Source: an uncultured Flavobacteriales bacterium | GTDB lineage: Bacteria > Bacteroidota > Bacteroidia > Flavobacteriales_G > Salibacteraceae | Direction: 5' to 3' | NCBI GenBank assembly: GCA_913062955.1 | Contig: CAJXZP010000022.1 | Span: 1 to 54,325 of the forward strand | Length of the DNA stretch: 54,325 nt | Shown: one piece after another, positions 1 through 54,325 of the stretch | Position numbering within the stretch: position 1 is the stretch's first letter | How the letters are laid out: each line of letters begins with the position of its first letter | Position numbers and translations under genes: made by a program | Notes under the pieces: generated by a model | The model's database searches: none | Seen by the model: only the letters and a program-made list of their open reading frames with translations | What the model was told of the DNA's origin: nothing

Positions 1-378
1 GATATTCCCATTGAATATAAAGTGTCATTTTTACACGTTACATTTGGTGGACGAAGATATTTTGCTGGGGATTATGAAGATGATTTCGGTTTTTATGGAT
101 TTGCTGAGGTGGGTTTATTATATATTCCTGTTAAACCAGAAGCGAGCGAATATAATGCTGATTTATATTATGTTGATAGTCAATCCTTAGAAAAGACCAA
201 CCTACTGGGATATACGATCGGGTTTGGATTAGGGTATGAAAAAGAGTTTGATTTTGGATACGTTTTTACCAATGGAAAGATTAACATTCCTGCTAACGAA
301 GCGAATGGAGTCGCTATTGAAGTAGTTATTCCTACAACTTTTTCTTTATCCGCAGGGGTGAGATTTCCGATTTATTAA
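1..378 (+). CDS. C-terminal part of an outer-membrane beta-barrel-like protein (partial)
   Basis: The frame is open from base 1, so the true start lies upstream of the window; the GTG at 22 is only an internal codon. The visible 125 residues alternate hydrophobic and polar residues, are rich in Gly, Tyr and Phe, and end in a strand-like SAGVRFPIY with a near-terminal aromatic residue. This is the usual look of a small outer-membrane barrel of Bacteroidota. I do not recognise a specific family and no function can be given. A rho-independent terminator follows 30 bases after the stop, so this is the last gene of its transcript. Confidence 0.6.
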   Translation, partial: DIPIEYKVSFLHVTFGGRRYFAGDYEDDFGFYGFAEVGLLYIPVKPEASEYNADLYYVDSQSLEKTNLLGYTIGFGLGYEKEFDFGYVFTNGKINIPANEANGVAIEVVIPTTFSLSAGVRFPIY

Positions 379-408
379 ATTTTAAAAAAAAAAGAACAGG
401 TTTATTTT

Positions 409-437
409 AAAGTCGCAATTTTGCGGCTTTTTTTTTG
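409..437 (+). terminator. Rho-independent terminator of the first gene
   Basis: The stem AAAGTCGC / GCGGCTTT (one T-G wobble) with a six-base AT loop is followed by a run of T. It lies just after the stop codon at 378 and faces the plus strand. Confidence 0.8.
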
Positions 438-467
438 CTTTTTTTCAGGTTCATTAGAGTATTCTTC

Positions 468-485
468 TTATTATTATTATTATTA
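468..485. repeat. (TTA)6 microsatellite in a gene-free stretch
   Basis: Six perfect TTA triplets in the 328-base gap between the first gene and icmF. Apart from this tract, the terminator at 409 and the promoter-like box at 676, I see no reading frame or RNA structure in the gap. The longest plus-strand frame there starts at 489 and has 13 codons. Confidence 0.6.
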
Positions 486-675
486 TATATGAATTATCCT
501 ATGGATTTAATTTGGTTCCTATATCTTTAGAAACATCCAATTTAGGAATAAATTTTGTAGCGTATTCCATCGGAAGATGTTTTAAATAACCAACTCCTAA
601 TTTTGGTTATATCCCTCTCGTTTTTTAAGGCCATTTATTTACACGTGTAGCCCGCAAAATTAAACGCAAATATTG

Positions 676-683
676 TACTTTCG
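676..683 (+). promoter_or_regulatory. Candidate -7 box of icmF
   Basis: TACTTTCG matches the Bacteroidota -7 consensus TAnnTTTG at all but one position, and lies 23 bases before the icmF ATG. No convincing TTTG -33 element is seen at the usual distance. The same octamer occurs ahead of the receiver gene at 20818 on the other strand, which supports its use. Confidence 0.35.
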
Positions 684-706
684 CATCTTCGAAAAAAGCA
701 ATATTT

Positions 707-3700
707 ATGACGAATCCAGACGTATATAAACCAAATAATAAAGTTAGAATTGTTACCGCAGCATCTTTGTTTGACGGACACGATGCAGCGATTAATGTGA
801 TGCGTAGAATCATTCAATCTACAGGTGTGGAAGTGATTCATTTAGGTCACGATAGAAGTGTGGAGGACGTAGTAAACTGTGCAATCCAAGAGGATGTACA
901 GGCTATTGCAATGACCTCGTATCAAGGTGGACATACCGAGTACTTGAAGTACATGTTTGACTTATTAAAGGAAAACGGTGCGGCTCATATCAAAATATTT
1001 GCGGGTGGAGGAGGAACTATTCTTCCTTCTGAAATTGAAGAATTAGAAGCGTACGGGATTGAACGTATTTACCATCCAGATCACGGTCGTGAAATGGGCT
1101 TGCAAGGAATGATTAATGATTTGGTTCAACGATCTGATTTTCCGTTAGGTAAAGATATTAAAGCCGATTTAGATAAAGTAAAAGCCAAGAGTAAAGTTTC
1201 TATTGCTAAACTGATCAGTGCAGCGGAGAACTACCCAGAAGATTACTCTTCCGTTTGGGAACAAATAGAAGAATTAACGAAAACTTCTAAATCTCTAGTT
1301 TTGGGTATTACCGGTACAGGTGGTTCCGGTAAATCAAGTTTGGTGGATGAGTTGGTGCGTAGATTCCTAATGGACTTTACCGATAAAGATATTGCTATTG
1401 TATCGGTAGATCCATCCAAAAGAAAAACAGGTGGTGCGCTTTTAGGCGATAGAATTAGAATGAACGCCATTAATAATAATCGCGTGTATATGCGTTCTTT
1501 GGCCACCCGTCAAAGTAACTTGGCTTTGTCCAAACACGTGTCTAAGGCCTTAGATATATTAAAGTCTGCGAATTATGATCTAATCATCCTCGAGACTTCT
1601 GGTATTGGTCAATCCGATACCGAAATTATGGATCACTCGGATGTTTCTTTGTATGTAATGACACCTGAGTTTGGTGCGGCTACCCAGTTGGAGAAAATTG
1701 ACATGTTGGATTTCGCTGATTTAGTAGCGATTAACAAATTTGATAAACGGGGTGCTTTAGATGCAGTTCGTGATGTAAAGAAACAATACGTTCGTAACCA
1801 CCTATTGTGGGAGGCCGATCCTGAAACTTTACCGGTATTTGGAACCATTGCCTCTCAGTTCAATGATCCAGGAATGAATAGCTTGTACAAAGCTATTATG
1901 GATAAAATTAATGAGAAGACGGGTGGGACAATGAAATCCACTATGGAAATTACCAAAGAGATGTCTGAAAAAATCTTTGTTATTCCACCAGCGAGAGTCC
2001 GTTACCTTTCTGAAATTTCGGAAAACAATCGTAAATATGATCAAGATGTCGATAAACAAGCAACTATTGCACAAAAACTTTATGGTATTTATACCACCAT
2101 TAATACCGTTTCAAATCAAGAGTTGGCATTGTCAAAATTAGGAATTGAAATTGATGGAGTTACGGTTCTTGAAGAGAGTCAAGATTTATTTGATTTGTTG
2201 TTAAAGGAATTTGACCGTCTTAAAATGGACTTAAATCCTTACCATTGGGAAACCATTTTAAATTGGGATAAGGTTGTTGAAAAATATAAAAATCCTGTAT
2301 TTAAATTTAAAGTAAGAGATAAGGAATTATCTATTCAAACACATACCGAGTCTTTATCGCATAGTCAAATACCAAAAATTTCTTTACCTAAGTATAAAGC
2401 TTGGGGGGATTTACTCCGTTGGAACTTGCAAGAGAATGTACCGGGTGAATTTCCTTATACCGCAGGTTTATTCCCATTCAAAAGAGAAGGGGAAGATCCA
2501 ACCAGAATGTTTGCCGGTGAAGGCGGTCCAGAACGTACGAATCGTAGATTTCATTATGTAAGTGCGGGTATGCCTGCCAAACGTTTGTCTACCGCATTTG
2601 ATTCGGTAACCCTGTACGGAAACGATCCAGATACACGTCCAGATATTTATGGAAAAATTGGTAATTCGGGCGTTTCTATTTGCTGTTTGGATGATGCAAA
2701 AAAATTATACTCCGGTTTTGATTTATCGCATGCCTTAACATCCGTGTCCATGACTATTAATGGTCCAGCACCAATGTTGTTAGGATTCTTTATGAATGCA
2801 GCCATTGATCAAAACTGTGAAAAATACATTATAGAAAATGGTCTTGAAAAAGAAGTCAAGGCTAAGATTAAAAAAATATACGCAATTGGAAAGGGCGATA
2901 GGCCGGCCTATCAAGGGGATTTACCGGATGGAAATGATGGTTTAGGTTTAATGCTATTGGGTGTTACAGGTGATCAAGTATTACCTGCCGATGTATATGA
3001 AGCCATTAAAGTGGAAACCCTAACAAAGGTGAGAGGTACAGTACAAGCCGATATCTTAAAAGAAGATCAAGCGCAAAACACGTGTATTTTCTCTACCGAA
3101 TTCGCCCTACGTTTAATGGGCGATGTGCAAGAGTATTTCATTAATAACGGAGTTCGTAATTTCTATTCGGTATCTATTTCAGGTTACCATATTGCCGAAG
3201 CCGGAGCAAATCCAATTACCCAATTGGCATTGACTTTAGCGAACGGATTTACCTACGTAGAATACTACATGAGCAGAGGAATGGATATCAATAAATTTGG
3301 TCCAAACTTATCGTTTTTCTTCTCGAACGGAATTGATCCCGAATACGCAGTTATTGGTAGAGTGGCTCGTAAGATTTGGTCCAAAGCCATGAAAGAGAAA
3401 TATGGTGCAAATAAGCGTGCGCAAATGTTGAAGTACCATATTCAAACCAGTGGTCGTTCGTTACATGCGCAAGAAATTGATTTCAACGATATCCGTACCA
3501 CATTACAAGCCCTTTATGCGATTAATGATAACTGTAATTCATTGCATACCAATGCCTATGATGAAGCCATTACCACGCCTACCGAAGAGTCGGTAAGAAG
3601 AGCAATGGCCATTCAGTTGATCATTAATAAAGAGCTTGGATTATCTAAAAACGAAAACCCAATTCAAGGAGCTTTCATTATTGAAGAATTGACGGATTTA

Positions 3701-4132
3701 GTAGAAGAAGCGGTGTTATTGGAATTTGATAGAATTACAGAAAGAGGTGGGGTTCTAGGAGCCATGGAAACAATGTATCAAAGAAGTAAAATTCAAGAAG
3801 AGTCGTTGTACTATGAAACACTGAAACATACGGGTGAATTTCCAATTATTGGAGTAAATACCTATTTGAATTCAGAAGGGTCGCCTACCGTATTGCCTAA
3901 GGAAGTAGTGAGAGCTACTGAAGAAGAAAAACAATACCAAATCAAAATGTTAGCCGATCTTAAAAGAGCGAAAGGAGATAAAGTAAAAGAGCAATTGGCT
4001 AAAATTAAAATTGCTGCCGTTCAAAATAAAAACATCTTTGAAGAATTAATGGAAGTAACAAAATACTGTTCGTTAGGGCAAATTACCGACTCCCTATTCC
4101 TAGTAGGAGGACAGTATAGACGTAATATGTAA
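707..4132 (+). CDS. icmF: Fused isobutyryl-CoA-type mutase IcmF (B12 domain, MeaB-like GTPase, mutase)
   Basis: This 1141-residue protein joins three parts. The N-terminal cobalamin-binding domain carries DGHD at residues 23-26, with His25 the expected lower ligand of B12. A MeaB-like G-protein chaperone follows, with the P-loop [12 protein letters not shown] at about 200-211. The acyl-CoA mutase barrel begins near residue 560 and includes [18 protein letters not shown] and [12 protein letters not shown]. This order is diagnostic of IcmF, which rearranges isobutyryl-CoA to n-butyryl-CoA using adenosylcobalamin, with the GTPase loading and repairing the cofactor; some homologues also use isovaleryl- or pivalyl-CoA. 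The Phe in GLFPF, where methylmalonyl-CoA mutases have Tyr, fits a non-carboxylated substrate, but I aligned it only by eye. It is a cytoplasmic enzyme of branched-chain amino acid and fatty acid metabolism, transcribed alone between terminators. Confidence 0.93.
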
Positions 4133-4148
4133 AATCATAACAAATTCG

Positions 4149-4183
4149 AAAAAAGCGCTTTGGTTTCAAAGCGCTTTTTTTTT
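4149..4183 (+). terminator. Terminator of icmF
   Basis: A perfect 14-bp stem, AAAAAAGCGCTTTG pairing with its complement, closes on a four-base loop and runs into a T tract. It starts 16 bases after the icmF stop codon. Confidence 0.9.
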
Positions 4184-4240
4184 GTGAAATTTTGCTTATC
4201 AAAATGCTATTTTGAGCGGATAAATCAAATATGTCATTTA

Positions 4241-4272
4241 TTTGTCATCCAGGTTAAACCAAATACAATTTG
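4241..4272 (+). promoter_or_regulatory. Possible promoter of the TonB-receptor-like gene
   Basis: TTTG at 4241 is followed, 19 bases later, by TACAATTTG at 4264, an imperfect -7 box with one extra base between TA and TTTG. The position, about 40 bases ahead of the ATG at 4315, is reasonable, but the match is imperfect. Confidence 0.25.
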
Positions 4273-4314
4273 CATAGTCTATACGGGCTGTACATAACAA
4301 ATATTACTTCTTTG

Positions 4315-6792
4315 ATGAAAAAAATTTATACACTTCTGTTTATCTTTTGTATAAGCATTGTAGGCTTGGCCCAAGACGGAGGAAAAGGACACGGAAGAAC
4401 CTCTAGTGGGGCACAGGGAAAACACCCAAAAGTAACGGGTGAGATTCTTGGTAAAGTGGTAGACTCTCAAACAGGTGAAGCTTTGCAATATACCAATGTA
4501 GTATTGTATAGTGTACGTGATAGTTCATTGGTTACCGGAACCATTACCGAAAAAAATGGAGAGTTTCATTTAGAAAGTGTAAAGGGGGGAAGGTACTATC
4601 TGAAGGTCAATTTTGTGGGGTATAAAAATGAAATAGTAAAGGATATTGCCATTTCGCCTAAATTGACGCATATCGATTTAGGAAAGGTTTCGTTGGTTAT
4701 GAAGGCAGAAATTTTGGACGCATTCGAAGTGACTTCCGAAAAATCGGGTATTGAATTCAAAATGGACAAAAAAGTAGTGAATGTAGCTAAGTTCTATACC
4801 GCTACGGGTGGAACTACCGTTGATATTTTGGAAAACGTACCTTCCATAGCCGTGGATGCCGAACGGAATGTAACTCTTCGTGGAAGTTCGGGTTTTACGG
4901 TATTGGTAGACGGTCGTCCTACCGTGATGCCTGCAGCCGATGTGTTGGAGCAATATCCAGCCAGTTCCATTGAGAGTATTGAGATTATTACCAACCCTTC
5001 GGCTAAATATGATCCGGAAGGAACCGCTGGGATTATTAACATCGTTACCAAAAAACAAAAGCAATTGGGGCTTAGTGGAATTGCCAATGTGAATTTGGGG
5101 ATGTACGATAATTATGGTGGAGATATTTTAATTCAAGTAAAAAATAAAAAAGCCAATTGGTATGTAGGAATAGATGCAAATAAAAGGGGACGGGTTGGAA
5201 CGCAAGAAACCTATAATGCCACTTCGTATTCAGACACCGTAAATGTAGTGGGTGGGGAAGGTGAATATGAAGGATACCGTACATCCGGCTCCCTAAGAGC
5301 CGGTATTGATTTAAAACTATCGAATAAAAACTATTGGTTGATCGAAGGTTCGGTTCAAACCTCAGATAGAAAGAGATCCAATGAATTGGATTACATAGAA
5401 TCATCCAATGGGGTGGTTTTGGATACCTACAATAGTTTGAATGAAAGTAGTAGAGTGGGTACCAATTGGAATGTAAATTCAGACTATACGCATAAGTTTA
5501 AAGGGGACAAAAAGAAATTTACATGGCAGGTTTCTTGGAGTGAAAGTCAAGGAGATGAATACAATTTGAACGAGTTATTTGATCAAGAGGATAATCAATT
5601 ACGAACTGGACAAAGAACAACCGAAGTGGGACCGAATTTAAAGGGGCAAACACGATTGAATTTTGAAAATGAAATCAATGATTCTTTACGCTATGAAATC
5701 GGTTACCAGGGAACCTATGATGCAAGTAAAGATGAATTTGGAACCTCTCTTTATGATCTCGGGACGAAGGAATATGTTACCATTGATTCGGTAGGGCGTA
5801 ATTCCGAGTTTTATAGAATGATTCATGCGCCTTATATGGTGGTTGCTGGAAGTAGAAAGAAATTTGGATACCAGTTGGGTTTACGTACAGAGTTCACGAA
5901 TAGAAATACCAAGATTGTTGGGGAAAACGAAGAGTATCCTATTGATAGAGTAGATTTATTTCCAACCGTCCATTTTTCGTTTGAATTGCCTAAAAAGCAT
6001 TCGTTGATGGCTAGTTATACCCGAAGAATAGAACGTTCTCGTCCATGGGAACTTGAACCATATGTGACGGCTAGAGATCAATGGAATTACCGTTCCGGAA
6101 ATCCGAATATTGATCCAGAATACATTGATGCGATGGAAATTGGGTATCAAAAACGATTTGATAAAATATTCTTCTCAGCCGAAACGTATTACCGGTTTAC
6201 CCATGATAAGGTAGAACGAATTAGACAAGCTTATCCAGAAAAAGGGTCTGGAGTAACTATTGAAATCCCAGAGAATGTGGGAACCGACCAATCTTTAGGT
6301 GTCGAGTTTATGGCTAAAACCAAAATTAAAAAATGGTGGGATATTAGTTTAATGGGTAACTTTTATGATTACCGGGTACAAGGGGAATACACGGACTATG
6401 TGAATAATAGAACGTATAATTTCGATAATTCAAGTACCAACTTTACTGTGCGCCTAAATCAGACATTTACCGTAGTAGAATCTACAAAAATTCAATTTAA
6501 CGGATCATATAATAGTCCAACGGCTTCGGCTCAAGGCAAACGTTCGGGTTTTGTAAATTTTACAGCTGCCATTAGAACGGAGGTATTGCATAAAAAATTA
6601 GCGTTTAATCTACAGTTTAGAAACTTGTTTGCTACCGCATTACACGAATCGGAAAGCTACGGACCGAATTTTGAATCCAGAAGTAAAATGGTCATGGCTG
6701 GACCTGTCATAAAATTTACCGCTACCTACCGGTTAAATAATTACAAAGCGAGAGCTAAAAGAACCAATGATGCGGGTGGAGCTGACGAATAA
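4315..6792 (+). CDS. TonB-dependent receptor-like outer-membrane beta-barrel protein
   Basis: The start at 4315 gives a clean signal peptide, MKKIYTLLFIFCISIVGLAQ; an upstream in-frame TTG at 4270 would place 15 residues before it and is less likely. The 825-residue protein then has a CarboxypepD_reg-like domain (about 42-125, GKVVDSQTGEALQ), a TonB plug (about 145-245, containing VTLRGSSGFTVLVDGRP and IINIVTKK) and a long barrel rich in Tyr, Asn and Arg to the end. This is the outer-membrane beta-barrel family close to SusC/TonB receptors and common in Bacteroidota; substrates of such proteins vary and nothing here fixes one. It stands alone, and its stop is only three bases from the stop of the convergent tamB, with no terminator between them. 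Confidence 0.85.
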   Translation: MKKIYTLLFIFCISIVGLAQDGGKGHGRTSSGAQGKHPKVTGEILGKVVDSQTGEALQYTNVVLYSVRDSSLVTGTITEKNGEFHLESVKGGRYYLKVNFVGYKNEIVKDIAISPKLTHIDLGKVSLVMKAEILDAFEVTSEKSGIEFKMDKKVVNVAKFYTATGGTTVDILENVPSIAVDAERNVTLRGSSGFTVLVDGRPTVMPAADVLEQYPASSIESIEIITNPSAKYDPEGTAGIINIVTKKQKQLGLSGIANVNLGMYDNYGGDILIQVKNKKANWYVGIDANKRGRVGTQETYNATSYSDTVNVVGGEGEYEGYRTSGSLRAGIDLKLSNKNYWLIEGSVQTSDRKRSNELDYIESSNGVVLDTYNSLNESSRVGTNWNVNSDYTHKFKGDKKKFTWQVSWSESQGDEYNLNELFDQEDNQLRTGQRTTEVGPNLKGQTRLNFENEINDSLRYEIGYQGTYDASKDEFGTSLYDLGTKEYVTIDSVGRNSEFYRMIHAPYMVVAGSRKKFGYQLGLRTEFTNRNTKIVGENEEYPIDRVDLFPTVHFSFELPKKHSLMASYTRRIERSRPWELEPYVTARDQWNYRSGNPNIDPEYIDAMEIGYQKRFDKIFFSAETYYRFTHDKVERIRQAYPEKGSGVTIEIPENVGTDQSLGVEFMAKTKIKKWWDISLMGNFYDYRVQGEYTDYVNNRTYNFDNSSTNFTVRLNQTFTVVESTKIQFNGSYNSPTASAQGKRSGFVNFTAAIRTEVLHKKLAFNLQFRNLFATALHESESYGPNFESRSKMVMAGPVIKFTATYRLNNYKARAKRTNDAGGADE

Positions 6793-6795
6793 AAA

Positions 6796-9700
6796 TTAGC
6801 GATATTCTTCTTTAGCAGTTGCCTTAAGGATACGGATGGCTTTCCTTTTGTTTCTTTCTTTCTGCTTTTTTCGACTTCGAGCTACTTTTTTATTGATTTT
6901 CTCCAAGTTTACTTCTCGCTCGGCTACTTGTTGTTGGTGATATTCTTCTTCGCAGTTTCTTTTGTTTTCAGGGTTATGGAAGTTGTTGTACATAATACAA
7001 CCTAAGTTTCTACCGTTTTTAAAGGGTTCCGAATACGCAATTCCTATACCTTGGGTATAGGGTGCCGTATTTGCATATACCGGGTTTAATTCGTTCGATC
7101 TATTAAAAACTTTACCGACTATATTTCCTTGTTTATTGACTTTATAAGATACCGTGAATTCACCTACAAAGTTACTCGATTTATTGCTACTATTGGTTCC
7201 TTCTACATCTCCTGTAATACCAAAGTTTGTTTCCACCAAAACCCTATCGTCAAACAATTGGGTTGAAAGGGCCAATTCAATTTCATCCGCAGTGCTGGTG
7301 GAGTTGTTTGGGTCTGTGGTTTGTTGCCCCGGGCTATAACGTACTCCGACATCAAAGTCGTTGCTGATTTTCGATAACCAATTACTCAATTGATTGGATA
7401 ATACCTCCGATGAATTTGTTGCCAATGCACTGGAGCTTCCGGTAGTTGGATCACCAGAAATGGGTAAGAACTTATTGAGGATTAACAAGGCAAAAACTTG
7501 TTTGTTTTTTTCACTAGCATCTAAGGTGTTCAGCAAAGTTTCTACCTCTACGTTTTGTACGGGAAGTTTAAATGAAAACGCCAAATCTGGATTCATATAA
7601 TTTCCGGTCATGTGGAGAATGACCTCTACCGGAACTCTTTTGGATGCAGATGCGGAATCTGCCGTAGTTGTAATTCCAAGGTCTGCTATGGAGGTTCGAA
7701 CCTTATAGGAAGCATCTATGTTAGCCGTTCCCGCATAAGGATCTCCGTTCCAAGTAAGTTTGCCCCCTTCTTTAATAGCAAACTTTTTACTAATTACTTT
7801 TGAAAAAGTAAAAAGGTAAAACCCATCCTGGATGATATAAGTCCCATAAATATTGAAATCCTGATTTTCATTTATTTTTAAGGTAATATTACCGGCTCCT
7901 GTTGCCTGAATCTTGTCATTGGTGAATTCGTCAAAAATCAATTGGATTTCAGCTTCTTTGTCTAAGTTTAAATCTATATTTAAATTCAAACCTATGGCTT
8001 CTTCCTTTATCAAGTCTTCTTCCGCAATAACCACTGATGAACTATCTGGCTCTTTAAAGTAAATGTACTCTCGTTCGGCTATTTCATCATCTTCAAAAAA
8101 TGGAAGGGTCACAAAGGTATTGGGGCCAGAGTTTATCGATGCATTGATACTTACATTCCCATCGTAATCGGACTCAATGCCAATACTAGAGCCTGGATTT
8201 AAATATATTTCACCATAAAAATATTGATTATCTTCCTTAGTGGTATTGAACGCTCTAAATACGTTGACTGATGAAATGTAAACATCGTAGTTGATTTCTT
8301 CAAAATTAGTATGGAACAAAGAAAAGTTTACTTGTGCTTTTTTGTGATCAGAGTCGGAAATAATTATAGCATCTGCACCAATTAGATTCGGACGGATAAA
8401 AACGTGCTGTTTATCGGCATATAAGGTTTCGTTCAAATAAATGACACGGGTCTTCAAATTGTTTAGCATGAAATTACCATCAAAATTTGGGTGCTTTAAT
8501 TCACCCGTAATTTGCGTGTTTCCTGAAATGGTTCCTTCTACATTATCCAAGATCCCTTTCGTAAATGGTTCTATTATTTTTATAGGAAATTGATCCAGTT
8601 TTAAATGTAGGTTTAAGTTATTCTCCGCATATTTAGGATAATAGGCACCGATTAGACTTACCTTATCTAACTGTTGGTCATGGAAACTTACATCAATATC
8701 AAATTTTTCTGTTTCAGAATCCCATTTAGAATGGAGTAAACCGTTCCCAATACTTTGTTGATTTAATTTTAGGTGGGTAAAGTGTGTATTGGAATGTAAT
8801 TGGAATTCATTGTAAAAATCAAATAGGGTAGTGGTTCCGTCAATTTTCCCTCCGACAGTCATGTTGTATTTCTGTAAAATTGGATTAAGTAATTTGAGAT
8901 CCAAACTATCTAATTCAATTTTTAATTGTTTTAAAGGATCATCGCTAATAAAACCTGAAATACGAATACGTTCATTATTTTGACTTAATTCCACATTATT
9001 GAATTCAAATTCTTTGTAGTTTTTCGCAATTTCACTGCGGTCGCTAATAGTCCAAAGGGTATCATTCAAATTGATCCAAGATTGGTTCGAGAATATCTTA
9101 AAGTTGTTAGGATCAATAAACTGAATGTCGAAGTTTAAATCCCCCGCATCATCTGCAAACGTGCCATCGTTATTCCATGTGATATGCGTTTTTATTAAAT
9201 CCTGATTTGCCGTAGCATTAATAAGCACATTTCCAATGTAGTTACTGTCTGTGAATAACAAACTTCTAGTTTGTGAATGTAGAAGAAAAGTATCCACAGT
9301 AAGTAAAGCTCTCAGATCAAAGTTTTTAAAATCTTGCCCCCCAATGTTTATATGGCTAGAGGAAGATACGAAGTCTATTTCTTCTAATTCAGAATCGTAT
9401 GATACGTCAATTTTCAAGTCCTTCTTAAAGGTAACTCCAGGTACGAAAATGGAAGAAAACCCACTAAACCGGGTGGCGTTTAAGTTCATGGTGAATCGCT
9501 CCAAAGATTTGGGTTTTTCGGGTGGCCCATTGAATGCAGAGGGTATCCATTTATAGATCACATGATTGAATGAAGGTCCAATTTCTTCAAATGAAAATTC
9601 CCCATTGATTTGTAAATCAATGTTTTCAGATTTTAAGGATAGGGTTTTATCTTTGCCAGAAGTGTATGCCGTGAAGTCCACATTATGAATTTTCACTTCT

Positions 9701-11430
9701 TTACCAAATTCTACAAATTGAAATTCAGATAAACTAGCGCTTCCCAATATATTGTCTAATGAATTCCCCCTAAAGTTAAAGGCAACTTGGGTCGTTAAAC
9801 TTGCAGAGCTATCTCGGTCTAAAAGATGTAATTGTTTGGGTCTTAAATGTTCAATTGCTGACGTGAATTCGTAATGTGGAATGTCTTTGGATAAATCAAT
9901 TTTTCCGTTAAATGCTAAGTTTACATTGGTATCAAGAATGTCAAGTGTACCTAGTATTATTTGCTTGGCAATAATAGCATCTACTTTTACATCTTTATAG
10001 GTGTATCCTTTGAAATCGAATGAAGATGCTGTTGCATCTATTTCTAGGTCCATATCTTTAAAGGAAAGGTGTTCTCCCTTTACATCCATATTAATACTTG
10101 CTTTATCAAACAATTCAGGCTGGTTCGTTAGCTGTCCTAAATTGAAATTAATCGTTTTTATTTTTCCATCGTAATCTATATCACCGGATTCCTTTTGAGC
10201 CAACCTGATATCCGTTGACACACGCCCATTATCTGATTCATAAGTCCCATAGGATACAAAATTGTTGTAAAACCCAGTAAAACTCCCCTTATAACGCATA
10301 AGACCTGAATTCTTTAAAAATGAGGGGATATTTAACGTTTCTCCAGTGGTAAATGGATAGGTTTTGAGAGTGGCAAGGTCGGTGTGGATAGTGGATAATT
10401 TCTTGAACTTACAGGCAAAAGAAGTCGTTTCAATATGGGGTAGTCCAGTAATAAAGATCCTTCCATACAAAACAGTAGCTTCACCATAGGCAACATAAAT
10501 ATCGCGGAATTTCATATCTCTAACCGGGCCTCTTTCTTTGCCGAAAATAGTAAGTTCATAATCCAACCCTTCCAGTGTTGGTGCGAAATAAGCAATGTCC
10601 TTTACGTTTATAATGGAGGTATCTAAGTCATAAGTCATATAAACTTGATCTACAAACTCGCCATAAGAGGCCAAGGAGTCATATTTATATACTAATTCAG
10701 TATGAATATCAGAATAGGGGGTTCTAATATTTAAGTGATCTACCCGAGTTAATGTGGAGGAGAAAATTGCTTGGCCACTAAAATGGTCGAGTTCAAACCC
10801 AGATTGATCTTTTCCCGAAATAGTCCTAATATTCGCATTAAAGGAGTCGTTGACCATCTCAAAATTGGTTATATCTCCCTGAATCTTCGATAAGGCAATA
10901 TGGTCCCAGTCTACACCAAACTCCTGTGGGGTTTCATTTATGTTATTCCAATAAAATTTACCATCGGTAATGGAAATCTGAGAGGAGGATATTTCAATCG
11001 TTAAATTATTACTTGAGGTATCGGTGGAAGAAAGGGGAGCAAATAACCGGGTGATATTGGTCACTGAATCACCCAGGTTTTGATGGAGCTTGTAAACCAT
11101 TTGGTCTATTTGAATCACCCCTAAGTTCAACTTTAAGGAATCGTTTTTAAACTTCCAAAAATCAATTTCGGTACGCAACTCATTAATAAAAAACAATGTA
11201 TCCTGATTTAAATCTTCGATATAAACTTTTTCGAGGCTCAAAAATTTAAAAAAACTAATGTCAATCTTCTCGATTTCAACTACGGTATTTAGTTTATTAC
11301 CAAGTATTTGAGCGGCTTTTTGAGCCGCTATGGTTTGCCCGGTCGATGTCCATAAAAAGAACTGGATCGAGACTAGAAACAGAATGAGTACAACAGCAAT
11401 GTACTTAAGTATTTTGAGGACTTTTTTGAT
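6796..11430 (-). CDS. tamB: TamB-like translocation and assembly module protein (DUF490), non-canonical start
   Basis: The protein is very large (about 1540 residues), made of repetitive beta-strand segments, and ends in the DUF490/TamB C-terminal region (near VPVEVILHMTGNYMNPDLAF and the following coiled, Lys-rich tail). TamB bridges inner and outer membranes and helps deliver outer-membrane proteins and lipids. An in-frame TTG at 11241 would give a protein with no membrane anchor. Translating further upstream in the same frame shows the expected TamB N-terminus: a hydrophobic helix YIAVVLILFLVSIQFFLW, then GQTIAAQKAAQILGNKLN and EIEKIDISFFKFLSLEKVY. That extension is open to a stop at 11487 but has no ATG, GTG or TTG. 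I place the start at the ATC at 11430, preceded by an AAAGGAAG Shine-Dalgarno-like stretch; an ATT at 11448 is an alternative, and a sequence error is also possible. Confidence 0.8.
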   Translation of the reverse strand: MKKVLKILKYIAVVLILFLVSIQFFLWTSTGQTIAAQKAAQILGNKLNTVVEIEKIDISFFKFLSLEKVYIEDLNQDTLFFINELRTEIDFWKFKNDSLKLNLGVIQIDQMVYKLHQNLGDSVTNITRLFAPLSSTDTSSNNLTIEISSSQISITDGKFYWNNINETPQEFGVDWDHIALSKIQGDITNFEMVNDSFNANIRTISGKDQSGFELDHFSGQAIFSSTLTRVDHLNIRTPYSDIHTELVYKYDSLASYGEFVDQVYMTYDLDTSIINVKDIAYFAPTLEGLDYELTIFGKERGPVRDMKFRDIYVAYGEATVLYGRIFITGLPHIETTSFACKFKKLSTIHTDLATLKTYPFTTGETLNIPSFLKNSGLMRYKGSFTGFYNNFVSYGTYESDNGRVSTDIRLAQKESGDIDYDGKIKTINFNLGQLTNQPELFDKASINMDVKGEHLSFKDMDLEIDATASSFDFKGYTYKDVKVDAIIAKQIILGTLDILDTNVNLAFNGKIDLSKDIPHYEFTSAIEHLRPKQLHLLDRDSSASLTTQVAFNFRGNSLDNILGSASLSEFQFVEFGKEVKIHNVDFTAYTSGKDKTLSLKSENIDLQINGEFSFEEIGPSFNHVIYKWIPSAFNGPPEKPKSLERFTMNLNATRFSGFSSIFVPGVTFKKDLKIDVSYDSELEEIDFVSSSSHINIGGQDFKNFDLRALLTVDTFLLHSQTRSLLFTDSNYIGNVLINATANQDLIKTHITWNNDGTFADDAGDLNFDIQFIDPNNFKIFSNQSWINLNDTLWTISDRSEIAKNYKEFEFNNVELSQNNERIRISGFISDDPLKQLKIELDSLDLKLLNPILQKYNMTVGGKIDGTTTLFDFYNEFQLHSNTHFTHLKLNQQSIGNGLLHSKWDSETEKFDIDVSFHDQQLDKVSLIGAYYPKYAENNLNLHLKLDQFPIKIIEPFTKGILDNVEGTISGNTQITGELKHPNFDGNFMLNNLKTRVIYLNETLYADKQHVFIRPNLIGADAIIISDSDHKKAQVNFSLFHTNFEEINYDVYISSVNVFRAFNTTKEDNQYFYGEIYLNPGSSIGIESDYDGNVSINASINSGPNTFVTLPFFEDDEIAEREYIYFKEPDSSSVVIAEEDLIKEEAIGLNLNIDLNLDKEAEIQLIFDEFTNDKIQATGAGNITLKINENQDFNIYGTYIIQDGFYLFTFSKVISKKFAIKEGGKLTWNGDPYAGTANIDASYKVRTSIADLGITTTADSASASKRVPVEVILHMTGNYMNPDLAFSFKLPVQNVEVETLLNTLDASEKNKQVFALLILNKFLPISGDPTTGSSSALATNSSEVLSNQLSNWLSKISNDFDVGVRYSPGQQTTDPNNSTSTADEIELALSTQLFDDRVLVETNFGITGDVEGTNSSNKSSNFVGEFTVSYKVNKQGNIVGKVFNRSNELNPVYANTAPYTQGIGIAYSEPFKNGRNLGCIMYNNFHNPENKRNCEEEYHQQQVAEREVNLEKINKKVARSRKKQKERNKRKAIRILKATAKEEYR

Positions 11431-11479
11431 AGTTTTGCTTCCTTTAATTAGTTTGCCAAAATTGAAGCAAACTTCTATA

Positions 11480-11487
11480 CAAATTTA
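11480..11487 (-). promoter_or_regulatory. Candidate -7 box of tamB
   Basis: On the minus strand TAAATTTG matches TAnnTTTG exactly. It lies in the short divergent gap with tsaD, about 50 bases before the proposed tamB start, which supports translation starting upstream of 11241. Confidence 0.35.
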
Positions 11488-11492
11488 ATTAA

Positions 11493-12542
11493 ATGAGTGC
11501 ACCTGTAGTCATATTAGGCATAGAGTCTTCTTGCGATGATACCTCTGCTTCTGTAATGGTAGATGGCGTGAAATTATCTAACGTAATTTCTAATCAAACC
11601 GTACATGAAGAGTTTGGGGGTGTCGTGCCTGAATTAGCTTCACGCGCACATCAACAAAATATTGTGCCCACGGTGCAAGCGGCTTTAAATCAGGCGGGTA
11701 TTAAACCAAGTGAGTTATCTGCTATTGGGTATACGCGTGGTCCTGGATTGTTAGGCTCATTGCTCGTAGGAAGTTCCTTTGCCAAAGGATTTGCATTGAG
11801 TTTGGATATCCCTTTAATTGAGGTAAATCACATGCAAGCCCATATTTTGGCCCATTTTATTCAAGAAAAGGAAAAAACAACCCCAATTCCTAAGTTTCCC
11901 TTTTTGTGTTTAACCGTTTCAGGTGGACACACGCAAATTGTGCAAGTAAATTCGCATTTTGAGATGAAACTATTGGGACAAACCAAAGATGATGCAGCGG
12001 GTGAAGCCTTCGATAAAATTGCTAAAATCATGGGTTTAGGATATCCAGGTGGTCCTATGGTAGATAAATTAGCCCATAGAGGAAATCCAAATGCTTTTGA
12101 ATTTCCTAAATCTAAAATGCAAGGTCTAAATTTTAGTTTTAGTGGGTTGAAAACTTCAGTGTTGTATTTTTTGCAAAAGGAAGTGGCTAAAAACCCAGAT
12201 TTTGTGGAACAAAATAAAGCGGATATTTGTGCATCGGTTCAGAAAACCATTGTTGATACTCTTTTGGGTAAAGTAAAAAGAGCGGTCAAAGAAACAGGTA
12301 TTAAATCAATAGCCGTTGCGGGTGGAGTCTCGGCTAATTCGGGTTTGCGTAATGAGCTGAAAGCATTAGGTGAAAAGCAGGGTTGGAAAATATATGTTCC
12401 ACCCTTTGAATACACCACAGACAATGGAGCAATGATTGCTGTCGCGGCATATTTAAAATATTTAAAAGGTGATTTTTCTAAAGTAGGGATGGCTCCAATG
12501 GCACGGTTAAGTGTGGAGAACGACCTGGGATGGAAATCGTAA
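11493..12542 (+). CDS. tsaD: tRNA N6-threonylcarbamoyladenosine transferase TsaD
   Basis: The 349-residue protein is a full-length Kae1/TsaD family member with the ASKHA fold. It has the N-terminal GIESSCDDTSAS, the metal-binding motif HMQAH with His113 and His117, CLTVSGGHTQIV and the C-terminal AVAGGVSANSGLR. TsaD moves the threonylcarbamoyl group from threonylcarbamoyl-AMP onto A37 of ANN-decoding tRNAs, together with TsaB and TsaE, which are not in this window. It is cytoplasmic and normally essential. It starts a two-gene plus-strand unit with rlmF, whose first possible ATG even overlaps the tsaD stop. Confidence 0.96.
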   Translation: MSAPVVILGIESSCDDTSASVMVDGVKLSNVISNQTVHEEFGGVVPELASRAHQQNIVPTVQAALNQAGIKPSELSAIGYTRGPGLLGSLLVGSSFAKGFALSLDIPLIEVNHMQAHILAHFIQEKEKTTPIPKFPFLCLTVSGGHTQIVQVNSHFEMKLLGQTKDDAAGEAFDKIAKIMGLGYPGGPMVDKLAHRGNPNAFEFPKSKMQGLNFSFSGLKTSVLYFLQKEVAKNPDFVEQNKADICASVQKTIVDTLLGKVKRAVKETGIKSIAVAGGVSANSGLRNELKALGEKQGWKIYVPPFEYTTDNGAMIAVAAYLKYLKGDFSKVGMAPMARLSVENDLGWKS

Positions 12543-12559
12543 TAAAAAAAATAATTGAG

Positions 12560-13561
12560 ATGAATCCAAAACACAAAGGTTTCGAATTAATGAAACCCAA
12601 TCCCAGTAAAAAAGTAAAGGAACGGATTAAACCATCTTTACATCCTAGAAATAGGTATAAGGGAACGTATGATTTTAAGGTATTAACAGAGTTGGTTCCT
12701 GAACTGAATGATTTTGTGACTAAAAATGATCATGGGGTGGAAACCATCAGTTTCTTTGATTCCAAGGCTGTTTTATTGTTAAACAAAGCTTTGTTATCTC
12801 AATTTTATGAGGTGAAAGAATGGGATATTCCAAGTGGATATTTATGTCCTCCTGTTCCAGGAAGAGCGGATTATATTCATCATATTTCGGATGTTTTAGC
12901 TAAAAGTAATTTAGATCTCATTCCTAGAGGAGAGGAAGTAAGGGTATTGGATGTTGGAGTAGGAGCCAACGGAATTTATTCTATTGTTTCTGCTTTGGAA
13001 TATGGCTGGTCTGTGGTGGGGTCTGATATTGATTTAAAAGCATTGGAGGCATTTACCCATACCATTCAAGGTGATGAAGGGTTAAAAAAATTGGTTTCAT
13101 TACGTCATCAACAAAATCCGAAAAAGATTTTTACGGGTATTATTCACTTGGAGGATAAATTTGATGTTTCTCTATGTAATCCTCCGTTTCATTCTTCTGC
13201 TGAAGAGGCAAATAAAGGAACCCTACGTAAATTAAGAAGTCTTAAAAAATCGAATGAAAAGAAAGCCATTCGAAATTTTGAAGGGGTCAGTAATGAACTG
13301 TGGTGTGAAGGAGGAGAACTCCAATTTATTACCCAAATGATTGAAGAAAGCCGTGAGTTTTCAAAACAATGTTTTTGGTTCTCTACATTGGTTTCTAAAC
13401 AATCAAATGTAAGAGCCATTCATAAATTACTGAAAAAGGTAAACGCCACCAAAGTAGAAACCATAGCGATGGGGCAAGGCAATAAAACGAGTAGAGTTAT
13501 TGCATGGACATTCTTAAATAAAGATCAACAGCAAACCTGGCGAGCAAATCGATGGAACTAG
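12560..13561 (+). CDS. rlmF: 23S rRNA (adenine(1618)-N(6))-methyltransferase RlmF
   Basis: The family signature is clear: HPRNRYKGTYDF near the N-terminus, the SAM-binding VLDVGVGANGIYS, and the catalytic NPPF at residues 207-210, in CNPPFHSSAEEA. RlmF methylates N6 of A1618 in 23S rRNA. I chose the ATG at 12560 (333 residues) because family members begin close to the HPRN motif. An earlier in-frame ATG at 12530 lies inside tsaD and would add ten Lys/Ile-rich residues; an ATG at 12590 is also possible. The gene follows tsaD directly and they are probably co-transcribed. Its stop overlaps a hairpin shared with the convergent methyltransferase gene. Confidence 0.93.
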   Translation: MNPKHKGFELMKPNPSKKVKERIKPSLHPRNRYKGTYDFKVLTELVPELNDFVTKNDHGVETISFFDSKAVLLLNKALLSQFYEVKEWDIPSGYLCPPVPGRADYIHHISDVLAKSNLDLIPRGEEVRVLDVGVGANGIYSIVSALEYGWSVVGSDIDLKALEAFTHTIQGDEGLKKLVSLRHQQNPKKIFTGIIHLEDKFDVSLCNPPFHSSAEEANKGTLRKLRSLKKSNEKKAIRNFEGVSNELWCEGGELQFITQMIEESREFSKQCFWFSTLVSKQSNVRAIHKLLKKVNATKVETIAMGQGNKTSRVIAWTFLNKDQQQTWRANRWN

Positions 13562-13581
13562 GACAAGATTTATTCTTGTCC
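13561..13581. terminator. Hairpin spanning two convergent stop codons
   Basis: GGACAAGA and TCTTGTCC form a perfect 8-bp stem with a five-base loop. The hairpin contains the end of the rlmF stop codon and the stop codon of the minus-strand gene at 13570. It lacks a strong T tract, so its role as a shared terminator is inferred from position. Confidence 0.45.
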
Positions 13582-14745
13582 CTTTCGGGTCCCTTTATAT
13601 AATTCGTATTTAACAAAACGGGTTTCTAAGGGGCCGTTATATAATTTGATACGTTTACTTGTTCGTAAACCTAGGTGTTTTAAAGCTTCCTTATTGGACG
13701 TGATAATCCAGGCATCCCATCCTTCAAAATTAGATTTTAGGGTGTCGCCAATTTCACGGTAAAAGTTATTAATATCGTCTGGATCCAATCGTTCACCGTA
13801 AGGTGGATTGATAATAATGATACCGTGTTCGGCAGGCTTTTCAAGGTTCTCAAAACTTTTTAAGGAGGTTTGAATATAGTTTTCGCAACGTGCGTTTTTG
13901 ATGTTGTGTTGAGCTGAACGTAAAGAGATTTCGGATATATCGCTTGCAAATACTTCCGTTTCCAAATCTTTTACTTTGGCTTTGGCTTCCTCTCTAACCT
14001 GTGCCATCAGTGCAGGATCATAGTTTCTCCAAGTATTGAATCCAAATTTTGATCGGTACCATTGAGAGGGAATATTTCGAGCTTGATATACGGCTTCAAT
14101 TGGAATGGTTCCCGATCCACACATGCCATCTATCAATGGAATTTTGCCATCCCATCCTGTCATTTTCACCAAAGAAGAAGCCAAAGTTTCATTAATTGGA
14201 GCTTCCACCGATTCCCCACGGTAACCTCTTCTGTTAAGTGTAGGACCCGATGCATCTAGGTAAATAGATACAAACTCATCTGAAATATGCAGTAAGAATT
14301 GATAATCCGGATTGACTTTATCAATAGAAGGTCTATTTCCCGTAACATCGCGTACACGGTCCACAATAGCATCTTTTAGTTTTAAAGAGGCATACATCGT
14401 GTGGCTGTAATGTTCCGAATGGATTGCGAAATTGATTGAAAAGGTAGTTTTAAAATCAAGAAAATCTTCCCAAGGTAGTTTAACTGCCCCATCATATAGT
14501 TCCTCTGGACCGGCAGCTTCAAACTCATCCAAATACACCAAAACTCGAATGGCATGACGTAATTGTAAACAGCTTTTATAAATAACCTTTAAGTCTCCCT
14601 TACAGTGAACCACACGGTTACCTTTTTCAATATCAATTGCGCCTAATGATTTTAGTTCATCCACCACTAAATCCTCCACACCAAAAAGTGTGGTAATGGC
14701 TAGGGTTTGCTTCCTATTTGGTTCAAAAACTTCCGAAATATTCAT
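13570..14745 (-). CDS. THUMP-domain class I SAM-dependent rRNA methyltransferase (RlmL/YpsC-like)
   Basis: The N-terminal part is a ferredoxin-like/THUMP RNA-binding region (TTLFGVEDLVVDELKSLGA and following). The C-terminal half is a Rossmann methyltransferase with GMCGSGTIPIEA and the catalytic NPPYGE (Asn at about 313), typical of N2-guanine RNA methyltransferases. The closest well-known relatives are the RlmL N-terminal half and Bacillus YpsC, so 23S rRNA m2G formation is likely but the exact base is not shown. I prefer the ATG at 14745 (391 residues). An ATG at 14781 would add MKKNGYSAYFCP, and a perfect TATTTTTG -7-like box falls inside that extension, which argues against it. It is single and convergent with rlmF. 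Confidence 0.85.
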   Translation of the reverse strand: MNISEVFEPNRKQTLAITTLFGVEDLVVDELKSLGAIDIEKGNRVVHCKGDLKVIYKSCLQLRHAIRVLVYLDEFEAAGPEELYDGAVKLPWEDFLDFKTTFSINFAIHSEHYSHTMYASLKLKDAIVDRVRDVTGNRPSIDKVNPDYQFLLHISDEFVSIYLDASGPTLNRRGYRGESVEAPINETLASSLVKMTGWDGKIPLIDGMCGSGTIPIEAVYQARNIPSQWYRSKFGFNTWRNYDPALMAQVREEAKAKVKDLETEVFASDISEISLRSAQHNIKNARCENYIQTSLKSFENLEKPAEHGIIIINPPYGERLDPDDINNFYREIGDTLKSNFEGWDAWIITSNKEALKHLGLRTSKRIKLYNGPLETRFVKYELYKGTRKGQE

Positions 14746-14894
14746 GGGACAAAAATAAGCGGAATAACCGTTTTTCTTCATTTCATATTACAGGTTTTTT
14801 GCTTGATTGAGAAAAGTCTATTATATTGTGGGAACATGGCTATGGTTAAGCAACTTATTCCAATGATATTCGTCTAATAAACGATCTGACAAAA

Positions 14895-17800
14895 TTGACT
14901 ACACTAAATAAATACTATATTCTTATCGGTTTTCTTGTTATTTCGTTTTTCGGAAAGCAGGCAAAGGCTCAATTGGTTGCCGATTTTGTGATATACGCGG
15001 ACTCTGGTTGTGTTCCTTTTGTAGCCCAGTTTTTAGATAGTTCAAGTGCACAAATTACTTATCGTCATTGGGACTTTGGTAATGGAAATACAGCCATAGG
15101 AAATAATACAACCCCAAGTGCCTCCTATAATACTTCTGGTATTTTCAATGTTACTCTCACCGTTTCGGATGGGGTAGATACTGTTTCAATCACAAAAATT
15201 GGTGCTGTTTCTGTATTTGATATTCCAAACGTTAGTTTTGCTCATCAAAATGTTACTACGGGCTGTGTTAATTTTCCGTTTTCGGTGAATAATACTTCCC
15301 CTACCGGTTTAATCCCTATCGCAAGTTGGGAATGGGATTTTGATGATGGATCTCCTTTGGAATCTGGCCAAAACATAACCCATTTGTATAGAAGCCCTGG
15401 GGTTTTTAACGTTACATTAATTATTACAGATGCATTGGGATGTTCCAGTTCTTTTCTAGAAACTAATCTAGTAAATGCAAAACCTAAACCGGTGGCTAAT
15501 TTTGATTCCAATGACAGTCTTTCTGTTTGCGGTCCCCCATTGACCGTTAATATTTTTAGCACCACCACAAGTTCTCATCCCGTAATATATAATTGGACCA
15601 TTGGAGGTAATAGTTATAACACCTTAAATGTAAATCCAACTTTCCTTACCTCTGGAGGTTTTGATGCGGAACTAGTGGTAGTAAATACCATTGGTTGTTC
15701 TGATACCTTATTTATTCCAAACTATATTTGGATTGGTTCCATCATTGCATCTATGAATATTCCGGATACCGCATGCCTCAATGAGTTGAAAATGTTTGAA
15801 AATACGTCCTTCGGTGGACATGATTTTTACTGGGATTTTGGGGATGGGGATACCGCAATGGGTGCGAATGTCTTTCACGCCTACTCCACTCCAGGCATTC
15901 ATACAGTAACGTTAGTAAGTAGCGGAGGATCTACCTGTGATGATACGGTTACCCAAGATATTTTTATTGAAACTGCTCATGCAAATTTTACCTCTAATCC
16001 TCATTTGGCATGTGAAACACCTTTTCAAGTTAGTTTCACTGACCTTTCAATCGGAAACGACTTGTCTTGGGAATGGCGCTTTGGAAACGTTTTTGGGGTT
16101 CCTCCTTTCGTTCTACCAAATATGTCTAATTTACAACATCCCGGCAATACCTATTGGGAGGAAGGTACATTTGACGATACTTTAATTGTAACCACTCGTA
16201 ATGGTTGTAGAGATACAATGATTGTGGTACAAAATGAAGAGATTATTATAACAGAATCTTATTGGGATGCTTCCCCAAAACAGGGTTGTTTTCCTCTAGA
16301 TGTGGATTTCACAAACTTGGCGGATTCCATGTCACGAGTGGCTACTTGGTGGTGGGAATTTAATGATGGTTCACCTTTAGAGTATTCTTTAAATCCTTCG
16401 CATACATTTCTAAATGTAGGTATTTACCCCGTAATATTAACTATTGTTTCCATTGATGGCTGTACAGCAACCTATCAATCAGATATAGCGGTAGGAAGTC
16501 AACAAAATGCTGATTTTTCCATTATTACAACCGTGTCATGTGCCTCTGATACGGTTTATTTTACCAATTTATCGAGTGATACCAATCTATTAAATAGTTA
16601 CAATTGGAGTTTCGGAGATGGAAGTTATATGGCCGTACCAGACGCTTATTATTCTTATATGGACACGGGGTATATGGATGTGATATTAGTAGCTTCTTAT
16701 AATGGATGTCCAGATACGCTAATCGTTGATTCCGCTATATATATTAATGGTCCCATTATAGATGTTACTTCAAGTTTCAATTGCGATAGTCAAAATGTGG
16801 TTCAGTTTAATGGAAGCTCACTAGGAGGGACTAACTGGTCTTGGGATTTTGGTGATTCTTCCGATTTTGATACCCTAAACTGGAGCCTTTTACACACCTT
16901 TCCTTTAGGTGATGGCAATTATATTGTAGAACTTACCGTTTGGGATAGCGTTACTGGATGTTCTGATCATCTCCAACATTTGGCTCCAATTCGATTTATT
17001 CATGGTATGATAACCCCTTCAGATACCACTGTTTGTAAAGGGGCTAAAGTGGTATTTAATACGGGGAACTCCAGTAATGCAATCTCCTTGGTTCAATGGA
17101 GTATTGATGGGTTAAGTAATCAAAAATTAGATAATAGTAATACGCATTATTATATGAATGATCTTGGGGCGCATACTGTTTATGCAGTGATTCGTGATAT
17201 TCATGGTTGTTTTGATACGATTAGCCATAATTATGTTGTGTATCAACCCGTGGCTGATTATTCCATTTTGAATTCATTCGGTTGTGCCCCATTTGGTGTA
17301 CAGTTTTCTGATCTATCTTCAAGTGATACGACTATCGTGGATTGGGATTGGGATTTTGGTAATGGTCAGACTTCATTTCTTCAAAATCCCACTTTTATCT
17401 TTAATGGAAATGGGACCACAGAATACGATATTAGTTTAACCGTGACAGACACCTTCGGATGTGCTAATACAATTTTAAATTTTCAAGACGTATTAGTAAT
17501 TGAACCGCCTTCATTTTTTGAAATTCCAGACGCAGAGGTATGTGAAAATAGTCCTGTTTTATTTACAAATGTGACGAATGGAAATTACGTATATTCCTGG
17601 AGTTTTGGGGATGGGACTACAAGTAATATTAAAAATCCTGTTCATGAATATGGGTATCCCGGTTGGTACGATGTATCCTTAACTGTTATAGACTCCATGG
17701 GTTGTGATTCTACTTTTGTGCAATTGAATGGAATAGAAGTGGAAGATACTCCCGTTGCAAATTTTATCGCAAATCCATCTTTTTCAGACTGTTTTCCAGC

Positions 17801-19268
17801 AAGTATTGTTTTTACTGATCTAAGTGTTTACCCTAATGTGGATTACTGGTCTTGGAATTTTGGGGATTCTCCAAATTTTGTGGTTCAATATTCGCCAGGA
17901 GCTCAAAATTTTTACAATGCTCCAGGTGATTATGATGTGACCTTGGTGGTCACCACTTCTTTTGGCTGTATGGATACACTAGTGATGTTCAACTTTATTA
18001 ATATAGGTGGGCCAACCGGTGTTATTGTTCATGAACCAGAAATTGGTTGTTTAAATCAAGATATGGTTTTTTCTGTGGATAGTATCAATGCAGATGCCCA
18101 AAAATTTGTATGGGACTTTGGTGATGGCGTAGTGGATACATCTTACGCATCTAATATTGCCATTGAACATAATTATAGTTTACCTGGATATTATTATGTT
18201 TCTGTAATCATTTCTGATTTGATGGGGCATTGTCAAATCACGGATACAATGACCATTGAAGTTCATGAAATACGTGCCGATTTCTTAATCACAGATACCG
18301 CTGGTTGTTCTCCATTATTTTTTCATGTAAATAATAATTCCATCGGTGAAGATCAAATTAATTGGCTATTAGATGGAATTGCACAAAGTCAGAACATACT
18401 TGATTCCTTTTTAATAAGTGAAGAAGGACCTCATATTGTTTCGCTGGCGGTATTTAGTAGTTACTCTCAATGTAGAGATACCCTAGATGTTGAAGTAACG
18501 GTGTTTCCAAACCCTGTGCTTACCGTATCCAATGATTTAACCATTTGTATTGGAGATAGTGTGAAACTGAATGCCGCAGGGGCTCAATCTTTTTCTTGGT
18601 GGCCAAATACTTTTTTATCGAATACTAATATTTCGGACCCATTTAGCTTTCCAGATAGTAATATAACCTACATTGTGGAAGGTCGTAATATATATGACTG
18701 TTGGGCTTTTGATACCATAAACCTCATTGTTCAACAACATATTAATTTGGATTCAATTAGTTCAGATACTACTATTTTCCTAGGGTCGGAATTAACCCTT
18801 AGAACCTTTACTTCAGACGGGCTTTGGTATAGTTGGTCTCCTCCTTTTGCCATGGGATGTACAGATTGTCCGGCCCCTCTAATTAAACCGTCTGAGTCCA
18901 CTTCATATCAACTGAGTTATGGTGATACAAATGGTTGTTTTCAGTATGATACAAGCGTTGTTGTAGAAGTACTGGATGAGTTTAAGGTAAGCATACCTAA
19001 TACTTTTACGCCTGGTTCGGATAACTTAAATGATACGTTCATTCCAGTGGTTTATGGGATGGAGAAAATGGAATATTTGAGAATTTATGACCGTTGGGGA
19101 GGTTTGGTTTTTGAAACCTACGACATAACCAAAGGTTGGGATGGAACCTTTAGAAATAAGCTTGTGGCTAACAATTCTGCTTTTTCATATACCACACGAT
19201 TTCGAAGGTACAACGGAGATTTAAAAGATTTTGTGGGTGTGGTGATTGTATTAATTAATGGAAAATAA
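14895..19268 (+). CDS. Large PKD-repeat surface protein with type IX gliding-motility C-terminal domain
   Basis: Translation appears to start at a TTG at 14895, because there is no in-frame ATG, GTG or nearer TTG before a signal peptide ending QAKA-Q. The body consists of about a dozen PKD-like Ig folds recognised by repeated WDFGDG/WSFGDG/WEFNDG cores followed by VTLTVSD-type strands, most with a Gly-Cys near the end. The last 95 residues (IPNTFTPGSDNLNDTF, YDRWGGLVFET, GWDGT) are the CHU_C/TIGR04131 domain that directs type B export by the type IX secretion system. The protein should be secreted or displayed at the surface and may serve in adhesion or gliding; no enzyme domain is seen. It is 1457 residues. 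Its stop codon directly abuts the stop of ribH on the other strand. Confidence 0.88.
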   Translation: MTTLNKYYILIGFLVISFFGKQAKAQLVADFVIYADSGCVPFVAQFLDSSSAQITYRHWDFGNGNTAIGNNTTPSASYNTSGIFNVTLTVSDGVDTVSITKIGAVSVFDIPNVSFAHQNVTTGCVNFPFSVNNTSPTGLIPIASWEWDFDDGSPLESGQNITHLYRSPGVFNVTLIITDALGCSSSFLETNLVNAKPKPVANFDSNDSLSVCGPPLTVNIFSTTTSSHPVIYNWTIGGNSYNTLNVNPTFLTSGGFDAELVVVNTIGCSDTLFIPNYIWIGSIIASMNIPDTACLNELKMFENTSFGGHDFYWDFGDGDTAMGANVFHAYSTPGIHTVTLVSSGGSTCDDTVTQDIFIETAHANFTSNPHLACETPFQVSFTDLSIGNDLSWEWRFGNVFGVPPFVLPNMSNLQHPGNTYWEEGTFDDTLIVTTRNGCRDTMIVVQNEEIIITESYWDASPKQGCFPLDVDFTNLADSMSRVATWWWEFNDGSPLEYSLNPSHTFLNVGIYPVILTIVSIDGCTATYQSDIAVGSQQNADFSIITTVSCASDTVYFTNLSSDTNLLNSYNWSFGDGSYMAVPDAYYSYMDTGYMDVILVASYNGCPDTLIVDSAIYINGPIIDVTSSFNCDSQNVVQFNGSSLGGTNWSWDFGDSSDFDTLNWSLLHTFPLGDGNYIVELTVWDSVTGCSDHLQHLAPIRFIHGMITPSDTTVCKGAKVVFNTGNSSNAISLVQWSIDGLSNQKLDNSNTHYYMNDLGAHTVYAVIRDIHGCFDTISHNYVVYQPVADYSILNSFGCAPFGVQFSDLSSSDTTIVDWDWDFGNGQTSFLQNPTFIFNGNGTTEYDISLTVTDTFGCANTILNFQDVLVIEPPSFFEIPDAEVCENSPVLFTNVTNGNYVYSWSFGDGTTSNIKNPVHEYGYPGWYDVSLTVIDSMGCDSTFVQLNGIEVEDTPVANFIANPSFSDCFPASIVFTDLSVYPNVDYWSWNFGDSPNFVVQYSPGAQNFYNAPGDYDVTLVVTTSFGCMDTLVMFNFINIGGPTGVIVHEPEIGCLNQDMVFSVDSINADAQKFVWDFGDGVVDTSYASNIAIEHNYSLPGYYYVSVIISDLMGHCQITDTMTIEVHEIRADFLITDTAGCSPLFFHVNNNSIGEDQINWLLDGIAQSQNILDSFLISEEGPHIVSLAVFSSYSQCRDTLDVEVTVFPNPVLTVSNDLTICIGDSVKLNAAGAQSFSWWPNTFLSNTNISDPFSFPDSNITYIVEGRNIYDCWAFDTINLIVQQHINLDSISSDTTIFLGSELTLRTFTSDGLWYSWSPPFAMGCTDCPAPLIKPSESTSYQLSYGDTNGCFQYDTSVVVEVLDEFKVSIPNTFTPGSDNLNDTFIPVVYGMEKMEYLRIYDRWGGLVFETYDITKGWDGTFRNKLVANNSAFSYTTRFRRYNGDLKDFVGVVIVLINGK

Positions 19269-19760
19269 CTATTTAATAGCAGATTTTAGTCCTAACATTT
19301 TTAAAGCTGTTACGCCAGCTTCAATTCCCTTGTTTCCATGAATACCGCCACTTCTATCAATGGATTGTTGTTTTGTATCATCTGTTAATACACCAAAAAT
19401 AATGGGCTTATTCGTTTTTAACCCGACATCTTTTACCCCTTGAGATACGGCTTGGCATACATAATCAAAATGAGCAGTTTCACCACGAATAACTGTTCCA
19501 ATACAAATAACCGCATCAATCCCCTCTTTTTCAGCTAGCCATTGAGCACTTAAAGGAAGTTCAAAAGCACCCGGTACATCAATTCTTAATACGTTTTCGG
19601 GTTTTACTCCATTTTCTAGTAAGACTTGTTCTGCACCCATGGCCAAATTTGAAGTGATATCATCATTCCACTCACTTCTAATAATAGCAATGGTAAATGG
19701 TGTTCCGTTGGGCAGGGTCGCAGAATTGTATTCAGAAAGATTGGTATGAATTGTGGCCAT
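19269..19760 (-). CDS. ribH: 6,7-dimethyl-8-ribityllumazine synthase
   Basis: At 163 residues this is the normal size for RibH. It shows PGAFELP, CIGTVIRGETAHFDYV with the catalytic His, and IIFGVLT followed by the Gln-Ser/Asp-Arg region near the C-terminus. It condenses 5-amino-6-ribitylaminouracil with 3,4-dihydroxy-2-butanone 4-phosphate in the penultimate step of riboflavin synthesis and usually forms a 60-subunit shell or a pentamer. No other rib gene is nearby and no FMN riboswitch is apparent upstream. It lies 45 bases after the DedA-like gene on the same strand and could be co-transcribed with it. No intergenic base separates its stop from that of the PKD gene. Confidence 0.96.
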   Translation of the reverse strand: MATIHTNLSEYNSATLPNGTPFTIAIIRSEWNDDITSNLAMGAEQVLLENGVKPENVLRIDVPGAFELPLSAQWLAEKEGIDAVICIGTVIRGETAHFDYVCQAVSQGVKDVGLKTNKPIIFGVLTDDTKQQSIDRSGGIHGNKGIEAGVTALKMLGLKSAIK

Positions 19761-19805
19761 ATGTTTTTTTTCTGTAAAAGTAAGCTTCCTTCTTAATTAT
19801 TGGAA

Positions 19806-20255
19806 CTAAAAGAACCATTCCACACCATATTTATAAGCTAAGGCTAATACTGTAAATCGTAATGATTTACCAATGAACATCCAAAAACTTGTCGTAATAG
19901 GAGGGATTCGTGCAAATCCTATGGCCGCAGCCATGGGATCTCCAATTCCAGGTAACCAGGTGAAAAAGGCATATAGCCAACCTCTTTTTTGAATGGAAAC
20001 CATATATCGCTCTATTTTGGACTGAGGAAGTCCGAACCACTTTTCTAACCAATCCCATTTGCCTAATCTTCCAATATAATAGGTAATCATGCCACCAATA
20101 GTATTTCCTATACTCGCAATTATCGTTAAGGAAAAACTGTCAAATTGGTTGTATAACAAACTAATAAAAATAGCCTCGGATCCAAATGGAAGCAGGGTTG
20201 CAGCTAAAATGGAAGAAATAAACATTCCTAAATACCCTAATTCAATCCAGTCCAT
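19806..20255 (-). CDS. YqaA-like small integral membrane protein (VTT/DedA superfamily)
   Basis: The 149 residues form about four hydrophobic segments with the VTT/SNARE-associated (DedA) pattern: LLPFGSEAIF in the first re-entrant region, GNTIGGMITYYIGR, then FTWLPGIGDPMAAAIGFAR. The size and these motifs match the YqaA family. DedA-superfamily proteins are linked to lipid flipping and proton-dependent membrane homeostasis, but the specific job of this subfamily is not established. It sits between the receiver gene (with its own terminator) and ribH, both on the same strand. Confidence 0.8.
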   Translation of the reverse strand: MDWIELGYLGMFISSILAATLLPFGSEAIFISLLYNQFDSFSLTIIASIGNTIGGMITYYIGRLGKWDWLEKWFGLPQSKIERYMVSIQKRGWLYAFFTWLPGIGDPMAAAIGFARIPPITTSFWMFIGKSLRFTVLALAYKYGVEWFF

Positions 20256-20292
20256 ACCGCAAAAATAGGTGTTAATGTCTAAGATTATTGGG

Positions 20293-20321
20293 TGAAAAAA
20301 AAGAGATGTAATTCATCTCTT
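20293..20321 (-). terminator. Terminator of the lone receiver gene
   Basis: On the minus strand AAGAGATG and CATCTCTT pair around a five-base loop and are followed by eight T. It lies immediately after the stop codon at 20330. Confidence 0.8.
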
Positions 20322-20329
20322 AAAAATTA

Positions 20330-20818
20330 TTAGGAAAGCATTTCCTGTCGGAGTAAAAATTCCAATTGTTCATTAGATAGTTTAAGTTGATCCATCATAA
20401 ATTTATTTTCTTTTCTTAATTGATGGGTTTCAAAAGCATTAGAAATAATGTTTTTTAAATAGGTCTCATCCCAAGGTTTCTGAACATAGTGGTAAATTCG
20501 GCCTTTATTAATGGCATCAATTACAGCTTGTATATCGCTAAACCCTGTAATAAGAATACGAATGGTTTCTGGGTAATCTGGTACGATGGATTCTAAAAAT
20601 TCAACCCCTGTCATAAATGGCATTCGTTGATCAGTTAGGACAATTGAAATATTTTGTTGTTCTAATATTTTACGGCCCTCAGCTCCAGATTCGGCAGTGA
20701 ATATTTTAAAATCTCTACGAAATGCGGCTTTAAAACTTTTTAAATTATTGACTTCATCATCAACATATAGTAAAGTCAGTTTATCCTGACCTTTGATTAT
20801 TTTAGTGTCTTCAGACAT
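20330..20818 (-). CDS. Single-domain response regulator with C-terminal helix
   Basis: From the ATG at 20818 (162 residues) the protein has a complete receiver domain: the acidic pocket in YVDDE (Asp20-Asp21), the phospho-acceptor Asp63 in LTDQRMP, a Thr in LITGFSD and the Lys of VQKPW. After the receiver comes only a helical, Glu/Leu-rich tail, with no DNA-binding, GGDEF or HD-GYP domain. An in-frame ATG at 20881 would add 21 basic residues and is less likely. The receiver closely resembles that of the hybrid at 25041 (DQRMP, ITGFSDIQAVIDAINKG versus LTGYSDIKAVMDAINKG). The gene faces away from the ThiF operon across a 179-base gap, so it probably belongs to the same signalling circuit. Confidence 0.88.
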   Translation of the reverse strand: MSEDTKIIKGQDKLTLLYVDDEVNNLKSFKAAFRRDFKIFTAESGAEGRKILEQQNISIVLTDQRMPFMTGVEFLESIVPDYPETIRILITGFSDIQAVIDAINKGRIYHYVQKPWDETYLKNIISNAFETHQLRKENKFMMDQLKLSNEQLEFLLRQEMLS

Positions 20819-20846
20819 ATTTCCACGCTTTGGGGGTTTTGTTGCT

Positions 20847-20854
20847 CGAAAGTA
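20847..20854 (-). promoter_or_regulatory. Candidate -7 box of the lone receiver gene
   Basis: On the minus strand the octamer is TACTTTCG, identical to the box ahead of icmF and one mismatch from TAnnTTTG. It lies 28 bases before the ATG at 20818. Confidence 0.35.
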
Positions 20855-20961
20855 CTTTAAAATCATTATATGTTTTGACATAATAATGGAAAATAAAATT
20901 TTGGTGATAACAATTGATATTTAGCTGTAAGTGGAGGGAGGGGGTAAAGTACCGATTTAGT

Positions 20962-20969
20962 TACTTTTG
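20962..20969 (+). promoter_or_regulatory. Candidate -7 box of the ThiF-GNAT-kinase operon
   Basis: TACTTTTG is an exact match to TAnnTTTG, 28 bases before the ATG at 20998. A G-rich stretch, GTGGAGGGAGGGGG, lies just upstream where the -33 element would be; no TTTG is seen there. Confidence 0.5.
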
Positions 20970-20997
20970 ATTGAAGTTAATTCTAATACGAATAATT

Positions 20998-22098
20998 ATG
21001 GAAGATTTTTTTAAATCTACTGAAAACGAGGTGGGTATTTTTCGCCCGTTGTTTTTTCGATTGATAGATGAGACTACCATACTATCACTAAAAGCGTTGT
21101 TGACTGATAATCCCCATATTTCAGTTATAAATGAAATAGAAGGTCAAGTACGAGAGTTAGTAAAATCTCGGTTTCCGGCTGGTTTGGAGTCTCATCATAT
21201 GGATAATAGGGTTGCGGATGTTTTCGGCAATCAGTCTAAAGATACCTATGGCGTATGGGTTTACTACCCATGGACTAATAAGTTGGTTCATATTTTGGAC
21301 GAATCAGAATTTGTTGAATTAAGAACCAATAGAAACCAGAATAAAATCACCAAGGAAGAACAACTGCTTCTTTCTAAAAAAAAGATAGGTATTATTGGAT
21401 TGAGTGTTGGGCAATCCATTGCTTTAACCTTAACTATGGAAAGAGGTTGTGGTGAATTGAGGATAGCTGATTTTGATATTCTAGAATTATCAAATTTTAA
21501 TAGAATTAGAACTCCATTATTCAATCTGGGAGTGCCAAAAGTCATCGCTACCGCTCGAGAGATATCCGAAATTGATCCATTTGTCCATGTGAAAATATTT
21601 GAAGAAGGGATTACATCTGCAAACATGAGTGATTTTATGTTAGGCGATGGTAAACTAGATATCCTTGTAGATGAGTGTGACAGTTTAGATATTAAAATTA
21701 AAGTCCGTGAGTTTGCTAAAGAACACCAAATACCGGTCATAATGGATACCTCAGATAGAGGTATGTTAGATGTGGAAAGGTTTGATTTAGAACCGAAACG
21801 CCCCATTTTTCATGGTCGTGTAGAGGGAATTAACTCGGAGAAGTTAAAAGGGTTGAGTAATGCGGAAAAGATTCCTTTTGTTTTGAAAATTTTAGGATTT
21901 GATGATTTATCAACAAGAGCAAAGTCTTCTTTAGCTGAAGTTAATAAAACGATAAGTACATGGCCACAATTGGCAACTTCTGTTATTTTGGGCGGTGCTG
22001 TGGGAGCAGATGTTAGTAGACGTATATTACTCAATGAATTTCATGATTCGGGTAGGTATTATGTGGATATTGAGGGGATTATTAAGAATAAAATATAG
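20998..22098 (+). CDS. ThiF/E1-like adenylating enzyme (Rv1355c-like N-terminal part)
   Basis: The ATG at 20998 gives 366 residues; an in-frame TTG at 20971 is less likely. An N-terminal region of unknown fold (with YGVWVYYPWTNKLVHIL) leads into a Rossmann ThiF domain with IGIIGLSVGQSIALTL for the nucleotide, IADFDILELSNFNRIR (the E1 D-x-x-E-x-SN-x-N-R pattern) and VDECDS. E1-like proteins adenylate a carboxyl group on a protein or small molecule. The sequence recalls the ThiF half of mycobacterial Rv1355c-type proteins, which carry a second nitroreductase-like half that is missing here. No zinc CxxC pairs are seen and no ubiquitin-like or sulphur-carrier partner is encoded nearby. It is the first gene of a five-gene operon. 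Substrate unknown. Confidence 0.75.
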   Translation: MEDFFKSTENEVGIFRPLFFRLIDETTILSLKALLTDNPHISVINEIEGQVRELVKSRFPAGLESHHMDNRVADVFGNQSKDTYGVWVYYPWTNKLVHILDESEFVELRTNRNQNKITKEEQLLLSKKKIGIIGLSVGQSIALTLTMERGCGELRIADFDILELSNFNRIRTPLFNLGVPKVIATAREISEIDPFVHVKIFEEGITSANMSDFMLGDGKLDILVDECDSLDIKIKVREFAKEHQIPVIMDTSDRGMLDVERFDLEPKRPIFHGRVEGINSEKLKGLSNAEKIPFVLKILGFDDLSTRAKSSLAEVNKTISTWPQLATSVILGGAVGADVSRRILLNEFHDSGRYYVDIEGIIKNKI

Positions 22099-22172
22099 TA
22101 CACTAATTTCAATTATCTTTAAGTTAACTAACAAGTTAATACCGGCATAAAAGAAATTGTTATGAATTACAT

Positions 22173-22880
22173 ATGTTAAGAGTTAGAGCATTTAGAGCAC
22201 CAGATGATATGGAGGCGGGTGAAAGATTCGCATTGGGGCATAAGAAAGTGTTGGAAGACATAGGTGTTAAAGTTACATCTGGCCGAAATGATTGGATTGC
22301 AGATCCATTTGTTTATGTGATGGTTGTGGAAGATACTGCAAATGAAAATAAAGTGGTTGGTGGTGCCCGACTTCATGTAGCGAATCGTGAAAAAGAACTA
22401 CCTATGGTAGAGGCTATAGGTCAAGTGGATGATGGTATTTATCCTCAAGTGGACGTTATGGTGGATGATGGCGTTGCTGAAGTGTGTGGCTTATGGAACT
22501 CAAATGAAATTGCAGGGCTTGGCATCGGAAGTAATATTTTGGTTAGAATTTGCATTGCTATAGCTAAACAAGCTAATTTAACCAAGTTAGTGGCCTTGGT
22601 TGCAAGACATACATTACGGAAGGCCATTCAAAAAGGGTTTGAAGTGATTACAACAGTTGGAGATGAGGGTAAATTTAATTATCCTAAACTGGATCTGGTA
22701 GCCACGGCTATAGTTTTGAATGATGTCGAGGATTTATCTAAGGCCATAGAGTATGAAAGAATTGAAATTTTGGAATTAAGAAGAAGAAACTTTTTTGTAT
22801 GTACTGTAAAATGGCCCAAAGGCGAATTTGAGCTAGAATATCAGTTATTGCTTTCTTCCATTCAAAAAATTGGAATTTAA
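22173..22880 (+). CDS. GNAT-fold acyltransferase resembling LuxI-type autoinducer synthases
   Basis: This 235-residue protein looks like a GNAT acyltransferase. It has VVGGARLHV in the position of the LuxI GxxRL strand, AEVCGLW (compare the WEiSR strand of LuxI), the acyl-CoA-type loop AGLGIGSNIL, and LTKLVALVARHTLRKAIQKGF as the last helix and strand. The C-terminal 60 residues are extra and not recognised. No family name is certain; the LuxI resemblance is in the order of motifs, not in close identity. The ATG at 22173 follows the ThiF gene by 74 bases, and its stop is eight bases before the kinase gene, so the acyltransferase and kinase are almost surely made together. A role in making or attaching an acyl group that the kinase senses is an inference. 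Confidence 0.6.
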   Translation: MLRVRAFRAPDDMEAGERFALGHKKVLEDIGVKVTSGRNDWIADPFVYVMVVEDTANENKVVGGARLHVANREKELPMVEAIGQVDDGIYPQVDVMVDDGVAEVCGLWNSNEIAGLGIGSNILVRICIAIAKQANLTKLVALVARHTLRKAIQKGFEVITTVGDEGKFNYPKLDLVATAIVLNDVEDLSKAIEYERIEILELRRRNFFVCTVKWPKGEFELEYQLLLSSIQKIGI

Positions 22881-22888
22881 AAAGGAAA

Positions 22889-25048
22889 ATGAAACTAGTA
22901 AAAATAATCGTATTATTTCTAATTCTACCTTTTTCGGGTTGGACGAGCTCTGTGGTTAAATTAGTTAACAGCAGTGAGGTAATTCGGGTCAAAAACTTTG
23001 AGTTTTTAATTGATTCGAGTATGCAGTTCACTATTAATAATATTGAACTCAATGAATTTAGTCCGTTAAATGAAACTAATTATACAGATCTTCAAAATAC
23101 GCACTCTACATGGGTAAGAATTAAATATACTACTTCGGAAGAGTTTTCTAACGTGGTATTGCTTATTGATCAAGCCAACCTAGATACAATTGAACTTTAT
23201 CAAAGAGGGCAACTGGGAATTTGGGAAAAAACGATGTATGGAAACAACTTCCCATTCTCCACTCGAAAGTACGAAACCACCCACTTTATTTTTGATTTAC
23301 AAACCGCTACCGAGGAAAGGGAAATATACCTGAGAATAAAAAACAATGTCCAAACTTCCTATAATATTATTATAGGTGAAAATACGACCGTTTTTAATTA
23401 CGAGCAAAATGGAAATATTCTATTCGCCATAATACTAGGTGTATTTGCGGTGATGATTATGTATAATTTGTTTTTATATATGGTCATTAAAGAAACCGTG
23501 TATTTAATCTATGTCATACAGTCGTTTTTTACCGGGTTATTGCAAACAGTACTGTTTGGATTTTCTTATCAATTCTTTTGGCCTAACAAGATTCAGTTTC
23601 AAGAATATGGATTAGAGTTTCTTACCATTGTTGGAACTATTTTCGGATTAGTTTTTATGAATGTATTCCTAAAAACGAAGTATCATGTTCCGAAATTATT
23701 TAGGTTATCAAAAGTATTTATTGGGTTTTATTTGGTCTTGGGTTTGGTGGTTTGGTATAATATCACTTTTGTAAATGCTGTTTTATTAGTTTTTCAACCC
23801 ATAATAGCTCTATTTATTCTTTTTGTTGCCATAAAAGTTATGGTGGGAGGATATAGGCCTGCAAGATTTTATTTGTTGTCTTGGTCCGTATTTTTAATCG
23901 GTATTTTAATTTTTGTTTTGTCTGAAGTAGGAATTATTGAACGAAATAACTTTACCACATTAACCATGACATTTGGTGCTGGCTTAGAAACTGTGCTATT
24001 ATCGTTTGCCCTAGCTAATAGAATTAATATATTAAAATCAGAACAGGAAGAAGCGGTTTCTAAATCTTTTCGTTTAGAAAAGGAAAAGGCAACATTAATC
24101 CAGGAGCAATACCTTGTTTTGGAACAAAAGGTGGTGGAACGAACCGAACAATTAAATACGATCAATTCAAAATTGGGAGAAAAAAATCAAGAAATAGAAT
24201 TGGCGTATTCTGATCTTAAGGATGCGCAATCGCAATTGGTTACGGCAGAAAAAATGTCCTCCTTGGGACAGTTGACTGCCGGGATTGCTCATGAAATTAA
24301 TAACCCAATTAACTTTGTAAGTTCAAATGTGTCTCCATTAAGAAGGGATGTAGATGATTTAATTGAACTATTTGAAAAAACGGAGGCTATCGCGAAGCTA
24401 AATTTAGAACCGAGTAAATTTGAAGAAATAGAGGCATTTAAGGAAGAAATAGAATTCCCATACATTGTGGATGAAATCAACGACCTTTTGGATGGGATGA
24501 AAGATGGTGCTAACCGTACCGTTGAAATAATTAAGGGATTAAAGCTATTTTCTAGAGTGGATGAGGACGACCTGAAAAAAGTGAATTTAGAAGAAGGAAT
24601 AAATGCTACATTGGTACTTTTGAGTAGCCATTTAAAACACCATATTGAGGTGGAAACTAACTTCTCTGGTATTCCTAACGTAGATTGCTACGGAGGGAAA
24701 ATGAACCAGGTTTTTATGAATATTCTAAGTAATGCCATTCATGCGGTTAGTGAAAGAACTGCAGGCGAAGGCAAAATTGTAATTTCGACCACCCAGGATA
24801 CTTCGAATGTATTTATATCCATTAAGGATAATGGAAAAGGAATGACATCAGAAGTGAAAAATAAACTTTTTGAACCATTCTTTACCACCAAACCAGTAGG
24901 AGAGGGAACAGGCTTAGGATTATCTATCGTTTTTACAATAATTGAAAAAATTAACGGGGAAATTGATGTGAATTCTGAACTTGAAATCGGTACTGAATTC
25001 TTAATCAAACTACCCATAACAAACACTAACACCACCTACCATGATTGA
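22889..25048 (+). CDS. 7TMR-DISM membrane histidine kinase
   Basis: A signal peptide (MKLVKIIVLFLILPFSGW) leads to a periplasmic 7TMR-DISMED2-type beta domain to about residue 170. Seven hydrophobic helices follow to about 375, then a coiled coil (about 385-445, QEQYLVLEQKVVERTEQL). The kinase core has His468 in AGIAHEINNPINF, a class related to NtrB-type kinases, and an ATPase domain with NILSNAIHAV, DNGKGM and GTGLGLSIV. 719 residues. Extracellular DISMED2 domains are thought to bind carbohydrates or other small ligands. It has no receiver of its own, and the next gene overlaps it by eight bases and begins with a receiver, so phosphotransfer to that protein is likely. The DQRMP-type receivers encoded nearby are natural partners. 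Confidence 0.9.
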   Translation: MKLVKIIVLFLILPFSGWTSSVVKLVNSSEVIRVKNFEFLIDSSMQFTINNIELNEFSPLNETNYTDLQNTHSTWVRIKYTTSEEFSNVVLLIDQANLDTIELYQRGQLGIWEKTMYGNNFPFSTRKYETTHFIFDLQTATEEREIYLRIKNNVQTSYNIIIGENTTVFNYEQNGNILFAIILGVFAVMIMYNLFLYMVIKETVYLIYVIQSFFTGLLQTVLFGFSYQFFWPNKIQFQEYGLEFLTIVGTIFGLVFMNVFLKTKYHVPKLFRLSKVFIGFYLVLGLVVWYNITFVNAVLLVFQPIIALFILFVAIKVMVGGYRPARFYLLSWSVFLIGILIFVLSEVGIIERNNFTTLTMTFGAGLETVLLSFALANRINILKSEQEEAVSKSFRLEKEKATLIQEQYLVLEQKVVERTEQLNTINSKLGEKNQEIELAYSDLKDAQSQLVTAEKMSSLGQLTAGIAHEINNPINFVSSNVSPLRRDVDDLIELFEKTEAIAKLNLEPSKFEEIEAFKEEIEFPYIVDEINDLLDGMKDGANRTVEIIKGLKLFSRVDEDDLKKVNLEEGINATLVLLSSHLKHHIEVETNFSGIPNVDCYGGKMNQVFMNILSNAIHAVSERTAGEGKIVISTTQDTSNVFISIKDNGKGMTSEVKNKLFEPFFTTKPVGEGTGLGLSIVFTIIEKINGEIDVNSELEIGTEFLIKLPITNTNTTYHD

Positions 25049-26147
25049 TTTTAAACAAGAGCAGATAGGGGCTGTTTTGTACGTTGATGACGAACAGAAT
25101 AACCTGAACTCTTTTAGATCAACCTTTAGAAGGGATTATCGAATTTATACGGCAAATAATGCTGTGGAAGCCTTAAAGAGTTTAAAAAGTCATTCAGACA
25201 TTAAGGTGATTATTTCGGATCAAAGAATGCCGGATGTTACCGGTGTAGAGTTTTTTGAAAAAATTAGATATATTTATCCAAATAAAGTGCGGATAATCCT
25301 TACAGGTTACTCTGATATTAAGGCGGTCATGGATGCGATAAACAAAGGTCAAGTGTATCGTTTTATTGATAAACCATGGAATAATAACTTGGTGAAACTT
25401 GCCATTCAAGATGGCATAGATTTATTTAATACTCGTCATTCCTTAGCCGATAAAAATGAGTCGTTACAAACAGCTTACAATGAGTTGGATAAATTTGTGT
25501 ACAGTGTTTCCCATGATTTAAGATCACCCCTAATGTCCATTCTCGGAATAGCTAATTTAGCGGAACTGGATTTGGAGGATAAGAAAGCTTTGGAGTACTT
25601 TTCATCCATTAAAGGAATGGTTGGTAAACTGGATGGTTATATTCATCAAATTATTGATCACTATAAAGGATCTCACAGTATGGATAATTCTGATTCCATT
25701 GATTTTAATGGGTTGATTTCAGAAATTATTGATAGTATTAAATATCATCCAAGTGCTCAAGGGGTTGATTTTAGGGTGGAGATTAATCAATTGGACGAAT
25801 TTCGATCCAATAGAATGAATATTAAAACGGTATTAAGTAATTTGATATCTAACGCTTTTAAATACCAAAGAGAAGAGGAATCAGGTAAGTTTGTAAAAGT
25901 TATAGGAGATGTTACTTCCTCCCAAGCTAAGATTACGGTTAGTGACAATGGGGTGGGAATAAAAGAAGATAAGAAAGAAGAAGTTTTTAATATGTTTTAT
26001 CGTGCCAAACAAGATAATACAGGAACAGGACTCGGTCTTTTTATAGTGAGTGAAGCTATTGAGAAACTAGGAGGAACGATAAATCTAGAATCAGAATATG
26101 GTAAAGGAACAGAAATAACTCTAAAATTACCAGGCAAAAGTGAGTGA
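25041..26147 (+). CDS. Receiver-histidine kinase hybrid (REC-HisKA-HATPase)
   Basis: The order is reversed from a usual hybrid kinase: the receiver comes first (YVDDE, phospho-acceptor Asp60 in ISDQRMP, LTGYSD, DKPW) and is followed by a short helix and a soluble kinase with His158 in YSVSHDLRSPLMS and an ATPase domain (LISNAFKYQ, DNGVGI, GTGLGLFIV). There is no membrane segment or DNA-binding domain, so it should act as a cytoplasmic relay: phosphorylated by the 7TMR kinase, then controlling its own kinase. 368 residues. Its start lies inside the 3' end of the upstream kinase gene and its end overlaps the next gene by eight bases, showing translational coupling. Confidence 0.9.
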   Translation: MIDFKQEQIGAVLYVDDEQNNLNSFRSTFRRDYRIYTANNAVEALKSLKSHSDIKVIISDQRMPDVTGVEFFEKIRYIYPNKVRIILTGYSDIKAVMDAINKGQVYRFIDKPWNNNLVKLAIQDGIDLFNTRHSLADKNESLQTAYNELDKFVYSVSHDLRSPLMSILGIANLAELDLEDKKALEYFSSIKGMVGKLDGYIHQIIDHYKGSHSMDNSDSIDFNGLISEIIDSIKYHPSAQGVDFRVEINQLDEFRSNRMNIKTVLSNLISNAFKYQREEESGKFVKVIGDVTSSQAKITVSDNGVGIKEDKKEEVFNMFYRAKQDNTGTGLGLFIVSEAIEKLGGTINLESEYGKGTEITLKLPGKSE

Positions 26148-26544
26148 AAAACTGTCCATAGTAATTGTTGACGATAATGAGATTGATTTAATGATTGGAG
26201 AGCGTTTGCTCTCCAGAGTTGATGACTCTATCGTGGTTTACACATTTTCATGTGCAGATGATGTCTTGTTATGGTTAGAAAATTCTAAAATTGAGGAATT
26301 AGCAGAGGTTACTTTGTTTCTTATTGATATTTATATGCCGGTATTTAATGGGTTTTACGTAGCCGATAAAGTGATTGAAAAATTTGAAAAATTACCCAAA
26401 CAGGCAGCGTGTTACCTATTAAGTGCGACCATTGACATATCCGATACCCGAAAAATTAATAGGAACAGTAAGGTGCAAGGGTACATAGGTAAACCCATAA
26501 CCGTTCACCTATTTAAAGATCTGATTTTGAAGCACCGTTTATAG
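26140..26544 (+). CDS. Single-domain response regulator
   Basis: This 134-residue protein is only a receiver domain: VIVDDNEID, phospho-acceptor Asp63 in LIDIYMP, LLSATID and the Lys in YIGKPI. Start is a GTG at 26140, overlapping the stop of the upstream hybrid by eight bases. It has no output domain, so it may be a phosphate sink, a phosphorelay step, or a partner for another protein. It is the last gene of the operon that starts with the ThiF enzyme. The convergent ppk2 gene begins 12 bases beyond its stop and no terminator is seen. Confidence 0.9.
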   Translation: MSEKLSIVIVDDNEIDLMIGERLLSRVDDSIVVYTFSCADDVLLWLENSKIEELAEVTLFLIDIYMPVFNGFYVADKVIEKFEKLPKQAACYLLSATIDISDTRKINRNSKVQGYIGKPITVHLFKDLILKHRL

Positions 26545-26556
26545 GTTTTTAGAACA

Positions 26557-27324
26557 CTAGGCTTCCATTACTCTTTCAATAATATAATTAATGGCGTCAA
26601 ACCGTGCGACCACTTTTTTATTGGCATTAATTATTTTCCAAGGAGCGTATTCTGTATTCGTATTGTCAAACATTTTTTGTTTGTATTGGGTATAACTATC
26701 CCATAATTCTTGTGCTTTACTGTCTACTAAACTGTATTTCCATTTTTTTAACGGATTATTTTGAAGGTTTGTAAAACGCCTCAATTGTTCATCTTTTGAA
26801 ATAGAAAAATATAGTTTTATCAAAACCGTATCATCATCCATGATCATTTTTTCAAAATCGTTGACTTCAGACATAAATTTTTCATATTCCTTTTCCGTAC
26901 AGAAACCATTAACAGGTTCAACCACTGCTCGGTTATACCAGCTTCTATCAAAAAATAATGTTTCACCATGTTTAGGCAAATGGGTGACATATCGCTGAAA
27001 ATACCATTGGTCGCGTTCTTCCTTAGTCGGTTTAGGTAATGCAACCGTTTTAAGAGACCTGGGGTTAAGAAATTGTGTGATTCTTCGAATGGCCCCACCC
27101 TTACCCGCAGAGTCTCGTCCCTCAAATATAATAATGACTCGTTTGTTATTTTCCGTTACCCAGTGTTGTAATTTCAGGAGTTTAATTTGCCATTTTAGTA
27201 AATCCCTTTCATATTTAACCCTTCGAATTGCTTTTTCCAGATCTATACTTTCCTGTGAAAGTAGCATCTTTAAACCTTCCTTTGATGAAAGTATGTCTAT
27301 GTCTTTTTGTTTTAACTCCATCAT
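26557..27324 (-). CDS. ppk2: Polyphosphate kinase 2 family protein, second of a tandem pair
   Basis: The 255-residue protein has the PPK2 Walker A motif EGRDSAGKGG (about 68-77), then the Walker B-like FFDRSWYNRAVVEP with Asp126 and Arg127, and a lid rich in Lys and Arg. PPK2 enzymes phosphorylate nucleotides from inorganic polyphosphate. The single-domain size fits class I (diphosphates to triphosphates), but class cannot be settled by eye. It follows the second ppk2 gene on the same strand with two bases between stop and start, so both are in one operon. The two proteins are clearly related throughout and arose by duplication. Confidence 0.9.
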   Translation of the reverse strand: MMELKQKDIDILSSKEGLKMLLSQESIDLEKAIRRVKYERDLLKWQIKLLKLQHWVTENNKRVIIIFEGRDSAGKGGAIRRITQFLNPRSLKTVALPKPTKEERDQWYFQRYVTHLPKHGETLFFDRSWYNRAVVEPVNGFCTEKEYEKFMSEVNDFEKMIMDDDTVLIKLYFSISKDEQLRRFTNLQNNPLKKWKYSLVDSKAQELWDSYTQYKQKMFDNTNTEYAPWKIINANKKVVARFDAINYIIERVMEA

Positions 27325-27326
27325 AA

Positions 27327-28178
27327 TTATACGTCTAAATGATTTAGGCGTTGGTAACGCATAACAATATTAGGGTCCGGATTTAAGTAGGTCTTGGCTT
27401 CTTCTTTTCCATCATAATCAAATTGGGAAAGTATAAATCGCATAGACTCTAATCGAGCTTCCTTTTTATTATTGGCTTGAATAATAGTCCAAGGCGATAC
27501 CATGGTATGGGTATGCGTAAACATTTCTTCTTTGTATTGTTTGTATTTTTCCCATAATTCTTGTCCCTTTTCATCAACAGGAGAAATTTTCCAAAGCTTT
27601 AATGGATCGGTTTTTCTACTTGTAAACCTGGTCATCTGAACTTCTTTATCAATGGAAAACCAGAATTTAATTATTTCCACACCATCTTCCATCAACATAT
27701 GTTCAAATTCTGGAACCTGTTTTAAAAATGTTTTGTACTGCTTTTCACTACAGAAACCCATTACGGGTTCTACCACTGCTCGATTATACCAACTTCTATC
27801 AAAAAAAACCATTTCCCCCGGCTGAGGTAGTTCTTTTACATATCTTCTAAAGTACCACTGACCTGTTTCTATTTCGGTAGGTTTATTTAAAGCAACCACA
27901 CGCATGGATCGTGGATTTAAATGTTCCACAAATCGTCTTATCGTTCCCCCTTTTCCAGCTGCATCTTGCCCTTCAAAGATGATCATAACTTTTTTTCGCT
28001 TTTTCCCAATCCAGTTCTGGAGCTTTACAAGTTCCATTTGTAAAAATCGAAGGTCTTGTTCGTACGCTAATTTAGCTTCAATTTTTTGCGTTGAAATGTG
28101 CTTTTGAGATAATAACTCTAGTAAATCTGCTTTCGTTTTCAGATTAAGGAATTCCTCCTGAGTAATCTTCTTCTCCAT
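27327..28178 (-). CDS. ppk2: Polyphosphate kinase 2 family protein, first of a tandem pair
   Basis: At 283 residues this is slightly longer than its neighbour, mainly through an extra C-terminal segment. The Walker A is EGQDAAGKGG (about 69-78) and the second motif is the same FFDRSWYNRAVVEP. It therefore uses polyphosphate to phosphorylate a nucleotide. As the first gene of the pair it carries the promoter region, in the 112-base gap shared with the divergent Reeler-domain gene. Two copies suggest different nucleotide or direction preference, but nothing in the motifs separates them. Confidence 0.9.
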   Translation of the reverse strand: MEKKITQEEFLNLKTKADLLELLSQKHISTQKIEAKLAYEQDLRFLQMELVKLQNWIGKKRKKVMIIFEGQDAAGKGGTIRRFVEHLNPRSMRVVALNKPTEIETGQWYFRRYVKELPQPGEMVFFDRSWYNRAVVEPVMGFCSEKQYKTFLKQVPEFEHMLMEDGVEIIKFWFSIDKEVQMTRFTSRKTDPLKLWKISPVDEKGQELWEKYKQYKEEMFTHTHTMVSPWTIIQANNKKEARLESMRFILSQFDYDGKEEAKTYLNPDPNIVMRYQRLNHLDV

Positions 28179-28290
28179 AGTAATTGTGCTTGGTCCAAAT
28201 TTATATAATCTGATTTGATGCCTTGTGGTGTTTTTTGTTTTTTATGATCTAATAATTTCACTATTTTGCAATGCAATTAAATAATTGAAA

Positions 28291-29100
28291 ATGAATACAA
28301 AGTATATTTTTTCCCCACTAGTTTTAGGGTTTGGCGCTTTATTGTGGATTAACGCATCTGGTGGAGTTGCACATATTCAAAAAAAGGATAGAACCGGTAG
28401 CCCAGTTAGTGATGTGGCTTGTACACAATGCCATGTTTCTACGGGTAACTTCTCTTCCGTTGGTTCTTTACAATTATTGTCGTCCTCTGGGACGGTGGTA
28501 ACGCATTACCTTCCTGGGGAAACGTATCAGTTTAAAGTGAAAATGCAGAGTGCTCGTAATGTAGGACATGGATTTCAGGTTACTGGTTTATTGGCGGATA
28601 ATAGTAGTGCTGGTACCTGTTTAAAGATATCTTCAAATGTTCAAATTACCCCGTTAAATGGACGGTGGTATTTTGAATCTGATGGATTATTAAGTGGAGG
28701 AGAGTATGTAATGAACTGGACAGCTCCTAGTGCAGGAAGTGGTTCTGTTACCTTTTATGGTAATGGACTGTCTACTAACGGTAATAATACGACTACAGGG
28801 GAAGAATTTGTTGCTTTTCCTAGTCTTACTATCGATGAAGACATCACAAGTGGAATTTCAAGAGTTCAAGATTTACGTATTAAAGTATATCCTAATCCAA
28901 CAGAAAGAATTTTGTTTTTAGAATCAGATATTACCTTAAAAGAGGTTAACATATTTGACTTGAAAGGGGGGCTGATTAAATCTCTATCAGTAAATGGACT
29001 GCAAATCTCTGTAGATGTGAGTGACTTCCCCAAAGGAATTTACTTTGTTCATGCCTCCACAGAAGGAAAGGTTATCAAATCTTCTTTTGTGAAAAAGTAG
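28291..29100 (+). CDS. Secreted Reeler-like (choice-of-anchor V) protein with CxxCH motif and T9SS sorting domain
   Basis: The ATG at 28291 gives 269 residues. A hydrophobic N-terminal segment is followed by CTQCH at residues 44-48, then a beta-rich Reeler/choice-of-anchor V-type domain (YLPGETYQFKVKM, GHGFQVTGLL, SGSVTFYGNGL). A type A sorting domain of the type IX secretion system ends the protein (KVYPNPTERILFLE ... PKGIYFVHASTEG). The product should be exported and either released or attached to the cell surface. The CxxCH motif could bind a c-type heme, but there are no other heme-ligand clues and no cytochrome domain, so a structural or disulphide role is equally possible. Confidence 0.8.
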   Translation: MNTKYIFSPLVLGFGALLWINASGGVAHIQKKDRTGSPVSDVACTQCHVSTGNFSSVGSLQLLSSSGTVVTHYLPGETYQFKVKMQSARNVGHGFQVTGLLADNSSAGTCLKISSNVQITPLNGRWYFESDGLLSGGEYVMNWTAPSAGSGSVTFYGNGLSTNGNNTTTGEEFVAFPSLTIDEDITSGISRVQDLRIKVYPNPTERILFLESDITLKEVNIFDLKGGLIKSLSVNGLQISVDVSDFPKGIYFVHASTEGKVIKSSFVKK

Positions 29101-29116
29101 ACTTGTTTAGTAATAT

Positions 29117-29160
29117 TGGATACAAAAAAGGGGCGCAATTGCGCCCCTTTTTTGTATCCA
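29117..29160. terminator. Bidirectional terminator, 44-bp perfect palindrome
   Basis: TGGATACAAAAAAGGGGCGC and its exact complement form arms of 22 bases meeting at AATT. The GC-rich core followed by T6 on either strand suits termination of both convergent T9SS cargo genes, which end at 29100 and 29170. Confidence 0.9.
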
Positions 29161-29169
29161 TAATATGGA

Positions 29170-29913
29170 TTACTGTATAAATACTTTTTGTGCTTGCTTA
29201 GTTCCATTTCCTGATTGTACTGAAACTATATAAACACCAGCAGTTAAATTTGAGATATCAAAAGTCTCTTGAAAATCCTGACCTCCATGAAAAGAAGTAA
29301 TAGACTTAACAACTTGACCTGTAATATTTATTAATTTTATCTCGGTTACTGAGCTTGTATTCTTAACAAAAACGGTCATTTCATTCCCGATGGTTTTTAC
29401 TTGGGAAATTTCAGAATTGGTTAATTCTGAAACACTAACTGGCCATGAAAAAGTGAAATTTTCACATCCTTCCATGTTTACATCCGAGTTTAACATGGTA
29501 AATGCAGGAGCGGAAACAACACTAATTCGATTTAATTCAACACACACATCATATTGACCAGGATCTCCAACAGGTGCCCATAAGGTGGTTAAAGTAATGT
29601 CAATAGTTCCACCTGGAGCCAAATCACCAAGTACTTGGGTGACAAACTCTTTACTTCCGCCTCCTAACGGCTTCTCAATTTGTACTCCATCTACAGATAC
29701 ATAGAATAAAAGAGAGGTAAAACTGGAGGGGTAGGTAAAAGCAGTATCATTATTTGTTAAGCTTACTTTTATTTCCGTAGTTCCATTCGCTGGATCCTGA
29801 ATGATTACTGGGTTTGCAGGAAGTAAAATGGCATCTACAGAGATCCGGCCTTGTTGCGCAAAAGAGATGGCGCTTATCCCCATAGTAAAAGCGAAAAGTA
29901 ATAGTTTTTTCAT
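29170..29913 (-). CDS. Secreted protein with T9SS type A sorting domain
   Basis: The 247 residues start with a signal peptide (MKKLLLFAFTMGISAISFAQ). The middle part is a beta-sandwich-like region of about 140 residues that I do not recognise (PANPVIIQDPANGTTEIKVS, a conserved-looking GDPGQYDVCVEL). The final 75 residues, with IKLINITGQVVKS, DISNLTAGVYIVSV and a Lys-rich end, are a type A sorting domain for the type IX secretion system. Cysteines in DVCVEL and EGCENF could form a disulphide. It is transcribed alone, converging on the Reeler gene. No function can be assigned beyond secretion. Confidence 0.8.
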   Translation of the reverse strand: MKKLLLFAFTMGISAISFAQQGRISVDAILLPANPVIIQDPANGTTEIKVSLTNNDTAFTYPSSFTSLLFYVSVDGVQIEKPLGGGSKEFVTQVLGDLAPGGTIDITLTTLWAPVGDPGQYDVCVELNRISVVSAPAFTMLNSDVNMEGCENFTFSWPVSVSELTNSEISQVKTIGNEMTVFVKNTSSVTEIKLINITGQVVKSITSFHGGQDFQETFDISNLTAGVYIVSVQSGNGTKQAQKVFIQ

Positions 29914-30053
29914 CGTATTTTATAATTAAGTTTTAGATAATTTAATGGGTTCTAAAGTAAAGAAAAGAAACGAGAGTTAAAATTTTATTTTTGTTTAAAT
30001 GATTTACTTTTTCCACGTAAATGAAACCTAACAAAATTGAAGTTGGATTCTGG

Positions 30054-30896
30054 TTAAGCTCCAATTGCTTGGTTCAGTTGGTTAATTATTTTTTCTGATA
30101 TTTTATGGAAATATCTCTTTTTTTCATAACCAAGAACCCATACAACACCATTGATGGCGTTCGAGTAGAATACCTCTTCAGCTTGTTCAAAGGCATTTAC
30201 GCCCACAGGAGTTTCCATTACCTCTAGGCCCAAACTTGGAGCTAGAGCCAAAATGTTTTGACGCATTGTACCCGGTAAACATCCTTCCGATAGGGGGGGA
30301 GTAATTAGGCGGTTATGAATAACTAAGAAAATATTGGAGGATACGGTTTCACAAACTAAACCTTTAGAATTTAGAATGACCATTTCGTCAACTCCTTTGG
30401 CTTTTTTAGCCATTCCTGCTTTTACAAACAATAGGGCATTGGCCGATTTTAAAGAATTGAAAGCACTTATTGGTTTAAATATTTCATCATAAATAGCGAT
30501 GGTTTTACCCTCCTTATTTAATTCATATTTATTTCCCGAAAGATCTGATTCCAAAAGAAGGGAGATTTCGTTGGTTTGTGGAGTGTATAGTCCTCCTTCA
30601 TTCCTGAATATTGTAAGTCGAACCCGAGCGCCTTCCTTATGTCGATTTCTTAATAGTAACCGGATAATCTCTTCATTGATCACTGTTTTCAATAATTGAT
30701 CATTCCATTCGTAACCCAACAGTTCCATACCTCCATATAAACGTTGTAAATGGGACTCCAAAAAAAGAGGCATTCCATGGACACATTTGATGGTTTCAAA
30801 TAATGCATCACCATATCTAAAACCTCTGTTGGCCACGGTAAACACAGGCGTATCAGAAGGTATTAATTTTCCGTTTAAACTTACGTATCCGCTCAT
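30054..30896 (-). CDS. Class IV (fold-type IV) PLP-dependent aminotransferase or lyase
   Basis: The 280-residue protein has the hallmarks of fold-type IV PLP enzymes: RGFRYGDALFETI near the N-terminus, the PLP lysine Lys150 in FNSLKSANAL, and ETVSSNIF and GCLPGTMRQ in the C-terminal half. Members are branched-chain aminotransferase, D-amino-acid aminotransferase and 4-amino-4-deoxychorismate lyase (PabC). Its length, the ETVSSNIF and GCLPGTMR signatures, and the position downstream of chorismate-using menF would fit PabC, but I cannot separate the alternatives. It overlaps the HAD gene by four bases (ATGA), so it is the last gene of the rhomboid-HAD-aminotransferase operon. Confidence 0.8.
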   Translation of the reverse strand: MSGYVSLNGKLIPSDTPVFTVANRGFRYGDALFETIKCVHGMPLFLESHLQRLYGGMELLGYEWNDQLLKTVINEEIIRLLLRNRHKEGARVRLTIFRNEGGLYTPQTNEISLLLESDLSGNKYELNKEGKTIAIYDEIFKPISAFNSLKSANALLFVKAGMAKKAKGVDEMVILNSKGLVCETVSSNIFLVIHNRLITPPLSEGCLPGTMRQNILALAPSLGLEVMETPVGVNAFEQAEEVFYSNAINGVVWVLGYEKKRYFHKISEKIINQLNQAIGA

Positions 30897-31384
30897 GATA
30901 AATGCGTTCTTAAAAATTCTAAGTTGGAGTTTGGTTTAATTAAAAATCCTTTAACCGAAACAGCTTCACTGGCTTCAATATCTCTTAGGGAATCACCTAC
31001 CATATAACTAATATGAGGGTCGACTTTATGAATTGCCATGGCTTTTTCAAGCATTAGGGAACCCGGTTTTCTATCCAAGGACTTTGAATAATCTTGATGA
31101 TGTGGAGAATAAAAGACATCGGTTAATATAATTCCTTCTTTATGTAGTTCTTCCTTTAAATAGGAATGACAATTTTCCACGTCCTGATGAGAATACAATC
31201 CTTTCGCAATTCCTCCTTGATTGGTAATTATTATCAATAAATAGCCTAGTTTTTGAGCTAGTTTAAGGGTTGGGATTACGGTTGGGAGAATCTCAAAATC
31301 TTCCACAAGAAAGGTATATTCTCCCCGTTCCCGATTAATAACACCATCCCGATCTAAAAACAAGGCTTTATTGGAATTTATCAT
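30893..31384 (-). CDS. HAD-IIIA phosphatase, GmhB/HisB-N-like
   Basis: 163 residues with DRDGVIN (nucleophile Asp11 and acid/base Asp13), ITNQGGIAKGLY, RKPGSLMLEKA and VGDSLRDIEA: the four HAD motifs in the order found in GmhB and the HisB phosphatase domain. GmhB removes the C7 phosphate from heptose 1,7-bisphosphate in lipopolysaccharide core synthesis. The zinc-binding cysteines of GmhB, expected around SPHH and before RKP, are absent (FYSPHHQDYSKSLDRKPG). The substrate may therefore differ. The gene overlaps both neighbours by four bases, a translationally coupled arrangement. Confidence 0.85.
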   Translation of the reverse strand: MINSNKALFLDRDGVINRERGEYTFLVEDFEILPTVIPTLKLAQKLGYLLIIITNQGGIAKGLYSHQDVENCHSYLKEELHKEGIILTDVFYSPHHQDYSKSLDRKPGSLMLEKAMAIHKVDPHISYMVGDSLRDIEASEAVSVKGFLIKPNSNLEFLRTHLS

Positions 31385-32001
31385 AAACCTATGGCCATTA
31401 GAATTTTACTAAAGAATCCCATAAGGAAACTTGGTTTGAAAATGATGGTTGCTAATAAACCAAAAACAGCTCCATAATAATGGGCGTCATGTCCAATACC
31501 ATCATTTACGTTTTGATTAGCTAAGCGTTTTTCATACCATACGTAAAGAACACCAAATAGAATTGCTGGAATGGGTACAATCCCCATAAAGTAAAGGGAA
31601 CGAGTTGGGAACATTAAAATGTACGAAAACAAAATTGCAGCTACTGCTCCTGATGCACCAATAGAGGTGTAGTAGGGGTTATCCCCATGTTTTTGTAAGG
31701 AAGGTATAGACGAAAAGATTATTCCACCAAAGTAAAGTACGAGGTAAAATACGCTTCCTAAAATGCCAAATTCCTGGTTGAAAACGGATTCTACAAATGC
31801 ACCAAATTGCCATAACACAAACATGTTAATTAGAAGGTGAGACCACCCTCCATGTAAAAAGGCATGTGTAATTACCCTATAATATTGTTTTTTATGCTTG
31901 ATCAAATACGGATCAAAAAGGTATTTATTAAATAAATCCCGATTGCTAAAAGCCATGTACGAGAAAATACCTGTTACTGCAATGATGATGTATGTAATCA
32001 T
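31381..32001 (-). CDS. Rhomboid family intramembrane serine protease
   Basis: Six predicted membrane segments, with the catalytic Ser117 in IGASGAV and the His174 partner in HDAHYYGAVFG. HGGWSHLLINM is the conserved His/Asn-containing segment that lines the oxyanion site. 206 residues, so the minimal six-helix rhomboid core without an extra soluble domain. Rhomboids cut membrane proteins within or next to the bilayer; the target here is unknown. It is the first gene of a coupled trio with the HAD phosphatase and aminotransferase and lies 30 bases after menB on the same strand. Confidence 0.92.
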   Translation of the reverse strand: MITYIIIAVTGIFSYMAFSNRDLFNKYLFDPYLIKHKKQYYRVITHAFLHGGWSHLLINMFVLWQFGAFVESVFNQEFGILGSVFYLVLYFGGIIFSSIPSLQKHGDNPYYTSIGASGAVAAILFSYILMFPTRSLYFMGIVPIPAILFGVLYVWYEKRLANQNVNDGIGHDAHYYGAVFGLLATIIFKPSFLMGFFSKILMAIGL

Positions 32002-32031
32002 AAATAAGTGTTTAATGATGTATTAAATGGA

Positions 32032-32853
32032 TCAAGGGAATTTAGGATATTTCTGAAAATCGGGATCTCTTTTTTCCAAAAATGCATGTTTCCCTTCTTG
32101 AGCCTCCTCCATAAGGTAATACATCATGGTAGCATCGCCAGCAAATTCCATTAAACCATGTTGTCCATCTAATTCGGCATTTAACGCACGCTTTAACATA
32201 CGTAAGGCCATTGGACTTCTTTTCAATATGGTTTTGCACCATTCTACGGTGGTGTTTTCTAATTCAGACAATGGAACTACTTTATTTACCATTCCCATGG
32301 TTTCCGCTTCTTTTGCCGTGTATTGTTCACATAAGAACCAGATTTCACGTGCTTTCTTCTGTCCTACATGACGTGCCAAATAACTAGATCCAAATCCGCC
32401 ATCAAAACTTCCTACTTTCGGACCGGTTTGCCCGAAAAGAGCATTTTCGGAAGCTATCGTTAAATCACATACCACATGAAGTACATGTCCTCCACCAATA
32501 GCATAGCCATTTACCATGGCAATTACGGGTTTTGGAAGTGACCGTAATGCTTTGTGTAAATCCAATACGTTCAGTCTGGGAACACCATCTTCACCTACAT
32601 AACCACCCACACCTTTTACGTTTTGGTCTCCGCCCGAGCAAAATGCTTTATCTCCAATTCCGGTAAGAACCAAAACTCCTATGCTTTGATCTTCACGGGC
32701 AATAGCAACCGCATCCAACATATCTATATTGGTTTGGGGTCTAAAAGCATTGTAAACCTCTGGACGATTGATGGTTATTTTTGCAATACCTTCAAAAAAA
32801 TCAAAGTAAATGTCTTCGTATTCTTTGATGGTAGTCCATTTTCTTTCTGACAT
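32032..32853 (-). CDS. menB: 1,4-dihydroxy-2-naphthoyl-CoA synthase MenB
   Basis: The crotonase-fold signatures FCSGGDQN and [16 protein letters not shown], with the MenB-specific [20 protein letters not shown], are complete over 273 residues. The [10 protein letters not shown] segment carries the Asp and bicarbonate-binding Gly-type loop of type I MenB. The enzyme cyclises o-succinylbenzoyl-CoA in menaquinone synthesis, so menaquinone is the respiratory quinone of this organism, consistent with a cbb3 oxidase at the other end of the window. It is downstream of menD by 17 bases. Confidence 0.97.
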
Positions 32854-32870
32854 AATGTATTGTTTATGTG

Positions 32871-34571
32871 TTAACCTACGTAGTTAACATGTTCGTTCTT
32901 AAATTTTTTAAAATACTCTTGTAATATACCTGCGTTCTCCAATTGAGGAGTATTAACCTCTAAAATTCCGGATGCATTCCCGGCTAAAAGGGAATCAAAT
33001 TTGGATTCCAATTCAGATTTCGAGGTGGCGCAAAAATAATGAACCCCAAAGCCTATTGCAATGTGTTCTACACTGTTTTTTTGATGGGTTTCAAAGTGGC
33101 TTTCTAATTGCCCAGTACTATTGGGTCCATCAATAAATCTGAAAATTCCTCCACCATCATTGTTGACCACAACCACCTTCAAATTGCGAGGGATATGTCG
33201 GTGCCACCAAGCATTGGTATCGTAAAAAAAGGATATATCACCAACTATTAAAACAACCGTTTTAGTAGTAACCATAGCTGTTCCCATGGCAGTGGATACA
33301 ATTCCATCAATGCCACTGGTTCCTCTATTGGCATCAAAGAACAATTCGTTTTCCCAATCAAATAACTGGGCATAGCGAATGGAAGTACTATTCGCTAAAT
33401 GAACAATACTCTGAGCTGGAATTTTTTCATTCATAGTTTGCATTACCTGAAAATCACTGAATGTCACCGTTTTTTCAAATTTCGCTTGTTGTTCTTTACG
33501 CACATTGTCAACATTTATCCATTGATTTACGTACGATGATCCTTGAATATTAGCATTTTTAAGAAGTGTGGTAAAAAATAATTCTTCGGAGTTATTGAAA
33601 TGCTGAGTTAAACACTGGTAGGTGTCAGGTGCCTTTTCAATTACTTCAATATGAATATGATGTTTCGGGCCGTATTTCCGAAGAAACCCTTTGATCCTTT
33701 TAGAAACAACATTACCTCCAAAGGTGAGTAATAATTCAGGTTGTAATTTTTCCATTTCCTTTTCAGAAAGAGGGGTAATTAGCCGGTCGATACAATGGAC
33801 CGATCCCTTTACGTCAATATTAGATGTTGTTTCCGAAAAAATTAATGCGCGCTTACTGATTTTTTGAAGAAGAACATCTAAGGTTGGATTCCCATTTTTT
33901 TGCCCCCCTAAAATCATAATTTTAGAAGTGGAGTTCCAAATGGAAATGGCGGTTTGCATTTCCGTGGAATCTATGGGTTCGTTGACTTGATCGGTAGTGG
34001 TGGAAACAGTTGTTTCGGTAAATGACTCTTTTAAATATAAAGGTTCTTCAAAAGGCATATTAAGATGTACCGGCCCCCCTGGATTAATAACCGAGGGTAT
34101 GGCTAGATTTAAAGCTGCCTTAATTATTTGAAGGTTCTTGAATTCTTCTCCTTGTATGGGAAACTCCTCTAATTGAGACGATAATAATATATGGTTGGCA
34201 TACACCTTGTTTTGACGAATGGTTTGACCATCTCCTTGATCAATCAGTCTTTGGGGTCTATCGGCCGATAACACCATTAATGGGATTTTTCGGTAGAATG
34301 CTTCTGCAATAGCCGGATAATAGTTTAACAATGCCGAACCCGATGAACAAACCAAAGCCACTGGTTTTTGAGTTTGTTGAGCCATTCCAAGAGCAATAAA
34401 TCCAGCAGAACGTTCGTCAGGAACCGAATAACATTGGTATTTGGAATGCGAAGTAAAGCCTAAAATTAAAGGGGCATTTCTAGATCCGGGTGAAATCACA
34501 ACCCGCGTCAGTCCCTTTTTCCAAAGTTGATCTATCAGCTGTTGTACACTTTTTTTATTTGTGGTTTCCAA
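32871..34571 (-). CDS. menD: 2-succinyl-5-enolpyruvyl-6-hydroxy-3-cyclohexene-1-carboxylate synthase MenD
   Basis: A full-length 566-residue thiamine-diphosphate enzyme. It shows [13 protein letters not shown] at the N-terminus, the catalytic Glu in [23 protein letters not shown], and the ThDP/Mg binding motif [12 protein letters not shown] ... [10 protein letters not shown]. MenD adds 2-oxoglutarate-derived succinic semialdehyde to isochorismate, the first committed menaquinone step. It is 46 bases after menF and 17 before menB. MenH, MenC and MenE are not in the window, so those genes are elsewhere. Confidence 0.97.
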
Positions 34572-34617
34572 TATGGAAATGGTTTTTGATGATTACTTCT
34601 TTTCTGAAGTCGTTTAA

Positions 34618-35691
34618 TTATTTGGCAGAAAGTGACTCAAGTTCATTTAACAACGTTTGCGATTTAAGAACGGTTTCTTCCCATTCCTTTTCTGCAACCG
34701 ATTTGGAAGTAATTCCTCCGCCAAGGTACAAAGCTACATAGTTTGATAAAATTTGCATACATCGAAGGTTTACAAATAATTGAACTTCTTTGTGTGGATT
34801 AATAAATCCTAAATAACCGGTATAGTAAGCTCTTTCATGTTTTTCTAATGCGCGTATTAAGTTCTTAGCTCTAGGAAGTGGGACCCCACAAATGGCAGGA
34901 GTTGGATGCATGCTTTGTGTAAGATGTAATGCTTGAATAAAGGAAACTTTTCCTAAAGAAGAAATCGCGTTTTGTAAATGATAAACCGGACCTGCTTTGA
35001 TCGATTTGGTTTCTTCGGTTTGGTAGGGGATTCTGTTCTTTGAAAAACATGTTTCGATATACTTGGTTACGTAATCTTGTTCTTCTTTTTCTTTTTGTTC
35101 CCACAGAGGTAATCCTCCTAAATCAGGTTGGGTTCCTGCTAAAGACATGGTAGAAATGGTACCCCCTTTCCATGAAGTAAGAGTTTCTGGGGTGGCACCC
35201 ATCCACATACCCGATTGTGGATGATTTACCAAGTAAACAAATGCAGTTTTTTGGTTTTCGATTACCTGAAAAAATAATTTAGCTCTGTCTAAATCGTCAG
35301 TGGTATCCACCTTTTCAATTCGAGAGTAGATGAATTTATCTACTTTTAATGTAGGCATGGAGAGAATTCCTTTTTCTAAGTCAACTAGGTATCTGTCCTT
35401 ATCTGTAAAATGGATTTTAGGTGCATTATGGCTCTTTTTAATCCGAGGTAAAGCTAGAATTTTAACCACATATTTTGTCCAATCCGATCCTGAGTTTAAA
35501 TGAAAATCAGCAGGAATAAATACCTCTGGATGTTCATTTGATAATTCAAAGGGACGGAGAATGAAACCCGCTTGTTGATGGTGATTTGAAGTTGGGTTTT
35601 CAATAATTAATTCGATTTCTGTAGTACCCGGATAACTGAAAATTGCAAAACTCAAATTCTTTTCAATACATGCGGAAAGAATGGATTTCAT
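34618..35691 (-). CDS. menF: Isochorismate synthase MenF
   Basis: Chorismate-binding family enzyme with HLTQSMHPTPAICGVPL, ALEKHERAYYTGYLGF and QLFVNLRCMQI, the C-terminal active-site block of MenF/EntC/TrpE-type proteins. The company of menD and menB selects MenF, which converts chorismate to isochorismate. I start it at the ATG 35691 (357 residues); the upstream TTG at 35712 would add seven unlikely residues. A well-formed promoter lies 48 bases upstream, so menF leads the menFDB transcript. Confidence 0.93.
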   Translation of the reverse strand: MKSILSACIEKNLSFAIFSYPGTTEIELIIENPTSNHHQQAGFILRPFELSNEHPEVFIPADFHLNSGSDWTKYVVKILALPRIKKSHNAPKIHFTDKDRYLVDLEKGILSMPTLKVDKFIYSRIEKVDTTDDLDRAKLFFQVIENQKTAFVYLVNHPQSGMWMGATPETLTSWKGGTISTMSLAGTQPDLGGLPLWEQKEKEEQDYVTKYIETCFSKNRIPYQTEETKSIKAGPVYHLQNAISSLGKVSFIQALHLTQSMHPTPAICGVPLPRAKNLIRALEKHERAYYTGYLGFINPHKEVQLFVNLRCMQILSNYVALYLGGGITSKSVAEKEWEETVLKSQTLLNELESLSAK

Positions 35692-35738
35692 GGTGTGTGA
35701 TTGGTGATTCAAAATGTTTTTGTTTCAAAATTCTGGTC

Positions 35739-35770
35739 CAAAAGTAAATAGATATAGGTCGATTGCCAAA
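35739..35770 (-). promoter_or_regulatory. Promoter of menF (menFDB)
   Basis: On the minus strand TTTG (35767-35770) and TACTTTTG (35739-35746) are separated by 20 bases, an excellent match to the Bacteroidota primary-sigma promoter (TTTG, about 17-23 bases, TAnnTTTG). It lies 48 bases upstream of the menF ATG. Confidence 0.65.
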
Positions 35771-35793
35771 ATATTGAAACTGTCATTATTCTG

Positions 35794-35856
35794 TAATTAA
35801 TCATTTTTAACGGAGTATTTAAATCCTCGTGAGTAACAAGAAATAATTAATCATTT
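35794..35856 (+). repeat. 13-bp direct repeat ahead of the OmpR-type regulator
   Basis: TAATTAATCATTT occurs at 35794 and again at 35844, exactly 50 bases apart, which is about five helical turns. The second copy touches the -7 box of the regulator gene. Such spacing is typical of paired operator sites, but no binding is shown. Confidence 0.4.
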
Positions 35857-35863
35857 ATTTTTG
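35856..35863 (+). promoter_or_regulatory. Candidate -7 box of the OmpR-type regulator
   Basis: TATTTTTG exactly matches TAnnTTTG and ends 16 bases before the ATG at 35880. No TTTG is visible at the expected -33 position, which may instead be the site of a regulator bound at the 13-bp repeat. Confidence 0.45.
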
Positions 35864-35879
35864 TATAAAATCGAAGTTT

Positions 35880-36587
35880 ATGGCTGACAGAATTTTATTA
35901 GTTGAAGATGAACCATCATTGTACGAGGCGTTAAAGCTTAATCTGGAAATCGAAGGTTACAATGTGACTGTGGCGGTGGATGGGGAACAGGCAATAGAAA
36001 AATTTAAGTCTAGCCATTTTCAATTGATTATTCTAGATGTAATGATACCTAAAATTGATGGTTACGTGGTGTGCGAGACCATTCGATTAGAAAATTCTCA
36101 AGTTCCTATTATGTTTTTAAGTGCCCGAAACTCTGCAGAGGATAAGATTAATGGACTAAAAACCGGAGCGGATGACTACATGTCAAAGCCTTTTAACTTA
36201 GAAGAATTCCTTCTAAGAGTTAGTTTGTTGGTTAAACGAGGACATGCCTTGACAGACACAGGAACGGAGGATTTAAATTCCTTTGAGTTTGGAGGGAACA
36301 AAGTAGATTTCTCTAGTTTTGAAATTTCAACATGGGATGGAGAAGTAAAATCCTTATCCAAACGTGAAATGAAGTTATTGAAGCTTCTTATTGAAAAACG
36401 AGGTAAAGTCGTTTCCCGAGAAGAAATCCTACAAAAAATATGGGGGTACGATGTTTTTCCTTCTACCCGTACCATTGATAATTACATATTGGCTTATCGT
36501 AAGTATTTTGAGGAGAATCAACGTCAGCCTAAATATTTCTTTTCGGTAAGAGGGGTAGGATACAAATTTGAAGCAGACTCGGAATAA
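35880..36587 (+). CDS. OmpR/PhoB-family response regulator
   Basis: 235 residues: a receiver with LVEDE, phospho-acceptor Asp53 in LDVMIPKIDGY, LSARNS and the Lys in MSKPF, followed by a winged-helix DNA-binding domain (SKREMKLLKLL, STRTIDNYILAYRKYF, SVRGVGYKFE). It is a complete OmpR-type activator or repressor. No histidine kinase gene adjoins it, so it is an orphan; the hybrid kinase at 43144 or one elsewhere may phosphorylate it. It is divergent from menF, and the 13-bp repeats in the shared gap are possible binding sites for itself. The M14 peptidase follows 90 bases downstream from its own promoter. Confidence 0.93.
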   Translation: MADRILLVEDEPSLYEALKLNLEIEGYNVTVAVDGEQAIEKFKSSHFQLIILDVMIPKIDGYVVCETIRLENSQVPIMFLSARNSAEDKINGLKTGADDYMSKPFNLEEFLLRVSLLVKRGHALTDTGTEDLNSFEFGGNKVDFSSFEISTWDGEVKSLSKREMKLLKLLIEKRGKVVSREEILQKIWGYDVFPSTRTIDNYILAYRKYFEENQRQPKYFFSVRGVGYKFEADSE

Positions 36588-36650
36588 AAATTATTCCAAA
36601 TTTATTTTATAGCGATTCCAAATCTCTTCTTTCTTTAACACTGTTACGGT

Positions 36651-36658
36651 TACATTTG
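36651..36658 (+). promoter_or_regulatory. Candidate -7 box of the M14 peptidase gene
   Basis: TACATTTG exactly matches TAnnTTTG and lies 20 bases before the ATG at 36678. A clear -33 TTTG is not seen. Confidence 0.45.
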
Positions 36659-36677
36659 TAAGTAATTGTTAACACGT

Positions 36678-38357
36678 ATGAAGAAATTAATATCTATAGT
36701 TTTCATTATATTTTCATTTACTCAGGTATGGGCTTTAGGTGAAGATGATAATCAATCGATACCCTATCCAGAGCTCATTAAGCGTTACCAAATATTAGCA
36801 TCCCAGTATAACACCTGTGATTTTATTTCTTTTGGAGAAACGGATTCGGGTGAGCCCTTACATTTGTTTATTATGAATTCTTCGGGGGAGTTTTATCCAG
36901 AAGCCATCCATAATAAAACGGTTATTCTTGTACAAAACGGAATTCATCCCGGTGAGTCATGTGGGATTGATGCCAGTATTGAATGGGCAGAAGAATTACT
37001 TCAAAATAATTCGATTCCTGATAATGTGGTTATTGGAATAATCCCAGTGTACAATATTGGAGGGATGATAAACAGAGGCTGTTGTAGTAGAGCGAACCAA
37101 AATGGCCCGGAAGAACATGGATTTAGAGGAAACGCACGTAATTTGGATCTAAATCGTGATTATATCAAAGCCGATAGCAGAAATGCGCTCGCTTTTTATC
37201 GATTGTTTCATTGGTTAAAACCAGAATTATTTGTGGATACACATACTTCTAATGGAGCCGATTATCCCTATACCATGACCTTACTTACTACAAGGAGAGA
37301 AAGGTTAGATGCTCATTTGAGTCAGTTTTTGGTTCATAAATTGGAACCGTATATGTATGCCAATTACGATAGTTTGTCTCCCTACGTTAATGTATTTGGA
37401 ACGACTCCGAATAAGGGCATCAAAGCATTTAATGACATGCCTCGTTTTTCCTCTGGATATGCTTCGTTGTTTAATTGTATTGGATTTACTACGGAAGCCC
37501 ATATGTGGAAATCATTCGATGCTCGTAAAAAAGCAACCTCAAAATTCTTGAAAATTCTGACCGATTTCGCACATGAAAATGCGAAGGAACTCATGGAAAA
37601 TAAACAAATTTCGGATACGGAATATGCACGAGATTTTGAGTTTGTTAATCTAAGGTTGGATACCACAAAAAATAAAGAAATTACCTTTTTATCCTTTGCT
37701 CCAGAGTATAGATTTAGTGAGATTTTGGGGCGTGATCAACTGTATTACAATCGGGAGAAGCCAGAAACCATAAAAATTAAATATTACGACCGTTTTGAAA
37801 AAACGGGGCAAATACATGTTCCTAAATATTATGTAGTTAAGGCGGCTTGGAGAGAGGTGTTGGATCGGTTGAAGGCCAACCAGATAGAAATGACCCCCAT
37901 AGAAAATGATAGTACCCTAAACGGGGTAGGAATGTATATAGAGTCATTTACCAATGTTGAAAATCCCTATGAGGGACACTTTTTACATCATCAGGTGGTG
38001 GTGAGGGATTCTGCGATTACAATGACGTTTCATAAGGGGGATTATTTAGTGTCTACGCAACAAACAGGGTGGCGATATATCTTGAATGTATTGCAACCGG
38101 AATCGGATGATAGTTTTTTTGCATGGAATTTTTACGATGAAATTACGCAACAAAAGGAATGGTATTCCGCTTATGTATTTGAACCTTACGCAAAAAAAAT
38201 GTTAGCCGATGACTTACAATTACAGAGGGTATATCAAAATAAATTAGTGAATGATCCGAAGTTTAAGAAGGGCGATTATCGTTTGTACTGGTTGTATACC
38301 CAATCCCCTTTTTACGAGAAAGAGCATAATCGCTTACCTATCTTAAAAGTGTATTAG
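36678..38357 (+). CDS. Secreted M14-family zinc carboxypeptidase
   Basis: The ATG at 36678 gives a signal peptide (MKKLISIVFIIFSFTQVWAL); an upstream TTG at 36666 is less likely. The 559-residue protein has the three zinc ligands of M14 peptidases: His90 and Glu93 in GIHPGESCG and His189 in VDTHTSNGADYP. LDLNRDYIKAD supplies the substrate carboxylate-binding Arg, and a Glu in FTTEAHMW is the probable general base. The C-terminal third is a beta-rich region of unknown role. It should cleave C-terminal residues from peptides or wall peptides in the periplasm or outside. The next gene, an outer-membrane barrel, follows by six bases, so the two are co-transcribed. Confidence 0.88.
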   Translation: MKKLISIVFIIFSFTQVWALGEDDNQSIPYPELIKRYQILASQYNTCDFISFGETDSGEPLHLFIMNSSGEFYPEAIHNKTVILVQNGIHPGESCGIDASIEWAEELLQNNSIPDNVVIGIIPVYNIGGMINRGCCSRANQNGPEEHGFRGNARNLDLNRDYIKADSRNALAFYRLFHWLKPELFVDTHTSNGADYPYTMTLLTTRRERLDAHLSQFLVHKLEPYMYANYDSLSPYVNVFGTTPNKGIKAFNDMPRFSSGYASLFNCIGFTTEAHMWKSFDARKKATSKFLKILTDFAHENAKELMENKQISDTEYARDFEFVNLRLDTTKNKEITFLSFAPEYRFSEILGRDQLYYNREKPETIKIKYYDRFEKTGQIHVPKYYVVKAAWREVLDRLKANQIEMTPIENDSTLNGVGMYIESFTNVENPYEGHFLHHQVVVRDSAITMTFHKGDYLVSTQQTGWRYILNVLQPESDDSFFAWNFYDEITQQKEWYSAYVFEPYAKKMLADDLQLQRVYQNKLVNDPKFKKGDYRLYWLYTQSPFYEKEHNRLPILKVY

Positions 38358-38363
38358 TATTAT

Positions 38364-39824
38364 ATGGTTCGTAAGTTAATCATATTATTTGGGCTTTGGT
38401 TTATTTGTTCAAATACCGTTTTTTCTCAGTTTAGTCACTATTGGGGAGAAAGCTTTAGTACAAAGTCAGCTTTGCTATCCGGGGCTGTGGTGGGTGGCTA
38501 TCAAGATGAATCGTCCATATATTACAATCCCAGTATTTTATCAGATTCTAGTGTTAACCAATTTTCATTTGCCAATGGAGTGGTCAATATTGATTACCTC
38601 CGGTATGAAAATGCCTTGGGAGAGGGAGTAGACGTGAGCCACTTGGAATCTTCCGTAAATGCGGGCTTCTTGTCCGTTAATTTGTATCCAAAAGATAAGT
38701 TTCAATTGGTATGGAAAGCGGCTTATTTTAATCGATCAAAATTTGATAATTCCCTAGGAGACGAGGTTAAAAAACAATACAATGTGATTGAATTGAATCC
38801 AGGTATTGAACAATACATTGGAAAGGTAGGGAGCCGGACAGAATTCAATGACTATTGGTATGGGTTGGGAATCGCAAAGTTTGTAAATGATAAGCTTTCT
38901 GTTGGGGTAAGCGGATTTTTACGATACACCAGTTTAAGGTACCATTATTCTAAGACGATCGAAATTGGGTCGATGGGATTTGACACCAATCAAAAAATTG
39001 CCATTAGTTCTGATTTAATGGATACCCGAGGATATACCTGGAGAGGAACTCTTAAACTGGGAGGCAATTATCGGTTCAATGAAAAAATTAGTGGTGGGAT
39101 AACTATTACAAGTCCTTCTTTGTTTTTTGCAGGAAGTGCCCATGGAAATAATTCTTTTTCAAGAGTCAATAACCCAAATGCAGAAACAGGAGAGTTGTTA
39201 CCCGATTATTTTTATGATGCCTCTGGGGCAAATATGCGTATGAATGTAAGAGATCCTTTATCCGTAGCAGTGGGTGTAGATTACCGACTCGAAAAACTGA
39301 GATGGAATGTGACCGCAGAATGGTTTGCAGGAATCGCTCCTTACCGGATAATTGATCAAACCACAGGAAAGGTGACCGAATTGAAAACGACCTATTTACC
39401 AGAAGATCCGATGGAAGTTTTATCTTTTGTGGGTGGAGGGAAAAGTATAGTGAATATTGCCGTGGGATTAGAGATTTACAATAAAAACGATAGATCTGTG
39501 ATGTTAGGTTTTAAAACCGATTTTGATGCCTTAAAGGGGTTTGATTACCAGGAATTATCTCATCTTCATACAATGGTTAATGCAAAATCTAATTATTATC
39601 ATTTTTCTGCAGGTAAGAGTTTTTTATTCTTAAAATATGATGTTTTGTTTGGGGTTCAATATTCTATTTCCCGCCAAAAGAATTTGAAAGCTTTAGCCAA
39701 TTTTTCTGATCCAGTGGACTTAAGTACATCTGGGGCCTATAATTTAGAAGGTGAGGTTCAAAACAATATGCATTTTAAAGGAGATGCTTTGACCTTCTTT
39801 TTGGGATTGACCTTAAAAAACTAA
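38364..39824 (+). CDS. FadL/OmpP1-like outer-membrane beta-barrel protein
   Basis: 486 residues with a signal peptide (MVRKLIILFGLWFICSNTVFS) and repeated amphipathic strands to a C-terminal aromatic-containing strand. SSIYYNPSIL near the N-terminus recalls the FYNPAGL motif of FadL-type transporters, and SVAVGVDYRLEKLRWN, SGGITITSPSLF and MLGFKTDF are typical of that barrel family. Members take up hydrophobic compounds, but this is a distant match and no substrate can be named. Starting six bases after the M14 peptidase gene, it probably works with that peptidase or at least is co-expressed. A structural or anchoring role is the alternative. Confidence 0.7.
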   Translation: MVRKLIILFGLWFICSNTVFSQFSHYWGESFSTKSALLSGAVVGGYQDESSIYYNPSILSDSSVNQFSFANGVVNIDYLRYENALGEGVDVSHLESSVNAGFLSVNLYPKDKFQLVWKAAYFNRSKFDNSLGDEVKKQYNVIELNPGIEQYIGKVGSRTEFNDYWYGLGIAKFVNDKLSVGVSGFLRYTSLRYHYSKTIEIGSMGFDTNQKIAISSDLMDTRGYTWRGTLKLGGNYRFNEKISGGITITSPSLFFAGSAHGNNSFSRVNNPNAETGELLPDYFYDASGANMRMNVRDPLSVAVGVDYRLEKLRWNVTAEWFAGIAPYRIIDQTTGKVTELKTTYLPEDPMEVLSFVGGGKSIVNIAVGLEIYNKNDRSVMLGFKTDFDALKGFDYQELSHLHTMVNAKSNYYHFSAGKSFLFLKYDVLFGVQYSISRQKNLKALANFSDPVDLSTSGAYNLEGEVQNNMHFKGDALTFFLGLTLKN

Positions 39825-39857
39825 TGCCTGTATAAAATTAGATTCTATACAGGCATT
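39823..39857. terminator. Inverted repeat between convergent genes
   Basis: AATGCCTGTATA and its exact complement, separated by an 11-base loop, begin inside the stop codon of the FadL-like gene. There is no T tract, so termination is inferred from its place ahead of the convergent rlmD stop at 39883. Confidence 0.5.
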
Positions 39858-39882
39858 CGTAAAATGGTATTTATATAAACGG

Positions 39883-41328
39883 CTATTCTTTTTCTAAAAG
39901 AACAACACTTTCCACGTGAGCAGTATGTACAAACTGATCCACGATACTTATTTTCTTTTCTTGGTAACCTGCCTGATGGAAATCCAGTAGATCACGAGCT
40001 TGTGTCGCTGGATTACATGAAATGTATACCACACGTTTAGCATCTAGTTCAATAATTCTTTTTAAGGCCTTAGGAGTGATTCCTGAACGAGGAGGATCCA
40101 AAATAACCGTTTTAATTTTGCCTTGGTATTCTGGATGATCTTTCAAGAAGTTTTTTACATCCGCAGCGTAGAACTCTAAATTTTTAATCCCGTTTTTCTT
40201 CGCGTTTTTCTTGGCGTCTTCAATGGAGCTTTTAATAATATCTACCCCAATAACTTTCACACTACCCTTGGCTTGATTGGCCACTAATTGACCAATGGTT
40301 CCTGTACCACAAAAAAGATCTACAATGGTATCGTTTTCGGTATAATTCTGGTCTAAGAAGGTATAGTCAATTGCTTTTTGGTACAGCAGTTCGGCCGATT
40401 GTGGATTGGGTTGAAAGAAGCTACCAATACTCACATCAAAATACAAATCGTGGATACGCTCTTCGAGATTGTTTTCTCCATAAATTACGGTAGATGAAAG
40501 ATCTTCGTCTTGGGTACGATCACCTTGACCATCATTAATGGTATGGATAACTCCCGCTAAGCGATCGCCAACTACGTTTTGCAATGCTTGAATAAAACCT
40601 TTCGTATCAAATTCTTCTATATGAGAGGAACTAGTACTCAATTTGAATAATACTTTATCGGTATGAAAACTCTTTCTTACCGTAAGAAATCGGTAAAAAC
40701 CGTGATGTCTAACTGGGTGCCAGGCCGGTAGGTTACTATCTATACACCATTGACGAATAGATTTCAAGCCGTCTTCAATCTGTTTATCAAATAAGCCAGA
40801 ATCCGCATCTAGGTTATCTACCACACGCCATTGTCCCTTGTGTTTGAAACCTAGGCCAAAGTCATCAATATCTGTTTTTTGTTCCGCATCCCAAATAATA
40901 GTGGAAAAGGAATATTCCATTTTATTCCGGTAGTGCCAATTGGAAGGGGAGGGAATGAACTCGTCAAATAACTCAAAGGCATTTTTTACATAACCAATTC
41001 GTTTCAATACATCGAGTGTACTGGTTTTTTTATGCTCTTGTTGTAAGCTAACTGGCCACGTGGCATAAGGAGCTCCAGGAATAGCTTGGAATTCAATAGG
41101 ACGTTCATCTGGTGAAGCTTTGATCACTTCGGTGACTTTAGCCTCTGCAAATCTTTTTTTCTTTTTGATGATACGAGCTTTGACCACTTGCCCTGGAAAA
41201 GTGTTTAAAACAAATACAATATAATCCCCATCTTCGGTTGGAATTTTTGAAATCCCTTTTCCCCCAAAAGCTAAATCGGTAATTGTAAATTCTAGGATAT
41301 TACCTTTTTTCATTGTTTTAACGTCCAT
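39883..41328 (-). CDS. rlmD: 23S rRNA (uracil(1939)-C(5))-methyltransferase RlmD-like
   Basis: 481 residues: TRAM domain (about 6-66, FTITDLAFGGKGISKI), a middle RNA-binding part, SAM-binding DLFCGTGTIGQLV and the catalytic cysteine in VVYISCNPATQARDL with LDPPRSGITPK before it. It makes m5U in 23S rRNA. The family's 4Fe-4S cysteines, expected just after the TRAM domain as C-x5-C-x2-C, are absent: that stretch reads GAPYATWPVSLQQEHKK. So either the cluster is not needed or this is a paralogue such as an m5U enzyme with another site. I start it at ATG 41328; an ATG at 41313 (MKKGNILEF) is also plausible. Confidence 0.88.
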   Translation of the reverse strand: MDVKTMKKGNILEFTITDLAFGGKGISKIPTEDGDYIVFVLNTFPGQVVKARIIKKKKRFAEAKVTEVIKASPDERPIEFQAIPGAPYATWPVSLQQEHKKTSTLDVLKRIGYVKNAFELFDEFIPSPSNWHYRNKMEYSFSTIIWDAEQKTDIDDFGLGFKHKGQWRVVDNLDADSGLFDKQIEDGLKSIRQWCIDSNLPAWHPVRHHGFYRFLTVRKSFHTDKVLFKLSTSSSHIEEFDTKGFIQALQNVVGDRLAGVIHTINDGQGDRTQDEDLSSTVIYGENNLEERIHDLYFDVSIGSFFQPNPQSAELLYQKAIDYTFLDQNYTENDTIVDLFCGTGTIGQLVANQAKGSVKVIGVDIIKSSIEDAKKNAKKNGIKNLEFYAADVKNFLKDHPEYQGKIKTVILDPPRSGITPKALKRIIELDAKRVVYISCNPATQARDLLDFHQAGYQEKKISIVDQFVHTAHVESVVLLEKE

Positions 41329-41348
41329 TCCAGATATTTTTTAAGTTG

Positions 41349-41356
41349 CAAAATTA
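41349..41356 (-). promoter_or_regulatory. Candidate -7 box of rlmD
   Basis: On the minus strand TAATTTTG exactly matches TAnnTTTG and lies 20 bases before the ATG at 41328. No TTTG is seen at the usual -33 distance. Confidence 0.4.
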
Positions 41357-41384
41357 CTGATAAAATCGAGTTTTTATAGGCAAT

Positions 41385-41630
41385 TTACAGGATACTTTTT
41401 TTCCAGTAAATAAATAGAATGAATAGGTAGGCCAAGGGGTTTATAACGGGTTTTTCAATGGTTGTCTCTAATGGGTCAAAAGCAATGTTTGGTATATTCG
41501 GATAGTAAAAGTTATTAACAATTGACATATATTTGAAATTGTCAGAATTAGAGGAATTTGTTTTTTGACACACTAAACTATCCATCATTAGAGCGTTAGT
41601 TCTATTGTTTACACTATTCTTTAACGACAT
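41385..41630 (-). CDS. Possible small hypothetical protein
   Basis: An 81-codon frame in the 506-base gap between rlmD and rocD, starting with ATG at 41630. The N-terminal half is Asn/Ser-rich and the C-terminus has one hydrophobic stretch (NPLAYLFILFIYWKK) that could be a membrane segment. I recognise no family and see no Shine-Dalgarno. Its reality is doubtful, and the plus-strand terminator at 41701 suggests that the gap may instead be transcribed the other way. It may be a decayed gene or chance. Confidence 0.2.
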   Translation of the reverse strand: MSLKNSVNNRTNALMMDSLVCQKTNSSNSDNFKYMSIVNNFYYPNIPNIAFDPLETTIEKPVINPLAYLFILFIYWKKSIL

Positions 41631-41728
41631 ACTAATTAATCACACACTACTATGATTGATCTATGGTATTAAAATCACGAAGTGATTTATAATTAATTTG
41701 AGTCAGACGAAAGTCTGACTTTTTTTTT
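41543..41728 (+). ncRNA. Possible small RNA ahead of rocD
   Basis: A strong plus-strand terminator at 41701-41728 has no plus-strand gene before it. About 170 bases upstream, TATATTTG (41528-41535) exactly matches the -7 consensus, which would start an RNA near 41543. Between them a second short hairpin (AAATCAC/GTGATTT, 41672-41688) precedes the terminator. Together these give a transcript of about 186 bases. There is no -33 TTTG and no conserved RNA is recognised, so this is inference. Confidence 0.25.
41701..41728 (+). terminator. Strong orphan terminator with GAAA tetraloop
   Basis: AGTCAGAC, GAAA and GTCTGACT make a perfect 8-bp stem with a GNRA loop, followed by eight T on the plus strand. 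On the minus strand the following bases are not T-rich, so it ends a plus-strand RNA. No plus-strand gene precedes it; the gene downstream, rocD, has its own -7 box at 41801. Confidence 0.8.
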
Positions 41729-41800
41729 ACTCAAAAATAAAGTTGCAGAAGTACGAGGAAGCCGTCAAAAGTATTCCATGATATTTCGGTGGATTAATAG

Positions 41801-41808
41801 TAAATTTG
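41801..41808 (+). promoter_or_regulatory. Candidate -7 box of rocD
   Basis: TAAATTTG exactly matches TAnnTTTG and lies 26 bases before the ATG at 41835. No clear TTTG -33 element is present. Confidence 0.45.
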
Positions 41809-41834
41809 CCATTCGAAATTTAAAAAGTTAGATC

Positions 41835-43088
41835 ATGTCAAAAACTGCAGAGAAACTAGATTCAAATCACTATATAGCCCTAGAAGATAAATACGGTGCA
41901 CATAACTATCATCCATTACCCGTTGTATTAGAACGTGGAGTAGGGGTGTTTGTTTGGGATGTTGAAGGAAAGAAATATTATGATTTTCTCTCCGCCTATT
42001 CAGCAGTAAATCAGGGGCATTGTCATCCAAAAATTATTGGTGCATTAACCGATCAAGCCAAGACATTAACATTAACCTCTAGAGCCTTTTTTAATGATAA
42101 GTTAGGGGTATACGAAAAATTTGCCACAGAGTATTTCGGGTATGAAAAAATCTTACCCATGAATACGGGGGCTGAAGCGGTAGAAACTGCATTGAAGATT
42201 GCCCGTAAATGGGGATATGAAAAGAAAGGGATTCCTCAAAATCAGGGGAAAATAATTGTATGTGAAAACAATTTCCATGGGAGAACGACTACCATAATTT
42301 CTTTTTCAAATGATGAAGATGCACGTCAAAATTTCGGTCCATTTACGACTGGTTTTGTGAGTATTCCTTATGATGATATTGATGCCTTACAGGAAATTTT
42401 AAAAGCCGATAAACATATCGCTGCATTTTTGGTAGAACCGATTCAAGGAGAAGCGGGCGTTTTTGTACCTCGTGAAGGATATTTAACCCAAGCGGCTAAA
42501 TTATGTAAAGAGCACAATGTGTTGTTTATTGCAGATGAGGTTCAAACAGGTATTGCCCGTACAGGTAAATTACTGGCTGTAGATCACGAAAATCTCAAAC
42601 CGGATGTATTGATTTTAGGAAAAGCAATTTCGGGTGGGGTTTATCCAATTTCTGCAGTCCTTACAGATAATCATATTATGGAAGTTATTCATCCAGGACA
42701 ACATGGGTCTACTTTTGGAGGCAATCCAATTGCTGCTGCAGTTGCAATGGCAGCACTTGAAGTGGTGAAAGATGAAAAACTAGCTGAAAATGCAGAGACT
42801 TTGGGTCAATTATTCCGTTCTGAAATTACGAAACTGGCGGGTAAAAGTAAATTGGTGAGTAAGGTAAGAGGTAAAGGTTTATTAAATGCCATAATTGTAA
42901 ATGATTCTCCAAATAGCACTACTGCTTGGGATTTGTGTATGAAACTATCTGAAAATGGATTGTTAGCAAAACCAACGCATGGAAATATTATTCGTTTTGC
43001 GCCACCATTGGTAATTACCAAAGAAGAGTTATTGGAATGTACTGGAATTATAGAGAAGACTTTCTTGGAATTTGAGGCTACGATGTAG
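41835..43088 (+). CDS. rocD: Ornithine-oxo-acid transaminase (ornithine aminotransferase)
   Basis: 417 residues of class III PLP aminotransferase: [17 protein letters not shown] near the N-terminus, [42 protein letters not shown] and the PLP lysine Lys263 in [12 protein letters not shown], then [13 protein letters not shown]. The [12 protein letters not shown] and [13 protein letters not shown] blocks are those of ornithine aminotransferase rather than of acetylornithine aminotransferase. It transfers the delta-amino group of ornithine to 2-oxoglutarate, giving glutamate semialdehyde, and so connects arginine, proline and glutamate metabolism. Transcribed alone. Confidence 0.95.
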
Positions 43089-43105
43089 TGAAATCATATA
43101 AATTG

Positions 43106-43141
43106 AAAGCCCGTTTCGAAGTGTTGAAATGGGCTTTTTTT
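43106..43141 (+). terminator. Terminator of rocD
   Basis: AAAGCCCGTTTC and GAAATGGGCTTT pair with one G-T wobble around an eight-base loop, then T7. It lies 18 bases after the rocD stop and just before the convergent kinase stop at 43144. Confidence 0.85.
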
Positions 43142-43143
43142 GT

Positions 43144-45456
43144 TTATACAGCTTCGTTTATTTGTGAAAATATAGTTGATTTTAAACTTTCAGGATGGAA
43201 GGGTTTCAAAATAAATGAAGTGAAAATCCCTTCTTGGTAATTTTGATCGTATGAAAAGTCTGGTTGCGCTGTAAGTGCAATTATAGGGGTCTTTTTGTTG
43301 TAGATCACCGCTTCTTTTTTTATTTTATAAGAGGCTTCGTAACCATTCATTATTGGCATTTGGATATCCATTAATATAAGGTCATACGTCTCACTCATAG
43401 CATGATCTACCGCAATTTTCCCATTGGCAGCTATGTCATAACTAATGTTCCATTGGCCTAATAATCGCGTAATGATTTTCGCATTTATTTCATTGTCTTC
43501 TGCCACTAAAACCTTGATTTGCTCACTGCTTTTACCCTTGGGTCTTAGTTTCGGAATAACTAATTGGGGCTTACTGGTTTCAAAAGTAAAAGCACAACTA
43601 AAGCTAGAACCTTTGTCTACTTCGGAGTGTACATTTAAGATTCCTCCCAGTAGGTTTACTAAATTTTTTGAAATGGACAACCCTAATCCAGTTCCCCCTT
43701 TAAGAAGGTTGTAGGAGGTGCTTGATTGTGTGAAGCTATCAAAAATGCCTTGGAGTTCTTTTTGAGGAATTCCAATGCCAGTATCGGTAATTTTAAATTC
43801 TATTCGAGAGTGATTGTTGTTCTTGCTAATCCCATTTACCAAAAAATCAATTTGTCCCGCATTCGTATATTTAATAGCATTGGCTATTACATTGGTTAAT
43901 ATCTGATGTAATTTGGTTTTATCGGTGACTATAAAATTAGGAATTTCACCGGTCTGCTTAAACCGAAATTGCAATCCCTTATTTTCAGATAATTTGTTTT
44001 GAAGTTGACTGACTGATCGTAAAAAATCAGGGAAATTTATAGGCGTATTTATCACCTTGGATTTTCCAGAATCTAGTTTTGTGAAGTCTAGAACATCGTT
44101 AATTAGGTTCAGTAGATTGTCGGAAGCCAATTGAAGTATATCAATGTCATCTGCTAGGTTAGCTTGTTTATTTTCCTTCACAAGTTGATGACAAGTCCCT
44201 AAAATCGCATTTAATGGAGTTCTTATTTCGTGAGAAATAGTAGATACAAACTTTGACTTTAACCTAGAGGCTTTCTCGGCTTGCTTTTTCGCAGAGTAAA
44301 TATCCTCAATGTCTCTTCCGGTAACCACACTTCCTACAATAGTTCCTTGCTCATTTCGATATGGATTAATATGAAACTCATACAATCGCACTCTACTATC
44401 GGTGAAAAATAAAGATTTTGAAAACTCTGTATCCATTCCTTTAAGAGATCTGGAGTGGATATGACGCCATCTTTTTGCCGTTTCTGCCATTAAAAAGGAG
44501 TCGTTCAATTTCGTGCCTACCACCGGGTGTATCCCCGAAATACCAAATAATAAATCGTCAAATGCTTGATTAAAAACGATTAGTTTTTCATTTTGATCAA
44601 TGGCCCAAAAAACATCTGAGGTATTTTGAATTATCGCATTTAGGTTGGCTTCGTTACGTTTTAATTGGTTTTGTGTTCTATGTATTTCCGTTACGTCTTG
44701 AATAATAATTGTAATTCGATTGGGTATAGCGGAGTCTTGACAAAGGGGAGTAGCTCTGGCTAAATAATGTTTGTCTGAGTTGGGCGAATGATACGTATAC
44801 TCCTGTTGGGAGTTAGTGGAAATTGTTTCGTCTATTACTTTTTTTAATAAACCAAATTTTCTTTTGCTATAAACTTCTCGTAAGTTTTTACCCAAGAAGG
44901 AAATTATTAGTTCGTATTCCGGGTGCTTGGGAGTTACCCAAATATTTAACAAGTTGTATTGGTTATCGGTTTCATAGATAATGTCCGATAGGGAATTTAC
45001 CACAGCATCTAGGTGTTGATGGTTTTGGACTGCGTTTCGTTCCGAGTCTTTTAAATGACTAATATCAAATACAGAACCTAACCAAATTAGTGGCTCCCCA
45101 AGAGCATCCAATTCCAAAGTGCTTCTACTCCTAAACCAAACCCAATCGCCAGATTTATTCTTCATGCGATATTGACTTTCTAATACGGCATCTGGGTCTT
45201 GAGTATCAAATTGATCCACCTCCACCAATAGATGAGTAAGATCTTCTGGATGCAAAAGCTGGTAAAAAGTGTCCATCTCCATGGGGATCTCTAAGGGCTT
45301 ATATCCTAAAATAGTATACCATGTATCGTTGAAAATAGTCTCTCCAGTTTGAGCGTTAAACTCCCAAAGCGCCATCCCAGCCACTTCTAGAGCTTTGTGA
45401 ATCTTAGCTAGTTTAAATTTCCGTACCTCTTGGGTGACTGAATTTGTGGTGGACAT
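43144..45456 (-). CDS. PAS-containing hybrid histidine kinase with C-terminal receiver
   Basis: From the ATG at 45456 (770 residues; an earlier GTG at 45474 is possible) the protein has three PAS domains (about 25-135 with TWYTILGYKPLEIPM, 145-250, 265-385 with NTSDVFWAIDQNEKLIVF), a HisKA domain with His409 in STISHEIRTPLNAILG, and an ATPase domain (NVIANAIKYT, DTGIGI, GTGLGLSIS). It ends in a receiver with AEDNEIN and phospho-acceptor Asp697 in LMDIQMPIMNGYEA. No membrane segment, so it senses an internal signal, possibly redox or a ligand through the PAS folds. It has no output domain and no partner regulator alongside. It is divergent from ccoI, which might hint at an oxygen-related input. 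Confidence 0.92.
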   Translation of the reverse strand: MSTTNSVTQEVRKFKLAKIHKALEVAGMALWEFNAQTGETIFNDTWYTILGYKPLEIPMEMDTFYQLLHPEDLTHLLVEVDQFDTQDPDAVLESQYRMKNKSGDWVWFRSRSTLELDALGEPLIWLGSVFDISHLKDSERNAVQNHQHLDAVVNSLSDIIYETDNQYNLLNIWVTPKHPEYELIISFLGKNLREVYSKRKFGLLKKVIDETISTNSQQEYTYHSPNSDKHYLARATPLCQDSAIPNRITIIIQDVTEIHRTQNQLKRNEANLNAIIQNTSDVFWAIDQNEKLIVFNQAFDDLLFGISGIHPVVGTKLNDSFLMAETAKRWRHIHSRSLKGMDTEFSKSLFFTDSRVRLYEFHINPYRNEQGTIVGSVVTGRDIEDIYSAKKQAEKASRLKSKFVSTISHEIRTPLNAILGTCHQLVKENKQANLADDIDILQLASDNLLNLINDVLDFTKLDSGKSKVINTPINFPDFLRSVSQLQNKLSENKGLQFRFKQTGEIPNFIVTDKTKLHQILTNVIANAIKYTNAGQIDFLVNGISKNNNHSRIEFKITDTGIGIPQKELQGIFDSFTQSSTSYNLLKGGTGLGLSISKNLVNLLGGILNVHSEVDKGSSFSCAFTFETSKPQLVIPKLRPKGKSSEQIKVLVAEDNEINAKIITRLLGQWNISYDIAANGKIAVDHAMSETYDLILMDIQMPIMNGYEASYKIKKEAVIYNKKTPIIALTAQPDFSYDQNYQEGIFTSFILKPFHPESLKSTIFSQINEAV

Positions 45457-45572
45457 TTCAATAAATTTATGCACTAAAAGTAACCGAATAGGACTCTTAT
45501 TTGGTGAAAAACCGAAAGAATTTAAACAGATTGAAGCTGCATTTAAAATACCAAATCAAATAGGTGTAAAAG

Positions 45573-45603
45573 TTTGTTTTATCTCAAAGAGTATTTCAAT
45601 TTT
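45573..45603 (+). promoter_or_regulatory. Candidate promoter of ccoI
   Basis: TTTG at 45573 and TCAATTTG at 45596 (one mismatch to TAnnTTTG) are 19 bases apart, a good spacing, and the -7 box ends 12 bases before the ATG at 45616. Confidence 0.4.
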
Positions 45604-45615
45604 GCAGCCGCAAAA

Positions 45616-48048
45616 ATGAGTCAAGAAAAAATAGTTGGAATTAAACGTGAATTAGAGTCTGATTTAAAAGATAATACGCATTGCTTCCATTGTGGGAGTG
45701 ATTTTGAGGAAATTATTGTGAAGGCTTATGCGCATCGTTTTTGTTGTGAAGGCTGTAAAACAGTCTTTGAAATCCTGGATGAAAACGGTCTAGGAAACTA
45801 CTACGGTATGGAAGATAATCCGGGGAATAAAATTCTTTCGAAAATTGGAAATAAATATTCATTTTTAGATAGTCCAGAAGTGGAATCTGGTTTATTAGAT
45901 TTTAACGATGGGGGAGTATCTAGTGTAAAGTTTTATGTTCCAAAAATTCATTGCAGTTCGTGTATTTGGTTGTTGGAAAATATGCACCGATTAGAAAAAG
46001 GTATTGTGAAATCCACGGTTAATTTTCTGAAGAAAGAGGTGTATGTGGTTTTTAACGATGAAATCCTTTCCTTGCGAGAAGTGGTAGAGCTAATGGTTTC
46101 CATTGGGTATGAACCTAATATTAGTTTAAACGATTACAAAAAAGAAGCAGGGAAAACAGAAGACCGGTCTCCCTACTACAAACTTGGTGTAGCCGGTTTT
46201 GCGTTTGGTAATATCATGTTACTTAGTTTTCCGGAGTATTTTGATACTAACGGTTATTTAAATGACAATTTCCGGAAACTTTTTGGCTATTTAAATCTCT
46301 TTTTGGCAACTCCCGTACTTTTATATAGTGCATCTGATTATTTTGTTTCTGCCTTTAAAGCGCTAAAAAGAAAGTACCTTAATATTGATTTCCCGATTTC
46401 CGTTGGGATTTTGGCACTGTTTGGTAGAAGTTCTTACGAAATCATTTCCCAGAGTGGAGCCGGATTTATGGATTCATTTACCATGTTTGTATTTTTGCTT
46501 TTGGTTGGAAAATGGTATCAAAATAGAACGTATCAGGCTTTGTCGTTTGAGCGTGATTACAAATCTTATTTTCCCCTAGCGGTAATTAAGGTATGGGAGG
46601 GTCGAGAGGAGCCAATTCCAGTAGGCGATTTAAAAGTGGACGATATTGTGATTTTAAGAAACCAAGAAATTGTTCCAACAGATGCGGAGTTACTAAGCGA
46701 AACAGCACAAATTGATTACAGTTTTGTTACCGGTGAATCGGAACCCATTTCAAAAATTCAAGGAGAGAAAATTTACGCAGGTGGTCGTCAGGTTGGAGCG
46801 TCCATTCGAATAAAAGTTAAGAAGGTGGTATCCCAATCGTATTTAACCCGACTATGGAATCAAGATACATTTGCTAAAGAAGGGTCGCATTTTCAATCAG
46901 TAGTGGATAAAGTGAGTAAGTATTTTACCCTTTTTGTTCTCATAATATCGATATCTACCTTGCTATTTTGGTTGCCTGAAGGCCATTCTTTGGCATTCAA
47001 AATTTTCACTTCGGTATTGATTATTGCATGTCCATGTGCCTTGGCGTTAACGCTACCCTTTGCTTTTGGTAATACGATGACCATTTTTGGTAGGAATCGA
47101 TTTTACCTTAAAAATGCGGAAGCGGTAGAAAAAATGGACCGGATTGATACCCTTGTTTTTGATAAAACAGGTACGTTAACCCAAACGGGAAATGAAGAAG
47201 TGCTTTTTGTGGGAGAAAAACTAAATACACAAGAACAGGCGCTGGTTTATTCTTTAGTGGCTCATTCAACACATCCATTAAGTAAAACAATATACCAATT
47301 TTTGGAGGGGAATACATCTCAAAAAGTGACGGCTTTTAAAGAGGTGCCATCTCAAGGCTTAGAGGCGAAAGTGAATGATTGTTTGATTAGAATTGGATCC
47401 GCTTCTTTTACCCATTACCTGGGGGCATTGAATTCGGATTTGTCATCCAGAGTATTTGTAAATATTAACCAGGTGAATAGGGGATACTTTTTAATAAAGA
47501 AACAATATCGGGAAGGGATTTCTGAATTGATAACGAGGTTTAAAAAGGAAGGCTACCAAATTCATCTCATTTCAGGGGATAATGCTTCGGAGTTGGATAA
47601 CTTAAAGCAATATTTTCCGGAAGGTCATTTACACTTTGATCAAAGCCCGGAGGATAAAATGAATTACGTTAAGACCCTTCAGAAAATGGGGGCAAAGGTA
47701 TTGATGGTGGGCGATGGTTTAAATGATGCCGGTGCTTTAAAACAAGCGGATGTTGGCTTGGCGGTAAGTGATGATGTTTACAGTTTTACGCCTGCATGTG
47801 ATGCGATATTAGATGCCGAAAATTTTACCCAATTAAATTCCTTTTTAAGTTTTTCAAAAAGAACCATAAAGGTGGTACGTATTAGTTTTGGAATCTCTCT
47901 ATTTTACAATACTCTAGGAATGGTATTTGCCATTCAAGGTGTAGTGACGCCATTATTTGCGGCTATTTTAATGCCAATTAGCTCTATTACCGTGGTCGGA
48001 TTTATTACTCTTGCGATTAGATATTGTGCCCGTCAAAAAAACTTGTAA
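45616..48048 (+). CDS. ccoI: Copper-translocating P-type ATPase CcoI (FixI) for cbb3 oxidase assembly
   Basis: 810 residues from ATG 45616; an in-frame upstream TTG at 45574 would add 14 residues and overlaps the promoter. The N-terminus has a Cys-rich metal-binding region (HCFHCGSDF and RFCCEGCKTVF), then an HMA-like domain with Cys113 and Cys116 in IHCSSCIW. The membrane part carries the CPC transport motif (Cys472-Pro-Cys474), and the cytoplasmic part has DKTGTLT (Asp516, phosphorylated), STHPLS and GDGLNDAGAL. Heavy-metal P-type ATPases of this kind next to cco genes export copper to the CuB site of cbb3 oxidase. The gene starts the cco cluster; a repeat-bearing gap separates it from ccoS. 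Confidence 0.95.
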   Translation: MSQEKIVGIKRELESDLKDNTHCFHCGSDFEEIIVKAYAHRFCCEGCKTVFEILDENGLGNYYGMEDNPGNKILSKIGNKYSFLDSPEVESGLLDFNDGGVSSVKFYVPKIHCSSCIWLLENMHRLEKGIVKSTVNFLKKEVYVVFNDEILSLREVVELMVSIGYEPNISLNDYKKEAGKTEDRSPYYKLGVAGFAFGNIMLLSFPEYFDTNGYLNDNFRKLFGYLNLFLATPVLLYSASDYFVSAFKALKRKYLNIDFPISVGILALFGRSSYEIISQSGAGFMDSFTMFVFLLLVGKWYQNRTYQALSFERDYKSYFPLAVIKVWEGREEPIPVGDLKVDDIVILRNQEIVPTDAELLSETAQIDYSFVTGESEPISKIQGEKIYAGGRQVGASIRIKVKKVVSQSYLTRLWNQDTFAKEGSHFQSVVDKVSKYFTLFVLIISISTLLFWLPEGHSLAFKIFTSVLIIACPCALALTLPFAFGNTMTIFGRNRFYLKNAEAVEKMDRIDTLVFDKTGTLTQTGNEEVLFVGEKLNTQEQALVYSLVAHSTHPLSKTIYQFLEGNTSQKVTAFKEVPSQGLEAKVNDCLIRIGSASFTHYLGALNSDLSSRVFVNINQVNRGYFLIKKQYREGISELITRFKKEGYQIHLISGDNASELDNLKQYFPEGHLHFDQSPEDKMNYVKTLQKMGAKVLMVGDGLNDAGALKQADVGLAVSDDVYSFTPACDAILDAENFTQLNSFLSFSKRTIKVVRISFGISLFYNTLGMVFAIQGVVTPLFAAILMPISSITVVGFITLAIRYCARQKNL

Positions 48049-48058
48049 GTTTTTTTGA
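48033..48058. terminator. AT-rich hairpin at the ccoI stop codon
   Basis: TCAAAAAAACTT and its exact complement AAGTTTTTTTGA flank the GT just before the ccoI stop codon, whose TAA lies in the hairpin. The seven T lie in the stem, so termination would be weak; it may limit read-through into ccoS. Confidence 0.35.
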
Positions 48059-48135
48059 TCTTCCGCATGTTTCAAGACTCCCCCTAAGAATGTTCCGGTT
48101 ATTTCTGGCCCTATGAGAACAATTCATGATCAAAG

Positions 48136-48201
48136 TCATGTTTATGATTGACGAGACTCATGTTTAGTATTGACCAAGCTCACGTTTTGATACTGGCTTA
48201 C
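48136..48201 (+). repeat. Three tandem 22-bp repeats upstream of ccoS
   Basis: Units start at 48136, 48158 and 48180 with TCATG, TCATG and TCACG, followed in each by TTT. Units one and two share 17 of 22 bases, including TCATGTTTA and ATTGAC at the same offset; unit three is more diverged. Each unit is two helical turns, which would place identical protein sites on one face of the DNA. The gap 48049-48242 holds nothing else. TCAT and ATGA in unit one form an inverted half-pair. Confidence 0.55.
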
Positions 48202-48205
48202 TTCA

Positions 48206-48213
48206 AATATTTG
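48206..48213 (+). promoter_or_regulatory. Candidate -7 box of the ccoS-ccoNO operon
   Basis: AATATTTG matches TAnnTTTG except at the first base and lies 29 bases before the ccoS ATG. A TTTG at 48186, inside the third 22-bp repeat, is 16 bases upstream, slightly short of the usual spacing, as might be expected for an activated promoter. Confidence 0.35.
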
Positions 48214-48242
48214 CTCAAGAAAAACACTTCAATGTCTTTTTT

Positions 48243-48431
48243 ATGAGCGTCATTTTTATATTGGTAGGTTTCAGTCTGTTAGTTGCATTGTTCTTTCTCG
48301 GGTCCTTTATTTGGGCGGTTAAGGATGGGCAATATGATGATGATTATACCCCCTCTGTAAGAATGTTGTTTGATGATGACGATTTTAAATCGGATCGCAC
48401 AAAAAAAACAAAATCACACCAAAAACAATAA
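48243..48431 (+). CDS. ccoS: Cbb3 oxidase maturation protein CcoS
   Basis: 62 residues: one N-terminal membrane helix (MSVIFILVGFSLLVALFFLG) followed by FIWAVKDGQYDD, the CcoS signature, and an acidic then basic tail. CcoS helps insert heme and copper cofactors into cbb3 oxidase; its mechanism is not well known. It stands between ccoI and ccoNO, the usual order in Bacteroidota. It starts 29 bases after the promoter-like box and lies 18 bases before the next start. Confidence 0.92.
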   Translation: MSVIFILVGFSLLVALFFLGSFIWAVKDGQYDDDYTPSVRMLFDDDDFKSDRTKKTKSHQKQ

Positions 48432-48449
48432 TCATTAAAATTGCTTCAT

Positions 48450-50612
48450 ATGGCTGAAACGAGTACAAATCCGGTTCGAACTTCTCCGGGTAACGTAGAA
48501 CACTTCGAGTACGATAATGAAATCGTCAGGAAGTTTATCATTGCTTCCGTAGTATTCGGAATAGTAGGGATGTTAGTAGGGCTTACCATCGCATTACAAC
48601 TGGCATTTCCGGTGTTGAATTTTGACCTGGCCTATACCTCATTTGGTCGTATCAGACCCTTACATACCAATGCGGTGATTTTTGCCTTTGTGGGAAATGG
48701 AATTTTTGCAGGGGTTTATTATTCCATGCCTCGTTTGTTGAAAACACCGATGTACAGCAAACTATTGTCAAATATCAACTTTTGGGGTTGGCAATTGGTC
48801 ATTTTATCTGCGGTAATAACACTTCCATTAGGGATCACCACCAGTAAAGAGTATGCCGAATTAGAATGGCCTATTGATATTATGATTACCCTGGTTTGGG
48901 TGCTATTTGGTTGGAATATGATTATGACCATTATCAAACGTAGGGAACGTCATATGTATGTGGCCATTTGGTTTTATTTGGCTACGTTTATTACCGTGGC
49001 GTTATTACATGTGGTCAATTCATTCGAGATGCCGGTTCATTTATTTAAATCATATTCTTGGTATGCAGGAGTACAGGATGCGTTGGTTCAATGGTGGTAC
49101 GGACACAATGCTGTAGCATTTTTCTTAACCACACCCTACTTAGGGTTAATGTACTATTTCGTACCCAAGGCAGCCAGAAGACCTGTTTATTCTTACCGAT
49201 TATCCATAATTCACTTTTGGGCATTAATCTTTCTGTATATCTGGGCGGGCCCCCACCATCTTTTATATACTGCACTACCAGATTGGGCGCAAACCATCGG
49301 TACTGCATTTTCTATTATGTTGATTTTCCCTTCTTGGGGTGGAATGATTAATGGGTTACTTACCTTAAGAGGGGCTTGGGATAGAGTTCGGGAAGAACCG
49401 GTTTTGAAGTTCTTTGTAATTGCCATTACCGCCTATGGAATGTCAACCTTTGAAGGACCTATGCTTTCCATTAAATCATTAAATGCTATTGCGCATTATA
49501 CCGATTGGATTCCAGCTCACGTACATGTTGGAGCTTTAGGTTGGAATGGCTTTATGACATTTGGTATGTTCTATTGGTTAGTTCCAAAAATGTGGAATAC
49601 CAATTTATGGTCTAAAAAATTGGCTAATGTTCACTTCTGGATAGGTACCATGGGTATTTTGTTTTGGGTCGTTCCTATGTACTGGGCGGGTTGGGTGCAA
49701 GCTCAAATGTGGGATGAGTTTAACAATGAAGGAATGTTGGCCTACCCAAATTTCTTACAAACAGTAACCGTTTTAGCTCCTCTTTATAAATTAAGAGCAT
49801 TAGGGGGACTATTATTCTTTACGGGTATTTTGTTAGCAGCTTGGAATTTAATAAAAACCGCAGGAACAGGAACGTTAGTAAAATCGGAAGCAGCTTCGGC
49901 TCCAGCTTTACCGGAAACCTATATAAAACATAAGGGCGATCACTGGCATAGATGGATTGAAAGAAAACCCGTTCAGTTTATGGTTTGGACTTTTATTGCC
50001 GTTGCAATCGGGGGGGCGTTTGAAATGTTACCTACTTTCTTAATTGAATCGAATGTACCTACTATAGCGAGTGTTAAACCCTACACCCCTTTAGAAGTGG
50101 AAGGTAGAGATTTATATATTAGAGAAGGGTGTAATAACTGTCACTCTCAAATGATTCGTCCTTTCCGAAGTGAAGTAGTCAGGTACGATCCTAACGGAAT
50201 GGAGTATTCTAAAGCGGGTGAGTTCGTTTACGATCATCCATTTTTGTGGGGGTCAAAAAGAACCGGTCCAGATTTACATAGAATTGGAGCGAAATATGAC
50301 AATGCATGGCATTACCGTCATATGTTTGATCCGCAGGCTATGAACGAGCAATCCATTATGCCTCGTTATCCTTGGATGATCCGAGACGATTTAGATGTAT
50401 CCTATATAGAAGGAAAAATTAATGCATTACGTACCGTTGGGGTCCCATATGCAGAAGGCTATGAAAACCAAGCATTGGCCGACCTTGAAAAGCAAGCTGC
50501 TGGAATTTCAGCCGATTTAAAATCTAAAGGAATTGAGTGTCCCCCAAACAAAGAAATTGTGGCTTTGATAGCCTATTTGCAACGTTTAGGTACGGATATT
50601 CATAAAAAATAA
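48450..50612 (+). CDS. ccoNO: Fused cbb3 oxidase subunit CcoN-CcoO
   Basis: 720 residues. Residues 1 to about 490 are the heme-copper oxidase subunit I with about twelve helices and the histidine ligands in RPLHTNAVIF, QWWYGHNAVAF, GPHHLLYTALP and PAHVHVGALGWNG. Another helix then leads to a periplasmic monoheme CcoO domain with Cys561, Cys564 and His565 in GCNNCHSQ and a likely axial Met in SIMPRYPWM. In Proteobacteria CcoN and CcoO are separate; the fusion is characteristic of Bacteroidota. It reduces oxygen to water and pumps protons at low oxygen. The ATG at 48450 is preferred over TTG 48441. Confidence 0.96.
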   Translation: MAETSTNPVRTSPGNVEHFEYDNEIVRKFIIASVVFGIVGMLVGLTIALQLAFPVLNFDLAYTSFGRIRPLHTNAVIFAFVGNGIFAGVYYSMPRLLKTPMYSKLLSNINFWGWQLVILSAVITLPLGITTSKEYAELEWPIDIMITLVWVLFGWNMIMTIIKRRERHMYVAIWFYLATFITVALLHVVNSFEMPVHLFKSYSWYAGVQDALVQWWYGHNAVAFFLTTPYLGLMYYFVPKAARRPVYSYRLSIIHFWALIFLYIWAGPHHLLYTALPDWAQTIGTAFSIMLIFPSWGGMINGLLTLRGAWDRVREEPVLKFFVIAITAYGMSTFEGPMLSIKSLNAIAHYTDWIPAHVHVGALGWNGFMTFGMFYWLVPKMWNTNLWSKKLANVHFWIGTMGILFWVVPMYWAGWVQAQMWDEFNNEGMLAYPNFLQTVTVLAPLYKLRALGGLLFFTGILLAAWNLIKTAGTGTLVKSEAASAPALPETYIKHKGDHWHRWIERKPVQFMVWTFIAVAIGGAFEMLPTFLIESNVPTIASVKPYTPLEVEGRDLYIREGCNNCHSQMIRPFRSEVVRYDPNGMEYSKAGEFVYDHPFLWGSKRTGPDLHRIGAKYDNAWHYRHMFDPQAMNEQSIMPRYPWMIRDDLDVSYIEGKINALRTVGVPYAEGYENQALADLEKQAAGISADLKSKGIECPPNKEIVALIAYLQRLGTDIHKK

Positions 50613-50619
50613 TGGAATG

Positions 50620-50645
50620 CCTCTCCTCTTTAAAATGAGGAGAGG
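50620..50645 (+). other. Intra-operon hairpin between ccoNO and ccoQ
   Basis: CCTCTCCTC and GAGGAGAGG form a perfect 9-bp GC-rich stem around an eight-base loop, eight bases after the ccoNO stop. There is no T tract, so it is more likely to stabilise or punctuate the ccoNO message than to end it. Confidence 0.55.
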
Positions 50646-50660
50646 TCTAATTAAAATAGT

Positions 50661-50849
50661 ATGCTGAAATTTATTAAATATCATATGTCAACAATTGAAG
50701 GAATTGATGTTTATGCATCCATAGCCTTGGTCTTGTTTGTTCTAATTTTCCTATATGTCGTTTACTATGCATTTTTTGTAATGGATAAGGAAGTGGAACG
50801 TGAGCTGTCTAGTTTACCGCTACACGAAGATGATTTAAAACTTAATTAA
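50661..50849 (+). CDS. ccoQ: CcoQ-like small cbb3 subunit
   Basis: 62 residues with one membrane helix (ASIALVLFVLIFLYVVYYAFF) followed by an acidic tail ending HEDDLKLN. This size, topology and place between ccoNO and ccoP are those of CcoQ, a non-catalytic subunit that helps stabilise the oxidase. Sequence identity to characterised CcoQ is too low for motifs to be convincing, so position carries the assignment. Its stop is 19 bases before the ccoP start. Confidence 0.75.
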   Translation: MLKFIKYHMSTIEGIDVYASIALVLFVLIFLYVVYYAFFVMDKEVERELSSLPLHEDDLKLN

Positions 50850-50868
50850 AACTGAAATCTTTTTGAAT

Positions 50869-51939
50869 ATGAAATTATTCGATCAAATATTAAATAATGC
50901 TTCTTCCGGATGGAAGCAAAAGGGAATGGCACTGGGAACATTACTGTTAGCATCTCTGGGTACTTTTGCAAACGATGGGTCTGGAATTAGCGATGCGAGT
51001 TTAACGTGGGTATTAATTGGAATGATAGGCATTCAAATGGTTATTCTATACGTGATTTCGGGGGTGTTCAAATCATTGACTGGAAATACAGGTATTTGGA
51101 AAAAATTCCTAGATAAACCTTCCGTTGGAGTCGTTACAGGTGTTTTAATGTTAATGAGCACTAGGGTGTTTGCACAAGGAGCAAAGGAAAAGTCATTTGT
51201 TTTAGATTCAAGTTTAGAATCTTTGTTGATTTCTTTAAATGCACTTTTACTAGTCGTTATTGTGGTTCTTTTAACAAACCTCCGGAAAATCACCAATGCG
51301 TTAAAAGGAGAAAGTGAGGAAGAAATTTTGGTTGAGGAAGAAGATATGTTCACCAGTCTTGGTTTAACCGATGCTGTGCCTATTGAACGAGAAAACGAAA
51401 TTCTATTAGAACACGATTACGATGGGATTCATGAGTTAGATAACAACCTGCCCCCTTGGTGGTTATATGGTTTTTATATCACCATTGTGGCTATGTTTGG
51501 GTATATGTATTACTATCTGTTTCATGTAGATAGCCATATAGGCCATACGGAGTTTGTTGCGGAAATGCAAATAGCAGCAGCCGAAGCAGAAGCTCGTGGA
51601 AATAGGGTGGATGAGTCTTCCGTAGAATTATTGATTTCTGCAGCAGATCTTGCTGCGGGTAAAAAAATCTATACCACCAATTGTATCGCTTGTCACTTGG
51701 CTTCTGGTGGAGGTAGTGTAGGTCCTAATCTAACCGATGAATTCTGGATTCATGGAGGAGGAATTAAAAATGTATTCCGTACCGTAAAAGTGGGGGTTCC
51801 TGAAAAAGGAATGATTTCTTGGGAGTCACAATTGTCGCCTAGAGATATACAAAAAGTAGCCAGTTTTGTACTCAGTTTGCAAGGAACAAATCCAGTAGGT
51901 GGGAAAGCACCTGATGGGCAAAAGTGGACGGGTGAATAA
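50869..51939 (+). CDS. ccoP: Cbb3 oxidase monoheme subunit CcoP
   Basis: 356 residues. The N-terminal half has several hydrophobic segments (TWVLIGMIGIQMVILYVISG, SVGVVTGVLMLMS, SLNALLLVVIVVLL), then NNLPPWWLYGFY, the CcoP entry helix signature. A single c-type cytochrome domain follows, with Cys272, Cys275 and His276 in NCIACH, GPNLTDEFW and the axial-Met region KGMISW. Proteobacterial CcoP has two heme domains; only one is present here, and extra membrane helices are added in front. It passes electrons from the periplasmic donor to CcoO. A hairpin with T run lies just after its stop. Confidence 0.93.
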   Translation: MKLFDQILNNASSGWKQKGMALGTLLLASLGTFANDGSGISDASLTWVLIGMIGIQMVILYVISGVFKSLTGNTGIWKKFLDKPSVGVVTGVLMLMSTRVFAQGAKEKSFVLDSSLESLLISLNALLLVVIVVLLTNLRKITNALKGESEEEILVEEEDMFTSLGLTDAVPIERENEILLEHDYDGIHELDNNLPPWWLYGFYITIVAMFGYMYYYLFHVDSHIGHTEFVAEMQIAAAEAEARGNRVDESSVELLISAADLAAGKKIYTTNCIACHLASGGGSVGPNLTDEFWIHGGGIKNVFRTVKVGVPEKGMISWESQLSPRDIQKVASFVLSLQGTNPVGGKAPDGQKWTGE

Positions 51940-51978
51940 CCGAAAAGGCCGTTTACGAAAACAATTTAATTAATAGAT

Positions 51979-52020
51979 ACCTAGACCCATGTGCCTCGCA
52001 CATAGGGTTAGGTGTTTTTT
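51979..52020 (+). terminator. Terminator or attenuator between ccoP and ccoG
   Basis: A long stem with two single-base bulges pairs ACCTAGACCCATGTGC with GCACATAGGGTTAGGT around CTC and is followed by six T. It sits 39 bases after ccoP and 17 before ccoG, so it probably lowers expression of ccoG and ccoH relative to the oxidase subunits. Confidence 0.7.
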
Positions 52021-52037
52021 GTTTCAATACGATACAA

Positions 52038-53477
52038 ATGACCAATATCAATTCAAACTACGGAGAAATAGAAGACGAAAAGGGAAGTTTTAGGGATTCC
52101 ATTGGTACTTTAAATGAAGAGGGTAATCGTAAATGGGTATATCCCAAAAAACCTTCTGGTTGGTACTATAATAGAAGGACTATTGTAGCGTATTCTTTAT
52201 TGGCTATTTTATTTGGTGGACCATTTATAAAAATTCAGGGAGAGCCTCTCTTGTTATTCAATATTTTTGAACGGAAATTTATCATTTTTGGTCAGATTTT
52301 TTGGCCACAAGATTTCTTCCTGTTCGTCATAGCCATGTTGACTTCTATTGTTTTTATTATCCTTTTTACCACCGTTTTTGGAAGGGTGTTTTGTGGGTGG
52401 GTTTGTCCTCAAACCATTTTTTTGGAAATGGTTTTTAGAAAGGTAGAGTATTGGATTGAAGGGGGTTGGAGAAAGCAGAAAAAGCTAGATAAGCTTCCTT
52501 GGAATGCGGAGAAAATTTTGAAAAAGGGAGGAAAGAATGGGATATTCTTTTTGTTCTCAAGTATAATTGCGCATACTTTTTTATCGTATATCATTGGAGT
52601 AGATGAGGTGAATAGACTTTTAACATCTTCTCCATCGGAGAATTTAACGGGGTTTGTATCCATGATGATTTTTACGGGCTTATTCTATGGGGTGTTTGCC
52701 CGGTTTAGAGAACAAGCATGTATTATCGTTTGTCCATATGGACGTTTGCAAGGGGCGTTATTGGATAATAAATCAATAGTGGTAGCCTACGATTTTGTAA
52801 GAGGAGAAAGTACAAACGGTCGGTCAAAATTCCGAAAAAATGAGAATAGAACAGAAGTTGGAAAGGGGGACTGTATTGATTGTCATGCCTGTGTAGATGT
52901 GTGTCCAACGGGGATTGACATTAGAAATGGTACGCAGTTGGAGTGTGTAAATTGTACCGCATGTATGGATGCCTGTGATGATATAATGGAAAATATCAAT
53001 TTACCAAAAGGATTAATTCGGTATGCTTCCATTGAAAATATTGAAAAGAAAGAACCGTTTAAGTTTACCCCCCGTTTAGTAGCCTACAGTGCCGTTTTGG
53101 GTTTGCTCATGTCGGCAATGTTAGTCCTGCTTACTTTACGATCGCCCATTGAAGCCACTATATTAAGAAGTCAGGGAACGACCTTCCAGAAAATTGAAGG
53201 TGGTAAATTACAAAATTTGTATACCTACAAGATTATTAATAAAACCAAAGAGGATATAAAGATTGAATTTAAGCTCGAAAGTTTTAACAAGGCAAGCCTA
53301 AAATTGGTCGGGAAATCTCCTATAGTTCCTTCGGGAGGATCCGCAGAGGGGGCTTTGTTTGTTCGGATAGACTCTGTGGATGTGATAAATTACAAAACAA
53401 GAATAAAAATTAATTTAATGGACCAAGAAAATATCTTGACTACGGTTAAAACAACTTTTTTAGGACCAATACAATAA
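52038..53477 (+). CDS. ccoG: Cytochrome c oxidase accessory protein CcoG (FixG), copper reductase
   Basis: 479 residues with about five membrane helices. Two ferredoxin-type clusters follow: Cys279, 282, 285 and 289 in CIDCHACVDVCP, and Cys303, 306, 309 and 313 in CVNCTACMDACD. CGWVCPQTIF and CIIVCPYGRLQG are further family motifs of the membrane part, and the C-terminal 120 residues are the IgSF-like FixG C domain. CcoG has been shown in Proteobacteria to reduce Cu2+ to Cu+ for CcoI and the oxidase. The gene lies just after the ccoP attenuator and four bases before ccoH. Confidence 0.95.
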   Translation: MTNINSNYGEIEDEKGSFRDSIGTLNEEGNRKWVYPKKPSGWYYNRRTIVAYSLLAILFGGPFIKIQGEPLLLFNIFERKFIIFGQIFWPQDFFLFVIAMLTSIVFIILFTTVFGRVFCGWVCPQTIFLEMVFRKVEYWIEGGWRKQKKLDKLPWNAEKILKKGGKNGIFFLFSSIIAHTFLSYIIGVDEVNRLLTSSPSENLTGFVSMMIFTGLFYGVFARFREQACIIVCPYGRLQGALLDNKSIVVAYDFVRGESTNGRSKFRKNENRTEVGKGDCIDCHACVDVCPTGIDIRNGTQLECVNCTACMDACDDIMENINLPKGLIRYASIENIEKKEPFKFTPRLVAYSAVLGLLMSAMLVLLTLRSPIEATILRSQGTTFQKIEGGKLQNLYTYKIINKTKEDIKIEFKLESFNKASLKLVGKSPIVPSGGSAEGALFVRIDSVDVINYKTRIKINLMDQENILTTVKTTFLGPIQ

Positions 53478-53481
53478 GTGT

Positions 53482-53931
53482 ATGAGATTTACTTGGGGCC
53501 ATGCGGCTGTAGCCATTCCTGTTACCATTGTCGTTGTTTTTACAACGGTATTAATTCTGAGTATGGCGGATAAACGAAAAACAGAATTAGTTACAGAAGA
53601 CTATTACGCCAAAGAAATCCAATTTCAAGATCAATTGGACCGGGTAAAGAATGCCTTAACTTTACAAACGGATTTTACATGGACAAAGGAGGGAGACTCC
53701 TGGGTTTTGGGATTGAAAGGGGATTTTGATTTTCAAGAAATACAGGGAACTTTAACCTTATATAGACCCTCTGATTCTAAATTGGACTTTGAATTACCTA
53801 TCGTTTTGGATGAACAATATAAACAACGAGTTTCCAGTTCGAAATTTGCGAGGGGGAAATACCAAGTACAGGTATTCTGGACTGTGGAGGGTACGGAGTG
53901 TTATTTAGAGAAAAATATTTTTATTCAATAG
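53482..53931 (+). CDS. ccoH: CcoH/FixH family cbb3 assembly protein
   Basis: 149 residues with one N-terminal helix (HAAVAIPVTIVVVFTTVLIL), then VTEDYYAKEIQFQDQLDR, the FixH signature, and a periplasmic beta-rich domain to the end. FixH/CcoH helps CcoN assembly together with CcoI and CcoG. It is four bases after ccoG and nine before the next gene, so the three make an assembly-factor cassette. Confidence 0.9.
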   Translation: MRFTWGHAAVAIPVTIVVVFTTVLILSMADKRKTELVTEDYYAKEIQFQDQLDRVKNALTLQTDFTWTKEGDSWVLGLKGDFDFQEIQGTLTLYRPSDSKLDFELPIVLDEQYKQRVSSSKFARGKYQVQVFWTVEGTECYLEKNIFIQ

Positions 53932-53940
53932 GTAACCGGA

Positions 53941-54325
53941 ATGATGGAGTGGTGGGCAGCAGTATCTATTGGTTTAGTAAGTAGTTTTCACTGTTTAGGA
54001 ATGTGTGGACCCATTGCATTTGCCTTGCCTTTAAATCGTTCGTCACTAGGTTCTCAGTTTATTGGGGGAATTACTTATAATCTAGGGCGATTGAGTACTT
54101 ATGCTATTTTAGGGTTGTTTTTCGGATTACTTGGAAAAAGTTTGGTTATGGCAGGTGCTCAACGAAGCTTATCTATTGGTGCAGGGATAATTATGGTTCT
54201 GAGTGTGTTATTACCAAAAGTGTTCAAAGGATGGAATTTAGACTCTTATACCTTTAAATACATCGGAAAGTTGAAGTCCGTTTTTGCAACCATGTTTCGA
54301 AAATCGTCTATGGAGGCATTGTTTG
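53941..54325 (+). CDS. SafE/TauE-like membrane protein (truncated by the window)
   Basis: An open frame starts with ATG at 53941 (another ATG at 53944) and runs off the end; 128 residues are visible. SSFHCLGMCGPIAFALP near the start is the conserved His-Cys-x2-Met-Cys-Gly-Pro block of the sulphite exporter TauE/SafE-like (UreH-like) membrane proteins found beside cbb3 genes, and two more hydrophobic segments are visible (STYAILGLFFGLLG, LSIGAGIIMVLSVLLP). The Cys/Met motif suggests a role in copper handling for the oxidase, but this is inferred from context. The gene is the next in the ccoG-ccoH cassette. Confidence 0.75.
   Translation, partial: MMEWWAAVSIGLVSSFHCLGMCGPIAFALPLNRSSLGSQFIGGITYNLGRLSTYAILGLFFGLLGKSLVMAGAQRSLSIGAGIIMVLSVLLPKVFKGWNLDSYTFKYIGKLKSVFATMFRKSSMEALF

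Follow-up and report, generated by a model that had tools for sequence, protein, structure and literature searches.

The locus described here raises the question of whether a short run of bacterial genes encodes both the enzymes that make a small-molecule signal and the receptor that reads it. It lies in a window (the whole 54,325-nucleotide stretch of DNA analysed) from an uncultured member of the Flavobacteriales. A preliminary description, made from the sequence alone, had recognized in it an adenylating enzyme, an acyltransferase of the GNAT superfamily, a membrane kinase of the DISM type and receiver proteins, and had proposed that the two enzymes make or modify an acylated signal sensed by the kinase. 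Our analysis supports that interpretation overall: the locus is likely a synthase-receptor cassette for a signal derived from an N-acyl amino acid, with both the chemistry and the sensing inferred. The sections that follow show the gene content and domain families, the conservation of linkage, the swapping of enzymes and the co-variation of sensor and enzymes.

Organization of the locus

The five genes in tight succession and the divergent receiver gene (RRdiv) were found exactly as the preliminary description had reported them, spacing included (Table 1). A gap of 74 bases separates the ThiF and GNAT genes and one of 8 bases the GNAT and DISM kinase genes; the DISM kinase and receiver-kinase genes, and the receiver-kinase and receiver genes, overlap by 8 bases each. 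The starts preferred in Table 1 for the ThiF and RRdiv genes, judged from the lengths of relatives and from the sequence, are likely to be correct.

Table 1. Positions of the cassette genes in the window
Feature	Position	Strand	Remarks
Divergent single-domain receiver (RRdiv)	20330..20818	-	ORF listed to 20881; likely start 20818; no output domain
ThiF-type adenylating enzyme	20998..22098	+	Listed start TTG 20971; likely start ATG 20998
GNAT, FeeM/LuxI-type fold; proposed N-acyl amino acid synthase	22173..22880	+	
Membrane histidine kinase, DISMED2 (RetS-like), 7TM DISM, HisKA (H468) and HATPase; proposed receptor	22889..25048	+	
Receiver-histidine kinase (receiver, HisKA, HATPase); proposed partner of the DISM kinase	25041..26147	+	
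Single-domain receiver	26140..26544	+	Response_reg (Pfam)

Pfam profiles identified the ThiF (9.7e-20), 7TMR-DISM_7TM (1.1e-40), DISMED2 (7.5e-18) and HATPase_c (5.9e-23) domains, with Response_reg present in all three receiver proteins. The DISM kinase thus carries the combination that defines a 7TMR-DISM receptor (DISMED2, 7TMR-DISM_7TM and HisKA/HATPase), and its phospho-acceptor histidine, H468, lies within the motif AHEINNP. The best match to a model of its periplasmic domain was RetS (3jyb; E 1.5e-5), with further similarity to sugar-binding domains of glycosidases. Phospho-acceptor motifs are intact in the receivers and kinases of the window, RRdiv retaining its acidic pair, phospho-acceptor Asp and Lys. 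A scan for sigma-70 promoters gave no excess above shuffled sequences, and no exporter gene is linked to the cassette.

The window cassette has no linked DNA-binding output gene, whereas a NarL-type DNA-binding regulator lies 3' of the cassette in genome G045 (L046:15902-16609), the sole linked output gene identified by domain search; outputs may therefore vary by lineage. Directly 3' of the operon in the window, and convergent with it, are two adjoining PPK2 polyphosphate kinase genes (26557-28178, minus strand), an arrangement seen beside the cassette in only the two same-genus genomes among those compared. Positions 14895-19268 encode a protein of 1457 residues that carries a type IX secretion signal (CHU_C) and eight or more PKD domains.

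An adenylating enzyme related to oxazolone synthases

The preliminary description of the first enzyme as "E1-like" held and can be narrowed to the ThiF half of the Rv1355c/TrzS family. The window protein scored 484.9 bits against the NCBIfam model NF005901 (Rv1355c/TrzS; cut-off 476), covering positions 5-340 of the 722 in the profile, and stops after the ThiF half; the half corresponding to the flavin-dependent oxidase (FDO, nitroreductase) is missing. Because of this absence we do not file the protein as TrzS, and infer only that it works like the ThiF half of TrzS. No FDO acting in trans was found in the window's genome by a query that did find the domain in fusion-bearing genomes, used as positive controls. 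Identity to homologues from Rhodococcus and Mycolicibacterium is about 50% across about three quarters of the window protein. In an alignment of 25 ThiF sequences the SVG loop, D167, D169, N175, N177, R178, K190 and D237 are invariant; D237 (in ECDS) aligns with D200 of a Rhodococcus homologue, the M. smegmatis TrzS (D217, the catalytic Asp of the adenylation motif) not being directly in the alignment.

TrzS (Rv1355c) carries out the ATP-dependent cyclization of N-acyl-tryptophan, supplied by its N-acyltransferase partner TrzA, and then desaturates the ring to give tryptazolone; under oxygen limitation, or with an impaired oxidase, the cyclized, saturated compound accumulates (PMC12856293). 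The same chemistry is performed on tyrosine by TyzABC and on tyrosine and phenylalanine by OxzAB (PMC10404671). Since TrzS with an impaired oxidase still accumulates a cyclized product, ring closure needs no oxidase, and an FDO-less ThiF can in principle stop at the saturated ring. By analogy to TrzS, we propose that the window enzyme activates and cyclizes an N-acyl amino acid.

A search of plasmids for ThiF homologues returned Actinomycetota only, and the three loci examined adjoin GGDEF, GNAT or beta-ketoacyl synthase genes. On a plasmid of Streptomyces sp. NBC_01471 (L072:6917-8715) an FDO-less Rv1355c-type ThiF gene, beside a MerR regulator, overlaps an unrelated GNAT gene whose product shows no similarity to the window GNAT; this pair could be an independent two-gene version. 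In another locus, L073, the overlap is between the ThiF gene and a gene for beta-ketoacyl-ACP synthase 3.

An acyltransferase with a FeeM-like fold

The claim of a "LuxI-like" GNAT also held, narrowed to a FeeM-like one; it falls below the Pfam cut-off and is clear from structure. The AlphaFold2 model (pLDDT 92.3) matched FeeM (2g0b) best among PDB entries (Foldseek E 2.7e-8; VIA Z 17.4, rmsd 2.5 over 170 residues). FeeM ranked first in both structure comparisons, with the CoA-dependent acyl-homoserine lactone (AHL) synthase BjaI not far below, so that the protein qualifies as a GNAT of the FeeM/LuxI-type fold. Structure comparison of TyzA likewise gave FeeM and BjaI as closest (PMC10404671). 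Identity to these folds is only about 10-16%, no sequence model for FeeM, TyzA or acyl amino acid synthases in Pfam or NCBIfam matched the protein, and its match to a presumed TrzA is weak (hhalign E 7e-4, probability 27%). We propose that the GNAT is an N-acyl amino acid synthase, N-acylation being inferred from its fold and homologues.

Conservation of the cassette in Bacteroidota

The ThiF family was present in 11 of 395 sampled genomes of the phylum; each of these also had the GNAT, which occurred in 13 genomes altogether (11/11 ThiF-bearing against 2/384 other genomes; Fisher 1e-19, kinship ignored). The GNAT was more frequent in two families, occurring in 60/195 genomes of f23 and 129/250 of f22, and occurred in 1/149 genomes of the other class that was sampled. 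A search of genome contigs with a single GNAT sequence as query found one locus. We examined 142 GNAT loci from several families of Bacteroidota; two of these loci were cut off by a contig end before the kinase, leaving 140 assessable; the sampled genomes are related and all within one phylum.

According to the preliminary description, its reading would be refuted if the genes were rarely neighbours in relatives. This is not the case: ThiF and GNAT co-occur, and in 139 of the 140 assessable loci a DISM kinase lies downstream in the same run, as the gene-neighbour criterion for a quorum-sensing synthase and receptor demands. The kinase is within three genes of the GNAT in 137, and slightly farther in two (L044 and L178). 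The one assessable locus without it (L190, genome G672) encodes the GNAT and a ThiF-FDO fusion, followed by a gene for a 621-residue protein matching no cassette gene. As there are only 1-4 DISM proteins per genome (14 genomes tested), we estimate that chance adjacency of GNAT and DISM kinase would be below about 1% per genome. The median gap inside the cassette is 7 bases. In 122/142 loci RRdiv adjoins the operon on the opposite strand, and the terminal receiver closes the operon in many relatives, not all. ThiF precedes GNAT in 90 loci and follows it in 22, and the genes flanking the cassette vary between families. The locus is more than a chance assembly, since the cassette recurs in these differing surroundings.

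With a single exception (genome G021, L045:7671-8780), all TrzS-like ThiF genes of the window's family whose contigs extend far enough lie in the same kind of cassette. In that genome an internal deletion has left a single open frame that runs from the first part of ThiF (about 190 residues) into the kinase end of the receiver-kinase, and RRdiv is retained; we regard this locus as a decaying or repurposed cassette. In genome G022 (L044:8644-11155) the ThiF gene is flanked by two GNAT genes, one of them short (145 residues, no Pfam hit).

An exchangeable enzyme beside the acyltransferase

The slot beside the GNAT is occupied by ThiF-FDO in 73 loci and by ThiF alone in 44, and elsewhere by an ICMT-type membrane carboxyl methyltransferase (7 loci), a soluble SAM methyltransferase (4) or a flavoprotein resembling vanillyl-alcohol oxidase and 4-cresol dehydrogenase (2); it is empty in 8 loci, four contig-end cases being excluded. 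The receptor type remains unchanged where the slot enzymes differ. Several f23 loci have a flanking gene of the same size (105 residues, thioredoxin-like by sequence) next to different slot enzymes, suggesting that the enzymes were swapped in situ. Both the ThiF and the ICMT family target a carboxylate, and the phenol oxidase family to which 4-cresol dehydrogenase-like proteins belong acts on 4-hydroxyphenyl compounds. Inferred from these family chemistries, the slot enzymes together fit an N-acyl amino acid substrate, probably tyrosine-like in some lineages.

Co-variation of the sensor with the enzymes

Distances between the kinase cores of the DISM kinases track those between the receiver-kinases (r 0.82). 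When this core was held constant in partial Mantel comparisons, the sensor still co-varied with both GNAT (0.334) and ThiF (0.317; p 0.0005 each), whereas the receiver-kinase did not (0.023 with GNAT, -0.017 with ThiF), nor did sensor and receiver-kinase co-vary (-0.065). The sensor-enzyme relationship persists for DISMED2 and the 7TM part taken separately, and within f22 and f23; within f23 the receiver-kinase is weakly positive with GNAT too (0.19). Along the DISM kinase, correlation with the receiver-kinase is 0.1-0.4 over the sensor and coil and climbs to about 0.75 once the core is reached. This pattern indicates that the operon combines an enzyme-plus-sensor module with a phosphotransfer module. 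Relatedness among sequences makes partial Mantel p-values liberal, and exchange of ThiF-GNAT-sensor DNA as a block could partly explain the co-variation, an event that would itself suggest joint function. Mapped on trees, tailoring type clusters about equally on that of every cassette gene (19-26 changes against about 50 when shuffled), so that the sensor is not singled out by this measure.

Proposed mechanism

The substrate, the product, its sensing, the direction of phosphotransfer and the functions regulated are all inferred. In the reading we prefer, the GNAT would draw on acyl-CoA or acyl-ACP to acylate the amino group of an amino acid that is probably aromatic. ATP-dependent adenylation of the carboxylate of this N-acyl amino acid by the ThiF enzyme would follow, and ring closure by the amide oxygen would give an acyl-oxazolone, which would stay saturated or open to a derivative. 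A saturated oxazolone is the probable product of the window cassette, a prediction made because no FDO is fused to the enzyme and none was found elsewhere in the genome; such oxazolones may be labile, and an FDO-less enzyme might make another product. Once released, the neutral, amphiphilic compound would be recognized by the periplasmic DISMED2 domain of the DISM kinase, by its 7TM part or by both, and His468 would pass phosphate on to the receiver-kinase as well as to the stand-alone receivers. In relatives, the step that caps the carboxylate or oxidizes the product would be exchanged for other enzymes, with acyltransferase and receptor kept.

Two of the claims we inherited bear on this scheme. 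That the enzymes make an acylated small molecule is supported, at the level of inference, by the characterized homologues, by replacement of the slot enzyme with a carboxyl methyltransferase and by sensor-enzyme co-variation; that the kinase senses their product has only the indirect support of that co-variation, in the absence of sensing data.

Alternative explanations

It remains possible that the N-acyl amino acid or oxazolone lipid made by the enzymes serves another end (membrane, stress protection or antimicrobial) and that the kinase system regulates its production by sensing something different, for instance the state of the envelope or a carbohydrate. In favour of this are the characterized oxazolones, which have no known receptor and are linked to stress (PMC12856293), the resemblance of the DISMED2 model to RetS and to sugar-binding domains, and the existence of a kinase-less locus (L190). 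Against it, the sensor half of a mere regulator need not track the divergence of the enzymes, yet it does so beyond the kinase core, and the receptor type stays the same despite the enzyme swaps. Also possible, as a variant of our main reading, is that the acyl-adenylate formed by the FDO-less ThiF goes to a different product (an amide, thioester or ester, for example) that is still a signal. The FDO is missing in the window's family and was not found elsewhere in the window's genome, oxazolone rings are opened by acid and alcohols (PMC12856293), and in other loci the carboxylate is probably methyl-esterified or remains free; the cyclized, unoxidized compound accumulated by oxidase-impaired TrzS argues the other way.

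We consider it very unlikely that the ThiF enzyme modifies a protein or peptide, as in ubiquitin-like conjugation or an anti-phage E1-E2 system. It does contain an E1 superfamily domain, with weak PADLOC matches to E1-E2 systems (ThiF domain only, best 3.6e-10), but Rv1355c/TrzS is its best family by far, no E2-like partner recurs beside the cassette, and methyltransferases of small-molecule or lipid type take its place in some loci. An anti-phage E1-E2 or Cap2-type assignment was rejected, PADLOC matching the E1 domain alone amid neighbours that are a GNAT, a kinase and receivers. Equally improbable is that the gene order merely reflects inherited synteny, with enzymes and kinase functionally unconnected. 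The sampled genomes are indeed related and from a single phylum, but flanks, inner order and slot enzymes vary and presence is patchy (11-13 of 395 genomes); the linkage nonetheless persists.

Relation to known systems

The TrzAS pair (Rv1356c-Rv1355c) of mycobacteria and Rhodococcus likewise places an N-acyltransferase gene next to that of a homologous ThiF enzyme; the window cassette differs in lacking the fused flavin oxidase, in its linked DISM kinase and receivers, and in a GNAT only weakly similar. The mycobacterial TrzAS locus adjoins cyclic di-GMP genes, a context the window cassette does not share. The occurrence of the homologous synthase beside such genes both in M. tuberculosis and on a Rhodococcus plasmid is a separate hint at signalling. 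OxzAB of Pseudoalteromonas rubra and TyzABC of M. tuberculosis have the logic of acyltransferase plus ThiF cyclase in common with the cassette, but possess an oxidase and have no receptor kinase described. FeeM and the BjaI-type AHL synthases are the closest solved folds to the window GNAT, which is set apart from them by its low identity and the absence of a FeeM sequence-model match.

On the receptor side, quorum sensing of the LuxM-LuxN type in Vibrio relies on a membrane histidine kinase to detect an acylated signal produced by the enzyme encoded next to it. Its synthase family and sensor domain are unrelated to those of the cassette, in which, moreover, the tailoring enzymes can be swapped. 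Kinases of the RetS/LadS 7TMR-DISM type have in common with the cassette kinase the DISMED2 periplasmic domain, 7TM part and kinase; RetS systems are not known to have a linked synthase.

The view that the system was undescribed held only in part: the enzyme pair itself was already described, as an oxazolone-synthase type. The enzyme types and the receptor type are known; their fixed pairing and the swappable chemistry did not turn up in the literature searched. We found no report of ThiF/GNAT-DISM kinase linkage in that open-access collection, which omits most subscription papers, nor anything there on ThiF with DISM, on tyrazolone with a histidine kinase, or on DISM and quorum sensing in Bacteroidetes.

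Implications

A bolder reading, which we judge as likely to be wrong as right, is that Bacteroidota hold widespread, undescribed communication cassettes, in which a FeeM-like acyltransferase and an exchangeable enzyme that caps the carboxylate or oxidizes make lineage-specific N-acyl (probably aromatic) amino acid signals, oxazolones among them, that are read by a co-evolving DISM kinase. What bacterial oxazolones do is described as a major unresolved question (PMC12856293), and a receptor kinase tied to the synthase in well over a hundred genomes of Bacteroidota makes it directly testable. If the bolder reading is true, it would provide the first receptor and physiological role for oxazolones and define a small-molecule signalling family for the Bacteroidota, in which the swappable chemistry is a natural series for studying the evolution of receptor specificity.
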